Part shown: positions 1 through 64,000 of the stretch, in pieces | How the letters are laid out: each line of letters begins with the position of its first letter | How positions within the stretch are numbered: position 1 is the first letter of the stretch | From: Maribacter algicola | GTDB lineage: Bacteria; Bacteroidota; Bacteroidia; Flavobacteriales; Flavobacteriaceae | DNA length: 64,000 nucleotides | Direction of reading: 5' to 3' | NCBI RefSeq assembly: GCF_003933245.1 | Contig: NZ_QUSX01000002.1 | Location: forward strand, 434,001 to 498,000 | The notes under the pieces: generated by a model | The model's database searches: none | What the model was told of the DNA's origin: nothing | The model's input: the letters and a program-made list of their open reading frames with translations, nothing else | Made by a program: the position numbers and the translations under genes

Positions 1-238
1 AAGTTAACAGAAGTAGACTTGCAATAGCCACGGATCCATGAACAATAGTAGTACTGGACGTTAAAGTTGATGAAATAATACTACCGATAGCGACGGTAAA
101 GGCAAAATCGTATGCCGTAAATTTGGCGAATGACCTAAGTCCTACCATTCTAGTTACCATGATTATTACGATAAAAATTAAAAGGCTTCCAATAAAGGTT
201 TCCCAAAGAGGGTCTTTGATATTATATATCCATTCCAT
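1..238 (-). CDS. DUF421 (YetF-type) membrane protein, N-terminal part, cut by window edge
   Basis: The minus-strand frame opens with ATG at 238 and stays open to base 1 (79 codons), so only the N-terminus is present. It begins MEWIYNIKDPLWETF, followed by a hydrophobic helix (LLIFIVIIMVTRMVG) and the conserved block GLRSFAKFTAYDF, then AFTVAIGSIISS and the start of a further helix. This helix, R-S-A-K-T-D-F block, G-S order is typical of DUF421 inner-membrane proteins (YetF/YcaP-like), which normally have three helices and a soluble C-terminal domain. The molecular role of the family is poorly defined. Family assignment is from memory of the motif; the C-terminal domain cannot be examined. 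Confidence 0.8.
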   Translation of the reverse strand, partial: MEWIYNIKDPLWETFIGSLLIFIVIIMVTRMVGLRSFAKFTAYDFAFTVAIGSIISSTLTSSTTIVHGSVAIASLLLLT

Positions 239-617
239 TTTTTACTTTTTATGACTCAATTAATACGCTGAACTTGGCAGTTGTCAAAACATCTATAAAA
301 GATATTCCTAAACTCAAATTATTGGGAAAATACTCAATACCCAGTGAGTCCAGGTGGGCAAATAATAAATTAAGTAGCTTTAAAGCTTACAGGTTATTTC
401 TGGGTAAGTTAATTTCTCATGTGAATCCATATACATCGGACTTATAAGTTTGTCGACGCGTGAGTTTTGAATTCTTGGTAATATATAGATTTAGTGCTAT
501 TTAAATTAACAATGTCCAGTATGGTTTACTTAACACGCTAATATTTAGTATTTTACAATCTATTTCTATTCTATTTCAGTTACGAAAGAAAAAATAATAT
601 ATACCAAAACACAGTAG
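239..617. other. Intergenic region without a recognisable gene
   Basis: This stretch separates the DUF421 start from the end of the DinB gene. It is AT-rich and all frames are interrupted by stops. The only structured item seen is a perfect 12-bp palindrome AGCTTTAAAGCT at 376-387. No terminator-like hairpin and no convincing promoter was found by eye. Confidence 0.5.
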
Positions 618-1271
618 TTATAAGGTATTGTGCTTCGAATATCCTGGAGGTTGAATCCCCTTCATCCGTAAATAGCTTATTGCCTGCGCCCTGTGGTGGA
701 CGGTATGGTTTTCGGCCCGAAGTATAAGGTCTAGGTGGGTATGGCCCTCTAAATACCAAGGTTTTACCTTGTCCTTTCCTTTTTTTAAAAAGGCATCGGA
801 TAACTCTTTCAAATTTGTTAAAACAAAATCATAGGTTTCATGGAGATAGGCAACTATTAATTCCTTGTTTTGCTCCGGACTCCGTTTTTGTAGACTATCG
901 GCATTAAAAACACTTAAAGGGTCCGGCATTTCCAAAAAGAAAGGCGCTTCTTTTAGGGTATTAAAATCGGCATAGGTCTTTTCATCCTTCAACACACCAA
1001 TGAACATGTTATTCGTATACCCGATATGTAAAAAATGCTGGGCAAAGCTCATTTGTGCCGGACTGGGCCTGAATTCCAAGTCCTCTAAGGGCATAGTGTC
1101 CAAAACGGATAGCGTATAGCTTTTGGATTTTTCCCATCGGTTTATCAAAATATTAGCAATACTGGAATCTTCTTTTTCCAATTTTGGCATTTTGGTGGCA
1201 AGAAGCGTCAGCGGACTTAATCCCAACCATCCCAGCAAAAGTCTTCTTTTTATATTTGGTTTTAATTTCAT
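618..1271 (-). CDS. DinB family protein with N-terminal export-like segment
   Basis: The 217-aa product has a basic start (KRRLLLGWLGLSPLTLLA) resembling a twin-arginine or Sec signal, then a four-helix DinB-like body. Putative metal-ligand histidines lie in FAQHFLHIGYTNN and near the C-terminus in ENHTVHHRAQAISYLRMKG, which matches the usual DinB arrangement of one early His and two late ones. DinB/YfiT-type proteins bind a divalent metal; some are thiol-dependent transferases, but the substrate here is unknown. It lies 97 bp downstream of the SET-domain gene on the same strand and may share its transcript. An N-terminal leader on a DinB fold suggests envelope location, which is inferred only. 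Confidence 0.75.
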   Translation of the reverse strand: MKLKPNIKRRLLLGWLGLSPLTLLATKMPKLEKEDSSIANILINRWEKSKSYTLSVLDTMPLEDLEFRPSPAQMSFAQHFLHIGYTNNMFIGVLKDEKTYADFNTLKEAPFFLEMPDPLSVFNADSLQKRSPEQNKELIVAYLHETYDFVLTNLKELSDAFLKKGKDKVKPWYLEGHTHLDLILRAENHTVHHRAQAISYLRMKGIQPPGYSKHNTL

Positions 1272-1368
1272 ACCATTTTAAAAATAAAAGGGGTCTTGTT
1301 TCAATTAAACTTCAATATAGCCCATTTAAAACGGATAACGACCCAATGGGCCCTTCTTTTGCCTTTGT

Positions 1369-1977
1369 TTACTTGGAAGCTACGGCCGTCTTTTCAGTAT
1401 CAAAATAGTTGGAAAGAATCGAGGCCAAGGCCTCCTCGCCGTTTAGAATACGTTCTATTTTATTTAATGTTCTTGCTGGTAGCACCGGTTCCAAAGGTTG
1501 GTTCACTTTCTTTATTCTGTGAAATACCTTTTTAATCTTGTTGTCCCAGACTTTGTGGTATTTTATAAGGTCGTCCGGATACACCGTCTTTCTTTTGGTT
1601 CCTTCATTGATACCTCTAAACGGGCTCGTAATATTCAAATACCCATAATCATCGGTCAATTGTTCTCCGGGCTGGATATCCCTGATGGCAATCTCAAAAT
1701 CATAGGCCGTAGTAAGGCAGTTGGAATTGAAACTATGGTTTACATACCTACCATGGTCCCAACAAAGGACTAGGTTTCCGTTACTATTTCGGTAGGTATA
1801 GGTGTCCAAAATTTCCTGATAGAGCGGTTCCATATTTTGAAAATCCAAGGGACTGAATTCTCTATCGAGTTTATCCAGTACCCAAGTTATGGTGCCTGCG
1901 GGTATTAGTTGGGTGGCCACAACTCCGTAGCCTACTTCGTTGCTTATAAATCGTAATTCGGTATGCGGGTGAATCAT
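1369..1977 (-). CDS. SET domain-containing protein (putative protein-lysine methyltransferase)
   Basis: This is a 202-aa, one-domain protein. The SET signature is visible in order: an N-terminal GYGVVATQLIPAGT segment (the GxG SAM-binding loop region), then YVNHSFNSNC, equivalent to the NHSCxPN motif, and GEQLTDDYG, equivalent to GEELTYDYG, which forms the pseudoknot with the active-site Tyr. A basic, Lys-rich C-terminal tail follows in place of a typical Cys-rich post-SET domain. SET enzymes transfer methyl from SAM to protein lysine. Small stand-alone bacterial SET proteins are known but their targets are mostly unknown. The upstream 360 bp contain a repeat; DinB follows downstream. The family call is firm, the substrate is not. 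Confidence 0.85.
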   Translation of the reverse strand: MIHPHTELRFISNEVGYGVVATQLIPAGTITWVLDKLDREFSPLDFQNMEPLYQEILDTYTYRNSNGNLVLCWDHGRYVNHSFNSNCLTTAYDFEIAIRDIQPGEQLTDDYGYLNITSPFRGINEGTKRKTVYPDDLIKYHKVWDNKIKKVFHRIKKVNQPLEPVLPARTLNKIERILNGEEALASILSNYFDTEKTAVASK

Positions 1978-2339
1978 TATATAGATAGGTTTAAGTCTCT
2001 CTTTATGAGTTGGTTATAATAAACAAGTCACTACCAAACCCCATTCGGATTAAAAATTAAAATTAGATTATTTCTTAATACAAATACAGGAATTAATTTT
2101 ATTTGCAAAGGGCATTTTTGCCTTTTTTGTAAAGTCTTTTGTTGTTTTATTTTATCCCCACGGAGCTTCGATATCCATCGAAGCGACGAGGAATCTAACC
2201 TAATCCTGGATTTCTTACATTCCTTACAGTCGACTTCGACTCCCATTCGACTGCGCTCAGGGCAGGTCGCCCAGTCAGACAGGTTAGAAATGACACTTGA
2301 CTATAAGGTTCGACATGAAAAAGTCCTTACTTAAAACGA
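1978..2339. other. Intergenic region holding a hairpin and a dispersed repeat
   Basis: No gene is supported here. The left half is AT-rich. The right half holds a perfect inverted repeat, GCTTCGAT-ATCC-ATCGAAGC at 2165-2184, followed by GACGAGGAATC and then the 78-bp repeat at 2207-2284. The same GACGAGGAAT word and the same 78-bp repeat recur on the other side of the two-gene lipoprotein operon (around 5051-5200). A 71-codon open frame across this region is repeat-derived and was not accepted. Confidence 0.6.
2207..2284. repeat. Dispersed intergenic repeat, copy 1 (78 bp)
   Basis: This segment aligns without gaps to 5051-5128. By hand count there are about 12 mismatches in 78 positions. The best conserved cores are TGGATTTCTTAC, TCGACTTCGA and CTCAGGGCAGGTCGC. 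The two copies have the same orientation and bracket the operon at 2340-4977. A related word in opposite orientation (GCCCTGAGCGGAGCCGAAGG) occurs near 18182. Confidence 0.8.
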
Positions 2340-3653
2340 CTATCTAGCATAACGCTGAAAGAATTCCTCGGTATCCTTAATATCCTCCAATCGTAGCATC
2401 CAGCAAACCTCGGAAAGGTCCGAAAAGTCCAGTCCATCCTCTGAAACAGCTTCATTGTTATAACGCCAGTCCTTGCCATTGTATTGATGGGATAGTTTAA
2501 CGGCCAACTCCCAAACGGATTTCAATTTGGGGTCTTTTAATTCTTCCTGCCATTGTGTGTAACCGGGCGTACGGAAACCTGGGGTACCATTGCCAACGGC
2601 ATTGCCATCGGGGATTTTGTGATAATCAGTCTGTTGTTTGGCAAAGTCCAATAGCTCAGGGCTGGTCACTTCCTCGTTCCAATCGCTGTGCTGTACAATG
2701 TGAATTCTATTTCTAGTTTCTAACTCCGTAAGTTTTGTTTGAAGGGCCTTTACCAGTTTGGCGGAGAAGTCCGACTGACCTGCTTCGGCAATCCAGATAT
2801 CACCCTGGGCCTCCAGCGTTGTCATTGCCTTTTTGGCCACTACCTCTACAGCGGCTTCCATACGATTATGGGCATCGGTCCAGTTGGTACCAAAAGCTTT
2901 TTGAAAGAGGTCATTGGGCGGTACATAAAGCCCATCTTGAATTCCATACGATCCGGCCACCGCGTGGTAGTTTACATGCATAAAGTTGGGGTGGGACATA
3001 AGCGTTAACAGTCCGGCTGCAGCATGCAGGTCGTCCACATCGGTTTTACAGTCAAAATGCATTAGCAATAAATCCTTCCCCAAATCAAATCGGGGCCGAT
3101 TTTGATACAGTTCCAGTGCCTTCAGGTATTTTTTTCCGCCTTCTTCGGTCTGGTCGTTCAGAAAGTCATTGAGTTCCGGATGCGCTTCGTTGATGAAGGT
3201 GAGCAGTCGGGTCCTATTGTTTCCAAAAGTTTCATCATCAAAATCCACGTATTCTGTCCGGACCTTGATAATCTTACCATCTGCAATGGTGATATAATAG
3301 TCGCTTACAAATGGCTTTTCATTTAAAAATTGGATACGGGTGTCCAATTTAGAAGCCCGGGCCTTTACCGTACCGTTTTCTTCTTGAACGATATCCAATA
3401 CCTCATAGGTTGGGTCAAAAACAGCGTCCCAATTCAATAGTTCTTCGTAGTCTTCATGGGAATATGTGGAAGTATAATCCCCTTCCTCGGTTACAAGGCT
3501 ATCCGCCAATAAATTCGGGATTTGGGCATAGTTTGAGGTATTCAGCATCTCGAAATACTGTTTTGCAAGTTCCTCAGGTGCTATTTTTTCCTCTTGTTTA
3601 CAGGAAGTAAATCCTAGGGCGAAAAGGGCCAATAAAATAATTGTTCTATTCAT
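2340..3653 (-). CDS. Lipoprotein with SnoaL-like front and nucleoside-hydrolase-like domain
   Basis: The 437-aa product starts with a lipoprotein signal ending FTSCKQEE. Residues about 25-135 look like a small SnoaL/NTF2-like accessory domain (two-stranded, ending in a DGKIIKVRTEYVD segment). The larger C-terminal part contains DCKTDVDDLHAAAG, which resembles the D-x-D-x-D-D calcium and ribose-binding motif of inosine-uridine nucleoside hydrolases, followed by nucleoside-hydrolase-like spacing (AVAGSYGIQDG, WIAEAGQSDF, HIVQHSDW). Such enzymes cleave N-glycosidic bonds of ribosides. The ATG at 3653 overlaps the end of the upstream ADP-ribosylglycohydrolase gene by 8 bp, so the two are co-translated. 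A joint role in breaking down ADP-ribose-type or nucleoside compounds at the envelope is an inference. Confidence 0.65.
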   Translation of the reverse strand: MNRTIILLALFALGFTSCKQEEKIAPEELAKQYFEMLNTSNYAQIPNLLADSLVTEEGDYTSTYSHEDYEELLNWDAVFDPTYEVLDIVQEENGTVKARASKLDTRIQFLNEKPFVSDYYITIADGKIIKVRTEYVDFDDETFGNNRTRLLTFINEAHPELNDFLNDQTEEGGKKYLKALELYQNRPRFDLGKDLLLMHFDCKTDVDDLHAAAGLLTLMSHPNFMHVNYHAVAGSYGIQDGLYVPPNDLFQKAFGTNWTDAHNRMEAAVEVVAKKAMTTLEAQGDIWIAEAGQSDFSAKLVKALQTKLTELETRNRIHIVQHSDWNEEVTSPELLDFAKQQTDYHKIPDGNAVGNGTPGFRTPGYTQWQEELKDPKLKSVWELAVKLSHQYNGKDWRYNNEAVSEDGLDFSDLSEVCWMLRLEDIKDTEEFFQRYAR

Positions 3654-4977
3654 CTTTGTTGTTTAAGGGGATTGTCCAAACATTTTTTTCAAGGTCGATG
3701 CTACCGCCCATTTGTTCTTGAATGACCTTCTCCGTGATGCGAAGTCCTTTTTCGGCCATTTCTTCAAAGGTATCGATTCCATCGTTGGGAAAATTTTGTC
3801 GGGTTCTGTGGATATTGAATTTATTGGAGAATTGCTTATCAAAGGCCTTCTCCACACCTTCTTTACCCAACATAAGACCCAGCATGCCGCCCCAAGTAGC
3901 CGTGGGATTGTCCGAATCCCAACCCGTGAGCACCCCAATTTTAATGGTTTCCTTTAAATCTCCTTCGCCATAGAATAGACTGACCAAACTAGCGGCAAAA
4001 TTGATACCTGCGGCAAAACATCCGTTGCAATATAAATTTTGGGAGGTGATGTCATATCCGTCCAATTGATGTACCTGATATCGTTCATAAATGGAATCCC
4101 GGGTTTGTTCCCAAGGAATCCCGGAGTTGTATAAGTCAAGGACATAGTCGTACATTTTGGCGGGGTACTCGCCATTTGGCAACCCTTCCCGGGCCTTTTG
4201 GGCCATATTTTTTATGCGTTGGGGCCTATTTTGCTCGGAGGGACTTGCGGCGAGGGAATACATGGTAACATAAAACTGTGAAATATCCTCGGCTTCTTCA
4301 CGGGCCACGGTGCGTATGGGAAGGTCCGCGAGTTTGTTCGCTATATCCGGTCGGGCAGGGGCGAAGAGTCCGAAAATTTCTGTTGTAAGCTGTGCATCGA
4401 TCATTTCAAAATGTTCGTTGCGTTGCGGACTGCCCGTTTCTGGAGGTAAAACCCCTTCCTGCATCAAGTCAAAGGCTTTTTGATTGGAGACCCATAGATA
4501 GTTTTCCTCTTCCGGGCGAATATGGGTTAACCATCCGTCCCGTATTTGTTCCGGACTCAATATGCTGGTATTGTTCACGCCTAGCAGATGCTGATACATA
4601 TATTCAATGTCCGTATCATCGTCGGCGCCCCAGATTTCCGTGGTGTCCCGAAAAACAAAATCGATGTTGGGGGATAGGTCGCTTGGTTCTCCATTGGAAA
4701 AAATACTGGGTTGGTCCGGTTTGCCCCAATCGTCTCGGGTATAGAAATCCCCGGTTTTAATTTCACCGATGTTCCCAATCTTGTCCATCTCCGTGACGAG
4801 CCCCGTCCAATTGGCAATGCATTGTGCCAACCAAAATCCGTAGAGCTGGTCTTTGTACATATCCCTGGATATGGTTATGTTTTCTGTTTCCTTAGGGGAA
4901 GCTGTTTCTTTGGTGTCATTTTTACAACCCAAAATGAATATAGAGAGGATGACAAGGCAAATTACCTTTGGTTTCAT
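3646..4977 (-). CDS. ADP-ribosylglycohydrolase family lipoprotein
   Basis: The 443-aa product has a lipoprotein signal ending in ILGCKND. The body carries ADP-ribosylglycohydrolase (ARH) metal motifs: DDDTDIEYMYQHL near residue 118, where the family has a D-D-T cluster, and GWDSDNPTATWGGMLG near residue 350, which corresponds to the GGDTDT/N motif. These acidic residues normally bind two Mg ions beside the ADP-ribose substrate. Family members remove ADP-ribose from proteins or small molecules; lipoprotein versions occur in Bacteroidota and have unclear substrates. It is the first gene of a two-gene operon (8-bp overlap with the nucleoside-hydrolase-like gene), and related intergenic repeats lie on both sides of the operon. 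Confidence 0.85.
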   Translation of the reverse strand: MKPKVICLVILSIFILGCKNDTKETASPKETENITISRDMYKDQLYGFWLAQCIANWTGLVTEMDKIGNIGEIKTGDFYTRDDWGKPDQPSIFSNGEPSDLSPNIDFVFRDTTEIWGADDDTDIEYMYQHLLGVNNTSILSPEQIRDGWLTHIRPEEENYLWVSNQKAFDLMQEGVLPPETGSPQRNEHFEMIDAQLTTEIFGLFAPARPDIANKLADLPIRTVAREEAEDISQFYVTMYSLAASPSEQNRPQRIKNMAQKAREGLPNGEYPAKMYDYVLDLYNSGIPWEQTRDSIYERYQVHQLDGYDITSQNLYCNGCFAAGINFAASLVSLFYGEGDLKETIKIGVLTGWDSDNPTATWGGMLGLMLGKEGVEKAFDKQFSNKFNIHRTRQNFPNDGIDTFEEMAEKGLRITEKVIQEQMGGSIDLEKNVWTIPLNNKDE

Positions 4978-5334
4978 TAAGGAGGTTTTAATCAGGTTGA
5001 TTATTCCTTAAAAATAGGGGATAGTAGTTGATTTGGCAACTTGGATTTTTTGGATTTCTTACCCTCCTTGAAATCGACTTCGATTCCCATACCACTTTGC
5101 TCAGGGCAGGTCGCTCAGTCTGACAGGTGCGAAACGATTCTTTGTTTGTTTTTGTCATTCCATCAGAGCTCCGATGGATAACGGGGCGACGAGGAATTTA
5201 TTTCTGGTTCTTTAGATTTCTCACGCTCTTCCTAGGTTCAAAAAATTAGTATGTTTTTCACACTATTATAATACTTAAATATAGTCTGATTGGTTTGAAA
5301 CGAAAATGTATAACTAGAGACGGGCGCAATCGCC
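4978..5334. other. Intergenic region with second repeat copy and hairpin
   Basis: No gene is supported. After the 78-bp repeat at 5051-5128 comes a second inverted repeat, TCCATC-N8-GATGGA at 5159-5178, followed by GGGGCGACGAGGAATTTA, matching the GACGAGGAAT word of the region at 2165-2200. The remainder is AT-rich and includes the presumed promoter region of the ARH-family gene. Confidence 0.55.
5051..5128. repeat. Dispersed intergenic repeat, copy 2 (78 bp)
   Basis: This is the second copy of the repeat at 2207-2284, same length, same orientation and about 66 of 78 identical positions by hand. Together with the adjacent hairpin words it brackets the lipoprotein operon. In the left region the hairpin precedes the repeat; in the right region it follows it. 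Confidence 0.8.
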
Positions 5335-6219
5335 TTACTTCAACCGCATTTCAGGAAACGGAATATAGGTATCATCGCCAGGAACTTTGGGGAATTTCTT
5401 GTCCATCCAGTCCTGTTTTTGCTGTTTTAGTTTTTCCCGGTCAGACGATACAAAGTTCCACAATAAATAATGTTCCCGTCCCAAGGGCTTCCCCCCGAAC
5501 AACAACAACTGCGTGTTCTCCTTCACGTTAATGTCGCAGTGGTCCTCTGTTTTGGATATCAGCATTTGGCCGGCCTTGATTTCCGAATCTTTTTCGTAAA
5601 CACTGCCAGTGACCACCACAATGGCGATTTCGCCTTCCAGTTCCCCATTGATTTTAATGGTCTTTTCTTCCGGACTTTCAACTTTAAGCATGAACAAGGG
5701 CGAATAAACTTTTAGGGGCGATTTGCGGCCGTAGCCTTCGCCCGCCACCAAGGTATATTTGGTGTTCCCTTCTTCCCAAATGGGTAAGTCCTCTTTTGGA
5801 ACGAACTGAAAATTAGGTTCCATCTCCTCCAATTCCTTGGGCAAGGCCACCCACACCTGATAACCGTGCATGGTAAATGTAGCATCTGTTCGTAAATGGG
5901 GTGGAGTACGCTCCGTATGGGTTACGGCCTTGCCGGATGTCATGAAACCTACATCCCCTCGGGTAATAATTTTGTCTGCGCCTGTACTATCCTTGTGGGC
6001 TATTTCGCCTTCAAACAAGTAGGTCAAGGTACTTAGACCGGTGTGAGGATGTTGGTCCACGTCCATATAGATGCCTTTTCCCAAGGTAGCGGGCCCCATA
6101 TGATCAATGAAGGTAAAGGGACCTACTTGTCGCTTTTTACGGATGGGCAGGAGTCGGCCTACGGTAAATTGGCCAATATCCGCCGGTTTTTCATCTACGA
6201 GAATCTGATTGTTTGTCAT
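5335..6219 (-). CDS. Pirin family cupin protein
   Basis: The 294-aa product has the bicupin layout of pirins. The N-terminal cupin contains DHMGPATLGKG and HPHTGLSTLTYLFEGE, then AHKDSTG, DVGFMTSGKAVTHTERTP; the His and Glu residues in these blocks form the Fe(II) site in characterised pirins. The C-terminal pirin domain follows (GEIAIVVVTGSVYEKDSEI, then FGGKPLGREHYLLWNFV). Bacterial pirins include quercetin dioxygenases and regulators of pyruvate metabolism, so the exact activity is open. It stands alone with 290 bp of AT-rich sequence upstream. Confidence 0.92.
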   Translation of the reverse strand: MTNNQILVDEKPADIGQFTVGRLLPIRKKRQVGPFTFIDHMGPATLGKGIYMDVDQHPHTGLSTLTYLFEGEIAHKDSTGADKIITRGDVGFMTSGKAVTHTERTPPHLRTDATFTMHGYQVWVALPKELEEMEPNFQFVPKEDLPIWEEGNTKYTLVAGEGYGRKSPLKVYSPLFMLKVESPEEKTIKINGELEGEIAIVVVTGSVYEKDSEIKAGQMLISKTEDHCDINVKENTQLLLFGGKPLGREHYLLWNFVSSDREKLKQQKQDWMDKKFPKVPGDDTYIPFPEMRLK

Positions 6220-6512
6220 GGGTTTTGAGGATTTCGATTGTCGGCATGACCTTATTTGAAATTATTTTGCCGACCATTCCCTTGAAATATAGCAAAAAAT
6301 CAACTTTGGACGATGCTATATTTTTCTTAAAAAACATCCTTTGAAGGAAGAAAAAATAGGTCGTCACGGTTTTGCATCGACAATCAAAAAAAATTGAGCC
6401 CCCGTTTTCCAAAACTTGAAATTTTTTCTTTTTGAATTGTTTTTCGCCGCCTTTCTGAAAAAGAGCTAAAGCAGTACAACTACTACGGAACGGCTTTCTT
6501 TCAAATTTATAC

Positions 6513-7166
6513 TTAATTTTTCTCTACCTGAAATCGCAATACCGTTTTTAGTTTTTCTGGGGCCGTCTTTCGGGCATCGGTAAGATAGATTTCCTTATGA
6601 ATTTTGGAAATTCGTTCAAATCCCTGCGCAACCGTATATTTCTGCATGATTTCAAAACTTGTTGGTTCCGTATCATAACTCCCCAAATGCAACATTTGAA
6701 CACAGGTACCTTCCTTAATAGTCTCGAATCTAACCAAATCCAATAAGACATGCGGCTTTTTCTCCTTGGTACGTTGCAACACGAGTTCGAAGAACTTTTG
6801 GTCGACGAAATCGGGCTGACGGATCATCAGCTTAAAAACAAGATCGTCCTTATTTAGGGTGCCCGTAAAGTTCTTTTTTGCCTCATCATTGATATCCCAC
6901 ACGCCTTCCAATGGATAAACCGTACAATCAAAATAGTCCCTAGGTGCCAATCCTGTTTTATAGCTCATTTTTACTGCATAGGAAAGGGCGTACAAAACGC
7001 TGATATATTCCGAAAAAAAGGCACTGTTTGGATTTCCCTCACCTTCTATCGTAAAGTAACTGAAATCAGGGATATCTAATATTTGGGGCCTGTTTTGTGG
7101 GAGATAAATTTCTTTCTCCTTTTTTCTCCATTCGTGTTTCATGGTACAATTGTTTAATTGGGTCAA
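6513..7166 (-). CDS. GyrI-like domain protein
   Basis: The 217-aa product matches GyrI-like small-molecule-binding proteins: KHEWRKKEKEIYLP, then PDFSYFTIEGEGNPNS, AVKMSYKTG, and a C-terminal half with PHVLLDLVRFETI, MLHLGSYDTEPTSFEIM and HKEIYLTDARKTAPEKLKT. The last block is strongly conserved in this cytosolic subfamily. GyrI-like folds bind hydrophobic compounds and often sit in drug-response regulators; here there is no DNA-binding domain. ATG at 7166 is the first candidate start, but ATG at 7142 (MKHEWRKK) is equally possible and matches the conserved beginning of the domain. Confidence 0.85.
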   Translation of the reverse strand: MTQLNNCTMKHEWRKKEKEIYLPQNRPQILDIPDFSYFTIEGEGNPNSAFFSEYISVLYALSYAVKMSYKTGLAPRDYFDCTVYPLEGVWDINDEAKKNFTGTLNKDDLVFKLMIRQPDFVDQKFFELVLQRTKEKKPHVLLDLVRFETIKEGTCVQMLHLGSYDTEPTSFEIMQKYTVAQGFERISKIHKEIYLTDARKTAPEKLKTVLRFQVEKN

Positions 7167-7263
7167 AATTAAGAGGCATTTGTGACATCCCCTTGTCAGC
7201 AGGTTTAATTCAAGAACAAAATATGAACCACCGGTTTAATCCGGATACGGCTGTAGCGCACTA

Positions 7264-7767
7264 TTAATCAGCTACCGTTTCGCTTCTTTTTGCCAATTTT
7301 CTTCTTAGAAAACGTACCCAAAAATTCCATGGGGTTCTTTTGGTTTGTTCAGAACACTGGTTTTCCAGTTTGTCAAAACTGTCTTCAATAAGGGCATTGT
7401 GCAGGGACCGAATGCCCAAAATCCACAGCCAAGTCGCTTTACCGATAGTTCTCATGGCAATCGTGTGTTTAATTTCGGTGGCTTCCCCACCCAGGGCTTT
7501 CAATTCAAATGTATGGCTGCCATGGAATCCCTGGGGCCTGGAAAACCGAAACTGGATCATTTCATCAGGGTCATATTTTTCCACCGTATACCGAATGGGG
7601 CCATGGCCGCCTTTGGACCCCACCTTCAATCCTTCCTTGAATTTCATGGCGGGCCATTTTTCATAGGGCCATATCCTGTCATCTGTAGTAGAAAGTGTTT
7701 TTAGGAGTGCGGCCACCTCTTGTTTGGGAAGGGGGAGGATGCGTTTATGGACGTTCAGGACTCTCAA
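7264..7767 (-). CDS. SRPBCC-fold (START/Bet v1-like) protein
   Basis: The 167-aa product reads as a single SRPBCC ligand-binding domain: an N-terminal strand RVLNVHKRILP, a helix with KQEVAALLKTLSTTDDRIWP, and the strand block GGHGPIRYTVEKYDPDEMIQFRFS, then HTFELKALGGEATEIKHTIAM. The C-terminal helix is long and basic (FLRRKLAKRSE). Members bind lipids or other hydrophobic molecules, or act as polyketide cyclases; no specific activity can be claimed. It is cytosolic by lack of a signal and lies 38 bp upstream of no other same-strand gene start, being preceded by a membrane-protein gene at 7807. Confidence 0.65.
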   Translation of the reverse strand: MRVLNVHKRILPLPKQEVAALLKTLSTTDDRIWPYEKWPAMKFKEGLKVGSKGGHGPIRYTVEKYDPDEMIQFRFSRPQGFHGSHTFELKALGGEATEIKHTIAMRTIGKATWLWILGIRSLHNALIEDSFDKLENQCSEQTKRTPWNFWVRFLRRKLAKRSETVAD

Positions 7768-7806
7768 AGTATTCCAGGATAGTGGGATTGGTTATTATAA
7801 ATATGT

Positions 7807-8349
7807 TCATTCGATTCTTGGTCTTTTACTTAAAATGAACAATGTAATCAGATAAATCAAAACGATGCTGAAAGGAATTGCCACAAATCGATGTTCTGGA
7901 AAAAGATACCAAAGCGCAAGCACCAGCACGGTTCTGGTCAATGTATGAAAGATGCCGCACCAGTGTTTAATGATCCAGGAAAACGGTAACCACATCAATC
8001 CCGTCAAAATACCAACGGACATGGGCAGGGAGGTGTAATCTAAAAGGAAAAATGGGATGGCGATGGAATATACGAGAATCGCCTGGCCGGCCGTGTAAAG
8101 AAATAGGGTGTCGAACTCATTTTTGGGCTTTGTTTTGTCCAGGAAGTTTTCGCCCGTGAACTTTGATAGGAACAAACCTAGGTAGACGATGCTTCCAGTT
8201 CCTATAAAAATGGCCCAAACCGCCATAAAATCCGAAAAAAATAACCCGACCAGCCCAATGATGGTCCAAACAAAGAGCCCGGCCAAAGGCGTGGCCAAAA
8301 ATTTTTGATTGGCAAATTCAATGCGTTGTTCTTCAAGTGTTCTGTTCAT
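7807..8349 (-). CDS. Multi-pass membrane protein, unknown function
   Basis: The 180-aa product starts MNRTLEEQRIEFANQKFLA, a short cytosolic helix, and then has five to six hydrophobic segments (GLFVWTIIGLVGLFF, VWAIFIGTGSIVYLGLFL, AGQAILVYSIAIPFFLL, VGILTGLMWLPFSWII, TVLVLALWYLFP, FSIVLIYLITLFIL). A conserved-looking HWCGIFHTLTRT segment lies between helices 4 and 5. The start, size and helix layout resemble the next gene at 8466, which suggests two related proteins of the DUF7010-like type, though I cannot confirm the family name. No catalytic motif is visible. Confidence 0.7.
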   Translation of the reverse strand: MNRTLEEQRIEFANQKFLATPLAGLFVWTIIGLVGLFFSDFMAVWAIFIGTGSIVYLGLFLSKFTGENFLDKTKPKNEFDTLFLYTAGQAILVYSIAIPFFLLDYTSLPMSVGILTGLMWLPFSWIIKHWCGIFHTLTRTVLVLALWYLFPEHRFVAIPFSIVLIYLITLFILSKRPRIE

Positions 8350-8465
8350 GACCTATCTTTTATTATTTGTACTCGGCCTTTTATTTCTTTCGATTTCCCC
8401 GTGATACCCAAATTCTATGGTTTTATCGAAATTTAATTAAAATCTATTCGATTTACAGGAGTAAT

Positions 8466-9098
8466 TTAAATTTGGGCAATATTTGGTTTCACATCTAGCC
8501 TTTTTCTTCGATTAACAATCAACAACCAAAAGGACAACATTGTCAAACAACCTACCATAAAAAGCGGCACATAGAACATTTGTGCAGGGTTCACATTCAT
8601 GGCGACGACCAAAGCTCCAGCGGAAATGATACCGGCGAAAATAGCATAGCCTATTTCATCATAAAACCAAGCATAAGGGAAGAAGTGGGCTCCCGTTATA
8701 ATGACATAGGTCATCACGAAATAATCCGGATTGTCCTTTAGTACAAAGAACAAAAAGGGAAAATAGAAGAGCTGGGCAACATTGAGCCACATGCCCAAGG
8801 GCTGTAAGGGGTTTGTTTTGGTATTCCATTGGGTCTTTAGGATTTTGGATAATAAAAATGCCAATGGCAACATAATCATACCTATATAAAAGGTATGGAT
8901 ACTTTTAGCAAAGGGTTCTATGGGCAACGTCCATATATAGGCAATGATACTCCAAATAATGGAGGCTGAAATGATAAAATCAATACCACTTTTGGCATTG
9001 ATAGCCAATTCCAATTTAAGTGCTTTTAAATCCTGCTTTTTCATGATGATTCTGAATTGATTATGAAATAAAAGTAACTTTTGACGAAAGGAATTCAA
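8466..9098 (-). CDS. Multi-pass membrane protein, unknown function
   Basis: The open frame allows 210 aa, but the ATG at 9044 (MKKQDLKALKLELAINAKSG) gives a 192-aa product closer to the neighbour at 7807 and is my preferred start. About six hydrophobic segments follow (FIISASIIWSIIAYIW, FYIGMIMLPLAFLLS, LNVAQLFYFPFLFFVL, YVIITGAHFFPYAWFY, YAIFAGIISAGALVVA, FYVPLFMVGCLTMLSFWLL). The layout of a short charged N-terminal helix and a GAHFFPYAWFYDE motif parallels the HWCGIFHT motif position of its neighbour. Function is not recognised; a duplication of an integral membrane gene is the simplest reading. Confidence 0.7.
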   Translation of the reverse strand: MNSFRQKLLLFHNQFRIIMKKQDLKALKLELAINAKSGIDFIISASIIWSIIAYIWTLPIEPFAKSIHTFYIGMIMLPLAFLLSKILKTQWNTKTNPLQPLGMWLNVAQLFYFPFLFFVLKDNPDYFVMTYVIITGAHFFPYAWFYDEIGYAIFAGIISAGALVVAMNVNPAQMFYVPLFMVGCLTMLSFWLLIVNRRKRLDVKPNIAQI

Positions 9099-9166
9099 TT
9101 TTTAACCTACCCAGTTGTGTGATTTTTGGGATGGAGTGTTGGATTTTTGTAACGATCAATTAAATG

Positions 9167-9688
9167 TTACATTAATCCTTTAAAATCTTCCCGCCTTATG
9201 CCGTAAATCAATTCACCAAGATATTCTCCGTTCTTGTAGACTGTTCTGGGTAATTTCGCTTCCATCGTAAAGCCCGCTTTTACAAGACATTTTTGTGAGG
9301 CGCGATTATATTCAAAGGGTCTAGCAAAAATTCTTTCAATATCAAACCTCTTAAATCCAATAGATAACATTTCCAGAATGACTTTGGTAATGATTCCCTG
9401 TCCCCAAAAAGGTTCGGCCAGCCAATAGCCAATTTCGGCATTTTTCCTATAAATATCTTGTTGTAAATGAAGACCTATGGAGCCCACGGCCGTATTTTGG
9501 ATTTCAATGGCGTAAATAATATCGTACTGGCTCCTATTGGCAGACGCAATAAAGGATTCAGCATCGGCTTTGGTATAGGGAAAAGGAAACTTATCCGTCA
9601 AATATTTGGCAATGTTCTCATTGTTGGCAAAGCGTGCCAAGTTATCTACATCGGTAGCTCTCCAGGGACGAAGGTTAAACGGCTTCAT
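9167..9688 (-). CDS. GNAT family N-acetyltransferase (RimJ/RimL-like)
   Basis: The 173-aa product starts at ATG 9688 (MKPFNLRPWRATDVDNLARF); the longer frame to 9811 adds residues that do not fit the family and would overlap the upstream gene. GNAT features are the N-terminal LRPWRATD strand, the beta-4 region VGSIGLHLQQD, NAEIGYWLAEPFWGQGIITKV (acetyl-CoA pyrophosphate loop GQGI-T), and the C-terminal NRASQKCLVKAGFTMEAKLP and YKNGEYLGELIYGI segments. This is the pattern of ribosomal-protein or small-molecule N-acetyltransferases. The start overlaps the stop of the DUF998 gene by 14 bp, indicating an operon. Confidence 0.9.
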   Translation of the reverse strand: MKPFNLRPWRATDVDNLARFANNENIAKYLTDKFPFPYTKADAESFIASANRSQYDIIYAIEIQNTAVGSIGLHLQQDIYRKNAEIGYWLAEPFWGQGIITKVILEMLSIGFKRFDIERIFARPFEYNRASQKCLVKAGFTMEAKLPRTVYKNGEYLGELIYGIRREDFKGLM

Positions 9689-10292
9689 ATTTCGTGTTGG
9701 GATTTTTATATAAGGTATATGCAGCAATACAAATCCATGAAAAATAGAGCAAAAAGACAATCCGTTGTCCAACGGCAGGATATTCGATAAATACAAATGG
9801 CCATACTCCAATACCTATGGTAAGCCACGTTAAAAGCAATAGCGGCTTTACCACGCTTTTCCATTTCACGGTTTTTTTCATGGGTTTGGGATAGGTAAAG
9901 GCGCCTATGAGAAAAAATAGATAACTCCCCATACTGCCCACGCTATGGAGTAGCATGATGGTGGACTGCCTATTTTCAAAATCGCCTGGAAATATTCCCG
10001 AAATGGCCATAAATACCCCACTTAAAAATATACCGTATAACGGTAGTTTACTTCCAATCTCCTGAACAATGCTTCTGTATAGACCTACAGAAAAAACAGC
10101 AATAAGAAGACCGGGTACTATATAGCCAAAAATATTCCAAATCCATTTATTTGGAGCGTCTAGGGAACCTAGTTCGCTAACGGCCTTCGTTAGAAAGCTA
10201 TATTCAGTCCTCTGATTGGCCATTATAAAATAGGTTGTCCAGAAAATAGCAGGTGCAAGAAAACCTATGAGCGCATACTTTTTGTTTGTCAT
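9675..10292 (-). CDS. DUF998 family membrane protein
   Basis: The 205-aa product has six predicted helices: an N-terminal YALIGFLAPAIFWTTYFIMA, then the conserved loop SELGSLDAPNKWIWN, GYIVPGLLIAVFSVGLYR, LYGIFLSGVFMAISGIFPGD, MLLHSVGSMGSYLFFLIGAF and two C-terminal helices. The motifs S-E-L-G, N-x-x-N/G and G-x-F-P-x-D followed by H-x-x-G are typical of DUF998. Function in the family is unknown. It is the upstream partner of the GNAT gene and lies 60 bp downstream of the Crp/Fnr gene on the same strand. Confidence 0.88.
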   Translation of the reverse strand: MTNKKYALIGFLAPAIFWTTYFIMANQRTEYSFLTKAVSELGSLDAPNKWIWNIFGYIVPGLLIAVFSVGLYRSIVQEIGSKLPLYGIFLSGVFMAISGIFPGDFENRQSTIMLLHSVGSMGSYLFFLIGAFTYPKPMKKTVKWKSVVKPLLLLTWLTIGIGVWPFVFIEYPAVGQRIVFLLYFSWICIAAYTLYKNPNTKYEAV

Positions 10293-10352
10293 AATTTAAA
10301 CTTTCAACATTGCTAAGTTACCCATGTATGGGTTTCGTGCATTTGACTTAAA

Positions 10353-10928
10353 TCAAAAAGTTCCCTTTGCGGCACGTACCCTGCTCAATGTTTCTTGGCT
10401 CATTCCCAAATACGAGGCCAACATGCCTAGGGGCACTCTATACAGTTTATGTTTGGAGGTCTTTTGGAAAAACCCATATCTTTCCAAGGCCGTGTGAAAT
10501 TGTATCGATATGATCCGTTCCGATTGCTGTAGGAAGTAGTTTGAAATTAGCATTCGCCCAAAGCGTTCCATCTCTGGGAAATCCTTAAAGCACCTTTCGA
10601 GGTCCTGAATATGGATACCTATCAATTCCGATGTTTCCAAGGCCTCTATATAGCAATTGTCAGGAACATTCTTCATAAAGCTATAAATAGAGGTAATCCA
10701 CTCGTTTTCCGCACAAAAATTGTCCGTTACTTCCTTTTTGCCCTTCTTGTAGAAAACACGTAGGAGTCCCGCTTCAATAAAATAGGTGTATTCACAAACC
10801 CGCCCTGGCCTGTGTAGAAAGCCACCTTTTTCCAATGTATTGGGTTTTGAAATTTGCGTTAATCTGTCTTGCAATGCGTTGGATAGGGGAATAAATTTCT
10901 TAATATGTGTTATTAGGGAATGGGACAT
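10353..10928 (-). CDS. Crp/Fnr family transcriptional regulator
   Basis: The 191-aa product has an N-terminal cNMP-binding-like beta-barrel (FLHRPGRVCEYTYFIEAGLLRVFY, then TDNFCAENEWITS) and a C-terminal helix-turn-helix with PLGMLASYLGMSQETLSRVR. It lacks the Cys cluster of Fnr and the canonical cAMP R-S loop, so the effector is unknown, as for most Bacteroidota members of this group. It probably controls the adjacent DUF998-GNAT genes, which are on the same strand 60 bp downstream; this is inferred from position. There are about 120 bp of AT-rich sequence upstream. Confidence 0.9.
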   Translation of the reverse strand: MSHSLITHIKKFIPLSNALQDRLTQISKPNTLEKGGFLHRPGRVCEYTYFIEAGLLRVFYKKGKKEVTDNFCAENEWITSIYSFMKNVPDNCYIEALETSELIGIHIQDLERCFKDFPEMERFGRMLISNYFLQQSERIISIQFHTALERYGFFQKTSKHKLYRVPLGMLASYLGMSQETLSRVRAAKGTF

Positions 10929-11047
10929 TTTTTAAAACTAAGTTTTAAATGCGTTGGCATAGTTCAAGGATTACCAAGGTGGATTTTATAATACAACCAA
11001 TTGATTCTACTTTAATTACTAAAAATTTATTAACTGGTTATTTTATT

Positions 11048-11995
11048 TTAATATTTATTTTTTAAAAACGCACCCATTTTTTCATTTACCACTTCCGCTT
11101 GGTCGATGGATAAAAAATGCCCGGCGTTTTGAATAATTTCACCCTTCCCTTTTGGAAGGGAATTGGCAATTTCGACCGTTTTTTCGGTATTGATCATATC
11201 GTCATCACCAATCAGCACCAATAAGGGCATTTGCAAGGATTCCAATTCGTCATTCGAAAAAGGTCGCATGCTGGTGACAAACTTATTTTCTGATTCCAGA
11301 TCCAATCCTAGTTTGTACTGTTTTAAATAAGCATCACTAATATTATCCACATTTTCGGACAAACTTTCCAAACTTTGTGCTATTTGTTTCTCCTTGGAAG
11401 CCAGTAAGGTGACAATGTTTTTCAATAAATCCATACTGGGTTTGATCCAGGTAAAGGTTTGGGCCGGACTCAATAAAATAAGGCTTTTGATCTTGTTTTG
11501 ATTTTTTAGTGCCAAGGTAACCGCCAACCAACCACCTCGGGACGCGCCAATTAAATGGTATTCGTCCAAATCCAAAACATATAAAACCTCCTCATACCAA
11601 TCCGTTACCTTTTCTACGCTTTCCAAATCATTGTACAAATAGGATTTTCCGGGTTCTAAAATGAAGTCAATGGCAAACACCCTGTGGTTCTCGCTAAGAG
11701 ATTCAATATTTGGATACCACATGGTAGAACTGGCATTCATTCCATGAAGCAAAACCACGGGTTCTGCATTTTTAGGACCGCTCACGATAACATGGGCAAT
11801 GCCATTCGTCGTGGTGATGTATAACTCTTCAAAGGATACATCCCATAAGTTTAGGGTTTTGTCATAGGCTTTATAGTAGGCCGCCTTGGAAGGTGAGGGA
11901 TTGGTGATGTACTCCGGTACTTTTTTGTACGCGGCATATTTGTCGGCACAATTCGTGAATAAAAGGAGAGCGGCAAGCAAGTATAACAGTCTCAT
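11048..11995 (-). CDS. Alpha/beta hydrolase lipoprotein
   Basis: I place the start at ATG 11995 because it opens a proper lipoprotein signal (MRLLYLLAALLLFTNCADK); the frame to 12070 adds a second unrelated hydrophobic stretch. The 315-aa product has the oxyanion loop VVLLHGMNASS, nucleophile elbow GASRGGWLA (Ser), acid LVLIGDDDMI and the catalytic His in AGHFLSID. This is a complete Ser-Asp-His triad of a haloperoxidase-like or carboxylesterase-like hydrolase, tethered to the envelope. Substrate is unknown. The neighbour upstream at 12121 is a small secreted protein on the same strand. Confidence 0.85.
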   Translation of the reverse strand: MRLLYLLAALLLFTNCADKYAAYKKVPEYITNPSPSKAAYYKAYDKTLNLWDVSFEELYITTTNGIAHVIVSGPKNAEPVVLLHGMNASSTMWYPNIESLSENHRVFAIDFILEPGKSYLYNDLESVEKVTDWYEEVLYVLDLDEYHLIGASRGGWLAVTLALKNQNKIKSLILLSPAQTFTWIKPSMDLLKNIVTLLASKEKQIAQSLESLSENVDNISDAYLKQYKLGLDLESENKFVTSMRPFSNDELESLQMPLLVLIGDDDMINTEKTVEIANSLPKGKGEIIQNAGHFLSIDQAEVVNEKMGAFLKNKY

Positions 11996-12120
11996 ACCAT
12001 CATTTAAAATAAGGGGATAATATAGTATAAAAAATCTTCTGAAACCTAGGATGCTATTACCGTATAGCAATCAATTGTTGCATTAAGGATCTCATACGCC
12101 AAGTTTGGCCTAAAAGTTTC

Positions 12121-12477
12121 CTATTCTATTATTTTCTCATAATCGACACTTGCTTTTGCCAAGTCTTCCGGATTGGGGTCCAAATACAATTCATACCCCT
12201 TTAAAAGTTTCACTTTTTTGGTTTCGCCTTTTTCAATGGGTATTTCCTCTATGACGTTTTCAGTTTGTTGGATTCTGATAGTAAAGGGCCTATCCCCAAT
12301 ATTTTTGACAATGCCATAGCAATCCTCGCCGTAAAAGGGATTAATTGTTGCGTCCTGACCGGTACCTTTCCCGGTCATGATCATACTTTGGGAAGGTTCC
12401 AATATGAATTCTGTCTGGGCCCTTGCTTCAAAATAAAGTAAGGACAGTAAACAGACTGCTATAATTGATTTTTTCAT
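12121..12477 (-). CDS. Small secreted protein, unknown function
   Basis: The 118-aa product has a clear Sec signal (MKKSIIAVCLLSLLYFEARAQ with cleavage after ARA). The mature part of about 97 residues contains two Cys-free strand-like halves with GEDCYGIVKNIGDRPFTIRI, an immunoglobulin-like or periplasmic beta-sandwich pattern. No family is recognised. It sits between the hydrolase lipoprotein and a small membrane protein, all on the minus strand. Confidence 0.65.
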   Translation of the reverse strand: MKKSIIAVCLLSLLYFEARAQTEFILEPSQSMIMTGKGTGQDATINPFYGEDCYGIVKNIGDRPFTIRIQQTENVIEEIPIEKGETKKVKLLKGYELYLDPNPEDLAKASVDYEKIIE

Positions 12478-12531
12478 TTTATTTTTGATATCTAATTAAA
12501 ATTTAACCGCATAAGCATGAGGCACGCGTTA

Positions 12532-12990
12532 CTAATGGTTAACAGTTTTCTTCTCTTTAAACAACAATGAAATCCAAGATACGATTAATGTAAGTATTGC
12601 TCCAATTCCAATCCCATAGCTCAACCACCAAAACCACCGCATGGCAAGTTGACCACCCTGAAAGATTGTTCTTTCCGAAAAAGTGGAAGAAAGATTGCCA
12701 GAAAGTACATAGGATATTGGAACCCAAAGAATGCCCAACAGTAGTATTATTTTCAAGAATCTTGATAGAATTCCATTGAATTTGCTCGAAGGCTCTCTGA
12801 GGTCTTTGAAGCCCCAATAGATAGTAAAGGGTAATGAAATCATACCAATCCAAGTTATGAAGGTTCCCAAAGGAATTTCATTGTTTTTATCCAGAGCGAT
12901 TGTAAGTAACGGGGAACCGGTAACCAAAAGGATGATTACACTCAAAGTCGAAAATAGACCACTGAAAAAATATAGCTTTCTCATATTCAT
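12532..12990 (-). CDS. Four-helix membrane protein, unknown function
   Basis: The 152-aa product has four hydrophobic segments: LYFFSGLFSTLSVIILLVTG, TFITWIGMISLPFTIYWGF, FLKIILLLGILWVPISYVLS and WLSYGIGIGAILTLIVSWISLLF. An alternative start is ATG 12984 (MRKLYFFS), two codons in. There are no catalytic motifs. It may be co-transcribed with the 12121 gene, 54 bp downstream. Nothing in the sequence indicates a specific role. Confidence 0.65.
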   Translation of the reverse strand: MNMRKLYFFSGLFSTLSVIILLVTGSPLLTIALDKNNEIPLGTFITWIGMISLPFTIYWGFKDLREPSSKFNGILSRFLKIILLLGILWVPISYVLSGNLSSTFSERTIFQGGQLAMRWFWWLSYGIGIGAILTLIVSWISLLFKEKKTVNH

Positions 12991-13080
12991 TTTTGTACTT
13001 GTTGCCAGAAAGGACTTCGTTAAACAACGGTTTTACCTCGAGCAGCACGTTAGTTGCCCCTTCCTTTTAAAGGCCCGGGC

Positions 13081-13209
13081 AAGATGCTCGCGGCAGGGAA
13101 GGGGAAAAGCAAGAAACTTGCATTGATTGCTGTGTCGAACAAGTTGTTGAAACAGGCATTTGCGATTGCCAAATCCCGGCTGCCCTACGATGAGAATTAT
13201 GTATCATAA
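13081..13209 (+). pseudogene. C-terminal remnant of an IS110-family transposase
   Basis: The plus-strand frame is open from 13054 to a TAA at 13207-13209. Its last 42 codons include GKSKKLALIAVSNKLLKQAF followed by AIAKSRLPYDENYVS and the stop, which matches the C-terminal end I know for IS110/IS1111-type transposases (a basic K-S-K-K stretch, N-K-L-[LI]-K-Q-x-F, and a final Y-D-E-x-Y). The catalytic DEDD and Ser domains are absent and an in-frame stop (13051-13053) lies just upstream. This is a decayed insertion, the only transposon trace in the window, at the edge of an AT-rich accessory patch. Confidence 0.7.
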
Positions 13210-13236
13210 TTGAACTAAAAAGACTTATTTTTTAAC

Positions 13237-13552
13237 TCAGTTCTTTGTTGTCATTAGTTTTTTACTATAAAGAATCTCCACTTCAGCTGAATCACAAACT
13301 GTAATCAGGTCCTCACCTTTAAAATCCTTGAGTCTTTCTATACACTTTTCAAATGTCGATTCCTTGTAGTAACTGTCTTGACCTACTTTTAGTCCAATTT
13401 AGGGTGTAAAGTCTCCAATAATTAGGTTTTTTTAGAGCAATATAACCTTCGTTTGATTTAAAGTCATATGTTAGAGCATAATAATTTGTCACTAAAATTC
13501 TATTGCCAGTATTGTTGATTACGGTGGCAACATTTTTGATGCCGTCTTTCAC
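13237..13552 (-). pseudogene. Broken gene, unknown product (frameshift plus stop)
   Basis: On the minus strand a protein-like reading starts near 13552 (KNVATVINNTGNRILVTNY) and runs to a run of seven A at about 13424-13430. Removing one A shifts into a second good frame that reads ALKNLIIGDFTP, then an in-frame TAA, then IGLKVGQDSYYKEST, CIERLKDFKGEDLITVCDSA and ends at TGA 13237. So one frameshift and one nonsense change separate two convincing halves. Upstream, the frame is closed by a TGA right before the GTG at 13552, so the true N-terminus is also lost or elsewhere. It lies next to the transposase remnant. No family is recognised. Confidence 0.45.
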
Positions 13553-13587
13553 TATATAATGTCATTATTTCGTGGGTTTATGAAAGT

Positions 13588-14226
13588 TTAACGTAAAAGG
13601 CACTTTTCTAAACTAGAAATCTCATTATTCGTTATTTTCTCCAAACTTATTTTAGGAAAATTATTGTCAAAAAATGTGTTTAAAGCTTCTATTGTTTCTA
13701 CATCTTCTGCTTTCACAACTAAAATTGGCGATTTTTCGGAAACCAAATCATTTTTACGTTCCCTAAATGTATAGTATGAATATTGCTTGTCAACATTTTG
13801 AACAATTCGGTAAATGTTGTTGATATTTATTCTAGTTGTTTTTAGGCCTACCAAGGTTTTGGTCTGAATTAATCCCTTTTCTTTATTGAAAATTAATTCT
13901 TTTTTGAACCAAAAAGGAAGAGTTATCATCACTAACCCATGTACAATTGCGCTCAATAATACGATTGAACCGATAGTAACAAGTCCATCAGAATCATTCT
14001 CGATATTAAAAATTATCGTTAATCCAATAATGTGTAATACTAGGCTAATAATTAAGACTAAATATGTATAACTAACATTTTTTTTCAATTCTGTTCTAGA
14101 GAATATTGATTTGTGATTATTGGATTTTTTTTCGTCGAATTTATACTCCTTATCTATCTCTTTTAGTAATTGGGAATCTGTAAACTTTTTGTGTTTCTCC
14201 TTTTTTTCGATAATAAAAAATTTCAT
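13588..14226 (-). CDS. Two-helix membrane protein, unknown function
   Basis: The 212-aa product has a Lys/Glu-rich N-terminus (FFIIEKKEKHKKFTDSQLL), two hydrophobic helices around residues 52-70 and 84-104 (YLVLIISLVLHIIGLTIIF and GSIVLLSAIVHGLVMITL) and a soluble C-terminal domain with strand-like NKEKGLIQTKTLVGLKTTRI. The pattern is similar to bacterial PH-like membrane-anchored domains, but I cannot confirm this. Codon use is strikingly AT-rich against most neighbours, in line with acquisition. It lies between a broken gene and a non-coding element with inverted ends. Confidence 0.55.
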   Translation of the reverse strand: MKFFIIEKKEKHKKFTDSQLLKEIDKEYKFDEKKSNNHKSIFSRTELKKNVSYTYLVLIISLVLHIIGLTIIFNIENDSDGLVTIGSIVLLSAIVHGLVMITLPFWFKKELIFNKEKGLIQTKTLVGLKTTRININNIYRIVQNVDKQYSYYTFRERKNDLVSEKSPILVVKAEDVETIEALNTFFDNNFPKISLEKITNNEISSLEKCLLR

Positions 14227-14250
14227 TCAGATTAGGTTTATTTAAATTAA

Positions 14251-14522
14251 TGGCAACGTCTGAGCTAAGCGTAGTGCTGAGGCAAGGAAACTTTTCGTTT
14301 CCGTCCGAGCACGAAGCTAAAGCTTATTGTTTTGATTTATTTTTCTGCTCTAAAGCTAAATCCATAAGATTTAGCGACATCATAAATATACTCACACCTT
14401 TCAGTTTTGCCCTAAAGTCCGCATTACGTTTAGGTTTTGTTGTACTTAGTGCTTTCTGGACAGTTGGTCTCCTAGTAAAACAAGTACGAACAGAATTCTC
14501 CAGATATCAAATTTAGTTGGCA
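14251..14522. repeat. Non-coding element with imperfect inverted ends and a folded core
   Basis: The segment starts TGGCAACGTCTGAG and ends TTTAGTTGGCA; the outer seven bases (TGGCAAC against the complement TGCCAAC) match at six positions. Near the left end a perfect hairpin GGAAAC-TTTTC-GTTTCC lies at 14286-14302, and the arms outside it (GCTAAGCGTAGTGCTGAGGC and GTCCGAGCACGAAGCTAAAGC) can pair imperfectly. It follows the stop of the minus-strand lipoprotein gene, the place where a cassette recombination site would lie. An 88-codon plus-strand frame over it has no protein character. I treat it as a possible mobile-cassette boundary; that is inference. Confidence 0.45.
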
Positions 14523-14564
14523 ATTCCTTTTAATAATCCTCTCCGGTATGAATTTATTACCTAC

Positions 14565-16781
14565 TTAATCCAATAAAAAATGAGGTGCTTTTTGGTAATA
14601 TCCCGGTACAGTTGATTTGAATTTAGATTCCATTACTGGTGACACTAAATATGAGTGACGATTATCTTTGATAACCTTATATAGGTATTCGTCATATGAG
14701 TTTATATTTTCATAGCGTTTTATCTCAACCTGTTGTACCTCCATATTCCCCTGTTCATACAATTCATAAAATCCCCATGTTTTTATTTCTTCAGGAATTT
14801 TTGGAAGTTTGATGTTTTCTGTCTTTTGACTATCAAAAACCAGGCTCCAACGATAACTTATATTTAGTCCTCCTATAACCACATATGGGTCACTATTAAT
14901 AAAAACCTTTCCAACAGTATGGTCCAATCCATTTTTAATTACTTCAATTTCGTTATTTGAATAAGAATAATCTATTGACCAATCTAAAGTATGAAATGAC
15001 GGTGCAAGCTCCCCGGTTCGTTCTGTGTAATAGTCATTAATTCTAACATTGTACTTATAATTAGTAAAAATAGAATTGAAATAATAAGGTATTCCCTCTA
15101 ATCCCTGATAACCATATCCATGTCCGTCAATACGGTGGTAAATATTGTTTTGAAAATCATCATTGCTAAAATAACCCGCAATCCAGTAAGATGATGATTC
15201 AAACGTATCTCCATTGCCTAGAATGGGTTGATAGAATCTTTTTTCTACATTCTGATTTGTAAATAGCTGTGGCGTGAAAACAAAATCCGACGGTATATCC
15301 CAATCAGCAACATAATAACTATATTCATTCAAAGTCAAATTAACTTGAGGAACATAAATGAACTCAGAATTTACGGCGCTTGTCGTACTTCTCCTTCTAT
15401 CTATGCTAAACTCTTCTGTTTCGCTATAGAAACTACCCCCATATCCAAAACCTTCAGAATTCAATGAAATAATATCTTGAGAATCGAAACCTTGAGCTGG
15501 AAACTTTATCGGATTCGTAGGGCTGTAGTCAAATCGCGGATAAGTTTTAAAATTGATTTCTCCTAAAGTGGATGGGGTTAAATTTTGAAGTGTTGTAAAT
15601 TCACTTGAATTACCAAATGCACCTGTGCTATATTCACCTATGGTGAGCATAAATTCCGAATTAGGGCTAATCTCTTCTATAGTTCGCAGTGTTATCTTAT
15701 CGGTATCTTGCATAACTCTTTTACTGTCAAGTAGATTGCCTTCTGCATCGGAAGCAAAAACGTAAATTCTTGCCAATTGTGGGTCGTAAAAATTAGAAGG
15801 GAAATTCAAAGTAATTAACCTTCGATATATTTCGATTGGAATAATTAATTCGGACATATTATCTAAACTATCTGTAGCTATAATCTTTATTGAATTGGCA
15901 CCTGTTCCGAATAAGTTAGGGTCGAAGTCAAAGCTATAGTCTGTCTGATTTGCTAAAGAAACTATGATAGAATCTCCTAAAAACACTTTCAAAGAATCTA
16001 CCTCAGAATATAAATCATTTACATTTGGGCTAATTGTTATAAGGCTATCTATTATTTGATTTTCAACCAATGATTCAATTGTTATTTCAGGTCCAGTGTT
16101 ATCAGAAATAAAGGCTACTTCGAATGTACCGAGATTTTCGCCGGAGTCTAAAGCCTCTATTTTTAAAACGTTTTCGCCATCAGTAAGGTTATTGGTATTA
16201 ATGTTAATTGATAAATTATCAAGTGGTAGGTCAATCAACAGCTCATTGTTTAAAAAAGCCTTTACGGAAGTCAATTCTTGATTATCCATTACATCAAAAG
16301 TTACAGTATTGGTGTCTCCATTAATTACTGCTCCAGCGGATAGGTTAACCCCAGTTATCGTTGGTTTCTCGTTGTCTACATTGATAATTGTGTTCTTTGA
16401 TTCTGAATTACCGGATTTATCCGTAACAACTACCTTCAAAATATAATCTTTAAATGTATTTGTTTTACCTGTTTTAGAAGCTAAAGAAGAAACATCTACG
16501 ATTATGGAATATGGCGCACTAGTGTCTTCACCCACTTTTTCGTCGTCTATAAAAGCTTCTACTTTGGAAATACCGCCTGCATCTTGGGCGTTAATATTGA
16601 TTTCTATTTGATTGCTTACAACAATTGGAATAGCAGATGAATTATTGTTGAAACCGGCAATTGAAAAATTGAAGGTTGGCGCCGTTACATCTGGTTCAGC
16701 AGTAGGGTTTGACGATTCTTTTGAACACGAATATGTAAAGATAAAAGTAATCGTTAAAAGTGCTAGAATTGATTTTTTCAT
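14565..16781 (-). CDS. Large lipoprotein with Ig-like (Big) repeats
   Basis: The 738-aa product has a lipoprotein signal ending TYSCSKESS. Residues about 30-330 form three tandem Ig-like repeats, each with a disulfide-free beta-sandwich pattern: DAGGISKVEAFIDDEKVGE, DNQELTSVKAFLNNELL and DLYSEVDSLKVFLGDSII mark the same strand pair in successive copies. The C-terminal 400 residues are Tyr- and Asn-rich and of no recognised family. The protein is probably surface-exposed and binds something extracellular. AT-rich codon use resembles the adjacent accessory patch. The gene is monocistronic, with 363 bp of non-coding DNA upstream. Confidence 0.7.
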   Translation of the reverse strand: MKKSILALLTITFIFTYSCSKESSNPTAEPDVTAPTFNFSIAGFNNNSSAIPIVVSNQIEININAQDAGGISKVEAFIDDEKVGEDTSAPYSIIVDVSSLASKTGKTNTFKDYILKVVVTDKSGNSESKNTIINVDNEKPTITGVNLSAGAVINGDTNTVTFDVMDNQELTSVKAFLNNELLIDLPLDNLSININTNNLTDGENVLKIEALDSGENLGTFEVAFISDNTGPEITIESLVENQIIDSLITISPNVNDLYSEVDSLKVFLGDSIIVSLANQTDYSFDFDPNLFGTGANSIKIIATDSLDNMSELIIPIEIYRRLITLNFPSNFYDPQLARIYVFASDAEGNLLDSKRVMQDTDKITLRTIEEISPNSEFMLTIGEYSTGAFGNSSEFTTLQNLTPSTLGEINFKTYPRFDYSPTNPIKFPAQGFDSQDIISLNSEGFGYGGSFYSETEEFSIDRRRSTTSAVNSEFIYVPQVNLTLNEYSYYVADWDIPSDFVFTPQLFTNQNVEKRFYQPILGNGDTFESSSYWIAGYFSNDDFQNNIYHRIDGHGYGYQGLEGIPYYFNSIFTNYKYNVRINDYYTERTGELAPSFHTLDWSIDYSYSNNEIEVIKNGLDHTVGKVFINSDPYVVIGGLNISYRWSLVFDSQKTENIKLPKIPEEIKTWGFYELYEQGNMEVQQVEIKRYENINSYDEYLYKVIKDNRHSYLVSPVMESKFKSTVPGYYQKAPHFLLD

Positions 16782-17144
16782 GAAAAAATAATAGGTTTGG
16801 TTTTCAGCTGTTGTAATTGGTTCGTAAGTTGATTTGATTTCAAACTATTGCTTTAAAAACGAGATACAGGCCTTTTTATTTTAAAAAAGAAAATAGGCAA
16901 CTCAATACCCTTTATCAATAGAGTATATGCTTTTGGAAATAGCACTTGGAATTCTTATGATTATTCACAAAAACATTATGTGAATAATATTTTCTTTTCA
17001 GCATTAAGTACAACAATTGTATAAACGTACCTTGGTACGTTTATTTCTATTTTGTGCGTAACAAGATACTTCTTTCCAACCATTGGAAAAATACAGGGAA
17101 TCCCTGTGTTATTTAGAGTTATCAACAATAGCATCAGAAAAACC
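16782..17144. other. Intergenic region with a perfect 11-bp inverted repeat
   Basis: No gene is supported. The main feature is ATAAACGTACC-TT-GGTACGTTTAT at 17021-17044, a perfect 11-bp inverted repeat with a two-base centre. A weaker inverted repeat, TACAA-CAA-TTGTA, lies immediately before it. The rest is AT-rich and presumably includes the promoter of the 14565-16781 gene. Confidence 0.55.
17021..17044. promoter_or_regulatory. Perfect 24-bp palindrome, possible operator or hairpin
   Basis: The arms are ATAAACGTACC and GGTACGTTTAT around TT. It has no run of T on the minus strand after the stem, so it is a poor terminator for the DUF1853 gene ending at 17145. On the plus strand a T-rich stretch follows but no gene ends there. 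A protein-binding dyad is the simplest reading; the binding protein is unknown. Confidence 0.4.
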
Positions 17145-17960
17145 CTACCACCAGGCCACAAAGCATTTGTCAATCGTGTCAGTCCCTTTTTTGACCCAAA
17201 GCATGGGGGCGTTTTGTTTGAGCAGACGCATATTCACTTCCAAAAGGGTTTCGTACTGGGACATCCAGGCCACACCATCACTAGGCGCCACCACCCATTC
17301 CGTTTTATAGGGTATATAGAATTGATAGTTTTTAAAGGCCTCTGATTGCAAATCCGCCAAACGTAACCAATAGCCTACAATACAATGTGGATTTAAGGGT
17401 CGGATATTGATTGCCTTGCTTTGACAAGGCTCGAACAATTGGGCCTTGTAACAGGCTTGGTGCTGGATGTTTTCGTTTGGGATGCCTTTTTCGGCCAATG
17501 TTTTTTTTCCCGCCGGACTATGCAACAGGGTAAACTGCTCGTTCTTTATTTTCTCCATTTTGGTAAAGAACATGTCCCGTCGGTTGGGGCCCATCAATTG
17601 GTGGATGCGTTCGGATATTTGGGGGTCGATGATATAGAATTTATAGGTCAGCTCCAAATGGATGATCTGTCCCGTAGCCGTTTCCCGAAGGATATAATCG
17701 ATTTCCCCTAAAGTCTGTTTTCCTTGCCGTACAGGTTCATTGTATAATAAGACTTCATAGGCTGGGGAGGCTTCCAATAATTGTTTGCACACATGCTCCA
17801 TTTGATGTCCTAACCGTATCTTTTGGGGAATGGGAGTGGGGGTGAAGTGGGTCAAATCGATTTGAGGAAATTCAAATTGGCGAATACCGAATTGCGTCTT
17901 GGTCCACAAGGATGGGGTTTGCAGGAATCCGGCGATTTGTCTGTTTAAATGGGAGGACAC
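17145..17960 (-). CDS. DUF1853 family protein (PD-(D/E)xK nuclease-like fold)
   Basis: The 271-aa product carries the DUF1853 pattern: LGHQMEHVCKQLLEA near residue 50, then LYNEPVRQGKQTLGEIDYIL with the acidic GE-x-D core, followed by IIHLELTYKFYI (E-x-K equivalents) and LMGPNRRDMFFTKMEKI. G-E-I-D and E-x-x-x-K spacing is the PD-(D/E)xK nuclease signature, although no activity is proven for the family. The C-terminal part ends HCIVGYWLRLADLQ and a Trp-rich tail. It is cytosolic. It is divergent from the VWA gene, with a repeat-rich 317-bp gap between them. Confidence 0.85.
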   Translation of the reverse strand: MSSHLNRQIAGFLQTPSLWTKTQFGIRQFEFPQIDLTHFTPTPIPQKIRLGHQMEHVCKQLLEASPAYEVLLYNEPVRQGKQTLGEIDYILRETATGQIIHLELTYKFYIIDPQISERIHQLMGPNRRDMFFTKMEKIKNEQFTLLHSPAGKKTLAEKGIPNENIQHQACYKAQLFEPCQSKAINIRPLNPHCIVGYWLRLADLQSEAFKNYQFYIPYKTEWVVAPSDGVAWMSQYETLLEVNMRLLKQNAPMLWVKKGTDTIDKCFVAWW

Positions 17961-18277
17961 TTTTTTAGTTCAGAGTTAAGAGTTCAAAGTTAGGAGTTTC
18001 AGGTTTCAGGTTTCTTGTTTCAAGTTAATAGTTAATACTCAAATACTAAATCACAAATTCCAACAACGAACAACCAACAACGAACAGCTATAAACGAAAA
18101 GCGAAAAATTAAAAGTGAAAAATGTAGATTTTACCAACAACCAACAACCAACAACCAACAACCATCAACCAACAACGCTTGCCCTGAGCGGAGCCGAAGG
18201 GAACAACGAATTACCAACAATCGTTAACATTTCCTAAAAAGCATTCACATCACGTCCAAATATGTTAATTTTATAGT
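17961..18277. repeat. Short-word repeat region, left flank of the VWA/AAA pair
   Basis: From about 17970 to 18040 variants of AGAGTTAAGAGTTCAAAGTT and GGTTTCAGGTTTC repeat. From about 18060 to 18215 the word CAACAAC and its variant CAACAACCAA repeat many times, including a tidy stretch at 18132-18175. Inside, at 18182-18203, lies GCCCTGAGCGGAGCCGAAGG, related in opposite orientation to the core of the repeats at 2207 and 5051. No gene is supported. The same two word types recur between the VWA and AAA genes. Confidence 0.7.
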
Positions 18278-19438
18278 ATGGCTATGAATACAAGAAAAGG
18301 ATTCCGTTTTGTGCCCTATGAAGCACCGGAACAATCTCCTTTCGACAAACTTTTTGATATTTTTCAGGAACTCATTACCCATACTTCGGGCGATTTTGAC
18401 GAGGCCATCGATTGGCTGCGGGAATTGGACAAGGAATATGAACTTACGGACGAAAACTATACGATCGAAGACTTTATAGAAGATCTTAAGGCGAAAGGAT
18501 ACATTCGGGAAGAATTTGAGGACGGTGGTGGTGAAATGGGGGAAGATGGCGAGGATGGCGAAGGCTCCGGCGGTGGAAATATCTCCATTACGGCCAAAAT
18601 GGAGCGCATTATTCGTCAGCGCGCATTGGACCAAATTTTTGGGAAACTAAAACGTAGCGGGGCGGGAAATCACAAAACGGGCAAATCCGGACAGGGAGAT
18701 GAACATACCGGTGATTTTAGGGAATACCGTTATGGCGACGGTCTGGAACATATTTCCATGACCGAGAGTCTTAAAAACGCCCAAGTGAACCACGGTATAG
18801 GTAGTTTTAACCTAAGCGAGGAAGATCTGGTCGTAGAGGACACCCAATACAAGGCCCAGATGAGTACTATTTTGATGATAGACATCAGTCACAGTATGAT
18901 TCTCTATGGCGAAGACCGCATTACCCCCGCCAAAAAGGTGGCCATGGCACTATCGGAACTAATCACCACTCGATATCCCAAGGATACCTTGGATATTTTG
19001 GTCTTCGGGAACGATGCTTGGCCCATACCTATAAAGGATTTGCCCTATTTGAAAGTCGGGCCCTACCACACCAATACGGTGGCAGGATTGCAGTTGGCCA
19101 TGGATATGCTTCGCCGAAAGCGGAACACGAACAAGCAGATTTTTATGATTACCGATGGGAAGCCCAGCTGCCTGCGCATGCCCGATGGAACCTATTATAA
19201 AAACAGTGTGGGCTTGGACGACTATATTGTGGAAAAATGTTACAATATGGCCCGGCAGGCCCGCAAACTCCATATCCCCATTACCACGTTCATGATTGCG
19301 CAAGACCCTTATCTGATGCAGTTTATCCGTCACTTTACCGAAGCGAACAAGGGCAAAGCCTTCTTTACGGGATTAAAGGGACTGGGTGAAATGATATTTG
19401 AGGATTATGAGTCGAACCGAAGGAAAAAGTTGCGTTAG
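18278..19438 (+). CDS. VWA domain protein (CoxE/BatA-like, partner of AAA ATPase)
   Basis: The 386-aa product has an N-terminal helical part with an acidic, Gly-rich linker (EDGGGEMGEDGEDGEGSGGG, residues about 88-107), then a Lys-rich helix, and a C-terminal VWA domain of about 190 residues. The MIDAS is intact: DISHSM near residue 202, the Thr in HTNTVAGL and ITDGKPS. There is no signal or membrane segment. VWA proteins next to MoxR-type AAA ATPases assemble or activate other complexes by metal-dependent binding, here with the gene at 19598. An alternative start two codons in (MNTRKG) is possible. Confidence 0.88.
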   Translation: MAMNTRKGFRFVPYEAPEQSPFDKLFDIFQELITHTSGDFDEAIDWLRELDKEYELTDENYTIEDFIEDLKAKGYIREEFEDGGGEMGEDGEDGEGSGGGNISITAKMERIIRQRALDQIFGKLKRSGAGNHKTGKSGQGDEHTGDFREYRYGDGLEHISMTESLKNAQVNHGIGSFNLSEEDLVVEDTQYKAQMSTILMIDISHSMILYGEDRITPAKKVAMALSELITTRYPKDTLDILVFGNDAWPIPIKDLPYLKVGPYHTNTVAGLQLAMDMLRRKRNTNKQIFMITDGKPSCLRMPDGTYYKNSVGLDDYIVEKCYNMARQARKLHIPITTFMIAQDPYLMQFIRHFTEANKGKAFFTGLKGLGEMIFEDYESNRRKKLR

Positions 19439-19597
19439 TTAAAAGTTAAGAGTTAAAGGTGAAAAGTTATAAGTGGTCAGTTTTCAGTGTACTGTAATTA
19501 GTGACCAATTAACAATTATGTGTATGGGGTAGAGCGTTTAGCGAGAAGCGACCTCTAACAACCAACAACCAACAACGAAAAAAGAACAAAAAGAAAT
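19439..19597. repeat. Short-word repeats between the VWA and AAA genes
   Basis: Directly after the VWA stop come AAAAGTTAAGAGTTAAAGG-type words (19440-19475), and just before the AAA start comes CTAACAACCAACAACCAACA (19555-19575). These are the same two word families seen at 17970-18215. They separate two genes that in most genomes would be nearly contiguous. Confidence 0.65.
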
Positions 19598-21067
19598 ATG
19601 AGCTTGAATTATAAGGAAATTAAAACATTGGGTGCCTTAAAAAAGGCAGGATATCAATCCAAAAGGATAAAGGACGAACTTAGAGACAACCTGAGAGAGC
19701 ATATAAAGTCGGGAGCGGAAACCTTTACAGGGGTTTGGGGTTATGAGGATTCCGTAATTCCGGAACTGGAACGGGCGATTCTTTCCCGTCACAATATCAA
19801 CCTCTTGGGACTTCGCGGACAGGCAAAAACCCGATTGGCCCGTTTGATGGTAAATTTGTTGGACGATTACATTCCCGTGGTGGAGGGTTCGGAAATCAAT
19901 GACGATCCCATGGCGCCCATGTCCCGCTACGCAAAAGAACTGATTGCCGAGAAAGGGGATGACACCCCAATTGCTTGGTTACCCAAAAGTGAGCGGTTTT
20001 ATGAGAAATTGGCCACACCAGATGTTACCGTGGCCGATTTGATTGGGGATGTAGACCCAATAAAGGCTGCGAACCTAAAACTTTCCTATGCGGATGATAG
20101 GGTCATCCATTTCGGGATGATACCCAGGGCCAATCGATGTATTTTCGTGATTAATGAGTTGCCCGATTTACAGGCGCGCATCCAGGTTTCCCTGTTCAAT
20201 ATTTTGGAGGAGGGCGATATACAGATAAGGGGATTTAAACTCAGATTGCCCTTGGACATCCAGTTCGTGTTTACGGCAAATCCTGAGGATTATACCAATC
20301 GGGGAAGTATCGTGACACCGTTAAAGGACCGTATCGGTTCCCAAATCCTGACGCACTATCCCTACGATATTGAAACCGCCCGAAAAATTACCGAGCAAGA
20401 GGCCAATTTAGACCAAAGACAATCCGAGGCGGTATATGTTCCAGACTTGGCCAAGGATTTATTGGAGCAGATCAGTTTTGAGGCTAGGAACAGTGAGTAT
20501 GTAGATGCCAAGAGCGGTGTCAGTGCCCGTACGAGCATTACCGCTTTTGAAAATTTGTTGAGTACTGCCGAACGAAGGGCCTTATTGACAGGTGCGGAAA
20601 GCACCACTGTGCGGTTGAGCGATTTTCTTGGAGTGATTCCTGCAATTACTGGAAAAATAGAATTGGTTTACGAAGGTGAGCAGGAAGGCGCTGATGTGGT
20701 GGCCGAAATCCTGATTGATGAAGCGGTCAAGTCCCTTTTTCCAGAGTATTTCCCCAAGATTAATAAACTACAGCGCAAGGATGAGGAGACGCCCTATGAC
20801 GAGCTTTTACATTGGTTTTTTCAGGGGGAAGGCTTTGAACTGATAGATGATTTTACGGATGAAGAATACAAAAGGGCCTTGGACGGCATTCCGCCACTGA
20901 ATCAAGTGGTGAAAACCCATCAGCCAGACTACCCAAAGGAGGATGTTTATTTTTTAAAGGAACTTTTGTTATGGGGTTTGGTATCTCATAAAAAACTCAA
21001 CAAGCATCGGTTCTCGGAAGGCTACCAGTTCAAAGATCTGTACAGCAGTTTTCTTAAGGACATATAA
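19598..21067 (+). CDS. MoxR/Mg-chelatase-type AAA+ ATPase
   Basis: The 489-aa product is a cytosolic AAA+ ATPase of the magnesium-chelatase ChlI/MoxR class. The Walker A region is GLRGQAKT (residues 71-78), where the usual final Gly-Lys-Thr has Ala in place of Gly. The Walker B position reads IFVINELPDL (about residue 185), Asn-Glu rather than Asp-Glu. Sensor and following blocks are conserved: LFNILEEGDIQIRG, FVFTANPEDYTNRGSI, TPLKDRIGSQILTHYP. The C-terminal part adds a helical domain with FPKINKLQRKD. It likely drives a chaperone or activation step with the VWA protein upstream. Target complex is unknown. Confidence 0.88.
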   Translation: MSLNYKEIKTLGALKKAGYQSKRIKDELRDNLREHIKSGAETFTGVWGYEDSVIPELERAILSRHNINLLGLRGQAKTRLARLMVNLLDDYIPVVEGSEINDDPMAPMSRYAKELIAEKGDDTPIAWLPKSERFYEKLATPDVTVADLIGDVDPIKAANLKLSYADDRVIHFGMIPRANRCIFVINELPDLQARIQVSLFNILEEGDIQIRGFKLRLPLDIQFVFTANPEDYTNRGSIVTPLKDRIGSQILTHYPYDIETARKITEQEANLDQRQSEAVYVPDLAKDLLEQISFEARNSEYVDAKSGVSARTSITAFENLLSTAERRALLTGAESTTVRLSDFLGVIPAITGKIELVYEGEQEGADVVAEILIDEAVKSLFPEYFPKINKLQRKDEETPYDELLHWFFQGEGFELIDDFTDEEYKRALDGIPPLNQVVKTHQPDYPKEDVYFLKELLLWGLVSHKKLNKHRFSEGYQFKDLYSSFLKDI

Positions 21068-21068
21068 A

Positions 21069-21098
21069 AAAATCCCTTCCGGTATTGGAAGGGATTTT
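21069..21098. terminator. Bidirectional intrinsic terminator after the AAA gene
   Basis: A perfect 12-bp stem, AAAATCCCTTCC paired with GGAAGGGATTTT, encloses the loop GGTATT, with A-runs before and T-runs after. It starts 2 bp after the AAA+ gene stop and lies 26 bp beyond the stop of the minus-strand gene at 21124, so it can serve both converging transcripts. Confidence 0.9.
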
Positions 21099-21123
21099 TA
21101 GTTTGAATGGTTATGATTATTTC

Positions 21124-21663
21124 CTAAGAGTTCCAAGTGTCTATATGCTGGTTTCTGTCATCAAATATATACGTGCCCACCAATTGCTTGCGATAACTAT
21201 AGGTAAGGAACGTCATGCCGAACAACATTGTATATAGTACAAACATTAAGATTCCAATGGGAAGAAAGGTCACCGGAATCAAATGGTTTTCATAATCACT
21301 ATAGGATAACAGCGTAATTAAAGTCTCAATAATTTTAAATAGGTAGACCAGGCTGATGATGTAAAGTACGTATTCCAAATTTCGCATGGGAACATCGCTC
21401 AACTCCCTTTCCTTAATTTTAAACCACATCACGTATAAAAAAACGAGATGTACCAAGGAAAGGATTGGGAAAATATAATTGTCCACCTTAAAAAAGTAGA
21501 ACTTGTTCGTGTAAAGTCCGTAAAAACTGAACACATTGAGTAGAACGATACTGATCAAGGATAAAAGTAGCGTAAGCTTCCAAGAAAAAACCCTTTTTAT
21601 GGTACTGAGCATATTTGATCTTTCGGTTTTGAATATGATTGATTCCTTATAAAACGGATACAA
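21124..21663 (-). CDS. Membrane protein, unknown function
   Basis: The frame gives up to 179 aa; the ATG at 21612 (MLSTIKRVFSWKLTLLL) gives 162 aa and begins directly at the first helix, so I consider it at least as likely as 21663. Four hydrophobic segments are visible: LTLLLSLISIVLLNVFSFY, IFPILSLVHLVFLYVMWF, LEYVLYIISLVYLFKIIETL and IPVTFLPIGILMFVLYTMLFG. A basic linker after helix 2 and a C-terminal soluble tail (YIFDDRNQHIDTWNS) complete it. No family is recognised. Confidence 0.6.
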   Translation of the reverse strand: MYPFYKESIIFKTERSNMLSTIKRVFSWKLTLLLSLISIVLLNVFSFYGLYTNKFYFFKVDNYIFPILSLVHLVFLYVMWFKIKERELSDVPMRNLEYVLYIISLVYLFKIIETLITLLSYSDYENHLIPVTFLPIGILMFVLYTMLFGMTFLTYSYRKQLVGTYIFDDRNQHIDTWNS

Positions 21664-21749
21664 CTTTGGTTTATTCTAAAAACTCGATGAACGGTACGTT
21701 CTTCTTTTAAAAGAAAAATTTAAACTTTAATATTTACATTTTCAAAACT

Positions 21750-22187
21750 TTATGAAATCCATTTTTTAGCTATGGCCTTGTTGGAGAATACAATTAGGGC
21801 TATGGCGATGACCAAGATCATAATGGGCATTATCATCGCATTTGGCCCATAGACTTCAAAAGTATCGCTCATAAAAAAGTTATAGGTCATTTGTCCCAAA
21901 AGCCCAAGCAAGGAAATAACGAATAACGGCTTGGCCCATTTTTTCCGTAGAAGGAGGAAAATACATGCAATGGTACCGCCCCAAACGGCGATCGCAAAGG
22001 CTGCAGTAACCCATGCGGGTTGGTTTTCATAGAGATTTCGCTCCGCTTCGCTCATAGTGGCAAGTACTTCATCGGACATAAAGGCCTGTCCAATATAGGC
22101 CATCGCTCCGGCCAAATTCCATAATAGGGCCAAAACGCTTACGATCCAAAACCAGGTAGGTGGTTTTATTTTAGTTTCAGTTGTCAT
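21750..22187 (-). CDS. Small four-helix membrane protein
   Basis: The 145-aa product has four hydrophobic segments (TWFWIVSVLALLWNLAGAMA, AAFAIAVWGGTIACIFLLL, LFVISLLGLLGQMTYNFFM, IMPIMILVIAIALIVF). A conserved-looking loop with SEAERNLYENQPAW lies between helices 1 and 2, and the first helix has W-N-x-x-G. Proteins of this kind are widespread in Flavobacteriaceae and are often labelled sugar transporter without experimental support; I do not endorse a transport role. It is divergent from truA, with 88 bp between starts. Confidence 0.7.
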   Translation of the reverse strand: MTTETKIKPPTWFWIVSVLALLWNLAGAMAYIGQAFMSDEVLATMSEAERNLYENQPAWVTAAFAIAVWGGTIACIFLLLRKKWAKPLFVISLLGLLGQMTYNFFMSDTFEVYGPNAMIMPIMILVIAIALIVFSNKAIAKKWIS

Positions 22188-22228
22188 AATTATTGGTTTT
22201 GATTAGTTGTGTTTAAATTACAAAAAAG

Positions 22229-22260
22229 TTGTTAGCAATGAACGATCCTTCTTATTTTAG
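22229..22260 (+). promoter_or_regulatory. Candidate Bacteroidota promoter for the TruA gene
   Basis: TTG at 22229-22231, a 21-bp spacer and TATTTTAG at 22253-22260 match TTG-N(17-23)-TAnnTTTG except at one of the eight -7 positions. The ATG at 22276 lies 15 bp further, which allows a short leader. Confidence 0.4.
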
Positions 22261-22275
22261 ACCCATTCTCCAAAA

Positions 22276-23061
22276 ATGAAAAGAACCCGTTACTATTACC
22301 TAATACGCATCCAATATTTAGGATTTAGATACAGCGGATGGCAAAAACAGCCTGGCCGAAAGACTGTTGAAGGCATGTTGGAAAAAACATTCAAACACGT
22401 ACTTCCGGATGCCAAGTTCAAAATTTTGGGTTCCGGACGTACCGATTCCAAGGTTTCCGCCTTGGATGGCGTTTTTGAATTGTTTTTGGACGATACGCCC
22501 TTGCCCAATTTCGAAACCTTTTTACCTATCTTTAATAGAAACCTTCCACCGGATATTCGTGCATCGGATATAAAATCCGTTTCCAAGGATTTCAATATCA
22601 TCAAAAACAGCAAATCCAAGGAATACGTATACTTATTTTCCTACGGGGAAAAGAACCATCCCTTTTGTGCGCCTTTTCTTTACAATGTCATTGAAAACCT
22701 TAACATTTCATTGATGAAGGAGGTCGCAGCTTATTTTGTGGGTACGCACGACTTTTCTACGTACACAGCCCGATTAAAACCCAATACACAGGTTATACGA
22801 ACCGTAGACTATTGTGAAATTTTGGAAAACGACCTAATATACGGTTCTTTTTTTCCCAATGAGAGTTATAAACTTGTGGTTAGGGGACAAGGGTTTATGC
22901 GCTACCAAATTAGAATGATCATGGGCGCCTTGATCCAATTGGGAAAGGGCGAACTTGGGAAGCAGGACATTCTGGATTCCCTAAATCCCGATATAAAATT
23001 AAGATTGACTACCGTAGCCCCTGGCTCAGGACTCTTATTGAACGAGGTAAAATTCGATTGA
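22276..23061 (+). CDS. TruA-like tRNA pseudouridine synthase (divergent)
   Basis: The 261-aa product has the TruA architecture: N-terminal LIRIQYLGFRYSGWQKQP, catalytic-loop GSGRTDSKVSA (Asp57 as nucleophile), then FVGTHDFSTYT and the RNA-binding block RGQGFMRYQIRMIMGAL. TruA converts uridines 38-40 of tRNA to pseudouridine. The catalytic loop departs from the standard GRTDxGVHA: here it is GRTDSKVSA, losing the Gly and His. The Asp and the downstream R-x-Q-I-R are kept, so activity is plausible, but this may be a paralogue with another target. It is followed 42 bp later by the CorA start. Confidence 0.85.
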   Translation: MKRTRYYYLIRIQYLGFRYSGWQKQPGRKTVEGMLEKTFKHVLPDAKFKILGSGRTDSKVSALDGVFELFLDDTPLPNFETFLPIFNRNLPPDIRASDIKSVSKDFNIIKNSKSKEYVYLFSYGEKNHPFCAPFLYNVIENLNISLMKEVAAYFVGTHDFSTYTARLKPNTQVIRTVDYCEILENDLIYGSFFPNESYKLVVRGQGFMRYQIRMIMGALIQLGKGELGKQDILDSLNPDIKLRLTTVAPGSGLLLNEVKFD

Positions 23062-23103
23062 TACGACTTAGGGCTTTTGACTATATTTAAACAAATTTCC
23101 GGT

Positions 23104-24195
23104 ATGGTGAAAAGAAAAATTGGATTGCCCAAAAGAAAGAAAAAGGTATCGCGTGTTCGGGAAAAAGTAGGTGCCGCCCCGGGAACGGTCAGTTATCTGG
23201 GTACCAAGGAGAAGTCGGAAAGTCTCGTATTCGTTACCACCTACGATTCAGAAGAGGTAGAGACCAAGGAACATAAACGATTGGAAGATATCCTCCAATA
23301 TCAAAAGGACCCACGAACATCTTGGATCAATGTTATTGGCATTACGGATGTACGTTTTATAGAGGAATTGGGGCAGGGTTTCGCCTTGAACAACCTCCTT
23401 TTGGAGGATGCCGTGGATACGGACCAACGTGCAAAAATCGACGAATATGATGGTTATATTTTTGGGGTTTTTAAAATGCTCTATTTGAACGAAAACGATG
23501 AAATTGTTCCGGAACACATGGCCATGGTGCTTATGGCGAACTCCGTGCTGGTGTTTCAGGAAGTCAAGGATGATGTTTTCAACGGGGTGCGGAATAGAAT
23601 AAACTCAAAATCCGGACGTATACGGAGTCGAGGTGCAGATTATTTGTTCTTCGCACTCTTGGATGCCATTATCGACAATTATTTTTTGGTTCTGGAGCAA
23701 ATTAATCACCGTATTGAACTCTTGGAGGATGAAGTCTATGCCGACCCAAAACCGGAGGTGGCCCACCAGATACAACTGTTAAAGAAAGAGGTATTGAAAA
23801 TACGACGCTGGATCTTCCCCGTAAAGGAGTTGGTGAGCAGGCTCATCGATTCTGAAAGCCCCCTGATCAAACACGATACCAAATTATTTCTACGGGACGC
23901 TTTGGACCACTCCCTGGAAATAAACGAAACACTACAGATCTACAGGGAGATGAGTATGAGCCTTATGGAAATGTACATGAGTAACATGAGCAATAAAATG
24001 AACGAGGTGATGAAGGTTTTGACCATTATGGCGTCCATTTTCATTCCACTGACCTTTATTGCGGGCATCTATGGTATGAATTTCGAACATATGCCGGAAC
24101 TCCAATATAAATATGGGTATTATGTAGTTTGGGCCGTGATGGTCCTGCTTTTCATCGGGATGATGGTCTATTTCAAACGAAAGGATTGGCTGTAG
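23104..24195 (+). CDS. corA: CorA family magnesium/cobalt transporter
   Basis: The 363-aa product begins at ATG 23104 (MVKRKIGLPKRKKK); a TTG nine codons upstream is the only other choice and is less likely. A long cytosolic domain (residues about 1-300) ends with a stalk helix rich in Met (MSLMEMYMSNMSNKMNEVMK), followed by two transmembrane helices (IMASIFIPLTFIAGIYGMNF and YVVWAVMVLLFIGMMVYF). The signature YGMNFEHMPEL corresponds to the GMN selectivity loop of CorA. It forms a pentameric channel for Mg and possibly Co. It lies just downstream of the TruA-like gene and converges with cysM. Confidence 0.93.
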   Translation: MVKRKIGLPKRKKKVSRVREKVGAAPGTVSYLGTKEKSESLVFVTTYDSEEVETKEHKRLEDILQYQKDPRTSWINVIGITDVRFIEELGQGFALNNLLLEDAVDTDQRAKIDEYDGYIFGVFKMLYLNENDEIVPEHMAMVLMANSVLVFQEVKDDVFNGVRNRINSKSGRIRSRGADYLFFALLDAIIDNYFLVLEQINHRIELLEDEVYADPKPEVAHQIQLLKKEVLKIRRWIFPVKELVSRLIDSESPLIKHDTKLFLRDALDHSLEINETLQIYREMSMSLMEMYMSNMSNKMNEVMKVLTIMASIFIPLTFIAGIYGMNFEHMPELQYKYGYYVVWAVMVLLFIGMMVYFKRKDWL

Positions 24196-24207
24196 CGGAT
24201 TTTCCGA

Positions 24208-25092
24208 TCAATCGAACAGATCCGAGGAAAGATAGCGGTCTCCCCGATCGCACACGATGGACACGATAACACCGTTTTCCAATTGCTCGGCCAAACGAAG
24301 TGCCACCGTAGCCGCCCCTCCAGAACTCATACCGGAAAAAATGCCCTCTTCCTTGGCCAATCGTTTTGCCATTTCCACCGCTTCGGCCTCACTGACTTCC
24401 ATCACCGTATCCACTTTGGAGGCATCGAATATTTTGGGCAAATATTCCTTGGGCCATTTGCGTATTCCCGGGATTTTTGAATTGTCCGTAGGTTGTACCC
24501 CTACAATCTGAACATCCTTGTTCCTTTCTTTTAGGAAGGTTGAAGTTCCCATAATCGTGCCCGTAGTGCCCATGGCAGAAACAAAGTGGGTGACTTTCCC
24601 TTGGGTGTCCTTCCAAATTTCGGGTCCGGTGGTTTTGTAATGCGCCTTCCAATTGTCATCGTTGGCAAATTGGTTGATCATGACGAATCCTTCTTCCTTT
24701 ACTTTGTTTTCGGCATAATCACGGGCACCCTCAATACCCACATCGGAAGGAGTGAGGGTGACTTTGGCCCCATAAGCGCGCATGGTCTGTACGCGTTCCT
24801 TGGTGGAATTTTCGGGCATGACCAGTTCAATATCCAACCCATATACCCCTGCGATCATGGCCAGGGCAATGCCCGTGTTTCCACTGGTGGCTTCAATAAG
24901 TTTATCCGTAGGTTTTAGGGTGCCGCTATCCAGTCCGCTTTTAATCATATTGTACGCCGCTCTGTCCTTTACGCTACCACCTGGATTATGGCCTTCCATT
25001 TTAAAGTACAGTTTTACGTTGGGATTGGTATTCAATACCCGGGATTCCACCAACGGGGTATTTCCTATAAGGTCAATAATGGAATTAGACAT
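24208..25092 (-). CDS. cysM: Cysteine synthase (O-acetylserine sulfhydrylase, CysM type)
   Basis: The 294-aa product is a fold-type II PLP enzyme. The PLP Lys is in GGSVKDRAA (Lys42), the substrate loop in EATSGNTGIALA, the phosphate-binding loop in GTTGTIMGTS, and the C-terminal Ser in GIFSGMSSGGA. It makes L-cysteine from O-acetylserine and sulfide (CysM can also use thiosulfate). The size and the R-K-W-P-x-E-Y-L-P segment fit the CysM branch. Its start overlaps the serine acetyltransferase gene by 8 bp, so both steps of cysteine formation are in one operon. No leader element for sulfur control was recognised. Confidence 0.95.
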   Translation of the reverse strand: MSNSIIDLIGNTPLVESRVLNTNPNVKLYFKMEGHNPGGSVKDRAAYNMIKSGLDSGTLKPTDKLIEATSGNTGIALAMIAGVYGLDIELVMPENSTKERVQTMRAYGAKVTLTPSDVGIEGARDYAENKVKEEGFVMINQFANDDNWKAHYKTTGPEIWKDTQGKVTHFVSAMGTTGTIMGTSTFLKERNKDVQIVGVQPTDNSKIPGIRKWPKEYLPKIFDASKVDTVMEVSEAEAVEMAKRLAKEEGIFSGMSSGGAATVALRLAEQLENGVIVSIVCDRGDRYLSSDLFD

Positions 25093-25879
25093 CGGTCTGG
25101 GTTTTTATTTTTATTTCAGGCGAATGGTACACCGTGCTATTGGGAGGTACAGAAGCCGTTAACCAGGCATTCCCGCCAATAATGCTATTGGCCCCTATAA
25201 CGGTATTTCCCCCTAAAATGGTGGCATTGGCATAGATGGTCACATTGTCTTCAATGGTGGGATGTCTTTTGGTCTGCTGCAAGTGTTTGGCAACGTACAG
25301 TCCGCCCAAGGTCACACCCTGATAGATTTTTACGTGGTTCTTGATAATGGCCGTTTCACCAATGACGACGCCCGTACCATGGTCTATATGGAAGGAATCC
25401 CCAATTTGGGCCCCTGGATTGATATCCACACCGGTTTGGCGATGGGCATATTCCGTCATTAATCGGGGTACCAAGGGAAAACCAATGGTATATAGCTCAT
25501 GGGCGAGCCTATAAATGGCAATCGCATAAAAGCCAGGGTAGGCCATATAGACCTCCTCAATGGATAGGGAAGCGGGATCACAATTTACGGTGGCTTCCGC
25601 ATCAAGATTCAATTTCTCTAGAATGGCCGGGAGCTTTTGTACGTAATTGCCCCAAATTTTTTTGCACGGTTTTTGACATTCCCAACAGGCCAAATCGACC
25701 AGATTATCGAATTGGGCCTCAAGTTTGTCCAAATTTTCCGATACAGGGGTTTCTATGTCGAACAAGGTGTAGAACAGCAGGTCCGTAAAGGTTTCGGTAT
25801 CCTTTTTCAGACGAAAACGTAAATTGGGCTGCTTCTTATGAAGGTTTATCTTCTCAACGATGGATGGGTGGCTCATCAA
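25085..25879 (-). CDS. cysE: Serine O-acetyltransferase (CysE/EpsC type)
   Basis: The 264-aa product ends in a left-handed parallel beta-helix: DSFHIDHGTGVVIGETAII contains the active-site His and Asp region, then KIYQGVTLGG, HPTIEDNVTIYANATILGGN and NSIIGGNAWLTASVPPNS hexapeptide repeats. The long N-terminal helical part (about 100 residues) includes CWECQKPCKKIWG with three Cys, a feature of Bacteroidota homologues. It converts serine and acetyl-CoA to O-acetylserine, the substrate of the following cysM product. The C-terminal tail of canonical CysE that inserts into cysteine synthase is not evident. Confidence 0.92.
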   Translation of the reverse strand: MMSHPSIVEKINLHKKQPNLRFRLKKDTETFTDLLFYTLFDIETPVSENLDKLEAQFDNLVDLACWECQKPCKKIWGNYVQKLPAILEKLNLDAEATVNCDPASLSIEEVYMAYPGFYAIAIYRLAHELYTIGFPLVPRLMTEYAHRQTGVDINPGAQIGDSFHIDHGTGVVIGETAIIKNHVKIYQGVTLGGLYVAKHLQQTKRHPTIEDNVTIYANATILGGNTVIGANSIIGGNAWLTASVPPNSTVYHSPEIKIKTQTDV

Positions 25880-25969
25880 CTTGGTTTATCTTTCAAAATT
25901 AACCATTAATTCAAAAGGTCTTTCCAGCAAATGGTTAACTTTAGCTTAAAATCACAATACTGTAGTCGT

Positions 25970-26650
25970 ATGTCACAAACCGTAATTACTAAAAATACCC
26001 TCGATTTTTTGAACCAGCTGAAGAAGAACAACAATAGGGATTGGTTCGAGGATAACAAAAAGCGATTCAAAGAGCAACAGGTAGGGGTCAAAAAGTTTTT
26101 TCAGGAGGTTATGGAAAAACTGAACACGCACGACAAAATAGAGCGGATGAAGATGTTCAGGATTTATAGGGATATCCGGTTTTCAAAGGACAAAACACCG
26201 TATAAGTTCAATTTCTCAGCCTCTTATACCAGAATGGGCGCCGAAAGAAGGGGCGGTTATTATGTGCATATCCAACCGGAGGGCAGCTTTATAGCCACGG
26301 GGTTTTGGAATCCTGAAAAGGAGGATTTGCATAGGATACGAAAAGAGTTCGAGGTAGATGCCATTGAATTCAGGAGCATAATGGAAAATCACGACTTTCA
26401 AAAAATATGGGGAAATCTGGAAGGCGAGGAGCTAAAAACAGCGCCAAAGGGTTTTGACAAGGAAGATCCTAACATAGACCTTATCAGAAGGAAACAGTAT
26501 ATATTCATGAGAAAGTTTACCGATCAGGAGGTACTCTCGCCCAATTTTCTGGATACCATCAACGAATCCTTTATGGCCATCCGTCCATTTTTTGATTTGA
26601 TGAGCAACATCCTGACGACCGATTTAAATGGGGAATCCTTGTTAGACTAG
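25970..26650 (+). CDS. DUF2461 family protein
   Basis: The start at ATG 25970 (MSQTVITKNTLDFLNQLKKN) gives 226 aa and agrees with the family's N-terminus; the frame also opens at 25931, but those 13 codons contain a TAACTTTA promoter-like element. Conserved DUF2461 blocks are LKKNNNRDWFEDNKKRF, MFRIYRDIRFSKDKTPYKF (the most typical block) and GGYYVHIQPEGSFIATGFW. The function of the family is not known. It is cytosolic. The 3' end overlaps the opposite-strand gene at 26642 by 9 bp. Confidence 0.9.
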   Translation: MSQTVITKNTLDFLNQLKKNNNRDWFEDNKKRFKEQQVGVKKFFQEVMEKLNTHDKIERMKMFRIYRDIRFSKDKTPYKFNFSASYTRMGAERRGGYYVHIQPEGSFIATGFWNPEKEDLHRIRKEFEVDAIEFRSIMENHDFQKIWGNLEGEELKTAPKGFDKEDPNIDLIRRKQYIFMRKFTDQEVLSPNFLDTINESFMAIRPFFDLMSNILTTDLNGESLLD

Positions 26651-27049
26651 TACCTTGTCCTCAAAATATTGGATCTGGTCTTGAAGCCTTTTGATGACCA
26701 TATTCATCATTCTTTTGTTCAGGGCCGATGAGTTTTTGATATAGGCTTCGTATTCCTCCAAGGTAAACTGACCGATAATCATTCCTTTTAAAGAATTCCG
26801 GAATTTGATATCCTTTTGGATGGCATTGATTACATAGTTCAACCTGTTCTCCAAACTTAGAGTATAGAAGGAATTCTTGCCTTTCACGATATAATTTTGA
26901 AAGGAAGCCAGCAACAAACCGTTTTGTAGTTTGATTACCGGGCGTAACGTTTCGTTTTGAAAACGTTCCTCATCGCTCATATTCGGGAGAATTTTTGCTG
27001 AAGGAATTTCGGGACGAATCTGAAGCAACTTTTGGGACCTGTCGTTCAT
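26642..27049 (-). CDS. Conserved small cytosolic protein, unknown function
   Basis: The 135-aa product is helical and basic with no signal. The pattern DEERFQNETLRPVIKLQNGLL followed by FQNYIVKGKNSFYTLSLENR and a C-terminal MNMVIKRLQDQIQYFEDKVL (residues 114-133) is familiar from Flavobacteriaceae, where homologues are sometimes mislabelled as glyoxalase; I see no glyoxalase metal site. The end of the gene converges and overlaps with the DUF2461 gene by 9 bp. Upstream is a 380-bp gap. Confidence 0.65.
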   Translation of the reverse strand: MNDRSQKLLQIRPEIPSAKILPNMSDEERFQNETLRPVIKLQNGLLLASFQNYIVKGKNSFYTLSLENRLNYVINAIQKDIKFRNSLKGMIIGQFTLEEYEAYIKNSSALNKRMMNMVIKRLQDQIQYFEDKVLV

Positions 27050-27431
27050 TTTGTGCGGTTTTTATAAAGGTAGCGATTAAAGTCTGCATGCACTTAAGTT
27101 GGGGTATTAGTTTTTAACGGGGTTATAAACAATACTTTTAAATGTTGATTTTTAAAACTTTAGAATACCTAGGCCCCATATTTGCCTATAATCGGTATAA
27201 GTACTGATAAATTGCCTTATGGAATAGGGTCAAGGCCAATAGTATGTTAAAATAAGTAATGGCATGGCGCTTAAAACAGCGATTATGCTAAAATCCGACC
27301 TGGTTTTTTGATGATTACTTAGAACGGCGGCACAACATTTTACACCTTCATAAATCGTTCTGTTAAATATGGTTTAGGGTCATAATCTCTTTGTTTTTTC
27401 GTTATAATTTTGACCTATAAAACAATACGAT
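27050..27431. other. Intergenic region, divergent starts, no gene seen
   Basis: This AT-rich stretch separates two divergent genes. Apart from the promoter element at 27405-27412 nothing structured stands out. All frames contain stops at close spacing and there is no tRNA-like fold. Confidence 0.5.
27405..27412 (+). promoter_or_regulatory. Candidate -7 element of the thioesterase gene
   Basis: TAATTTTG is an exact match to TAnnTTTG. It ends 19 bp before the ATG at 27432, leaving a short leader. No TTG with correct spacing was found upstream, so the -33 half is missing or weak. Confidence 0.4.
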
Positions 27432-27833
27432 ATGAGATTCCATACTAGAAAATTGGTAAAGCCGGAAGACCTGAATTCCAACGGAACGTTGTTTGGTGGA
27501 AAAGTATTGGCCTGGATTGATGAGGAAGCCGCCCTATATAGTATTATACAACTGGAAAACAGTAAGATAGTCACCAAATATATGTCTGAAATCAATTTCA
27601 TGAGCGCCGCCAAACAGGGCGACATCGTTGAGATTGGCGTACAGGTCGTAAAGTTTGGCAAAACTTCGCTAACCTTGAACTGTGAAGTTCGTAATAAGAT
27701 GAACCACGAGACCATTGTCACCGTGGACAATATAATCATGGTAAACCTTGGGGATGATGGAAAACCCGCCCCTCATGGTAAAACAAAGATCGAATTCGTT
27801 AAGGACCGATTGGCAGCTTCGGAGACTTCCTAA
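27432..27833 (+). CDS. Acyl-CoA thioesterase, hotdog fold (YciA-like)
   Basis: The 133-aa product has the hotdog signature: NGTLFGGKVLAWIDEEAALY near residue 18 (N-x-x-G-x-x-F-G-G-x-L-x-x-W-x-D, with the catalytic Asp), then KYMSEINFMSAAKQGDIVEI and VTVDNIIMVNLGDDGKPAPH. Members hydrolyse acyl-CoA thioesters, controlling free CoA. The protein is soluble and hexameric in homologues. It converges with the dipeptidase gene, 4 bp apart. Confidence 0.9.
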   Translation: MRFHTRKLVKPEDLNSNGTLFGGKVLAWIDEEAALYSIIQLENSKIVTKYMSEINFMSAAKQGDIVEIGVQVVKFGKTSLTLNCEVRNKMNHETIVTVDNIIMVNLGDDGKPAPHGKTKIEFVKDRLAASETS

Positions 27834-27837
27834 AAAA

Positions 27838-29121
27838 TTAGGACATGGTCTTGGCGACAGCCTGTACTTGGTCCAGTACCCGTAGGAGATTTCCGCTCCA
27901 GAGTTTGGCGATTTCTTCTTCGGTGTATCCACGTTTTACAAGTTCCAAGGTAACATTGAAGGTTTCCGAAGCATCGGACCACCCATCAATTCCGCCACCG
28001 CCGTCAAAATCGGAGCTAATACCCACGTGGTCTATACCTATCAATTTCACCATGTAATCGATATGGTCCACAAAGTCCGCAACATTGACAGCTTCAGGGG
28101 CATCCTTCCTACTTTTGACCAGTTCTTGTCCCATTTGGGTGACCTTGGGGTAATTCTCCATAAACACGGCCCTTTGCTCGTCCGTAAGGCTTCTAAATTG
28201 AGAACGTTCGTACCATTCAATACCTAGGGAGTCGGCAATCTGCTCGTACACTTCTTTCATATAAGCGGCCCGGGCCTCGTGCTTTTCGGTATTTAGATAG
28301 GAACTGAAAGCAACGGTTTGCACCACCCCGCCGTTTTCCTTCATCAGCATCAACTGTTCATCATCCAGATTTCGACTGTGATCGCAGAGTGCCCTTGCCG
28401 AGGAATGGGATGCGATTATCGGGGCCTTGGACAAGGCGATCATTTGCTTCATTGCTTCTTTGGACGGATGGGAAACGTCCACCATTATTCCAAGTCTATT
28501 CATCTCTTTTACAGCCCTTTTACCTAATTCACTTAAACCATTATGTAACCAAATGGAATCAGCTTCGCCCGTGTTGGAATCGCTGAATTGACTATGTCCA
28601 TTATGGGCCAATGAAACGTATCTGGCCCCAAGTTCATGATAGCGTTCAAATTCCGTTAAATCCTCTCCCATGGGATAGGCATTCTCAACCCCGATCATGG
28701 CCACTTTTTTTCCTTCGGCATGGATACGCCTTACATCTTCAGATGTCAGTGCCAGATTTATTTTATCAGGTGCTATCTCTTCGCAAAGTCTATGGATGGC
28801 ATCAAATTTGGCCATCGCGTTCTCCTTTCCTTTGGTATATCCTTCCGCCGTTAAGGTATCTTGGCCCGTGTAAACGATCAACCATGCAACATCCAGGCCG
28901 CCTTCCTCCATTTTGGGCAGATTTATCTGTGTGTTAAGGCGTTGGGTATAGTTTATACTGTCCGTAAAGTTCGCCACATTGATATCATCATGCGTATCCA
29001 GCGTAATGACATTTTCATGGATTCTCATGGCTTTTTCTTCCAATGATTCCACCGCCATTGGTTTTTCCTCTTTACAGGCCATTACGGCCAAAACGCCCAG
29101 AATATAAATGTATCGCTTCAT
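27838..29121 (-). CDS. Membrane dipeptidase (peptidase M19) lipoprotein
   Basis: The 427-aa product has a lipoprotein signal ending VLAVMACKEEK. All M19 zinc-site blocks are visible: TLDTHDDINV (His-x-Asp), GVENAYPMGED (bridging Glu), LAHNGHSQFSDS, GIMVDVSHPSKE, PIIASHSSARALCDHSRN and GIDHVGISSDFDGGGG. Renal-dipeptidase-type enzymes hydrolyse dipeptides, including those with D-amino acids at the C-terminal position. Lipidation suggests the enzyme acts on peptides at the outer face of the envelope or in the periplasm. It is divergent from the histidine kinase gene at 29263, with 141 bp between starts. Confidence 0.93.
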   Translation of the reverse strand: MKRYIYILGVLAVMACKEEKPMAVESLEEKAMRIHENVITLDTHDDINVANFTDSINYTQRLNTQINLPKMEEGGLDVAWLIVYTGQDTLTAEGYTKGKENAMAKFDAIHRLCEEIAPDKINLALTSEDVRRIHAEGKKVAMIGVENAYPMGEDLTEFERYHELGARYVSLAHNGHSQFSDSNTGEADSIWLHNGLSELGKRAVKEMNRLGIMVDVSHPSKEAMKQMIALSKAPIIASHSSARALCDHSRNLDDEQLMLMKENGGVVQTVAFSSYLNTEKHEARAAYMKEVYEQIADSLGIEWYERSQFRSLTDEQRAVFMENYPKVTQMGQELVKSRKDAPEAVNVADFVDHIDYMVKLIGIDHVGISSDFDGGGGIDGWSDASETFNVTLELVKRGYTEEEIAKLWSGNLLRVLDQVQAVAKTMS

Positions 29122-29262
29122 TTTGTAAGATTTTATACCTACAAATAAAGGCCATTCACAACAAAAAAGGAAGCCTAGGAAACATTTAATTGTGGTTAGG
29201 GCATGAAAGGGTCAATTTTAGATTCTGAAAACTAAGAAAGACCTAAAATCTACGACCCATTC

Positions 29263-31038
29263 ATGGACGGTGTACAAACAGAAAACTTACTGAATCAATT
29301 AAAACATTTGGAATCAAGCCTTTCCAGCTTTTCATTTGAATCGCTAAATGCAAATGAGGCCGCTTCGTTGAAGAGTTCCTTTAAGGCATTTTCTCACCTA
29401 TTGGAGGAAAAAATCCAAAATCCAAATGATCCCATTCCCATCATTAAAAAAAACAATAACTCTAAGGGGGAAGGTAATGCAGCGGAGGCCCACGCTAAGG
29501 ATAACAAGTTCATTGCGCATATCAGCCACGAAATACGAACTCCATTGAACGGAATCATAGGTTTCACCAATCTCTTGCGAGAGGACGGCCTCAACGAAAG
29601 CCAATCCAAAAAAGTAGACGCCATATATATGGCCTCACAGAACTTAATGGAGATAATCAATGAAGTTTTGGAATATTCAAAGCTCTCTTCGGGCATGGAG
29701 GATTTTATGTCTGTCGATTTCAATTTACATGCCTTGATAAACGATGTTATTTTTCTGTGCCAGACCTTGTTGGTGGATCGGAACGTGGATTTGCAATTGA
29801 AAATAGACGCTAAAGTTCCAGGGATTTTGGTGGGAGACCCTTCAAGATTGTCCCAAATACTTCTAAACCTAATGGGGAACGCCATAAAATTTGTGGAGAA
29901 GGGATTCATTCGGTTAGGGATTACTCTTTTGGAACAGGACCAAGAGGATTTCAAGCTGCAATTTTCAGTGGAGGATTCTGGCATTGGCATGTCCAAAGAG
30001 CAGCTTGGTGATGTATTCAAATGCTTTAAACAGGCCAATGGGAATATTTATCAAAAATATGGTGGCACGGGCCTTGGACTTTGTATTGTAAAGGAATTAG
30101 TGGAAAGGCAGGGAGGTGAAATATCCGTAGAAAGCTTTTTGGGTAAAGGATCAACCTTCAAGTTCACCATCCCATATAGAAAGGGAAATTCCAAGAACAT
30201 TCCCCTAAAATCTTCCGGAAAGGTTACGGCCGTTAAGGGAAAAGAAGTGCTTAACGGTACCAAAATTTTGGTTTTCGAGGACAATCCCTTGAACCAGCAC
30301 CTAATCAAGGAACAATTGGACAAGTGGGGTTGCAGGGTTTACGTAACCTCCAATGTGGACAACGGTTTGGGGATATTGAGGACCCAGCAAATCGATTTGA
30401 TCTTGATGGACCTGAAAATGCCCGGACTAAACGGTTTTCAAATAACCGAAATCATAAGAGGAGATGCGCATATGGAACAAGTGCCCATCATTGCCGTAAG
30501 CGCGGATTATACCGCGACGGATGAAGAGAAATGCATTGCTTCCGGTATCAATGACTTTTTATTGAAACCCTATACCTTGGACGAATTGCTGAAAAAGCTT
30601 TTAAAGGCCATAAACCAAACCGCTCTTTCAAAAAATAGTAAGGACCTGTTGCGTAGGAGCGTAATTACAGGAAAGGCTTCTGCCGCAGTCGACCTATTAG
30701 GAGTTTTGGAAGATTGTTGTGGCGAAATCAGCGTTCTGGAAGAACTCATACGTTTGTTCAAACAAAATGTATATGAGTTTATAGGTACGGTAAAAATCAA
30801 TATCAAACAGAACAACCTCAAGGAAATAGGCTTTGCGGCCCATAAATTAAAGGCAGGTATCAAAATGCTGCAACTGGAAAATCTGGTGAGTATTGTGATG
30901 GATATGCAGACGTATAGTGAGGAAGGCAACGAAATAAAGCTTCGTGCCCTCTTCGATGAATTCCTTATACGGTATCCTAAGTATGAAAAGGAGATCGATA
31001 CATCCCTTTCCATACTAAAAACGCAAAAGGAAGACTGA
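29263..31038 (+). CDS. Cytosolic hybrid histidine kinase with REC and Hpt domains
   Basis: The 591-aa product has no membrane segment or PAS domain. Order: helical N-terminus (1-75), HisKA with FIAHISHEIRTPLNG (His89), HATPase with GNAIKF, DSGIGMSKEQL and GGTGLGLCIVKEL (about 130-305), a receiver domain with ILMDLKMPG (phospho-Asp near 383) and KPYTLDEL, and a C-terminal Hpt-like helical bundle with AAHKLKAGIKML (His527; the usual H-x-L-K-G is H-K-L-K-A-G). So a complete His-Asp-His relay lies in one chain, able to pass phosphate to the response regulator encoded by the overlapping next gene. The input signal must come through the N-terminus or another protein. It is the first gene of the exopolysaccharide-like operon. 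Confidence 0.93.
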   Translation: MDGVQTENLLNQLKHLESSLSSFSFESLNANEAASLKSSFKAFSHLLEEKIQNPNDPIPIIKKNNNSKGEGNAAEAHAKDNKFIAHISHEIRTPLNGIIGFTNLLREDGLNESQSKKVDAIYMASQNLMEIINEVLEYSKLSSGMEDFMSVDFNLHALINDVIFLCQTLLVDRNVDLQLKIDAKVPGILVGDPSRLSQILLNLMGNAIKFVEKGFIRLGITLLEQDQEDFKLQFSVEDSGIGMSKEQLGDVFKCFKQANGNIYQKYGGTGLGLCIVKELVERQGGEISVESFLGKGSTFKFTIPYRKGNSKNIPLKSSGKVTAVKGKEVLNGTKILVFEDNPLNQHLIKEQLDKWGCRVYVTSNVDNGLGILRTQQIDLILMDLKMPGLNGFQITEIIRGDAHMEQVPIIAVSADYTATDEEKCIASGINDFLLKPYTLDELLKKLLKAINQTALSKNSKDLLRRSVITGKASAAVDLLGVLEDCCGEISVLEELIRLFKQNVYEFIGTVKINIKQNNLKEIGFAAHKLKAGIKMLQLENLVSIVMDMQTYSEEGNEIKLRALFDEFLIRYPKYEKEIDTSLSILKTQKED

Positions 31039-31403
31039 TGATGAACGTATTATTGGCGGATGACGATGATTTACTGGCGTCCCTTTTAGGGTTTAGGCTT
31101 AAAAAGGGTGGGTATAGCGTACACCATACCTCCAACGGCAAGGAGGTTAAGGAGTATTTAAAAACCAATAGACCCGATATCATCGTGAGCGATATTATGA
31201 TGCCCTATTTTTCTGGAATCGAATTGATCAATTATGTACGAAAGGACCTTTCCCTGGATACGCCAATAATCATTATTTCCTCTGCAGGTAATGAAGAAAA
31301 TGTATTAAGTGCCTTTGAATTAGGTGCGAACGATTTTATCTCGAAGCCCTTTAGTCCATCGGAATTAATGGTCCGGTTGGCACGTGAACTAAAAAAAACA
31401 TAA
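31038..31403 (+). CDS. Single-domain response regulator
   Basis: The 121-aa product is only a receiver domain: LLADDDDLL, phospho-acceptor Asp52 in IIVSDIMMP, the Ser/Thr switch in IIISSAGNEEN and Lys in FISKPFSPSEL. It has no output domain, so it signals by protein contact. The ATG at 31038 overlaps the kinase stop (TGATG); ATG at 31041 is the alternative start. Given the neighbour order, its most likely targets are the HEAT-repeat membrane protein or the glycosyltransferase, an inference from position. Confidence 0.93.
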   Translation: MMNVLLADDDDLLASLLGFRLKKGGYSVHHTSNGKEVKEYLKTNRPDIIVSDIMMPYFSGIELINYVRKDLSLDTPIIIISSAGNEENVLSAFELGANDFISKPFSPSELMVRLARELKKT

Positions 31404-31443
31404 ATCTATAGTCATAGTCCCCCAGAACTATAAAATAACGACC

Positions 31444-33987
31444 TTGATTTCAAGCCCCAAAATCCCAACGGATTTGTTGTGGGGTTTGTCCTCTTTTTTT
31501 ATAGGGCTGGCCGTGGTATACCTAATATCCGTGTTCTACTTTAGGAACAAGATTACGAGGGAAGCCCAAAAAATAAGGGAGAAGAAAAAGGAACTTTCGC
31601 CTATAGTCAGTGAGTTTTTGTTCTATGACGAAAATGGGGACAAGATCGAGAAGATAAACTATATAGGGCTAAAAATTGAAGTACGGGAGCTGATCAAACA
31701 TGCCTTCGACCGCAAGGTACTTACTGAAATCCTGATGGATTTACGAAAAGATGTTTCCGGATCTACGCGAAAGGAATTATTCCATATTTATCAGGATTTG
31801 GGATTACATGAAGATGCCTTTAAAAATTTAAAAAGTTGGCGTTGGGAAATCATATCCAAGGGAATTTTCGAGTTGACCCAAATGCACGTGGAGGAGGCCT
31901 ACAAGCCCATTACCCGTTTTATCAATGACAGGCGTCCTACGGTAAGAAAACAAGCCGAAATAGCGGTGGTAAGCCTTAAAAGAGAAGGTATCACTTTCTT
32001 TTTGGACCATACCAAATACAAAATATCCGAATGGCAACAATTGAAGCTTCTGGATGTGGTTAGAAACCAGGAGGATTATATTGCGCCGCCATTTAGGCTT
32101 TGGTTGACCTCAAAAAACAACCATGTAGTGCTTTTTGCCCTAAGGCTTATAAAACATTACAACCAAAATGACGCCAACAGTTCCTTGATTACTTTGGTAA
32201 ACCATAAAAGTAATTATATCAAGCGAGAGGCCATTCACTGCATCAAGGAATTCAATATTACAGAGGCACTGCCCGTTTTGAAATCGGTTTTTGATAAAAA
32301 TAGTACTGATATACGGATGCATATTCTGGATGCCATAGCTGAAATTGGAAGTGAGGCCGACCTTTCATTTTTGGAAAATATAGAAGGAGAAAACTATAGT
32401 TTCATGGTGAAGAACAAGGCCGTTAGGGCTATAAATACCATAAAACCGGAAGCTATTCTTCCAACCAAGGACATTGAAAGCGGAGCCGACAAACTGAAAC
32501 CGGCAAAAGCATCGGAGGAAAACACTCTAGAGGTTGTTAAAACCGATGTGACGGAGGCATCCCAAGAAGAAAAGGATAACCAGGAATCCAATATGAACGC
32601 TTCGGAGCCCAATCAGGAATTGATAGATACAGCATTGGGTGTATTTTTCGAGGCCGATGCAGATCCGTTGGAAAAGCAAAGTTTGGAGCCTTGGAAGGAA
32701 GCGATTGAACTGGATGGAGTCGATATCGTGGATTCCAACAATGCTTTGGAATTGACCGACGAAGAGATTGCATTTTTACCATTGATAATCGACCCGGAAA
32801 CAGAAACGTTGCCAACCTCCACCAAAGGCTATGGGAAGACCTTACCGGAAATAGAGGTAATCTTTGAGGAATTGAAACCTAAAAGAACCCCGGTGGACTT
32901 TGATTACAGTTTTTTGCCATTCGTTGTAGAGCCCCAGAAGGAACCAATAAGAAATATTGCAACGATACCTGTGGTATTTGAAGAGGTGTTGGCCATGGAG
33001 GAAGAAAGAACCGTGGATATCGCAACGCTGGATGTGGAATATGAGCCGGTCGTGGCCGTTCAAAAGGAGAAGCCTGTAGACATCCTATCCCTACATGTTG
33101 AATATGAGGAGGTAATTGCTCCGGAAGATGCTACGACCTCCGAAGCGTTTCCAGTGGATTTGCTCGATTTTTCGGATTTGAACCTATCGGAAGTAAAAAG
33201 CATGGAACATGTAGAGGGGCAAAAGGATGCAGTATTGGATTATATAGACTGGCCCGTGGATTTCGAACTTCTGTTCCAAGAGCAAACAGGGGACCAAAAG
33301 GGGGAATTTGAGGAGCAGGAATTCAACGAAAATAGGGTATCCCTTGACGCAATAATCCCCAAACCAAAATTCCATAAGGAATTGGAGACAATGGCACTTC
33401 TCGAAAATATAGAGGAACTGGGCGATGAAAGGGAAATTCCATTTCTGAAATCCTTAATGGAAACCGAAAGTTCCCCTGCTGTTTTAGAGAGAATTGGAAG
33501 TGTTTTGGACCATTTTGTTACCGTTTACAAAAAGCAGGATGTACCAAATAATTTAGAACCCGAAAAGGAATACAGTGTTTTTGAGGAATTGATTTACAAA
33601 GGTGATTTGGAGACAAGATTATTTTTATTGAATGAAATTGCACAATTGGGGGATGCCAAGGAACTGCCTTTACTCCATACCCTTGTTTCTGATAAAAACA
33701 AGCTTATAAGGGAGACCGCGCTAAAGGTTCTTCATGCACTACAGAACCGGTTGGAGGAAGCTGCTTTGGCATTGGGTAGTCACAATGACAATGCTTCCAT
33801 TTCCATTGAAGAAATCATAAAAAAGGACGACCCAGATTTCTTCAAATTGAACTTTGAACCAACGGGGACGACAGAAAAAACGGAGGAAAGAAAATACAAA
33901 GGACCTTCAAATCCCGGGGATAGGAATACCCTCTTCGATCATCTTTGCACTATGTCCACCAAATTTTATAACAAAAAGAATGGCTAA
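31444..33987 (+). CDS. Membrane-anchored HEAT-repeat protein with long acidic linker
   Basis: The 847-aa product appears to start at TTG 31444; no ATG is available in frame until far inside. One N-terminal helix (LLWGLSSFFIGLAVVYLISV) anchors it, with the rest cytosolic. Residues about 90-340 form HEAT-type repeats (RKQAEIAVVSLKREG, IKREAIHCIKEFNITEALPV, DIRMHILDAIAEIGSEADLS). Residues about 345-660 are an acidic linker containing a degenerate repeat with the core PVVFEEVLAM / DVEYEPVVAV / HVEYEEVIAP. A second HEAT part follows (about 670-800). It ends overlapping the glycosyltransferase gene by 8 bp. A scaffold linking the regulator to the synthase is my inference; no exact family is recognised. 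Confidence 0.75.
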   Translation: MISSPKIPTDLLWGLSSFFIGLAVVYLISVFYFRNKITREAQKIREKKKELSPIVSEFLFYDENGDKIEKINYIGLKIEVRELIKHAFDRKVLTEILMDLRKDVSGSTRKELFHIYQDLGLHEDAFKNLKSWRWEIISKGIFELTQMHVEEAYKPITRFINDRRPTVRKQAEIAVVSLKREGITFFLDHTKYKISEWQQLKLLDVVRNQEDYIAPPFRLWLTSKNNHVVLFALRLIKHYNQNDANSSLITLVNHKSNYIKREAIHCIKEFNITEALPVLKSVFDKNSTDIRMHILDAIAEIGSEADLSFLENIEGENYSFMVKNKAVRAINTIKPEAILPTKDIESGADKLKPAKASEENTLEVVKTDVTEASQEEKDNQESNMNASEPNQELIDTALGVFFEADADPLEKQSLEPWKEAIELDGVDIVDSNNALELTDEEIAFLPLIIDPETETLPTSTKGYGKTLPEIEVIFEELKPKRTPVDFDYSFLPFVVEPQKEPIRNIATIPVVFEEVLAMEEERTVDIATLDVEYEPVVAVQKEKPVDILSLHVEYEEVIAPEDATTSEAFPVDLLDFSDLNLSEVKSMEHVEGQKDAVLDYIDWPVDFELLFQEQTGDQKGEFEEQEFNENRVSLDAIIPKPKFHKELETMALLENIEELGDEREIPFLKSLMETESSPAVLERIGSVLDHFVTVYKKQDVPNNLEPEKEYSVFEELIYKGDLETRLFLLNEIAQLGDAKELPLLHTLVSDKNKLIRETALKVLHALQNRLEEAALALGSHNDNASISIEEIIKKDDPDFFKLNFEPTGTTEKTEERKYKGPSNPGDRNTLFDHLCTMSTKFYNKKNG

Positions 33988-35410
33988 CGGGTTTCTGGAC
34001 ATATTGATGGAGTATATAAACATCGTTTTCTTCGTGTTTACGGTGGTCCTGTTCTCCATGTTTTCCATCATGGGCTATTTGTCCACCAGAAACTCTATTC
34101 ACTATAGGAACAAAAATAGTTTTGGGGACATGTCCAAGCTGATGGCCTCTCCCTTGGCCCCCAGCATTACCATCATTGCGCCCGCTTACAATGAAGGACT
34201 TACCATTGTGGAAAATATACGCTCGCTTATGTCCTTGCGGTATGTAAACTACGAAGTCATGGTGGTCAACGATGGAAGTAAGGACGATACCTTGCAAAAA
34301 ATGATCGAGGCTTACGATCTCTATAAAATTGACCAGGAAATAGACCCGGATTGGAAGAACAAGCCTATTAGGGGTATCTATAAATCCCCCCATAAGGCCT
34401 TTTCCAAATTAACGGTCATTGATAAGGAGAACGGCGGAAAATCAGATGCATTGAACACGGGGATGGCCCTTTCCACCAATCAATATGTGGGCTGCATCGA
34501 TGTGGACTGTCTGTTATTGCCGGATGCGCTTTTGCATGTAGTGAAGTCTTTCTATCAACGGTCCGAAAAACAGGTAATTGCGGTTGGCGGTGTTATCCGT
34601 GTGGCAAATTCCTGTATCATCCAAGGGGGACAATTGGAGGAAATTCGCTTGCCCACCAACTGGCTTGCCCGTTTTCAATTGTTGGAATACACGCGCTCCT
34701 TCATTTTAGGTAGAATGGCATGGGGCCGTATAGACAGCTTGTTGATCATCTCCGGGGCCTTTGGTTTTTTTGACCGTGAAATCGCGTTGGAAGTAGGGGG
34801 GTATGATACCAATACCGTTGGAGAGGATATGGAAATCGTATTTAAGATGCGTCGCTATATGCATGAGCGCAAAATACCTTACACGGTGGAATATATCCCG
34901 GACCCCTTATGTTGGACCGAAGTGCCGGAGGACCCAAAAATTCTGATCAATCAGAGAGACAGATGGGCGAGGGGAAACCTCGAGACCCTTTTCAAGCATA
35001 AAGACATGTTCTTCAATCCTAAGTTTGGTAGGTTGGGCATGCTCAGTTACCCCTATTGGTTCTTTTACGAATGGATGGCCCCGCTGCTGGAGTTTTTCGG
35101 CTTTTTTACCATTATCCTTTTTTATTGGTTGGGCATTTTGAATTGGGATTTCTTTTTGGCCATTACTGCGGCCGTTTACGTTTTTTCAATTATGTTTTCG
35201 TTTTACGCCATACTATGGGACGTGTATTCCTATAATGAGTATAAGAAAACAAAGGACATCCTCATTTTGATGTTTTGTGCTATCGTAGAACCCGTAACCT
35301 TTCATCCATTGGTGGTATGGTCTGCGGTACGGGGTAATTATAAAAAATTGTTCAAGATTAAGTCGGGTTGGGGATCTCAGGTCCGAAAAGGATTTGCAAA
35401 AGCTAGTTGA
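33980..35410 (+). CDS. Processive family 2 glycosyltransferase (PgaC/BcsA-like synthase)
   Basis: The start is ATG 33980 (MANGFLDILMEYINIVFF), overlapping the HEAT gene by 8 bp; the longer frame from 33854 lies inside that gene. The 476-aa product has one N-terminal and about three C-terminal transmembrane helices around a cytosolic GT-A domain. Synthase motifs: VVNDGSKDDT (about 96), GCIDVDCLL (DxD-like, about 174), VGEDMEIVFKM (catalytic TED-type, about 282) and INQRDRWARG, matching QxxRW (about 325). This identifies a processive beta-glycan synthase, close to poly-GlcNAc synthases. The sugar polymerised is not certain. A neighbouring TPR/outer membrane barrel would export the chain. Confidence 0.92.
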   Translation: MANGFLDILMEYINIVFFVFTVVLFSMFSIMGYLSTRNSIHYRNKNSFGDMSKLMASPLAPSITIIAPAYNEGLTIVENIRSLMSLRYVNYEVMVVNDGSKDDTLQKMIEAYDLYKIDQEIDPDWKNKPIRGIYKSPHKAFSKLTVIDKENGGKSDALNTGMALSTNQYVGCIDVDCLLLPDALLHVVKSFYQRSEKQVIAVGGVIRVANSCIIQGGQLEEIRLPTNWLARFQLLEYTRSFILGRMAWGRIDSLLIISGAFGFFDREIALEVGGYDTNTVGEDMEIVFKMRRYMHERKIPYTVEYIPDPLCWTEVPEDPKILINQRDRWARGNLETLFKHKDMFFNPKFGRLGMLSYPYWFFYEWMAPLLEFFGFFTIILFYWLGILNWDFFLAITAAVYVFSIMFSFYAILWDVYSYNEYKKTKDILILMFCAIVEPVTFHPLVVWSAVRGNYKKLFKIKSGWGSQVRKGFAKAS

Positions 35411-35412
35411 CC

Positions 35413-37797
35413 ATGTTGGAATACAGGGAAGAACATATCGAAAGCAAGGAGCGTAAACTGCGGGATTTTATTCCTGTGGTACTTACCTTCTTTGTTGGTT
35501 TGGCCGTTCTTTCCATCTATCAAAACACCATGCTATATTCCATGGGTGTATTGGACAGTATTTTCAATAGTAGTTTCTTCCTGTACTTATTGCACCATTT
35601 GGGGTTTGCTTCGGTCATTTCGCTTTTTTTGGCCTTCGTTTTCAATCTCTTGGAGAACAAAAGACCGGGCCTTGGTCTTAGGACCGTTAAAATTACCATA
35701 CCCATTTTGTTGGTACTGGAGGCCGTTCTCATTACCTATTACATTCAGAATTTTGAACCGTTGGGTTCGGATATTTTTGGATTGTTCAGCACTAAGGAAA
35801 TACGCTTTTCCCTATTGCAGGCTTCCATGGCATCCCTCATTACGGGGGGCGTCTGTTTTATTTGTTACAAATACATTGCCTCCCTGTATACGGTTATCAG
35901 TAGAATGTATCCGCTTACAATAGTGTTTTTCAGTATTTTCCTTGCCACCTTATATTCGGATAAAAAGCCGGTCAACGAAAACAAGACCCAGTATTTGGCA
36001 GAACACCTGACCGAGCGCCTCCTGCAATGGGAAAGTTACGAAGGTGCGGAGGAATATCCGTTGTTAAGGCCATTTAAAAAGGAAACAGGACTCTCCGCCT
36101 ATTTTCGAACGATGGATTCCTTACCACATATTAAGATTATTCTGATAGACGGTTTGGGAAATGATTTCGTAAACGGATGCTTCACGGATTTTATGCCTCA
36201 TTTACAGGGATTGAAATTACGGTCTTTGAGCTGGAGGAATTTTTTGAGCAATACAGGTGAAAGTCATGCCTCCTTTCCAACGGTCATTGGTTCTTTACCC
36301 TTTGGGGAATCCGGATTTACGACGCTTCCAGATTTCACATTTAGAAACACCTTGTACAGTGTTTTAAAGGACAATGGCTATGCAACAAGTTTTAGTTATG
36401 GGGGAAATACTGCATTGTTCAATATGGATCGGTTTTTGGAAGAGGAAAAAGTGGACCTGATTTTTGACCGAAACAACTTCGGAAATGAATTCAGGCTACA
36501 AGAGGAGGACGCGGCAGGTATTACCCTAGGATACCCTGATGGGGCCTTGTTTTCCAATTTCCAAAAAAATGCAAAGAAGTTCCATGGACCAAAGCTCGAT
36601 GTATTTATGACCTTGAGCACCAAAGCCCCCTTCCACATACCCAATATTGACAAATACAGGGATAGGGTAGTCCAAATAGCGGAAAAATCCAATTTGAATG
36701 GTTCGGCCCAAAGATTTGTAAGACGCAATGAAGCATTATTTTCCAGTTTTGTATATGCCGATGAAGTTTTGGCTGAATTCATGGAAATGGAGCGTTCGTC
36801 TTCACATTTTTCCAATACCATCTATATAATAACGGGAAGCCACCAGCTTTCTGAAATTTCACAGGATAACCCTTTGGCCAAATATCGGGTTCCTTTATTG
36901 ATTTTCAGTCCCTTATTGAAATCCCCCGGCGAGATGGAAAAAGTGGCTTCCCATGCAGATATAGCGCCCAGCCTGCTCGCTTTACTTTCTGCAAATAGAC
37001 CCATTAAGGTTCCGGGTCAATTGGGTTTCCTAGGAGACGATCTGGTGAAACAGTTCGCCAAGAAGGGCGATAGACAGATACCTTTATTGAGGAGTGCCTA
37101 TAAAATGCATGATTTCATCGTGGACGATTTTTTCTATTCCGATGGCGATATCTACCAATTGGACCAAAATTTAATCCTAAGGGAATTGAAGGATGGGAAT
37201 ACGACCGTTGTGGAAGCCATCGAACAAAAGTTTGAAAACTTTAAATCCATCAATCGCTATGTGACCACAAAGAATAGGATAATACCACGATCATTGTCGC
37301 TGATCGAAGATAGAAAGCCCAAATTTTCAAAGGAGGAAATGATTTGGATTGAAAGTGTTTTTAACGGAAAGGATTTTGACAATGCCTATTCAAACGCAAA
37401 GCACTTGGCGTTCCAAAAGGATTATGGTAGGGCGCTTTTGTTGTGTGAATATATTCTGAGCGAAATTCCCAGGCACGCGGATACTGAAATTCTTGTTGGA
37501 AGAATACATGCATGGAAAGGGGACTATGATAAGGCCATAGAAATACTGAACCGGGTTATTAAAAAGTATCCCAAGTACGGGGATGCCTATTGTGCGCTAA
37601 TGGATGCTTATTTCTGGTCCGGGCAAAATGGCGGTACATATGAAATTCAACGATTATCGCGGAAAAATGGAGTACAGGATAAAATTTTGGACGAAAAATT
37701 CAAAAGGTCCATTGCACTGATCGTCAATAAGGAAGAAGAGGAAGGAGCCCAGACCATGCAGCAAAAAACCGTAGAACAAGTTTCTAAAAGAAAATGA
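35413..37797 (+). CDS. Membrane alkaline-phosphatase-superfamily enzyme with TPR tail
   Basis: Start is ATG 35413, 3 bp after the synthase stop; TTG 35407 is the alternative. The 794-aa product has about five N-terminal helices (VVLTFFVGLAVLSIY to MYPLTIVFFSIFLATLY), then a periplasmic alkaline phosphatase/sulfatase-type domain: IILIDGLGNDF (metal Asp, about 244), NTGESHASFPTVIGSLP (nucleophile region, about 280) and VASHADIAPSLLALL (metal site). The C-terminal 130 residues form TPR-like helices (YGRALLLCEYILSEI, DYDKAIEILNRVIKKYPKYG). The helix-plus-catalytic-domain layout parallels LtaS, EptA and BcsG, which attach phosphate-linked groups to polymers or lipids. A role in decorating the exopolysaccharide is inferred. 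Confidence 0.82.
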   Translation: MLEYREEHIESKERKLRDFIPVVLTFFVGLAVLSIYQNTMLYSMGVLDSIFNSSFFLYLLHHLGFASVISLFLAFVFNLLENKRPGLGLRTVKITIPILLVLEAVLITYYIQNFEPLGSDIFGLFSTKEIRFSLLQASMASLITGGVCFICYKYIASLYTVISRMYPLTIVFFSIFLATLYSDKKPVNENKTQYLAEHLTERLLQWESYEGAEEYPLLRPFKKETGLSAYFRTMDSLPHIKIILIDGLGNDFVNGCFTDFMPHLQGLKLRSLSWRNFLSNTGESHASFPTVIGSLPFGESGFTTLPDFTFRNTLYSVLKDNGYATSFSYGGNTALFNMDRFLEEEKVDLIFDRNNFGNEFRLQEEDAAGITLGYPDGALFSNFQKNAKKFHGPKLDVFMTLSTKAPFHIPNIDKYRDRVVQIAEKSNLNGSAQRFVRRNEALFSSFVYADEVLAEFMEMERSSSHFSNTIYIITGSHQLSEISQDNPLAKYRVPLLIFSPLLKSPGEMEKVASHADIAPSLLALLSANRPIKVPGQLGFLGDDLVKQFAKKGDRQIPLLRSAYKMHDFIVDDFFYSDGDIYQLDQNLILRELKDGNTTVVEAIEQKFENFKSINRYVTTKNRIIPRSLSLIEDRKPKFSKEEMIWIESVFNGKDFDNAYSNAKHLAFQKDYGRALLLCEYILSEIPRHADTEILVGRIHAWKGDYDKAIEILNRVIKKYPKYGDAYCALMDAYFWSGQNGGTYEIQRLSRKNGVQDKILDEKFKRSIALIVNKEEEEGAQTMQQKTVEQVSKRK

Positions 37798-39011
37798 TAA
37801 AAAGGCTTCTTCTAATATTTCTAGTATTGATTACCCTTCATTCCATAGGGCAGGAAACCAGCTATTCCGGCGATCCGGATGCGTCCTTCTTTAAGGCCAG
37901 GGATTTGGCCTTTGCGGGCAATAGGGCATCGGCTAGGGATACCCTAAAAAGGATCCTTGACAAATATCCGGATTATACGGATGTTCGAAACTTGTTGGCA
38001 AAAACCTACAGTTGGGATGAAGAATACGATGCTGCCAGATTGGAATTCAACAGGGTTACTAGTAAGGAACGAAAAAATTCAGAGGCTTGGATCGGTTCCA
38101 TAAAGAACGAACAGTATGCCAAAAACTACCTTATCGCCTTGGGCCTGGCAAACAAAGCCTTGATGTATTTGCCAGAAAACCAAGAACTGGCAGTACTCAA
38201 CCAGGACATCGTGCAACAAATAGAGGACCAACAACTTTTACAGAATAGGCTAAAGGACACAAAACTGGAAGATGAAAGTACCCAAGCTTTCACTGTCTAT
38301 ACAGAAGCCGAGGTCTTTGACAGGGAATTGGACCCAATGTACTACGGCGGCTTGGAATATCAAAAAAAGACGAAATGGGGGGTTCTTATACCAAGGCTTA
38401 ATTATAATCGTAGATTTAACATCAATGGAGTACAGGCAGAAGTGGATGCCTATCCTAGATTTTCAAAATCCTTGAGTGGCTATTTGAACTATGGATATTC
38501 CGGGGACCCTATTTTTCCGAAACACAGAATGGGAGGGGAGTTGGTAAAAGAGTTGCCTAAGGCCATGGAAGCTTCTTTGGGTTTCCGGCATTTGGTTTTT
38601 GAACAGGATGCCGCCACTATCCTTACGGGAACCTTTGGACTGTATCGGGGGAATTATTATGCCGTCCTTAGACCTTATATGGTGCCGGACGCCAGAAAGG
38701 GCCTTGGTATTTCCGGAAATCTGTTGGTTCGTAAATACTTGAAGGATGGAAACAATTATTGGGGCGTAAACCTAGTATATGGCTTCGATACGGAATTGAA
38801 CCAATTCATCGTCAACGGACAGTTATTGGCGGAAACCTTGTTGTATCTGGAATCACAAAGGCTACGATTGGAATATCAGTTTACCAATAAAAAGGGTAAT
38901 AATCAATACAAGGCCAATCTGGGGGTAAACCGACAAGAATTGGCCTTTAGCTCCGGAAGTTTCTTTGTATCGGTTACCGCAGGAATCGCATATCAGGTGA
39001 AATTCCGTTGA
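37794..39011 (+). CDS. TPR-containing YaiO-family outer membrane beta-barrel protein
   Basis: The 405-aa product has a signal peptide (MIKRLLLIFLVLITLHSIGQ), TPR-like helices at about 30-150 (DASFFKARDLAFAGNRASAR, YDAARLEFNRVTSKERKNSE), and a C-terminal barrel with alternating strands ending GIAYQVKFR, an aromatic/basic barrel end. The strand segment EVFDRELDPMYYGGLEYQKK opens the YaiO-type barrel. Its ATG overlaps the upstream stop by 4 bp. TPR-plus-barrel is the arrangement of exopolysaccharide export porins such as PgaA and BcsC, so export through the outer membrane is the likely role. It ends the operon. Confidence 0.88.
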   Translation: MIKRLLLIFLVLITLHSIGQETSYSGDPDASFFKARDLAFAGNRASARDTLKRILDKYPDYTDVRNLLAKTYSWDEEYDAARLEFNRVTSKERKNSEAWIGSIKNEQYAKNYLIALGLANKALMYLPENQELAVLNQDIVQQIEDQQLLQNRLKDTKLEDESTQAFTVYTEAEVFDRELDPMYYGGLEYQKKTKWGVLIPRLNYNRRFNINGVQAEVDAYPRFSKSLSGYLNYGYSGDPIFPKHRMGGELVKELPKAMEASLGFRHLVFEQDAATILTGTFGLYRGNYYAVLRPYMVPDARKGLGISGNLLVRKYLKDGNNYWGVNLVYGFDTELNQFIVNGQLLAETLLYLESQRLRLEYQFTNKKGNNQYKANLGVNRQELAFSSGSFFVSVTAGIAYQVKFR

Positions 39012-39228
39012 ACCATTATAAATAATCGACGAACGGAATGTGTTCCAGCCCAAGTAGAATGGGGGTTTGCGACAACATAAAAACATCAGACCTATAATAA
39101 CTGTATTTTTTACAACATAAATGGACGGGTTTACCACAATTAATTGTCAAAAAAGCAAGTAGCAGCTACTTTTAGACCATACTTAAAGAGTAACCAAATC
39201 GAAATTATAAACCTAAAAATCCCCAAAC
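39012..39228. other. Leader region of the twin-peptide unit
   Basis: This 217-bp gap separates the barrel gene from the first small peptide. No hairpin terminator follows the barrel gene stop. The promoter and palindrome described at 39144-39175 lie here, showing that the small genes can be transcribed independently of the operon upstream. Confidence 0.5.
39144..39175 (+). promoter_or_regulatory. Candidate promoter overlapped by a perfect palindrome
   Basis: TTG at 39144-39146, a 20-bp spacer and TACTTTTA at 39167-39174 fit TTG-N20-TAnnTTTG except for the last base. The sequence AAGTAGC-A-GCTACTT at 39157-39171 is a perfect 7-bp inverted repeat that covers the spacer end and the first half of the -7 box, an ideal position for a repressor site. 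The first ATG lies about 54 bp downstream. Confidence 0.5.
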
Positions 39229-39327
39229 ATGCTTTACGATACCTACGGTGAAGAATACTTGGTTTTTCTTCAGGAACTAAATGAAATTCTTAGCCTAAAT
39301 GAATTAGCGGAATTGGATTATATGTAA
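39229..39327 (+). CDS. Small peptide, 32 aa (twin 1)
   Basis: The ATG at 39229 opens a 32-codon frame ending in TAA. The product begins MLYDTYGEEYLVFLQELN and ends ELDYM; it is acidic and leucine-rich with no signal or Cys. From Tyr10 to the end it aligns without a gap to twin 2 (39360): Tyr, Phe, Leu-Asn, Ile-Leu, Leu and Tyr match, eight identities in 23 positions, with further similar residues (L/I, Q/E). Two neighbouring short ORFs with the same residue pattern argue that both are translated. They share a promoter and terminator. No known family is recognised; a peptide signal, a small regulator or a modified-peptide precursor are all possible. Confidence 0.6.
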   Translation: MLYDTYGEEYLVFLQELNEILSLNELAELDYM

Positions 39328-39359
39328 TTGAAAGCCCCTTAACCTTAAAATTAAACAGT

Positions 39360-39461
39360 ATGGCAAATCAAGGCAACGACAACGCGTCCTATCATAATTT
39401 TATTGAAAGTTTGAACAATATTCTTGTAGACTCTAACATCAACAAGCTAACATATTCTTAG
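39360..39461 (+). CDS. Small peptide, 33 aa (twin 2)
   Basis: The ATG at 39360 opens a 33-codon frame ending in TAG, 32 bp after twin 1. The product begins MANQGNDNASYHNFIESLN and ends NKLTYS; it is Asn-rich. The aligned part (Tyr11 to Tyr32) repeats the pattern Y-x-x-F-[LI]-[QE]-x-L-N-x-I-L found in twin 1, while the first ten residues differ. The unrelated N-termini over a similar C-terminal core would suit a leader and core arrangement or simply divergence. A strong terminator begins 20 bp after the stop. Confidence 0.6.
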   Translation: MANQGNDNASYHNFIESLNNILVDSNINKLTYS

Positions 39462-39480
39462 TGTATATTGTGTACTATTA

Positions 39481-39514
39481 AAAAAACGCCTTCATTTTTT
39501 GAGGGCGTTTTTTT
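39481..39514 (+). terminator. Strong intrinsic terminator of the twin-peptide unit
   Basis: AAAAAACGCC pairs with GGCGTTTTTT, extended inside by TTC/GAG (one G-T pair), around the loop ATTTTTT, and is followed by further T. The symmetric A- and T-runs allow it to act in both directions, including for the minus-strand rpoD transcript whose gene ends at 39632. Confidence 0.9.
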
Positions 39515-39631
39515 ATTGTTATAAATCAAGCGCAAACTATAATACACAACCAAAGGGTCGTAACAACATTACGTAGGCATACGATGGGTTCTTTTCCCTT
39601 GGTCCATTGGCCATGAGGGTATTTTGATGAT

Positions 39632-40495
39632 TTATCCCAGATAGGTCTTTAAAAGTTTGCTTCTTGAATTATGACGTAATTTTCTGATCGCTTTTTCCCT
39701 GATCTGTCGTACGCGTTCCCTAGTCAGATCAAACGTATGACCAATCTCAGCAAGGGTCATGGATTGTTGGTCGCCAATACCGTAATAGAGTTTAACTACG
39801 TCCGCCTCCCTGGGGGAAAGGGTTTCCAAGGCCCTATTGATTTCCGTATTTAAGGATTGTTGTAATAAATGGTTGTCAGGTCTTGGGGATTCCCCTGACC
39901 TTAGCACGTCATACAGGTTTGAATCCTCACCTTCACGTAACGGGGCATCCATGGATACATGTCTTCCTGAATTCTTCAAGGATTGTTTGACCTCCGTTAC
40001 GGTCATCTCGAGTTCTTTGGCGATTTCCTCCGCGGATGGTGGACGTTCATGCGTCTGTTCCAAATAGGAAAATGTCTTTTTTATCTTATTGATGGAACCT
40101 ATTTTGTTCAAAGGCAATCTAACCACCCTGGACTGTTCTGCCAAGGCCTGTAGAATTGATTGTCTGATCCACCAAACGGCATAGGAAATAAATTTGAACC
40201 CACGGGTTTCGTCAAATCGCTTTGCCGCTTTAACCAATCCTAAGTTTCCTTCATTGATCAAATCGGGCAATTTTAAACCTTGGTTCTGATATTGTTTTGC
40301 TACGGATACCACAAAACGTAGGTTCGCGGTCGTCAATTTTTCCAAGGCCACTTGATCGCCTTCGCGTATTCTTTGGGCCAGTTCTACTTCTTCGTTTGCT
40401 GTTATTAGATCAATCTTACTGATATCCTGCAAGTATTTGTCCAATGATTTTGATTCGCGATTGGTTACCTGCTTGATAATCTTTAGTTGCCTCAT
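39632..40495 (-). CDS. rpoD: Primary-type sigma-70 factor (RpoD/SigA)
   Basis: The 287-aa product is the short Bacteroidota housekeeping sigma factor without a region 1.1 or long spacer. Region 1.2: [15 protein letters not shown]. Region 2: [35 protein letters not shown] and [13 protein letters not shown], with core-binding and -10-recognition residues. Region 3: [14 protein letters not shown]. Region 4: [16 protein letters not shown] and [20 protein letters not shown], the -33 recognition helix. It would direct transcription from the TAnnTTTG promoters noted here. It stands alone on the minus strand with a 170-bp gap before the divergent gene at 40671. Confidence 0.95.
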
Positions 40496-40646
40496 GTATG
40501 TGTGTATTTATTTATTTAATGTTTGTCCAAGTTCTCATAATACATTTTTATTACGTCTTTTCCAAAGGGAAACCTATAATGTTTTCAAAAATTTGTTAGC
40601 TATACCGTAAATTATCAAGGATTTAGGTCGTTGTTCCAACAAAGCT

Positions 40647-40654
40647 TATTTTTG
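40647..40654 (+). promoter_or_regulatory. Candidate -7 element for the 40671 gene
   Basis: TATTTTTG exactly fits TAnnTTTG and ends 16 bp before the ATG at 40671. A TTG upstream lies only 13 bp away, too close for a normal -33 element, so only the -7 part is supported. Confidence 0.35.
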
Positions 40655-40670
40655 ATGTAATTGACCTATT

Positions 40671-41180
40671 ATGAGCAAAAGGGCGTTGAAAACGTATTTG
40701 TCCGGATTAAAGAAAAAGGAGCTTGAGGAGCAGATTATGGAACTGTATGACAAGTTTCCGTCTGTAAAGACCTACTATGATTTCGCCTTTAACCCTAAGG
40801 AGGACAAATTGATACAGGAGGCCAAGACCAAAATTTCCAACGAGTATTTTCCTGTCAAAAGAAAACGTCCCAAGGCTAGGAGGTCGGTCGCCCAAAAGTA
40901 TATCAAACATTTTATCAAACTGGGCGTGGACAGTGCCATGGTAGCGGACCTTATGTGCTATAACCTAGAAATTGCGCAAACATTTTCAATGGAGCGGAAC
41001 GTTCCGGATGCCTTTTATAAAAGTATGCTGAATTCTTTTTCGGAGATGACTACTTTTATTTCCCAACATGGTATTTTGGAGGAATTTAAGGAGCGAATCA
41101 TTACGATTTATAATCATACACAGTCCAAGAATTGGCTTTATGGGGAAGAATTTTCAAAGGCCTTGGATATATTGGACTAA
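40671..41180 (+). CDS. DUF6155-type small basic protein
   Basis: The 169-aa product is helical and basic, starting MSKRALKTYLSGLKKKELEEQ, with the block LYDKFPSVKTYYDFAFNPKED and a Lys/Arg-rich KRKRPKARRSVAQKYI. This N-terminal pattern matches DUF6155 as I know it from Bacteroidota; its function is unknown. There is no signal. It is followed 11 bp later by the 2-hydroxyacid dehydrogenase gene, so they are probably co-transcribed. Confidence 0.75.
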   Translation: MSKRALKTYLSGLKKKELEEQIMELYDKFPSVKTYYDFAFNPKEDKLIQEAKTKISNEYFPVKRKRPKARRSVAQKYIKHFIKLGVDSAMVADLMCYNLEIAQTFSMERNVPDAFYKSMLNSFSEMTTFISQHGILEEFKERIITIYNHTQSKNWLYGEEFSKALDILD

Positions 41181-41191
41181 ATCAAAACATT

Positions 41192-42121
41192 ATGGCGATA
41201 GTAATCATTAGACAGGACGCAAAAATTGAGGCTTGGAAAAAGGCCCTGAAGGAAAGAAATCCATCGATCGAAGTGTATAGTTATCTGGAAGACCATCCTA
41301 AGGAAAAAATTACCATGGCCCTAATTTGGAAACACCCCCAAGGAAGTTTGGCCCCATATCCCAATTTAAAATGCATTGCCTCTGCTGGGGCCGGAGTGGA
41401 TTATATTTTCGAGGATGCGCTGGCTCCGTCCACTGTTCCCATTACCAGGGTAGTAGACCCGTATTTGGCCAGCGACATGTCTGAACATGTACTGGCCGTA
41501 ATCCTTGCTGAGTTGAAAAATTTCAATACATACAAACTGCAACAGGTAGCGAGCGAATGGAACCCCAGGATTTACAGAAGGATTAAGGATGTAAGGGTGG
41601 GAATCATGGGCCTTGGGGAATTGGGTGCATTGACGGCAAATGATTTAGTAAAATTTGGGTTTACCGTTCAGGGATGGTCCAGAAGCAAAAAGAAATTGAA
41701 AAATGTGGAAACGTTCGCGGGGAAAAGTGAACTGGAAGCCTTTCTTTCGATGACGGAAATACTGGTCTGTCTTTTGCCCTTGACCCCAGAAACGGAAGGA
41801 ATCCTCAACAAGGATGTGTTTTCAAAATTACCAAAGGATGCCTATGTCATCAATGTGGCCAGGGGCGGACATGTAGTAGACCGCGATCTGCTGGAAGCTT
41901 TGGACAGGGAACATCTGTCCGGTGCCTGTCTGGATGTATACCACCAAGAACCATTGCCCAAGGAACATCCTTTTTGGACACACCCTAAAATATTTATGAC
42001 CCCACATTATGCAAGTGTATCCGATACCGATTCCGTAGTCCCCCAAATTCTGGAAAATTATGACCGACTTAGAAAAGGAAAGGAACTTCTAAACACTGTA
42101 AATATAAAGAAAGGCTATTAA
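41192..42121 (+). CDS. D-isomer 2-hydroxyacid dehydrogenase (GhrA-like)
   Basis: The start is ATG 41192 (MAIVIIRQDAKIEAW); the earlier frame from 41132 lies in the preceding gene. The 309-aa product has the NAD(P) Rossmann motif GIMGLGELGALTA (about residue 135), the substrate loop with SAGAGVDYI, catalytic Arg in NVARGGHVVDRDLLE, Glu in DVYHQEPLPKEHP and His in MTPHYASVS. This is the pattern of glyoxylate/hydroxypyruvate reductase A, which reduces glyoxylate or hydroxypyruvate with NADPH. The precise 2-oxoacid is not determined by sequence alone. Confidence 0.9.
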   Translation: MAIVIIRQDAKIEAWKKALKERNPSIEVYSYLEDHPKEKITMALIWKHPQGSLAPYPNLKCIASAGAGVDYIFEDALAPSTVPITRVVDPYLASDMSEHVLAVILAELKNFNTYKLQQVASEWNPRIYRRIKDVRVGIMGLGELGALTANDLVKFGFTVQGWSRSKKKLKNVETFAGKSELEAFLSMTEILVCLLPLTPETEGILNKDVFSKLPKDAYVINVARGGHVVDRDLLEALDREHLSGACLDVYHQEPLPKEHPFWTHPKIFMTPHYASVSDTDSVVPQILENYDRLRKGKELLNTVNIKKGY

Positions 42122-42246
42122 CATGTATAGTTCATAAATTCTTTATGGAATACAGGCCCCTGCGGAATTTATATTTTAATTACCGATAAAAATCCTCTAA
42201 TTTTAAGGTTTCGAAATTTTAACCTAACTAAAATTTTCTTGCCTTT

Positions 42247-43758
42247 TTGAAATCCACAAAAGACACAACTGAAAAAACATTGTACGGTTATCAGGAGGAA
42301 GACCTTAAGAAAATATTCGAATATCTTGAGGATAATCCAGATAATTCCAATCTCTTATACCAGTTGCCAACCGGTGGTGGAAAGACCGTCATTTTTTCCG
42401 AAATAGCAAGAAGGTACATAGAAAAAACAGGGAAAAAGGTCGTTGTGCTTACGCATCGCATAGAACTTAGCCACCAAACTTCCAAAATGTTGGGCGGTTT
42501 TGGTGTAAACAATAAAATCATCAATAGCGATGTAAAGGAATTAAGGGACCAGGACGATTTCAAGTGTTTTGTAGCGATGGTCGAGACCTTGAACAACCGG
42601 TTACAGGAGGATAAGGTAGAAATCAATAATATAGGGCTGGTCATCATTGATGAGGCCCATTACAATTCCTTTAGAAAACTATTTAAATACTTTGATAAAT
42701 CCGTAATTCTTGGTGTAACCGCCACCCCTTTGAGCTCCAATATTAAGCTTCCCATGAAGGATAACTACAAAAAGTTGATCATAGGGGAGTCCATAGAATC
42801 CCTGATTGGGAAGAAGTTTTTGGCCAAGGCCAATATGTTCAATTATGACGTAAGCCTCCAAAGCTTGAAGTTGGGTATTAATGGGGATTATACCGTAAAG
42901 TCCTCGGACGAGCTTTATGGCAACCATAGTATGCTGGGCAAATTGATGAATGCCTACCAAGAAATCGCAAAAGGGACCAAAACTCTGATTTTTAACAATG
43001 GCATCAACACGTCCAGATATGTGTACGATCTCTTTAAAAAGGCCGGTTATAACATCAGGCATTTAGACAATAAAAACAATGCTTCGGAGCGGAGGGAAAT
43101 CCTTAAATGGTTCCGGGAAACCCCAGATGCCATATTGACCTCCGTGAGTATTCTTACCACGGGTTTCGATGAGCCATCCGTTGAGACCATCATTTTGAAT
43201 AGGGCAACCCGCTCGTTGACCCTTTATTTTCAAATGATCGGTAGGGGCTCCAGATATTTGCCCCATAAGGAAGAGTTCAATGTGATAGATATGGGTAACA
43301 ATATTGCCCGTTTTGGTATGTGGGACGCCAAGATAGATTGGCAGGAAATTTTTCATTTCCCTGATTTCTTTCTGGAGAACATCAAAAACGATGAGGAAAT
43401 CGAGCGGGAGTTCGTTTATGAAATGCCACAGGAACTTAGGGACGAATTTGCAAAGTCCGAAAATATCGAATTCGACATTAAGGAAGAATACAAGAAGAGT
43501 TTTGCCAATGGCGAAAAATCCAAATTGGTCCTGGAAAAAAGTATAGAGCAGCATGCCAAAATCTGTGTTGAAAATGCGGAGGACGTTTTTGATGCCCGTA
43601 TCCTTGCCAAAAAATTGAAGGAGGAAATCCGGTATCGGGTGCGGCAATATTCCTATTGCATTATGAACAATACCAAGAATTACAAAGAGTGGTTGGAGGA
43701 AGACTACGAACGCAAGCTTCGGTCAAAAATATCCAAGATGTTCGCCGCCAAAATGTAA
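42247..43758 (+). CDS. SF2 DEAD/DEAH-box helicase
   Basis: The 503-aa product appears to start at TTG 42247; no ATG lies nearby in frame. It has motif I LPTGGGKT (Lys near 47), motif Ia LTHRIELSHQ, motif II VIIDEAHYN, motif III GVTATPLSS, motif V TTGFDEPSVE and motif VI QMIGRGSRYLP. A C-terminal extension of about 130 residues is charged and helical (WQEIFHFPDFFLENI onward). It matches the type III restriction/RecG-like DEAD helicase core with no nuclease or methylase domain and no nearby modification genes. A role in DNA repair or RNA handling is more likely than restriction. Confidence 0.9.
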   Translation: MKSTKDTTEKTLYGYQEEDLKKIFEYLEDNPDNSNLLYQLPTGGGKTVIFSEIARRYIEKTGKKVVVLTHRIELSHQTSKMLGGFGVNNKIINSDVKELRDQDDFKCFVAMVETLNNRLQEDKVEINNIGLVIIDEAHYNSFRKLFKYFDKSVILGVTATPLSSNIKLPMKDNYKKLIIGESIESLIGKKFLAKANMFNYDVSLQSLKLGINGDYTVKSSDELYGNHSMLGKLMNAYQEIAKGTKTLIFNNGINTSRYVYDLFKKAGYNIRHLDNKNNASERREILKWFRETPDAILTSVSILTTGFDEPSVETIILNRATRSLTLYFQMIGRGSRYLPHKEEFNVIDMGNNIARFGMWDAKIDWQEIFHFPDFFLENIKNDEEIEREFVYEMPQELRDEFAKSENIEFDIKEEYKKSFANGEKSKLVLEKSIEQHAKICVENAEDVFDARILAKKLKEEIRYRVRQYSYCIMNNTKNYKEWLEEDYERKLRSKISKMFAAKM

Positions 43759-44003
43759 TCCCATTAATTACTGCATTTCTCTCGGCTTTCCTTTGGTTGG
43801 TAAATGGGCATATTTCCTAATTTGTCAAAGTTTAGGCTTTCTAAACGAACCTGGTGTGTTTCTAGGTTTTTCAGCTAGAAATTCTTGATATGTTGTTGTA
43901 AAAAGTCCAAAAATTTGAGGTATCCCTAAAAATTGACCAAAACAGTTCATAATTGAAGGGAGTTGGTTAATTTAAGGGTGTAAAGAAACTCCAACCAGTT
44001 CGA

Positions 44004-46205
44004 ATGAAAAACCGTCAGCTTCTCCTCACTTTTATCCCAACTATAATTCTTACTGGGATTTATGGCTACCATTTCTTAACAGGTCTTCCGCCCATATTGA
44101 TGATGCTTCTTGCCATTTTTAGTGGAATCTTGGTACAGATACTCTTTTACTTATTGTTCAAATTGATCCAGTTTGTTTTCAAAGGAATTGACGCCATTTA
44201 TATTTTGGTCGTTTTGAGCGGAGTTTCCACCTTGGTTGCCCTAAAAATCTTCGGGTTTGGTTGGCCGGATGTCCTGTATTATGCCTTGGCTGGTACCGCA
44301 TTGCTCGTAATCGTTTGTCTGTGGTGGTTTTTACGTACGAAATCCTTGTTTTCGTTTTTGACGCTGTCCTTTGTTTGCATCGGTTTGGGTTATGGGATTT
44401 ATTTACTGGCGAATCCTGGGTCGGAACCCTATCAAAATGATTTTCCAAAATTTTCCATGGGAAAAGGGTATCAAACCTTAAAGGAAATTGGTGTTGAAAA
44501 TCCGGCATCCCAAGGTAATTTCCAGGTAGATGCCTTTACTTATGGCAGTGGTTCGGATAAAAAAAGAACCGAATATGCACAAGATGTTCGGTTTATTACC
44601 CCAACCGTGGATGCATCACTATTATTGCCTGAATGGACGGGGAAAAAGAAAAAATGGCGGGAGCAATTCTGGGGATTCGGGGTAACCGAGTTCCCCTTGA
44701 ATGGAAGGGTCTACATGCCGCAGGGCGACGGACCTTTTCCGCTTGCGCTTGTTGTTCATGGAAATCATAGCATGATTGATTATTCAGACGATGGCTATGG
44801 CTATTTAGGGAACCTGTTGGCCAGTAGGGGCATAATTACCGTCTCTATCGATGAGAACTTTGTCAACGGGCATTGGTCCGGCGATTTTAGGGGTAAGGAA
44901 ATGCCCGTTAGGGCCTGGCTCCTGTTGAAGCATTTGGAACAATGGCAACAGTGGAACAATGATTCGGCGCACGAACTTTCAGGAAAGGTCGATATGGAAA
45001 ATATCATGCTCATGGGACACTCCAGAGGTGGGGAGGCCGTAACCATAGCAGGGGGTTATAACCGACTCCCCGTTTTTCCGGACAATGCCAAGGTCCCCTT
45101 CGATTTTAATTTCAACATCAAGGGCATTGTATCCATTGCGCCTACGGACTATAGGTATGATCGTAAGATAGTTTTAAAGGATGTCAACTATTTGAGCCTG
45201 CAAGGGTCCTATGATTCGGATGAAGCCAGTTTTTGGGGTCTCCGGCCGTATCGGAGATTACAGTTTACGGATTCCGTGAGTCGGTTTAAAGCTGGGGTAT
45301 ATGTCCATCATGCCAATCACGGGCAGTTCAATTCCACATGGGGAAAATCTGATTTTGGTGCACCCATGAAATGGTTGTTGAACCTAAAACCACTTTTGAT
45401 GGCTGAAGAACAGCAGCAGGTGGCCCAAGTATACATTAGTGCTTTTGCGGAGTCCGTCCTAAAGGGGAACGACACCTACCTGCCCATTTTTAAAAACTCG
45501 GCATTCGCCAAGGATTGGTTGCCAGATGAATATGTAATGACCCATTTTGAAGGGTCGGATTTTGTGATGCTGGTAGGTTTTGAAGAGGACATTGATATTA
45601 CGACCGTATCGGATAGCATTTCAATAACAGGGCACTACTTGAATCTTTGGAAGGAGCAAGGCCTAACGACGCGCGACAAGGGGCAACAGGACAACAATGC
45701 AGTCATTTTGGGGTGGAATATGACGGATAGTATATCTACCGATACAAAACCGACCTACCAAATAAATTCGGACAACCTGTTTTGGAGGGATTCTGTACAA
45801 AGTGTACAGTTATCCATAGGCAGTGGTGACCCCAAGTGGTTGAAATCGGAATCCAAAGAAACCGTTGAGGGAGGAGATAAAAATGATGACACAAATTTGG
45901 AATATGATTTCAGTCTGGTGTTGGAGGATAGTTTGGGCCGTACCGCTACCATTAAAATAAGCGATGTCAAAAATATCATTCCACCGCTAAAATCGAAATT
46001 CACCAAGTTCGAGTTTTTGGATAAGGATATGATTGGTGACCCTTGGGAAGTGCAATTGCAGACCTTCCATATCCCGATTTCCAAGTTTGGAAAAAATGCA
46101 TCGGATTTCGACCCTACCGCAGTAAAACACATTCGGTTTGTTTTTGACCAAAGTCCCAAAGGTGTGGTGGTTGTGGACGATATTGGGTACAATCCATTGA
46201 AATAA
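44004..46205 (+). CDS. Large membrane-anchored alpha/beta hydrolase
   Basis: The 733-aa product has four to five N-terminal helices (residues about 1-135), then a periplasmic alpha/beta hydrolase fold. The oxyanion region is LALVVHGNHSMIDYSDDGYG and the nucleophile elbow IMLMGHSRGGEAVTIAGGY (Ser). The His is likely in VHHANHGQFNS. A C-terminal region of about 190 residues (starting near FEGSDFVMLVGFEEDIDITT) is beta-rich and ends in GVVVVDDIGYNP, likely a galactose-binding-like domain. It probably acts on a lipid or ester outside the cytosol; substrate is unknown. The next gene (GT4) starts 18 bp downstream. Confidence 0.8.
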   Translation: MKNRQLLLTFIPTIILTGIYGYHFLTGLPPILMMLLAIFSGILVQILFYLLFKLIQFVFKGIDAIYILVVLSGVSTLVALKIFGFGWPDVLYYALAGTALLVIVCLWWFLRTKSLFSFLTLSFVCIGLGYGIYLLANPGSEPYQNDFPKFSMGKGYQTLKEIGVENPASQGNFQVDAFTYGSGSDKKRTEYAQDVRFITPTVDASLLLPEWTGKKKKWREQFWGFGVTEFPLNGRVYMPQGDGPFPLALVVHGNHSMIDYSDDGYGYLGNLLASRGIITVSIDENFVNGHWSGDFRGKEMPVRAWLLLKHLEQWQQWNNDSAHELSGKVDMENIMLMGHSRGGEAVTIAGGYNRLPVFPDNAKVPFDFNFNIKGIVSIAPTDYRYDRKIVLKDVNYLSLQGSYDSDEASFWGLRPYRRLQFTDSVSRFKAGVYVHHANHGQFNSTWGKSDFGAPMKWLLNLKPLLMAEEQQQVAQVYISAFAESVLKGNDTYLPIFKNSAFAKDWLPDEYVMTHFEGSDFVMLVGFEEDIDITTVSDSISITGHYLNLWKEQGLTTRDKGQQDNNAVILGWNMTDSISTDTKPTYQINSDNLFWRDSVQSVQLSIGSGDPKWLKSESKETVEGGDKNDDTNLEYDFSLVLEDSLGRTATIKISDVKNIIPPLKSKFTKFEFLDKDMIGDPWEVQLQTFHIPISKFGKNASDFDPTAVKHIRFVFDQSPKGVVVVDDIGYNPLK

Positions 46206-46223
46206 ATACTTCCTATATATTGC

Positions 46224-47468
46224 ATGGAAATGAAATCCAAAAGACTTTTGGTTATTGGTCTTACATGGCCCGAGCCTACGGCTACCGCTGCGGGCGTACG
46301 GATGGTTCAATTACTCGAAATATTTAAAAAGTATGAATTTGAGACTACTTTTGTTTCCACTGCCTCAAATACGGAACATTCCCAAGATTTGGAAGCCATG
46401 GGAATTGCAACACATTCCATAAAACTGAACGATGCTTCCTTTGATTCCTTTATAGAAAACCTCCAGCCCGATATCGTTCTGTTCGACCGATTTCTGACCG
46501 AGGAACAGTTTGGGTGGCGCGTGGCGGAGCATTGTCCGCACGCCTTGCGGATTTTGGATTCCGAGGATTTACATTCATTGCGGCACGCAAGGGAGAACTG
46601 TTTTAAAAAGGGCATACCCTTTACCGAAGCGCATTGGTTGCAATACGATAGGACCAAAAGGGAATTGGCCAGTATTTTGCGAAGCGACCTTACCTTAATC
46701 ATTTCAAGTTTTGAAATGGAACTTTTGCAACGGGCGGTGAGGCTTGATACATCACTTTTATGGCATCTTCCGTTTATGTACACTGCCATTTCACAACAGA
46801 ACGATTGGCCGGAATTTGAGGCACGAATGGATTTTCTTTTTATCGGCGGTGGATTGCATGCGCCCAATGTGGATGCTATAAAACATTTGGAGCAAGAAAT
46901 CTGGCCAAATATCCACGCCCGAATATCGGATGCCAAATGCTACATTTATGGGGCCTATCTGCCCGATGCGGTCAATAAGCTGCATAATCCCAAAAAAGGA
47001 TTTTATGTACGTGGACGTGCCCGTAGCGTTTCCGAAGTAATGAAAATGGCAAAGGTTTGTCTGGCCCCGCTGAGATTTGGTGCGGGTATCAAGGGGAAAT
47101 TGATGGATGCCATGTTGAACGGTACACCAAGCATCACCACGGGGATTGGGGCTGAAGGGATGCACGGAGAAATGAACTGGAATGGTTTTATTACTTATTC
47201 CCAAGACGATTTTATAGATAAGGCCATTGAACTTTATACTAATAAAACATGTTGGCAAAAGGCACAGGACAATGGCATAAATATTATCAATAAACTGTAC
47301 CACAAACCTCGTTTGGAAATGCTTTTTATGGATAGGATAAAAGAGATTATGGGGGATTTGGAAACCCACCGAGCCCAAAATATCATGGGCCGAATTTTGG
47401 AGCACCATACCTTGCAAAGCACCAAATATCTGTCCAAATGGATCGAGGAGAAAAATAGGAAAGAGTAA
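46224..47468 (+). CDS. GT4-type glycosyltransferase
   Basis: The 414-aa product is a GT-B glycosyltransferase: N-terminal RLLVIGLTWPEPTATAAGVR with A-A-G-x-R, and the C-terminal donor domain with FLFIGGGLHAPNVDAI, FYVRGRARSVSEVMKMA, LAPLRFGAGIKGKLMDAMLN (GAG-I-K-G-K) and GTPSITTGIGAEGM. This resembles GT4 enzymes that add a sugar to glycolipids or polysaccharides. The donor and acceptor are not known. An alternative start is two codons in (MKSKRLL). It ends 3 bp before the converging M20 gene. Confidence 0.9.
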   Translation: MEMKSKRLLVIGLTWPEPTATAAGVRMVQLLEIFKKYEFETTFVSTASNTEHSQDLEAMGIATHSIKLNDASFDSFIENLQPDIVLFDRFLTEEQFGWRVAEHCPHALRILDSEDLHSLRHARENCFKKGIPFTEAHWLQYDRTKRELASILRSDLTLIISSFEMELLQRAVRLDTSLLWHLPFMYTAISQQNDWPEFEARMDFLFIGGGLHAPNVDAIKHLEQEIWPNIHARISDAKCYIYGAYLPDAVNKLHNPKKGFYVRGRARSVSEVMKMAKVCLAPLRFGAGIKGKLMDAMLNGTPSITTGIGAEGMHGEMNWNGFITYSQDDFIDKAIELYTNKTCWQKAQDNGINIINKLYHKPRLEMLFMDRIKEIMGDLETHRAQNIMGRILEHHTLQSTKYLSKWIEEKNRKE

Positions 47469-47470
47469 AT

Positions 47471-48607
47471 TTAATTTTTTAGTACTTCAAGGATTATGGA
47501 TTTGAACATTGCCATTCCTGTTGAAATCAGCGCATCGGGAAAATCATAGTCGGCATGGTGTAGTGAAGGGGTATTTTCTCCAGCTCCAATACCGAACATC
47601 GTAGCCTTATATTTTTTCGAAAACCAGCCAAAATCCTCCCCAAACGAAAACGGTATCGATTTTTCAATAACATTAAAATTGTTTTTACGGGCGACTTTGG
47701 TCACCAAATCAACGCCTTGGGAATCATTTAAACTTGCGGGAAAGTGTTCAAACCAGTCCAATGTAGATTTGATGGAATGCGATTGACTCATGTGGGATGC
47801 AATGTTTTCTATTTCTTTCTTCAAGGTCTTCATCGTTTCAGGATGCCAGGTCCGTACCGTGTAATGAAGCTCCCCAAGTGCAGGGGATATGCCATAGGAC
47901 TTTTCACCCATTTGCATGTAAATGGGGGTCAGTATTTTATAATTGGTGTCAGTAGGGTCTTTAACGTTTATGGCATCAAAACTGTGAATTGCTTCGGCCA
48001 AGACATATGCGGGATTTATGCCATTCTCAGGTTCTGAGGCATGGGATTCTTTCCCTTTTAGGTACAAGGCGAAACTTAGAACCTCAGCCGAAAATCCCTT
48101 TTTGGGAACAAGTACGGAATGTAAGGGATATCCGGGAATATTGTGCAAGGCAAAAACATACTCAACATTCAAAGTTTGGAACCTGGTATCCGCTAAAATT
48201 TGGGAAGCACCTTTTCCTGTCTCCTCGGCAGGTTGGAAGAGCAACACAATTGTTCCCTCTTTAAAGTGCGGTTCCGCTACCCATAGGGCCAATCCGGCTA
48301 CAATGGCCATGTGGCCGTCGTGTCCGCATTTGTGGGATATCCCATGATTTTTAGAACGATGATTAAATTGATTTTTTTCCTCAATGGGCAGAGCGTCCAA
48401 TTCGCATCGAATGGCAATAACAGGACCATCCGAAGAAAACTCATATACCACTGCCAGACCGTTTCCTCCTAAACCTTCTAAAATTCGAGTGGGTCGGCTG
48501 TTTTGCGATATAAATGCCTTGATTCTTTCCGCAGTTTGCGACTCATTTCCGGATAATTCTGGGAATTTATGAAGTTCCTTTCTAATCGATATAAGTTTGT
48601 CCAGCAT
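47471..48607 (-). CDS. M20 family amidohydrolase (N-acyl amino acid hydrolase)
   Basis: The 378-aa product has the M20D two-domain layout. Metal ligands are in SHKCGHDGHMAIVAGLAL (Cys-Gly-His-Asp-Gly-His), the catalytic Glu in LLFQPAEETGKGA, the dimerisation/lid domain with LYLKGKESHASEPENGINP and the C-terminal SFGEDFGWFSKKY, then GENTPSLHHADYDFPD with the last His. Enzymes of this group release acyl groups from N-acyl amino acids or related compounds. It is cytosolic and monocistronic. There are about 45 bp to the next minus-strand gene upstream at 48652. Confidence 0.93.
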   Translation of the reverse strand: MLDKLISIRKELHKFPELSGNESQTAERIKAFISQNSRPTRILEGLGGNGLAVVYEFSSDGPVIAIRCELDALPIEEKNQFNHRSKNHGISHKCGHDGHMAIVAGLALWVAEPHFKEGTIVLLFQPAEETGKGASQILADTRFQTLNVEYVFALHNIPGYPLHSVLVPKKGFSAEVLSFALYLKGKESHASEPENGINPAYVLAEAIHSFDAINVKDPTDTNYKILTPIYMQMGEKSYGISPALGELHYTVRTWHPETMKTLKKEIENIASHMSQSHSIKSTLDWFEHFPASLNDSQGVDLVTKVARKNNFNVIEKSIPFSFGEDFGWFSKKYKATMFGIGAGENTPSLHHADYDFPDALISTGMAMFKSIILEVLKN

Positions 48608-48651
48608 GCTAAATTATTTACCTGGGTAGATCAGTATAAAAAACAAGTATA

Positions 48652-49401
48652 TTAAACCTCTGGGTCCCTTCTAAAAATCTGGATGACATCAAAAATAAGA
48701 ATACAGAAGACTACCCAAATAAATCCCGCAATAAAACCTCCCGCAACATCCGACGGAAAATGGACTCCGAGATAAATCCTACTGATCCCTATACTCAAGA
48801 TCAACAAGGCAAAAAGGAGCATTATAGCATACCGTAGCCCTCTATGGATTCTTAATTTGGATATGAGGTAAATTAAAAACCCAAAAAAGGCCATGGCCCC
48901 CATGGCATGACCGCTTGGATAGCTCAAGGTCTCAACGGTGACCAAATGTTCTATGCCCGGCCTGGCACGGTCCACAAATCGTTTTAGGGCCATATTTGAA
49001 AGGGTGGCAAGCACGAGTACCACCACCGACTGAAGCACGTATTTCCAACTTTTAATAATGCGCCAGGATAGTATTACAAAAAGTACTAAAACGATTAGGT
49101 ATCCCGTTACATCCCCTATATCGGTTACGAACTTAAAAAAAGCTGTTAAGGATGGATTTCTGAATGAAATGATATAATCCGTGATGGTGGCATCGTATCG
49201 GGCAAGAGTGTCCGTTTTTAGGGTTTCCGTAAGTTCTATGAAAAGGTTAATGCCCCCTACCACGAGTACCAAGGCAATGATTACGGTAATAAAGTAGGGC
49301 AAACGGGAATCTTCCGAATGAAATTTTTCAGATAAAAACTGACGTACCGATGTTATAATTCTGGAGACCGTTTTCTTCATTGACAATTTTCTATGATACA
49401 C
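48652..49401 (-). CDS. PAP2 family phosphatase, integral membrane
   Basis: The frame gives 249 aa; ATG 49380 (MKKTVSRIITSVRQ) is an alternative start giving 242 aa. The acid phosphatase signature is complete: KRFVDRARPG (K-x6-RP), SYPSGHAMGA (PSGH) and SRIYLGVHFPSDVAGG (S-R-x5-H-x3-D). About six membrane helices are present. Such enzymes hydrolyse lipid phosphates, for example phosphatidylglycerol phosphate or undecaprenyl diphosphate. Which lipid is cut here is not known. It is divergent from menB. Confidence 0.93.
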   Translation of the reverse strand: MYHRKLSMKKTVSRIITSVRQFLSEKFHSEDSRLPYFITVIIALVLVVGGINLFIELTETLKTDTLARYDATITDYIISFRNPSLTAFFKFVTDIGDVTGYLIVLVLFVILSWRIIKSWKYVLQSVVVLVLATLSNMALKRFVDRARPGIEHLVTVETLSYPSGHAMGAMAFFGFLIYLISKLRIHRGLRYAIMLLFALLILSIGISRIYLGVHFPSDVAGGFIAGFIWVVFCILIFDVIQIFRRDPEV

Positions 49402-49470
49402 CTAATTTAAGGCTATTATTAGATTTCTATGAATATAAATGGTACGGATACTAACTCATTTCATTTCCAT

Positions 49471-49502
49471 TTGGCAGACTTCCTTAGGAACATCTATCTT
49501 TG
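49471..49502 (+). promoter_or_regulatory. Promoter of menB
   Basis: TTG at 49471-49473, a 21-bp spacer and TATCTTTG at 49495-49502 match TTG-N(17-23)-TAnnTTTG exactly in the -7 box. Transcription would begin near 49509, 17 bp before the ATG at 49526, which rules out the longer frame starting at 49439. Confidence 0.65.
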
Positions 49503-49525
49503 ACTTTAAATTAAATTGTTTTGAA

Positions 49526-50368
49526 ATGCAAGTAGCTGAATGGAAAACCGCCTTGGAATTTGAGGATATTACCTATAAAAAAAGTAACGGGGTCGCCCGA
49601 ATTGCCTTCAACCGACCCAATGTTCGTAATGCCTTCAGGCCCCATACAACCAGTGAATTGATAAAGGCTTTTTATGATGCCCAAGAAGACACTTCAATTG
49701 GCGTAGTACTACTTTCTGCGGAGGGGCCTTCTACTAAGGATGGTATTTGGTCCTTTTGCAGCGGGGGAGACCAAAAGGCAAGGGGAGAGAAGGGCTATGT
49801 GGGTGCCGATGGGCAACACCGACTCAACATTCTGGAAGTACAGCGTATGATCCGGTTTATGCCAAAAGTTGTCATTGCGGTAGTTCCAGGTTGGGCCGTG
49901 GGCGGCGGACATAGCCTGCATGTGGTCTGTGATATGACCTTGGCCAGTAAGGAACACGCTATTTTTAAACAGACCGATGCAGATGTTACCAGTTTTGATG
50001 CCGGATATGGTTCCGCTTATTTGGCCAAGATGGTAGGTCAAAAAAAGGCCCGTGAGATTTTCTTTTTAGGAAGGAACTATTCCGCACAGGAGGCTTTTGA
50101 AATGGGCATGGTCAATGCCGTGGTTACCCATTCAGAATTGGAGGATACAGCTTATGAATGGGCGCAGGAGATTTTACAGAAATCCCCCACCTCAATCAAA
50201 ATGCTCAAATTTGCCATGAACCTTACGGATGATGGCATGGTAGGACAACAGGTATTTGCCGGGGAAGCTACCCGCTTGGCCTATATGACCGAGGAAGCCA
50301 AGGAAGGCCGTAATGCCTTTTTGGAAAAAAGAAAGCCCAACTTTGGGAAGAACAATTGGTTGCCTTAA
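49526..50368 (+). CDS. menB: 1,4-dihydroxy-2-naphthoyl-CoA synthase
   Basis: The start at ATG 49526 (MQVAEWKTALEFEDI) is fixed by the promoter ending at 49502; the in-frame extension to 49439 would be untranscribed. The 280-aa product is of the crotonase family with MenB hallmarks: FCSGGDQKARGEKGY, PGWAVGGGHSLHVVCDM (oxyanion loop), TSFDAGYGSAYLAK (active-site Asp and Tyr/Ser region) and GRNYSAQEAFEMGMVNAVV. It closes the naphthoate ring of o-succinylbenzoyl-CoA in menaquinone synthesis. Other men genes are not in this window. Confidence 0.95.
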   Translation: MQVAEWKTALEFEDITYKKSNGVARIAFNRPNVRNAFRPHTTSELIKAFYDAQEDTSIGVVLLSAEGPSTKDGIWSFCSGGDQKARGEKGYVGADGQHRLNILEVQRMIRFMPKVVIAVVPGWAVGGGHSLHVVCDMTLASKEHAIFKQTDADVTSFDAGYGSAYLAKMVGQKKAREIFFLGRNYSAQEAFEMGMVNAVVTHSELEDTAYEWAQEILQKSPTSIKMLKFAMNLTDDGMVGQQVFAGEATRLAYMTEEAKEGRNAFLEKRKPNFGKNNWLP

Positions 50369-50405
50369 TTGAGGGCATAATCTGTTTGGGGACTGTTAAA
50401 AACTA

Positions 50406-50439
50406 AAAAGAGCCCAATCAGCGAAGACCGGACTCTTTT
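50406..50439 (+). terminator. Probable terminator of menB
   Basis: AAAAGAG pairs with CTCTTTT (7 bp) around a 20-base loop with a partial CC/GG extension. It starts about 38 bp after the menB stop. The stem is short and followed by only a few T, so termination strength is moderate. Confidence 0.5.
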
Positions 50440-50613
50440 ACGAGAACACTATATGAAAATGAAAAAAATTTATTCGTTTTATTAACACTGTAAAAGTAGC
50501 TAGGAAGGCGGTTTATTGGAAACTATTGTTGTCTCCCAAGGCAAAATTGTGGTCAACCAATGGAATCTTGTAGTCCGGTTGAAAAATCGTACAATTATTT
50601 AGAGAAAAACGGC

Positions 50614-51948
50614 CTATTCAATGGTTTTTAGGATATCGGAAATCAAGGTATTGAACTGCTCGTCCGACTGTTCCTCGAGTCCGGTCCGTACAATGACCAC
50701 GTCCTTTGACGGAATGATAAACACGCGTTGCCCTTGAAATCCATTAGCGGAATATAGGTCCCGTGGCAGATCCGGGTATTTTCCTTCTGCGTTCAACCAA
50801 AAATGGGCACCGTAGGTGCCCTTGGAATTTTCCGTGGGTTTGGTGATGTAGTCCACCCAACTATCGGCGAAGATTCGGTCACCGTTCCAATCGCCCCTGT
50901 GTAGGTACAGGAGTCCGAACTTGGCCCAATCCCGCGTGGTGGCCCATCCGTAGGAGGAGCCAACGAAGTTACCCTCTAAATCGGTCTCTATCAGCATGGA
51001 GTACATGCCCATTCTATCAATAAGTTTGGAATAGGGAAAGTTCAGGTATTCCTGATGGGTAGAAAATTGTTTTCTCAAAATTCCAGATAGTAGATTACTG
51101 GTACCCGAGGAATAGTTCCATAGTTCCGTGGGCGGGGCAATGACCTCATTTTTGGCTTGAGCCATGGTCATGTCTGAATCGAGGAACAACATTTTGGTGA
51201 CATCGGAGATTTTAAAGTAATCCTCGTCCCAGGCCAATCCGCTTTGCATTCGCAGTAAATGGTCCAGCGTTATTTGTGATTTTGGCCCATCGGTATTATA
51301 AAGCGCTTGAAAAGGGCGATACTTCAAGGAAATCCTATTCTCATATTCCAAAATGCCGTACAGGGTTCCCAGAATACTTTTGGTCATGGACCAGCCCAAA
51401 ATTTTGGTATCCTTGGTAAATCGGTTACTATATTTTTCCCCTATAATGTGGTCTTTGTACACCACCAATAGGCTTCTGGTCTTTTGAACTGAATCCTGCA
51501 TGGCCCGTGTTAAGGTAAATTCCAGCGCATCATAATCCACATTGGCCATCAGCGTATCCTTGTCTCCCTGGTTCCCGTAGGGAAAGGGTAGGGTGTCCCT
51601 TTTTTGGTTTCGTTCCGGGACTATGGAAAAGTTGTGTTTTTGATGCTCGGTATTGGTCAGAACGGCTCCCAGCCCTTCTTTGTAGACGGCTGTTCTTTCC
51701 ATGAGCCCGAATACGGAAGCACTGGCTGATTTTTTTCCCGTATCCACTTCCGCATTCGCCAGATTTATTAAGGGCATATCGTGGTCAACCGTATTCACGA
51801 AATAAGCGTCCCTTTGTGCGAGAAATACGTTGGATGCCAAATTTTTGGAGGCATAACCGGAAATGAGGTTTAGTTTGGGATAATTGATGTAGCCGAATAT
51901 AAGAAGTCCGACCAACAGGAGGGCAAAGGCCCATTTAAGTTTTTTCAT
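50614..51948 (-). CDS. Serine hydrolase of the beta-lactamase/DD-peptidase family
   Basis: The 444-aa product has an N-terminal hydrophobic segment (WAFALLLVGLLIFGYI), probably an uncleaved anchor or signal. The active site is of class C type: SMTKS (Ser-x-x-Lys, about residue 190), LWNYSSGTSN (Tyr-x-Ser). The third motif HxG/KTG is unclear near GAHFWLNAEGKYPD. Size and the two motifs fit esterase EstB or DD-peptidase-like members. A beta-lactam substrate is not implied. It is monocistronic, divergent from the 3D-domain lipoprotein. Confidence 0.88.
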   Translation of the reverse strand: MKKLKWAFALLLVGLLIFGYINYPKLNLISGYASKNLASNVFLAQRDAYFVNTVDHDMPLINLANAEVDTGKKSASASVFGLMERTAVYKEGLGAVLTNTEHQKHNFSIVPERNQKRDTLPFPYGNQGDKDTLMANVDYDALEFTLTRAMQDSVQKTRSLLVVYKDHIIGEKYSNRFTKDTKILGWSMTKSILGTLYGILEYENRISLKYRPFQALYNTDGPKSQITLDHLLRMQSGLAWDEDYFKISDVTKMLFLDSDMTMAQAKNEVIAPPTELWNYSSGTSNLLSGILRKQFSTHQEYLNFPYSKLIDRMGMYSMLIETDLEGNFVGSSYGWATTRDWAKFGLLYLHRGDWNGDRIFADSWVDYITKPTENSKGTYGAHFWLNAEGKYPDLPRDLYSANGFQGQRVFIIPSKDVVIVRTGLEEQSDEQFNTLISDILKTIE

Positions 51949-52046
51949 ATTCCATCTATTGGCTTCTAATTTAGAGAAAAAGGTTTATATCGGTTGTATT
52001 AACAAAAAGGGATAATTAGTATATTCCATCCTAATTTTTGAAAGTC

Positions 52047-52478
52047 ATGCATCGAATTCTGGGACTTCTCATACTTTTTGTTAGTATCGGATGTGATGAA
52101 CGGTCCAATTTAGAGGAGAATTATGATTGGATTCCCCTGAAGGTTACGGCCACGGCCTACAATTCCTTTCCTGGACAGACATCCTATGAACATCCGGAGA
52201 TAACCGCTTGGGGAGACTCCATTAAACCTGGGGTAAAGTGGATTGCCGTTTCACGCGATCTTTTAAGAAAGGGATTAAGGCACAATACCTTGGTGAAAAT
52301 CGATACTTTTGAAGGAATCTATATCGTAAAGGATAAAATGCATCCCAGATGGCGCAATAGAATCGATATTTACATGGGGGAGGACCGACAAAAAGCCAAG
52401 GAATGGGGCAGACGAAAGGTAGAAATTCAATATGCGGTCAAAAAAGTAAAGGACACCATAAACGAAATTCAAAAATGA
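52047..52478 (+). CDS. 3D-domain lipoprotein (MltA-like double-psi barrel)
   Basis: Start is ATG 52047 (MHRILGLLILFVSIGCDERS), whose lipoprotein Cys is at residue 16; TTG 52038 adds three residues. The 143-aa product then has a single 3D (Asp-Asp-Asp) barrel: VTATAYNSFPGQTSY, ITAWGDSIKPGVKWIAVS, VKDKMHPRWRNRIDIYMG and AKEWGRRKVEIQ. The Asp residues in WGDS, KDKM and NRIDIYM are those of the active-site cluster of lytic transglycosylase-like 3D proteins. It would act on or bind peptidoglycan. The stop overlaps the start of the amidase gene by 4 bp. Confidence 0.87.
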   Translation: MHRILGLLILFVSIGCDERSNLEENYDWIPLKVTATAYNSFPGQTSYEHPEITAWGDSIKPGVKWIAVSRDLLRKGLRHNTLVKIDTFEGIYIVKDKMHPRWRNRIDIYMGEDRQKAKEWGRRKVEIQYAVKKVKDTINEIQK

Positions 52479-53128
52479 AGTTTATAAAAGCAGTTGCCAT
52501 TTTTGTATGCCTGACATCTTGCTCGGTGACCCGTACCATTGTGGACAAGCCCATAACCTTTGATACCGAGCGAAGGATTTTGACCTTGGAATATATGCAG
52601 GACCGTTACGGATTGGTAAAGGAATCCCCGGATATCGTACCGAAAATGATCGTGCTGCATTGGACCGTAATCCCAACGTTTGAAAAATCGTTCAGTGCCT
52701 TTGACCCTCCAACCTTGCCCAATTCCAGACCTGATATCAATGCTGCCGGGGCCCTTAACGTCTCCTCCCATTTTATGGTGGACCGTGATGGTACCATATT
52801 TAGACTAATGCCCGAAACGACGATGGCCAGGCACGTCATAGGGTTGAACCATTGTGCCATAGGCGTTGAAAATGTAGGGGGTGATACTGGGCAACCCCTT
52901 ACCAAGGCACAGTTAAAATCTAATATATGGCTCGTACGTTATTTGGCCGATAAATACGATATAGAATATTTGATAGGGCATTATGAATACACCAAATTCG
53001 AAAACCATCCCCTGTGGTTGGAACAAGATGAAGGCTACAGGACACAGAAGTCCGACCCGGGAACGGATTTTATGGAAAATGTTAGAAACGCCGTAAAGGA
53101 CTTGAACTTTAAATCCATACCTGAATGA
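52475..53128 (+). CDS. N-acetylmuramoyl-L-alanine amidase (Amidase_2) lipoprotein
   Basis: The start is ATG 52475 (MKFIKAVAIFVCLTSCSVTR), overlapping the preceding stop (ATGA). The 217-aa product has a lipoprotein signal and an Amidase_2 zinc domain: MIVLHWTVIPTFEKSF (first His), VSSHFMVDRDGTIFRLMP (second His region), ARHVIGLNHCAIGVENVGGD and LIGHYEYTKFENHP, with the catalytic Glu and last His. It cleaves the bond between MurNAc and the stem peptide. Coupling with the 3D-domain lipoprotein suggests joint work on peptidoglycan. Confidence 0.92.
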   Translation: MKFIKAVAIFVCLTSCSVTRTIVDKPITFDTERRILTLEYMQDRYGLVKESPDIVPKMIVLHWTVIPTFEKSFSAFDPPTLPNSRPDINAAGALNVSSHFMVDRDGTIFRLMPETTMARHVIGLNHCAIGVENVGGDTGQPLTKAQLKSNIWLVRYLADKYDIEYLIGHYEYTKFENHPLWLEQDEGYRTQKSDPGTDFMENVRNAVKDLNFKSIPE

Positions 53129-53219
53129 AACCCTCATCGAGGGATTTGTTATGGCATGTTAAATACCAGTAAAAAAAGTAAATATTTAATAAACAAAACA
53201 TTAACCTAATTTAAAACAC

Positions 53220-54689
53220 ATGAAGAAATTTCATTGTTTAAGTATTGCCTTTCTGATCCTGACAATTTTTACCAGCCATGCGCAGGATATTACCGAACAA
53301 TTGTACGAGACCTATGAAAAATATAAGGAACCCACACTTGGGAAAAGAAGAATAAAGCACGCCGATTTGCAGCCTTTGTTGGAGAAATTCAGAAGGAATC
53401 CAAAGTTCAAGGTAAATAGGGTGGGGACGTCTATAGGGGGGAAATCGCTCTCTTTGGTCAGTATTGGGAGCGGTGACACCGATGTTTTTTTATGGTCCCA
53501 AATGCATGGGGACGAACCCACGGCAACCCAAGCTATTTTTGATATCCTTAATTTTTTCGACAGTACCGATTTTGAGGAAGAAAAAGAAGCGATGCTATCC
53601 AACCTGACCATTCACTTTCTGCCCATGCTCAATCCGGATGGGGCGGAACTTTTTCAAAGGCGAAACCTTTTGGGAATCGATATCAATCGGGATGCTCTTC
53701 GTTTGCAGTCGCCCGAGGGACTGACCTTGAAAAGGGTGAGGGACAGTCTGGAGGCCGATTTCGGTTTCAACTTGCACGATCAAAGTACATACTACAATGC
53801 GGAACGGACGGAGAAACCTGCTACAATTTCCTATTTGGCCCCGGCTTTTAACTACGAAAAAAATATTAACGAGGTGCGCGGGAATGCCATGAAAATCATT
53901 GTTTTCATGAACAACATCCTTCAAAAATACGCTCCAGGACAAGTGGGAAGGTATAACGATGCCTTTGAGCCTAGGGCTTTTGGAGACAACATCCAAAAAT
54001 GGGGTACCAGTACCATTTTGATTGAATCGGGTGGGTATCCTGAAGACCCGGAAAAACAGGAAATAAGAAAGTTGAACTATGTCTCCATTTTATCGGCCAT
54101 TTATACCATAGCCAAGGAAAATTTCAAGGAAATCGATATCTCGGAATATGAAAAAATACCAGAAAACGACCGGATGTTGTTCGACCTAAAGATTATAGGG
54201 GCGACTTACAATCTCATGGGGGATTCCTATGTCCTGGATTTGGGAATCAATCAAGTGGAGGTTGATTATGAGGACCATGATAAATTTTGGTACAGCAGCA
54301 GGATTTGGGACCAAGGGGATTTATCCACTTATTATGGTTATGAGACCTTGGATGCCACGGGTCATGAAATTGTTCCTGCGAACGTATATGCTAAATCAGT
54401 TTCCACTATGGTGGATGCAAAAAAGTTGGATGCTAAAAAATTGTTATCCGAAGGGTATGGCTACCTTAAAGTAACCAATATTCCGTTGAAAGAATTGAAT
54501 TCGCCCATACCCTTACATGTGGTAGGTGAGAATTTCAAGGCTCCCGACTTACAGCTGCAACCGGGCATCAACCCTACTTTTTTCCTTAAAAAGGAAGGAA
54601 AGTACACCCATGCGGTCATAAACGGCTTTTTGATTGATTTGAGTGCCGATGACATCAGTATTCCCAACGCCATGATTTTTAGAAAGTAA
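53220..54689 (+). CDS. M14 family zinc metallopeptidase, secreted
   Basis: The 489-aa product has a Sec signal (MKKFHCLSIAFLILTIFTSHAQ). The carboxypeptidase fold is seen in VNRVGTSIGGKSLSLVSIG, WSQMHGDEPTATQAIFDIL (His-x-x-Glu zinc ligands), LPMLNPDGAELFQRRN and GIDINRDALRLQSP, with FGFNLHDQSTYYN (third His) and TILIESGGYPED (catalytic Glu). The remaining 200 C-terminal residues form a beta-rich accessory region. It probably trims peptides at the envelope. It starts 91 bp after the amidase gene and may be in its operon. Confidence 0.9.
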   Translation: MKKFHCLSIAFLILTIFTSHAQDITEQLYETYEKYKEPTLGKRRIKHADLQPLLEKFRRNPKFKVNRVGTSIGGKSLSLVSIGSGDTDVFLWSQMHGDEPTATQAIFDILNFFDSTDFEEEKEAMLSNLTIHFLPMLNPDGAELFQRRNLLGIDINRDALRLQSPEGLTLKRVRDSLEADFGFNLHDQSTYYNAERTEKPATISYLAPAFNYEKNINEVRGNAMKIIVFMNNILQKYAPGQVGRYNDAFEPRAFGDNIQKWGTSTILIESGGYPEDPEKQEIRKLNYVSILSAIYTIAKENFKEIDISEYEKIPENDRMLFDLKIIGATYNLMGDSYVLDLGINQVEVDYEDHDKFWYSSRIWDQGDLSTYYGYETLDATGHEIVPANVYAKSVSTMVDAKKLDAKKLLSEGYGYLKVTNIPLKELNSPIPLHVVGENFKAPDLQLQPGINPTFFLKKEGKYTHAVINGFLIDLSADDISIPNAMIFRK

Positions 54690-54690
54690 T

Positions 54691-54858
54691 CTAGTAACCA
54701 AATTGTACATTCAGATAATGACCATGTTTTAGCAGAAGATATAACATGGTGAACAATATGGCTACAATTGCGGAAAATATGAGTAAAACCAGACTTTTAA
54801 TAGGGTTGGGTAATATGCCCAGGGCACTTTTCCAATAGATTTCTTTGAGTACATCCAT
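54691..54858 (-). CDS. Small single-helix membrane protein, 55 aa
   Basis: The minus-strand frame from ATG 54858 to TAG 54691 was found by reading the gap. The product starts MDVLKEIYWKSALGILPNP and has one strong membrane segment (LVLLIFSAIVAILFTMLYLL, residues 23-42), then a short basic/aromatic tail (KHGHYLNVQFGY). Placement between the M14 gene stop (1 bp away) and the OmpA terminator fits a small unlinked gene. No homologue is recognised. Codon use is regular, which supports translation. Confidence 0.5.
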   Translation of the reverse strand: MDVLKEIYWKSALGILPNPIKSLVLLIFSAIVAILFTMLYLLLKHGHYLNVQFGY

Positions 54859-54984
54859 GACATTTATTTTTTAGATTAAACATATACATAGCCTTTAGGA
54901 TGTGTAAGTTTTGTATTCTTTGGGGTTGTTATAATATATAAACAATTAGTAGACCACAAAACCCTACTTTACTTTATTGATATA

Positions 54985-55010
54985 AAAAAGGGTGGCCAAA
55001 GCCACCCTTA
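54985..55010 (-). terminator. Intrinsic terminator of the OmpA gene
   Basis: AAGGGTGGC and GCCACCCTT (9 bp, perfect) enclose CAAA. On the minus strand the stem is followed by a run of six T, the right side for the gene at 55033-55869, which stops 23 bp before it. Confidence 0.85.
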
Positions 55011-55032
55011 ATATTATTCATTCTAACATTTT

Positions 55033-55869
55033 TTAGTCAATGCTGGCCGTATCGGCATCCATCAAGGCAAAGAATTTGTCCAAATTTGGAAGGATAACGA
55101 TTTTTGTCCTTCTGTTTTTGGCCATGTTTTCCTTACTATCGTTTTCTACCAAAGGAAGGTAGCTACTTCTACCCGCAGCAATCAATTGCTTTGGGTTTAC
55201 ATCATATTTGTTCTGTAGCTCGCGAACTATTGATGTTGCTCTTTTCACACTTAGGTCCCAGTTATCCTCGAATAAAGGAGTGTTAATAGTTCTTGAATCC
55301 GTATGGCCTTCTACCATAACTTCCATGCTGGGTTCGGAATTGATGACATCGGCCAATTTTTTAAGAACGTTGTCCGCTTTGTTGCTAACCCTATATCCAG
55401 CCGTGTTGAACAACAATTCGTCTGAGATGTTGATCATTACTACCGTTTTGTCGATGCTTACATCAATATCTTCTCCTTCATCGGCAATGGATTGTTTCAA
55501 TTTATAAGAAACCGCTAGGTTCATTGAATCCTGTAAAGTCTTGGCTTCGGCAAGTTTGGCGGGGTCAACATTTTCCAAGGTTTTTCTCATGTTCGCCTTG
55601 GTATTGTTGCTCATTACGGCAACATCGTCTACCGTAGTATACTGACTGTCATTGATTTCCTTTAGGGAATTTATTTTGGAGTTGTACTCTTCTACACGGG
55701 CCTCAATTTTGGCCATTTTTGTTTCCAACTCTTCTTTTTCTACCTGGGTCTTGGTCAATCTACTTTGAGTTTGCGCCAAGTTATCTTCTAAGGCCACATA
55801 TTTCTTTTTAGAAACACAGGAAGATAAAAGTACTATGGATGCTACTCCGATAATTGATAATTTTTTCAT
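55033..55869 (-). CDS. OmpA-family peptidoglycan-binding lipoprotein
   Basis: The 278-aa product has a lipoprotein signal (GVASIVLLSSCVSKKK), a central coiled coil of about 60 residues (NLAQTQSRLTKTQVEKEELE and the next 30 residues), and a C-terminal OmpA-like domain: LFNTAGYRVSNKADNVLKKL, VMVEGHTDSRT, NWDLSVKRATSIVRELQ and GRSSYLPLVEN-S with KNRRTKIVILP. The diagnostic Asp and Arg of the diaminopimelate pocket are in TDS and NRRTKI. It likely fastens the outer membrane to peptidoglycan. It is monocistronic. Confidence 0.93.
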   Translation of the reverse strand: MKKLSIIGVASIVLLSSCVSKKKYVALEDNLAQTQSRLTKTQVEKEELETKMAKIEARVEEYNSKINSLKEINDSQYTTVDDVAVMSNNTKANMRKTLENVDPAKLAEAKTLQDSMNLAVSYKLKQSIADEGEDIDVSIDKTVVMINISDELLFNTAGYRVSNKADNVLKKLADVINSEPSMEVMVEGHTDSRTINTPLFEDNWDLSVKRATSIVRELQNKYDVNPKQLIAAGRSSYLPLVENDSKENMAKNRRTKIVILPNLDKFFALMDADTASID

Positions 55870-56026
55870 TTCAAGCGTGTATTTAGTTAATAATCTTTCA
55901 TTACCATCTACGGGAAATTTTTAAAAATGGATGTTTTAAGTTTATCTGATTTCCGAAATATATAGGGTTAGATATCTCTTAACTATCTGATAAAAAGAGT
56001 CTTAATTGAGTCAATGATAGCCAAAA

Positions 56027-56052
56027 AAAAGAGGCAGTAAATGCCTCTTTTA
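56027..56052. terminator. Terminator after the VWA lipoprotein gene
   Basis: AAAAGAGGCA and TGCCTCTTTT (10 bp, perfect) enclose GTAAAT-type loop bases; on the minus strand a T-run follows. It lies about 20 bp beyond the stop of the gene ending at 56073. Confidence 0.85.
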
Positions 56053-56072
56053 AAATCAATCGGTATATTTTT

Positions 56073-57164
56073 TTATTCGCAACCTCCGGTAAATCCTTTG
56101 GCGTTGAACTTGGTCTGAACGGCACCTTGTCTACTGCCTGTATTTACTTCGATGGCCAAATTGTTTTCTCCACTTCCATCACGTTTTGGGCTACAATATT
56201 CGAACAGATAGAAGCTATTGGCGCGCTCCGAAACCTTTTCGGAAATCTCGTTAAAGGTATCTTCCAAATCATCCTTGTTACTCGCAAATACACTGGAAGT
56301 CTTTCCTATGTCCATCAATACCTGTGTATCGATTTCGCTGCCCAATCCAATACTAAAGAAGGAAATATTGGAATTGGCGTCGTTCACTTTTTTAAGGGCG
56401 GCCTCTTCGGTAAACCTGGAGGCTTGGTCCGTACCATCGGTAAAGATGACAACGGATGCAGCGCCTATTTTATCCCCAGTAGTTGTTTTATTGATGATAT
56501 CCGTAGCGATATCCGTAGATTTTATTACCGCACCATACAAATCCGTGGAAGGATCGGAACTAATGTTGTCCGTAATTCCATTTATAGAATTGATTAGTTC
56601 ATCCTTTGAAGAGGTAAGTTCGTTCAGTAAATGAAGTTCGTCTTCCCCATCGAACCAATAAATTGCCATTTTGAAGGAATCAGATTCGGCATTGGGCATA
56701 ACGTTGTCCACAAAACTGGCACTGGCCATTTTAAGTTCTTGTAGACTGCTCTCCAAAACACTGTTGCTCAAATCCAGCACCAAAAGGGCGTTATTGGAGA
56801 AAATCTGTGAATTTGGGGAAATCCGCGCAAAGGACTCCGACGTGGAAATCGTATTGAAACAATCGTCGTTCCTACCTTGTTCGTAAATGGTAAATTGCTC
56901 TGCCGTTAAACCGGGCACTGGATTTCCGTTGGTGTCGGAAACCCTAAAAAAGATGGAGACCTTACCGGGTAGGGTCGTATACTGTTCTTGGATGGATAAC
57001 ACCAATTCGCCTTCATCCAAACCTAAACAATCGTCTACAGGGACTCCTTTTCCTAGGCCATCCCCAAAATTAAGGTCTAAGTTTACATCGTCATCGGCAT
57101 TACCACAGGAAACAAACAGGGAAATCGCGCATAAAATTCCAAAGGTTCTTGAGAACAAATTCAT
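56073..57164 (-). CDS. VWA domain lipoprotein
   Basis: I choose ATG 57164 (MNLFSRTFGILCAISLFVSC), giving 363 aa with a proper lipoprotein signal; earlier starts at 57176 and 57212 add residues ahead of it. Residues about 45-110 form an Ig-like front (VSIFFRVSDTNGNPVPGLT). The VWA domain has MIDAS motif LDLSNSVLES (Asp-x-Ser-x-Ser), Thr in SDPSTDLYGA and FTDGTDQAS. It probably binds a protein or matrix at the cell surface through a metal. The C-terminal tail contains two Cys (YLFEYCSPKR and TGGCE), likely a disulfide. It is monocistronic. Confidence 0.85.
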   Translation of the reverse strand: MNLFSRTFGILCAISLFVSCGNADDDVNLDLNFGDGLGKGVPVDDCLGLDEGELVLSIQEQYTTLPGKVSIFFRVSDTNGNPVPGLTAEQFTIYEQGRNDDCFNTISTSESFARISPNSQIFSNNALLVLDLSNSVLESSLQELKMASASFVDNVMPNAESDSFKMAIYWFDGEDELHLLNELTSSKDELINSINGITDNISSDPSTDLYGAVIKSTDIATDIINKTTTGDKIGAASVVIFTDGTDQASRFTEEAALKKVNDANSNISFFSIGLGSEIDTQVLMDIGKTSSVFASNKDDLEDTFNEISEKVSERANSFYLFEYCSPKRDGSGENNLAIEVNTGSRQGAVQTKFNAKGFTGGCE

Positions 57165-57339
57165 ATAGTTGTACATTTTGAGTTCAAGAAGCAGAACGTT
57201 CTTTCCGTCCATAAATTATGATTGAATAAAAAAATTATGTTAAAGAATGTTAAAGAAACTAGGAAGCCTTTAAAAAACAGGTGGGAATAGGTAATTTTCA
57301 CCAAGATGTGGGTAAAAGCATATCCACAAAAATTGTAGG

Positions 57340-58347
57340 ATGACGCACGAGCTGAAAAAAATATTCCGGGAGTATCACCACTTACGGGCCCGGGGCCTTA
57401 AAACGGTATTGGCAAGTGTGGTGGCCTTGGATGGATCTTCATATAGAAGACCCGGGGTCCGTATGCTGATTTGTGAGGACGGTACCATGGTGGGGGCTGT
57501 CAGTGGTGGATGTGTGGAGAAAGAAGTGCTATTTCAGGCCGCAAGCGTTTTTAAGTCCGGCATACCAAAAATGATGACCTATGACGGTAGGTTCCGACTG
57601 GGTTGTGAGGGAATCCTGTATATTCTAATAGAACCCTTTCAACCTAACCAATCGCTTTTGGAGGACTTTGATCAGGCGATAAAATCAAGAACCCCTTTTA
57701 AAATTACTTCCTTTTACGTTAAGGAATATGGGGAACATGCCAATATCGGTTCCACGTTTTTATTTGGTGAAAAACCGATTGCTCTGGGTGCAGAACCCGA
57801 TTCAAGTGAACGTTCAACATACGAACAGACCCTAAAACCGTGTTATAAACTGGCCATTGTGGGCGGTGAGCACGATGCGGTAAAACTATCCAAAATCGCC
57901 CTGGAAATGGGATGGGAGGTTTCTGTAAGTGTGGTACCTGCGGAGGGGAAGACACTAGCCGATTTCCCCGGTATCGATGAACTTTGGAACGTGGAACCCA
58001 TGGATTTGCCCGTTGAAAAAATCGATGATCAAACGGCCTTGGTGTTAATGACGCACAGTTACGTGAAGGATTTAAAATACCTACATGCGGTAAAGGCTTG
58101 TAAACCCATGTATTTTGGCCTTTTGGGGCCTTCCAAAAGACGGGAAAGACTCTTCAATGAGTACATCGATTTGTATCCTGATGAGGACTATGCTTTTTTT
58201 GAGAGCATTCATGGACCTGCAGGAATCAATATAGGTGCCGAAGCCCCGGAGGAAATCGCCATTGCCATACTTTCGGAGATTTTGGCGGTGATACGAAACC
58301 AGGAACCCATCATGTTGAAGGACAAAAAAGAAGGCATCCATAATTGA
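57340..58347 (+). CDS. XdhC/CoxI family molybdoenzyme maturation protein
   Basis: The 335-aa product has the XdhC pattern: N-terminal VVALDGSSYRRPGVRMLI, GAVSGGCVEKEVL (Cys for Mo-cofactor sulfuration in homologues), YDGRFRLGCEGI, and a C-terminal Rossmann domain (AIVGGEHDAVKLSKIA) ending in YFGLLGPSKRRERLF and IHGPAGINIGAEAPEEIAIA. XdhC binds and sulfurates molybdopterin for insertion into xanthine-dehydrogenase-like enzymes. The structural enzyme subunits are not in this window. It overlaps the MobA-like gene by 4 bp. Confidence 0.94.
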   Translation: MTHELKKIFREYHHLRARGLKTVLASVVALDGSSYRRPGVRMLICEDGTMVGAVSGGCVEKEVLFQAASVFKSGIPKMMTYDGRFRLGCEGILYILIEPFQPNQSLLEDFDQAIKSRTPFKITSFYVKEYGEHANIGSTFLFGEKPIALGAEPDSSERSTYEQTLKPCYKLAIVGGEHDAVKLSKIALEMGWEVSVSVVPAEGKTLADFPGIDELWNVEPMDLPVEKIDDQTALVLMTHSYVKDLKYLHAVKACKPMYFGLLGPSKRRERLFNEYIDLYPDEDYAFFESIHGPAGINIGAEAPEEIAIAILSEILAVIRNQEPIMLKDKKEGIHN

Positions 58348-58961
58348 AATCGCACCAAAACATAGGGGTCGTATTATTGGCAGCGGGGCAATCCAGTCGG
58401 ATGCAGAATATCAAGCAATTATTGCAATGGAAAGGTACTTTTTTATTGCAATATGTACTCCGTACCTTGGAGGAAACAAAGCCAGCAAAAATTAGTGTAG
58501 TATTGGGAGCCAACGCATCAAAAATAAAAGGGCGTTTGGTGATAGATGCAAATAGTACGGAAATCATTGAAAACCCAACTTGGAAAAACGGTTTGGGAAA
58601 CAGTATTTCGGTAGGAGTCCGCCATATTCTAGCTTCCGATGTCCCACCAAAGGGCATCCTTATCTGTCTAGCCGATCAGCCCTTGGTCACCCCAGACTAT
58701 TTAAACCGAATGTTGCTTGAATTCTCAACCCAAAACGTTTCCATCGTAGCCAGTAACTATGGAAAAAAATTGGGCGTTCCGGCAATTTTTGGACCGGATT
58801 TGTATGATACGCTCCTAAGGCTGGACTCCGATTATGGGGCCCGGGACATACTGGATTCCTACACATCCGTCACCCTGGGCTTGGATGCCCAAGGGTTTTT
58901 GGCCGATATCGATACTCCGGAAGTCTATCAAAAAATTTACAACGAAAATCACGACCAATAA
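58344..58961 (+). CDS. MobA-like nucleotidyltransferase (MocA type)
   Basis: The start must be TTG 58344 (TTGA overlap with the XdhC stop), because the nucleotide-binding motif VVLLAAGQSSRM begins at about residue 8 and no ATG precedes it. The 205-aa product has NIKQLLQWKGTFLLQYVL, CLADQPLVTPDYLNRML (metal-binding Asp), LGVPAIFGPDLYDTLL and LGLDAQGFLADIDTPEVYQK. Such enzymes attach CMP or GMP to molybdopterin, making the cytosine dinucleotide form used by xanthine-dehydrogenase-type enzymes. This supports a Mo hydroxylase elsewhere in the genome. It is followed 10 bp later by the amidohydrolase gene. Confidence 0.88.
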   Translation: MKSHQNIGVVLLAAGQSSRMQNIKQLLQWKGTFLLQYVLRTLEETKPAKISVVLGANASKIKGRLVIDANSTEIIENPTWKNGLGNSISVGVRHILASDVPPKGILICLADQPLVTPDYLNRMLLEFSTQNVSIVASNYGKKLGVPAIFGPDLYDTLLRLDSDYGARDILDSYTSVTLGLDAQGFLADIDTPEVYQKIYNENHDQ

Positions 58962-58971
58962 ATCCTTTTTT

Positions 58972-60063
58972 ATGAACAAACTGTATACCCTTATAGCCAC
59001 TGCCGCTTTCATTGTTACCTTACCCCAAGATATTTTTGCTCAGGAAATGAGTTTTGAGGAATACAACCCTACCTCGACCCTAGTAGTTCCCGGCAAGGAG
59101 ATAAATCGGGCAAAATTTCGATTTATAGACGTCCACAGCCATCAAAGGGACATGTCCGTCGAAAAATTGGGCAGCCTGTTAAAAGATATGGAATCCCTGA
59201 ACGAGGGAATTATGGTAAACCTGAGTGGTGGTTCCGGTGAAAGTCTCAAGGAGAAGGTCGATAATATCCAGAAAAGCTATCCCAATAGGTTCGTTGTCTT
59301 TGCCAATGTCGATTTTGAAGGAGCGGATGGTGCCGAATGGGGTCAAAGGGCCGCCGCACAATTAGAGGCGGATATCAAAAATGGGGCAAAGGGACTCAAG
59401 GTCTTTAAAAGTCTAGGACTTCGCAATACCGATGCATCCGGGAACAGATTGGCCATTGATGACCCCCGTTTGGACCCTATTTGGGCCAAATGTGCGGAAA
59501 TGGGCGTACCCGTTTTGATCCATGCAGCTGACCCTAAGTCTTTTTGGGACGATATGGATAGCGATAACGAGCGATGGCTGGAACTAAAAACGCATCCCAG
59601 AAGAAAAAGATCCAATACCGATCCGGCACCTTGGGAGCAAATCATTCAGGAACAACACAACGTTTTCAAAAGACATCCCAAAACAAAATTTATCAATGCC
59701 CACATGGGCTGGCATGCGAACAATTTGGAAAAACTGGGCAAATTGCTGGATGAGATGCCCAATATGAACGTGGGAATATCAGCGGTGATTGCAGAATTGG
59801 GTCGGCAACCACAGAATGCCAGGAAGTTCTTTATTAAATATCAGAATAGGATACTTTTTGGAAAGGACAGTTGGAACCCGGATGAATTCCCCACTTATTT
59901 TAGGGTGCTGGAAAGCAACGATGAATACTTTCCCTATTACAAGAAATACCATGCCTTTTGGGCCATGTACGGTTTAAACCTACCGGACGAGGTGCTTAAA
60001 AAAGTATATTATGAAAATGCCCTGAATTTGATTCCAGGGTTGGATAGATCTCTGTTTGAATAA
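58972..60063 (+). CDS. Secreted metal-dependent amidohydrolase
   Basis: The start is ATG 58972 (MNKLYTLIATAAFIVTLPQD), opening a Sec signal with cleavage near IFAQ; the earlier frame from 58834 lies in the preceding gene. The 363-aa product is a TIM-barrel amidohydrolase of the Amidohydro_2 type: FIDVHSHQRDMS (His-x-His), GLKVFKSLG (Lys region), VLIHAADP (His), INAHMGWHANN (His) and ILFGKDSW (Asp). Homologues include decarboxylases and lactonases. Placement after the XdhC-MobA pair could link it to the same catabolic route, but this is only inferred. Confidence 0.9.
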   Translation: MNKLYTLIATAAFIVTLPQDIFAQEMSFEEYNPTSTLVVPGKEINRAKFRFIDVHSHQRDMSVEKLGSLLKDMESLNEGIMVNLSGGSGESLKEKVDNIQKSYPNRFVVFANVDFEGADGAEWGQRAAAQLEADIKNGAKGLKVFKSLGLRNTDASGNRLAIDDPRLDPIWAKCAEMGVPVLIHAADPKSFWDDMDSDNERWLELKTHPRRKRSNTDPAPWEQIIQEQHNVFKRHPKTKFINAHMGWHANNLEKLGKLLDEMPNMNVGISAVIAELGRQPQNARKFFIKYQNRILFGKDSWNPDEFPTYFRVLESNDEYFPYYKKYHAFWAMYGLNLPDEVLKKVYYENALNLIPGLDRSLFE

Positions 60064-60067
60064 GGGT

Positions 60068-60205
60068 CTACAGGTCGGCTTCGATATCTTTTTGTGGAAG
60101 CTTTTCAACATCTTGAAAAACTCCACAGGAGATTTCCCTTTTTACCAAGGAGGCCGACTTCTTCCTTTTGGTCAGCGCCTCAATTTCTTTGTTCAAATAC
60201 TGCAT
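60068..60205 (-). CDS. Possible small charged protein, 45 aa
   Basis: The minus-strand frame from ATG 60205 to TAG 60068 begins MQYLNKEIEALTKRKK and ends QKDIEADL. It is highly charged, helical in character and has well-behaved codon use. The frame stays open about 20 codons upstream without a further ATG. It fills part of a 286-bp gap that otherwise lacks a gene. No homologue is recognised and it might be chance. Confidence 0.35.
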   Translation of the reverse strand: MQYLNKEIEALTKRKKSASLVKREISCGVFQDVEKLPQKDIEADL

Positions 60206-60349
60206 GATTGGATGTTTTTCAAAGGAAACGAATCCCTTTTTTATTTGTTGTATCCCAGCAAATTAAATCCAATCCAAAAAAGTTTTTTGCCCCGTTATGT
60301 GATTTTTTTGACACATTGCATACCTATAGGGAAATGAAGAAAAACTTGA

Positions 60350-60838
60350 ATGGGGAATAGCGATGCTTTTGCGGAGGTTATACGGGAACATCAGGGGTTA
60401 CTTTACAAAGTTTCCGCTATCTACACAAATAATGAACAGGATCGGGAGGATTTGTTTCAGGAAATCGTCTATCAGCTTTGGAAGTATTTTGACAGTTTTA
60501 GGAACGAATCCAAGATCAGTACTTGGATGTATCGGGTGGCGATGAACACGGCCATTACTCATTTGAAGAAATCAAAACGCATCCCAAAATCGGAACCCAT
60601 CAAGGAATCCCTGGTTAGTATGGCGGAGGGCACTGACGACCTTTTTCAGGAACGCGTGCGATTGTTACATCGGCAGATTGAAAAAATGAATTCCTTGGAA
60701 AAGGGTATCATGCTGCTCTTGTTGGAGGGAAAATCGTATCAGGAAATATCCGAGATTACCGGATTGAATACCTCTAATGTAGGAACAAGAATATCCCGCA
60801 TCAAGGAAAAACTTAGAAAAAACATGGTAAAATCATAA
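60350..60838 (+). CDS. ECF-type RNA polymerase sigma factor
   Basis: The 162-aa product starts at ATG 60350; a nearby ATG at 60334 leads directly to a stop. Region 2: LLYKVSAIYTNNEQDREDLF and QEIVYQLWKYFDSF, then STWMYRVAMNTAITHLKK (region 2.4 side). Region 4: EKGIMLLLLEGKSYQEISEI and TGLNTSNVGTRISRIKEKL, recognising the -35-like element. It has no long region 3. It is coupled (4-bp gap) to a membrane protein that may serve as its anti-sigma factor. The target regulon is not visible here. Confidence 0.93.
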   Translation: MGNSDAFAEVIREHQGLLYKVSAIYTNNEQDREDLFQEIVYQLWKYFDSFRNESKISTWMYRVAMNTAITHLKKSKRIPKSEPIKESLVSMAEGTDDLFQERVRLLHRQIEKMNSLEKGIMLLLLEGKSYQEISEITGLNTSNVGTRISRIKEKLRKNMVKS

Positions 60839-60842
60839 GCAG

Positions 60843-61445
60843 ATGGAATTGGAAGAATTACAGGCGAATTGGATGGCCATGAGCCAGGAATTGGAAAAGC
60901 AAAAAAAATTAACGAACGAAATCATCTTAAAAATGACACGGAACAACTATCGGAACAAATTCAGCAAACTCAACAATTACGAGAATGTAGGGGCCATTAT
61001 ATGCTATATATTGGCAGGGTTTATAATTTTTAATTTCTGGAAACTGGATACCTTGTACCTAAAGCTTTCTGGAGTATTTACACTAGCTTTTTTAACGATT
61101 TTGCCCACCTTGGTGTTGCGTGCATTGCATAGGATAAAAAACCTCGATATCCTTACTAAATCGTACAGGGAAAACCTCATAGCCTATACTAAGGAAAAAA
61201 AACGACTCCTAAAACTTCAGCAAATTGCCATTGCCGTGAGCTTTATTTCCCTACTGTTCTCGCCGGCCTTGGCCTTAAAGCTGCTCAGGGACAAGACACT
61301 GATCCTTTCGGAAATGAAACCTGAACAGATAATAGCCATAGTATTTGTTATCGTTCTTATGGTTTTTGTAAGCCGATGGGGCTATAGAAGTTATAAAAAG
61401 GTAACGAATTCTGCCGAAGCCCTGTTGGAGGATTTGGAAGCATGA
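60843..61445 (+). CDS. Membrane protein, probable partner of the ECF sigma factor
   Basis: The 200-aa product starts with a charged cytosolic helix (ELEELQANWMAMSQELEKQK), has two helices (VGAIICYILAGFIIFNFW, LSGVFTLAFLTILPTLVL), a coiled-coil-like middle (SYRENLIAYTKEKKRLLKLQ) and two more helices (IAVSFISLLFSPALAL, IIAIVFVIVLMVFVSRWG). It lacks the zinc-binding motif of classical anti-sigma domains. The 4-bp spacing from the sigma gene suggests a functional partner, perhaps an atypical anti-sigma factor. No family is recognised. Confidence 0.7.
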   Translation: MELEELQANWMAMSQELEKQKKLTNEIILKMTRNNYRNKFSKLNNYENVGAIICYILAGFIIFNFWKLDTLYLKLSGVFTLAFLTILPTLVLRALHRIKNLDILTKSYRENLIAYTKEKKRLLKLQQIAIAVSFISLLFSPALALKLLRDKTLILSEMKPEQIIAIVFVIVLMVFVSRWGYRSYKKVTNSAEALLEDLEA

Positions 61446-62081
61446 TTATTCCGTCAATTTCTTTTGGATATAATTGAGGATCAACATCCAGTTCATTTTT
61501 AATAGGAGGGAGGCGGTGGGCACGTTGTCATCGGCAATGGCAGAAATTATGGCCTCATGCTGATTGTCGGATTTATTGTAAAAGGAATCGTCAGAAGTAA
61601 AGGCTCGCTCGTAAAAGAATATTCGGGTTCGTAAATCTTGCAGGATTTTTAACGCCAGTTCGTTTTCGTACCCTTTGGTAAGCAGGTGATGAAATTCCAA
61701 ATCGGCCTGAATCCGGCTAATGGCATCTTGGGCATTTTCGAATACATCCTGTTGCTTTCTAAGCGCGTCGATATGATTCCTATTGAATTCCGAGTTTTCA
61801 ATGGCCATAACCTCTAAGCTGGCGACCAGTCCGTAGAGGTCCTCGGCTTCCTTAACATCAAGCTCCGCAATGATAAATCCCCTGTTAGGTACCGCTTTAA
61901 TGATATGGGACTGCTGTAGTTGGGTCAATGCCTCCCGTATTGGGGTCACACTAACTCCTAATTCCCTGGAAAGGGCGGCCAAGTTGATGGTCTTACCTAT
62001 TTGCAGCTTCCCTTGCTTCATTTGAAAAAGCAGGTAATCCCGTACCTGGTCCCTAAGATTTATTTTTTGAATCATTTTCAA
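61446..62081 (-). CDS. GntR family regulator with FCD domain
   Basis: The 211-aa product has an N-terminal winged helix (DQVRDYLLFQMKQGKLQIGK, then LAALSRELGVSVTPIREALT) and a C-terminal FCD helical domain with LEVMAIENSEFNR, DLEFHHLLTKGYENE and SDNQHEAIISAIADDNV; the His residues in HHLL and NQHE are typical metal ligands of FCD domains. FCD regulators sense carboxylic acids or amino acids. It converges with the sigma operon. Its target is unclear because the neighbours are unrelated; the upstream AT-rich 276 bp may contain its own operator. Confidence 0.9.
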   Translation of the reverse strand: MKMIQKINLRDQVRDYLLFQMKQGKLQIGKTINLAALSRELGVSVTPIREALTQLQQSHIIKAVPNRGFIIAELDVKEAEDLYGLVASLEVMAIENSEFNRNHIDALRKQQDVFENAQDAISRIQADLEFHHLLTKGYENELALKILQDLRTRIFFYERAFTSDDSFYNKSDNQHEAIISAIADDNVPTASLLLKMNWMLILNYIQKKLTE

Positions 62082-62357
62082 ATTTAATATATCGTATATG
62101 ATTTTAACTCGGTTTTTGGGTTTCTAGTATATAGTTTTAAGTCGGCTGCCCGAAATTATTCGTTGAAATGCACGGTTTGCGTGCTCTTAAACCATACTAT
62201 TTGTTGTGGTTGCACGTTTTTATGATTGTAATAAGTAACCCTTTAAACAAATCAAAAAAGTAAATAGCATGAAATGAACCATAACAAGTCTTAATACCTG
62301 TCTAGATGGTTTATGGTGAATTGCATCTAACCTTTTAAAAACAATTAAAATAAACAG

Positions 62358-63152
62358 ATGAAAATTTTGAAAAACACGTTGAAGAATTTAAGTCTTTTGG
62401 CCACTGTCCTGATATTAGGGTACAGTTGTAGCGATGATGCCGAAAAGGACAATAATGACATAGTACTTTCACAAGCCGACTTGGAGGCGGTGCTGGAAAC
62501 GGACGATATTGTAGGCGGTATCGATGTGGCCTTGTTTGAACTTTATAATAATAACGGTAGCACGGGGAAAACCCTGTTGAACGAGTGTTATAGTGCCCAG
62601 TATACGGATACGGGATATGTAGCTACATTTAACAATTGTGTCCTGAATGGCACCGAGAATATTAACGGCACTTTGACGGTAACCTATGACACCGATGGCG
62701 AGCAAGGTTCATTTTCCGCTAGCTATGTCGACTTTTACGTAGGCGAAATCAAAATCAATGGAACCAGATCATATCAGTTAAGTGCCAATTCTGAAGGAAA
62801 TAGTGTTTCATTTTCGGTAACTAGCAACCTTACGGTTGAAATGGCCGATGGCTCTTTAATTTCCGACGAAGGCGAAAGGTCTTTTACCCTTACCTTTGGT
62901 GATTCGCTTGAATCGACTACCTATAGCATTGCTGGAACCTGGACCGTTGTTTACGAAGGAAATACGTACAACGTTACGGTAAATGCTCCGTTGACAAGTA
63001 GTGTTAACTGTGGGTATGTAGCCGCCGGGGATATGACCGTTTCCAAAAATGGCCTTACCGTAAATGTAGATTTTGGCGATAGTACGTGTGATAACGTTGC
63101 CACCATAACCTACCCAAATGGGGTGGTAGAGGAGATTACTTTGCGTGACTAA
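62358..63152 (+). CDS. Secreted lipoprotein, beta-rich, unknown function
   Basis: The 264-aa product has a lipoprotein signal (TVLILGYSCSDDAEK). The mature part is beta-rich with repeated strand segments, for example TLTVTYDTDGEQGSFSASYV, VSFSVTSNLTVEMADGS and STTYSIAGTWTVVYEG, and has Cys in LLNECYSAQY, FNNCVLNGT, VNCGYVAAGD and STCDNVATI, which may form two disulfides. No family is recognised; it resembles other orphan surface lipoproteins of Flavobacteriaceae. A strong terminator follows 30 bp after the stop. Confidence 0.65.
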   Translation: MKILKNTLKNLSLLATVLILGYSCSDDAEKDNNDIVLSQADLEAVLETDDIVGGIDVALFELYNNNGSTGKTLLNECYSAQYTDTGYVATFNNCVLNGTENINGTLTVTYDTDGEQGSFSASYVDFYVGEIKINGTRSYQLSANSEGNSVSFSVTSNLTVEMADGSLISDEGERSFTLTFGDSLESTTYSIAGTWTVVYEGNTYNVTVNAPLTSSVNCGYVAAGDMTVSKNGLTVNVDFGDSTCDNVATITYPNGVVEEITLRD

Positions 63153-63181
63153 AAGATTTGCCCTTACAATGGCAAACTAAA

Positions 63182-63218
63182 AAAAAAGGATAAGATTGAT
63201 GAGGTCTTATCCTTTTTT
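63182..63218. terminator. Strong bidirectional terminator
   Basis: AAAAAAGGATAAGA pairs perfectly with TCTTATCCTTTTTT (14 bp) around a 9-base loop. It lies 30 bp after the lipoprotein stop and 15 bp after the last minus-strand unit of the MRTFIRQS array, so both converging transcripts can end here. Confidence 0.92.
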
Positions 63219-63232
63219 ATTTTCTGTATACT

Positions 63233-63331
63233 CTAAACCAAAGCTATGACTTCCTTGGCAGCTACCCAACGGACTTTACCTTTGGTAAGCCTTTTCGCTT
63301 CGGTTATTGATTGTCTGATAAAAGTTCTCAT
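63233..63331 (-). CDS. MRTFIRQS-family microprotein, terminal divergent copy (A)
   Basis: This is the last unit of the array in transcription order. The 32-aa product begins MRTFIRQSITEAKRLTKG and ends AAKEVIALV. Against the other copies the first 14 residues are almost the same, with three synonymous codon changes (ACC/ACG, GCG/GCC, AGG/AGA) and two substitutions. The C-terminal part differs but keeps a K-V-R-W...E-V echo of the K-R-V-Q-W-A-E-V segment in the others. It is basic and has no signal. Function is unknown. Confidence 0.6.
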   Translation of the reverse strand: MRTFIRQSITEAKRLTKGKVRWVAAKEVIALV

Positions 63332-63398
63332 GTTGTTCGTTTTTGTCCCGAAATGAATCGGGAGCTGATTGATGATTAATTGATTGATGAATTCCGGA

Positions 63399-63512
63399 TT
63401 AATGGGTATGGTTTCTAACCTCGGCCCATTGCACGCGTTTACTGTTTCTAAAATTGCTGAAGAATGAATGTCTTCTGGCTTCCGTTGGTGATTGTCTGAT
63501 AAAAGTTCTCAT
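63399..63512 (-). CDS. MRTFIRQS-family microprotein, copy B (37 aa)
   Basis: The 37-aa product begins MRTFIRQSPTEARRHSFF and ends AEVRNHTH. It is rich in Arg and aromatic residues. It differs from copy C by four synonymous codon changes (CCA/CCT, GCC/GCT, TCA/TCC, TTC/TTT) and two His/Tyr changes, which is the pattern expected from selection on the peptide rather than on the DNA. The start is preceded by the hairpin at 63530-63547 and an A-rich stretch. It is in a minus-strand array, 67 bp before copy A. Confidence 0.65.
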   Translation of the reverse strand: MRTFIRQSPTEARRHSFFSNFRNSKRVQWAEVRNHTH

Positions 63513-63582
63513 GCTGTTCGTTTTTTATGTCCCGAAATGAATCGGGAGCTGATTGATGATTAATTGATTGATGAATTCCGGA

Positions 63583-63696
63583 TTAATAGGTATGGTTTCT
63601 AACCTCGGCCCATTGCACGCGTTTACTGTTTCTAAAATTGCTAAAGAAGGAATATCTTCTAGCTTCCGTAGGTGATTGTCTGATAAAAGTTCTCAT
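63583..63696 (-). CDS. MRTFIRQS-family microprotein, copy C (37 aa)
   Basis: This is the Tyr version: MRTFIRQSPTEARRYSFF at the start and AEVRNHTY at the end. The core SNFRNSKRVQW is identical to copy B. The spacer to copy B is 70 bp and contains ATCAATCAATTAATCATCAA and the hairpin. Size, direction and spacing match the other copies. No family is recognised. Confidence 0.65.
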   Translation of the reverse strand: MRTFIRQSPTEARRYSFFSNFRNSKRVQWAEVRNHTY

Positions 63697-63768
63697 GTTG
63701 TTCGTTTTTTTTATGTCCCGAAATGAATCGGGAGCTGATTGATGATTAATTGATTGATGAATTCCGGA

Positions 63769-63882
63769 TTAATGGGTATGGTTTCTAACCTCGGCCCATT
63801 GCACGCGTTTACTGTTTCTAAAATTGCTGAAGAATGAATGTCTTCTGGCTTCCGTTGGTGATTGTCTGATAAAAGTTCTCAT
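63769..63882 (-). CDS. MRTFIRQS-family microprotein, copy D (37 aa)
   Basis: This copy encodes the same peptide as copy B (His versions at both variable sites) with the same codons, which shows a recent duplication of the B-C pair. Its leader is like the others, with the hairpin upstream of the ATG at 63882. Confidence 0.65.
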   Translation of the reverse strand: MRTFIRQSPTEARRHSFFSNFRNSKRVQWAEVRNHTH

Positions 63883-63952
63883 GCTGTTCGTTTTTTATGT
63901 CCCGAAATGAATCGGGAGCTGATTGATGATTAATTGATTGATGAATTCCGGA

Positions 63953-64000
63953 TTAATAGGTATGGTTTCTAACCTCGGCCCACTGCACCCGTTTACTGTT
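63953..64000 (-). CDS. MRTFIRQS-family microprotein, copy E (partial)
   Basis: Only the last 15 codons and the stop are in the window. They read NSKRVQWAEVRNHTY, the Tyr version as in copy C. Two codons differ from it synonymously (CGG for CGC, CAG for CAA), giving further support for coding. The array continues beyond the right edge. Confidence 0.6.
   Translation of the reverse strand, partial: NSKRVQWAEVRNHTY

Follow-up and report, generated by a model that had tools for sequence, protein, structure and literature searches.

What does the tandem repeat at the right end of the window (the whole 64,000-nucleotide stretch of Maribacter DNA that was analysed) encode, and why is it repeated? 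The repeat is an array of five microprotein genes on the minus strand, four of which lie completely inside the window. Minus-strand units of about 181-186 bp had been described in the initial annotation, and their spacing was indeed 181, 184, 186 and 184 bp; Tandem Repeats Finder returned a period of 184 (4.4 copies, 93% match) and one of 370 (2.1 copies, 96%). When the array was extended past the right edge, it was found to have five units. Read in the direction of the genes, E, D, C and B come first, with 37 aa each, and the divergent A, with 32 aa, is last. The array does not continue beyond unit E: the start motif, with up to three mismatches allowed, has five occurrences genome-wide (control, 0). 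The peptides are referred to as family A, and the features of the locus are as follows.

63953-64066 (G000:C2:497953-498066), minus strand: unit E, first ORF, 37-aa microprotein; C-terminal codons (63953..64000) in the window, start at 64066, past the window
63900..63917, minus strand: hairpin TCCCGA-TTCATT-TCGGGA before unit D, a genus-level feature
63769..63882, minus strand: unit D, 37-aa microprotein ORF, family A
63716..63733, minus strand: hairpin of the same sequence (TCCCGA-TTCATT-TCGGGA) before unit C
63583..63696, minus strand: unit C, 37-aa microprotein ORF, family A
63530..63547, minus strand: hairpin TCCCGA-TTCATT-TCGGGA preceding unit B
63399..63512, minus strand: unit B, 37-aa microprotein ORF, family A
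63346..63363, minus strand: hairpin TCCCGA-TTCATT-TCGGGA preceding unit A
63233..63331, minus strand: unit A, divergent last ORF, 32 aa, ending KGKVRWVAAKEVIALV
63179..63221, no strand assigned: probable terminator, an inverted repeat with A and T tracts (arms at L003 1180-1196 and 1206-1222, 94% complementary)

Units B and D are identical across 40 nt of leader plus the ORF, which fits the earlier proposal that a two-unit block was duplicated (B-C as D-E); the alternation of His and Tyr forms on which that proposal had drawn is strict only at the last residue. Last copies of the unit A type were also found in two other loci (L005 and L040), and related last copies of 39-42 aa in four (L041, L042, L048 and L053). 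The inverted repeat at 63179..63221 is probably a terminator common to the array and the convergent plus-strand gene at 62358-63152. Further inside the window lies a gene for an ECF sigma factor (60350-60838), followed by that of a 200-aa protein without Pfam match, the pair spanning 60350-61445. The same genome carries a second array (L108:7911-8493; G000:C2:55910-56492), which is composed of two KAS-type copies, a microprotein of family B (see below) and a divergent last copy.

Coding evidence for the repeated ORFs

An excess of synonymous changes between the copies had been noted from the window alone, and it was borne out: in the four 37-aa copies, pS was 0.219 and pN 0.019, the differences being distributed 7/3/28 over the three codon positions. 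The dN/dS ratio was 0.073 for these copies (6 pairs), 0.127 within arrays of the genus (94 non-identical pairs, identical pairs having been left out), 0.154 between arrays of the genus and 0.171 between loci of other genera (2000 sampled pairs each). The two other forward frames contained stops in 84/84 genus copies, and the three reverse frames in 84/84, 52/84 and 73/84; the spacers between the ORFs vary from 15 to 136 nt and show no frame preference. An iterated profile, run on the 80 longer loci, returned 210 family A rows, 170 of which are exactly 37 aa long, the remainder being contig-edge fragments, divergent last copies and at least one overlapping row. These rows form 80 clusters (arrays), 59 of them with two or more rows; in 21 of the 80 arrays of the scanned loci only one copy was recognised, partly at contig edges.

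Frameshifts or random substitutions in the ORFs of relatives would have spoken against coding. The low dN/dS and the constant length mostly spoke for it, although one listed family A match (G439) contains an internal TGA. As judged by these comparisons, the family A peptides are under protein-level selection, and the comparative evidence for a translated peptide is strong; the low dN/dS and the constant length agree with the initial view that the units are basic microprotein genes and not noncoding repeats. In arrays with at least three copies, 28 of the 59 copies other than the last were closest to a copy from their own array, and 14/21 last copies were nearest to another last copy. The repeats turn over, and the last copy tends to stay distinct.

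Leader hairpins and start contexts

Each ORF had been reported to follow its own conserved hairpin, and these leader hairpins had been taken as a defining signal. The hairpin does precede four of the ORFs here, but unit E, the first ORF, is preceded by a different one (CCGAT-GCAT-ATCGG), and the hairpin is not conserved in the wider family. With a simple perfect-stem finder, hairpins were counted before 19/60 internal ORFs in the genus (shuffle mean 2.3, maximum 8) and before 5/55 in other genera (shuffle mean 1.8, maximum 5). The hairpin was rejected as a family-wide element; leader hairpins are a genus trait only. The A-rich start context before each ORF is conserved more widely. In 184 unique leaders, A was present at positions -13/-12/-11/-10 in 90/94/93/83% and at -3 in 82%, compared with 41/50/58/46% and 43% for the starts of 482 long ORFs, which were chosen mechanically, so that the control percentages may be lowered. 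According to the available part of a study on F. johnsoniae, A at -3 helps initiation (PMC6847099).

These data bear on the possibility that the transcript works as an RNA and that the ORFs are incidental. The hairpins of the genus, in excess of shuffles, would suit such a role, and in the available part of a report on F. psychrophilum, a transcript with an ECF-type motif before it, Rfp11, is given as a putative regulatory RNA (PMC9723704, Table 2C). However, hairpins elsewhere stay within the range of shuffles, there is no Rfam match at gathering score in window positions 60000-64000, and dN/dS values of 0.07-0.17 together with tuned start contexts point to the peptide as the product, which makes an RNA function very improbable.

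Family A among relatives and in databases

A DNA search of 149 related genomes gave matches in 37, namely in the Maribacter genome itself, in 33/35 same-genus relatives and in three genomes of other genera. In the two same-genus genomes without a match, the assembly is incomplete (85% and 68%). A number of matches end at contig ends, as repeats often do, and some are weak (E 1e-5 in G006; E 1e-4 in G028, which has two clear copies by profile). Confirmed loci numbered 99 in named genomes, 80 of which were kept. When a profile of 39 sequences was run against the family, 56/397 genomes and 35/237 genera were matched, with two or more matches in 45 of the 56 genomes. In order-wide samples (296 genomes each), family A and family C (see below) were found in five genomes each, all of them labelled as the own genome or as belonging to the family of the window. 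Genera with family A include Maribacter, Eudoraea, Robiginitalea, Saonia, Muriicola, Pricia, Ulvibacterium, Cerina and Poritiphilus; the first three all belong to the Flavobacteriaceae, and by this comparison the peptide is spread across the family. One family A peptide (P0102) is assigned to the kelp Laminaria digitata in the database; its source is probably an attached flavobacterium in the kelp assembly.

The array had been considered a feature that could not be named, and this judgement still stands. None of 50 family A members matched Pfam, PHROGs or PADLOC, NCBIfam gave one marginal match among the 50 (GapS4b, E 0.0049), and a search of the PDB with family A returned nothing at E≤1. Against ~5.8 billion proteins, a single peptide of the window had no match, and the profile matched 107 clusters, none of them functionally named. 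A literature search by titles and abstracts found no description of these peptides or of the promoter dealt with below. Nine stretches of viral contigs fit the pattern, none of which encodes a relative; together with the PADLOC result (0/50), this leaves the anti-phage role suggested earlier without support. The sole Rfam match in window positions 60000-64000 was CsrC (15.3 bits versus a gathering score of 61, E 0.16), a chance match.

A shared promoter and its candidate sigma factor

Past the window edge, and thus outside the view of the initial annotation, the first ORF is preceded by an ECF-type promoter, GTACTGTAACAAA-N13-CGTCT followed by T(A/G)TAA, with a -35-like box whose start lies 116 bp upstream of the first ATG, near position 64182 on the minus strand. 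The TGTAAC..CGTC site was found in 65/75 arrays (62 exact and 3 with one mismatch; 30/32 in the genus and 35/43 elsewhere), 5 further loci having been skipped at contig edges. The 10 arrays without a site include the second array of the own genome (C2:55910-56492); in L066, a run of N hides the array start. In every one of the 62 exact array sites, the gap is 16 bp and TGTAAC is preceded by GTAC. The genes next to the arrays differ between genera; they lie on the opposite strand upstream in 56/74 cases, downstream in 49/76 and on both sides in 35/70. A separate transcription unit is therefore likely for many arrays, though not proven for all, and with only 35/70 flanked by opposite-strand genes on both sides, independence from the neighbours is not general. 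The comparative evidence for one shared ECF-type promoter is strong.

In the own genome, the longer promoter pattern has two perfect matches, one being that of the array and the other lying 74 bp before a gene for an ECF sigma factor (G000:C2:375414-375923, outside the window; Sigma70_r2 and Sigma70_r4_2 by Pfam). Downstream of it are encoded a 149-aa protein with no Pfam match and then a DUF4252 protein; from where it is encoded and from a stretch that looks hydrophobic by eye, the 149-aa protein is a putative anti-sigma factor. The promoter boxes are present before the ECF gene in 57/58 loci, that is, in 29/30 from Maribacter (the miss is at a locus edge) and in 28/28 from other genera (these rank as the most similar among 132 matches). 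An orthologue was found in 132/149 family genomes (E≤1e-35): it is present in 69/69 of those with family A or strong family C, compared with 63/80 of the others (Fisher P 1e-5), and, among 125 fuller assemblies, in 65/65 compared with 52/60 (P 0.002), both values being uncorrected for phylogeny. Since the same boxes precede the arrays and the ECF gene, this sigma factor probably drives both the arrays and itself.

Alternatively, the operon could be as described but be read by a different ECF factor whose boxes overlap, in which case the DUF4252-linked ECF operon would be just one more target. The GTAC extension, carried by every exact array site, is absent in all 57 ECF-gene sites examined, so that another ECF factor could read the arrays, though reading by the DUF4252-linked factor stays likely. 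F. psychrophilum has seven ECF factors, for which overlapping regulons were suggested by the authors in the available part of their report (PMC9723704), and the ECF gene inside the window (60350-60838) adjoins the array in 28 genus loci and is near 3 arrays elsewhere. No TGTAAC, however, occurs within the 300 bp upstream of it. Furthermore, both kinds of site share the boxes, the gap and, as judged by eye, a TGTAA-like element equally far downstream, and the DUF4252-linked factor is encoded in all 69 array genomes. Considering both sides, a different reader is unlikely; judging from the sites and their distribution, the array promoter is quite likely read by the DUF4252-linked ECF sigma factor.

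With one mismatch allowed, the own genome contains 9 promoter sites (control, 1). One is located 72 bp before the gene of an ABC ATPase (L349) and one 61 bp before that of a DUF4870 protein; among the eight further own-genome sites examined, L350 and L351 lie within ORFs and L149 and L348 far from any ATG, and these may be chance. In G080, an exact site precedes a similar ABC ATPase (L215), and in G239, a site with a 17-bp gap precedes a MacB-like permease (L212). The ABC exporter genes with such sites hint at an envelope-stress regulon.

Properties and proposed role of the peptide

The family A consensus is MKxxxxxTPTESRRFxxFSxFKxSKRVRWAExRNYxx. Met and Trp are invariant across the 62 rows of alignment A2, which omits 7/69 divergent A peptides; Trp is missing in 3/170 of the 37-aa rows. 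Over 170 peptides, the mean charge is +6.3, the pI 11.5 and the mean GRAVY -1.21. Two short helices (9-19 and 25-35) are predicted by a weak structural model (pLDDT 65, pTM 0.26), and no signal-like stretch was seen by eye.

Could such peptides be leaderless antimicrobial or signalling peptides that are exported and act outside the cell? Tandem genes for short, cationic, Trp-containing peptides do recall leaderless multi-peptide bacteriocins, the ABC exporter genes mentioned above carry the promoter (with one mismatch, exactly, or with a 17-bp gap), and in 31 genus loci the array has a gene for an EamA-family permease nearby. That gene, however, is close to just 3 arrays in other genera, the presence of the array is genus-wide and not strain-specific, and the peptides are very hydrophilic and devoid of a recognisable signal-like stretch by eye; we consider export quite improbable. 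As to a RiPP precursor array, which would have a modification enzyme nearby, the neighbouring genes were seen to vary from genus to genus. Tandem, near-identical ORFs of ~35 aa also resemble type I toxin genes (Ldr/Ibs-like tandem copies), which would be accompanied by antisense RNA antitoxins. Ldr/Ibs toxins are hydrophobic membrane peptides that occur as tandem copies, whereas those of family A are hydrophilic and basic, and this identity can hardly be credited. Ldr/Ibs toxins, the PSM-alpha operon and leaderless multi-peptide bacteriocins likewise have related genes for short peptides arranged one after another, the products of which are hydrophobic or amphipathic membrane agents. From Ldr/Ibs, family A is set apart by its GRAVY and charge, and from the membrane-active PSM-alpha and bacteriocin peptides by its hydrophilicity. 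Sra and RMF belong to the small basic proteins of the stress response whose targets are ribosomes or nucleic acid. Family A would resemble them in being short, basic and stress-linked but is without a match in PDB or Pfam; to our knowledge, proteins of the Sra/RMF type are not encoded by tandem multi-copy genes.

Returning to the operon under its own ECF factor, the array on balance seems to be an ECF-sigma stress operon that yields a basic, possibly nucleic-acid-binding microprotein in high dose. From sequence, we infer the following course. Some stress would free the ECF sigma factor from its anti-sigma factor, and the freed factor would amplify its own operon and transcribe the array from one promoter. 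Each ORF would be translated from its own A-rich start context, the divergent last ORF giving a variant. As each ORF has its own start context, copy number would multiply the dose; the turnover of the repeats beside a distinct last copy, taken with these start contexts, suggests that the genes are reiterated for dosage. The 37-aa, strongly basic microprotein would be made in large amount, would most likely stay in the cytosol and would act stoichiometrically by binding an anionic partner. The nucleic-acid-binding role offered in the initial annotation may hold in that it fits the charge of the peptide; RNA, DNA or a ribonucleoprotein as the partner is our guess from charge and hydrophilicity, to which we give somewhat less than an even chance.

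The regulatory half of this operon follows a familiar scheme, in which an ECF sigma factor and its targets have the same promoter, and two described cases are leads to the inducing signal, not tests. In P. gingivalis, the ECF/hypothetical/DUF4252 operons PG_0214-0216 and PG_0985-0987 are upregulated together in strain FLL361; their likeness to the genes at C2:375414 is one of gene order (ECF sigma, small protein, DUF4252), and the available part of the report mentions no microprotein array (PMC10101095). In F. psychrophilum, low nutrients induce the ECF-type motif SM6, which has a CGT -10 box and is assigned to an ECF/anti-sigma pair, to an ABC ATPase and to T9SS genes, as stated in the available part of the report (PMC9723704). 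An ECF gene and an ABC ATPase are among the genes with the site here, too, whereas SM6 also covers T9SS genes, and no tandem peptides are mentioned in that part (PMC9723704). The Rfp11 transcript of F. psychrophilum, mentioned above, may be an mRNA for such peptides.

Other peptides behind the same promoter

A scan of 149 family genomes for the promoter only gave 32 sites in 28 genomes (control, 1); of 30 loci examined, 12 led to family A, 11 to family C and 7 to other genes. Peptides of family C (MRTLxxNQLT..SKxYxWNxKRRYR) have 28-29 aa (one has 35), are mostly encoded in tandem and were found behind the same promoter in other genera. The family C profile matched 63/149 genomes at E≤0.01 and 52/149 at E≤1e-6; among the 20 loci with the best scores, 15 carry tandem copies, and none lacks the promoter site (18 exact). 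Family A is present in 17 and strong family C in 52 of the 149 genomes, and none has both (hypergeometric P 4e-4); common ancestry by itself could produce this pattern. A profile comparison did not support homology between the two families (hhalign probability 1.3%, E 0.039).

A broader reading, which we offer as a speculation that may well fail, is that an ECF stress sigma factor found in nearly all flavobacteria would have as a main output a tandem-amplified, uncharacterised microprotein (A in Maribacter, Robiginitalea, Eudoraea and others, C in other genera) and not an enzyme or chaperone, this microprotein being a stoichiometric binder of RNA, DNA or ribosomes, with copy number as the dosage device. 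The output half of the operon has so far been nameless: reiterated genes for a protein of fewer than 40 residues, in many genera, behind one promoter. Such genes are too short for many gene callers, and the database entries that exist are without functional name; a short tandem array can thus hide a conserved gene family. If the proposal is true, it adds to the Flavobacteriaceae a stress response not yet characterised, the regulator, promoter and product of which can be tested.

Some smaller observations concern the same arrays. Weak DNA matches of the family A array land on family C arrays in G052:C5 and G075:C1, where they cover the A-rich leader and the MRT start. The first ATG ORF after the family C arrays (L300-L319) has 22-45 aa by mechanical listing and ends with W.G.KR(Y/F)AH in L300, L310 and L319; these three are possibly a variant of the family C peptide. 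The strict promoter also precedes genes for proteins of 187-188 aa in two genera (L192 and L200), which have a signal-like start and no Pfam match. Family B (GFGWNTDRLYD), the third peptide, was aligned from 13 loci and has 4 database matches, all without functional name.
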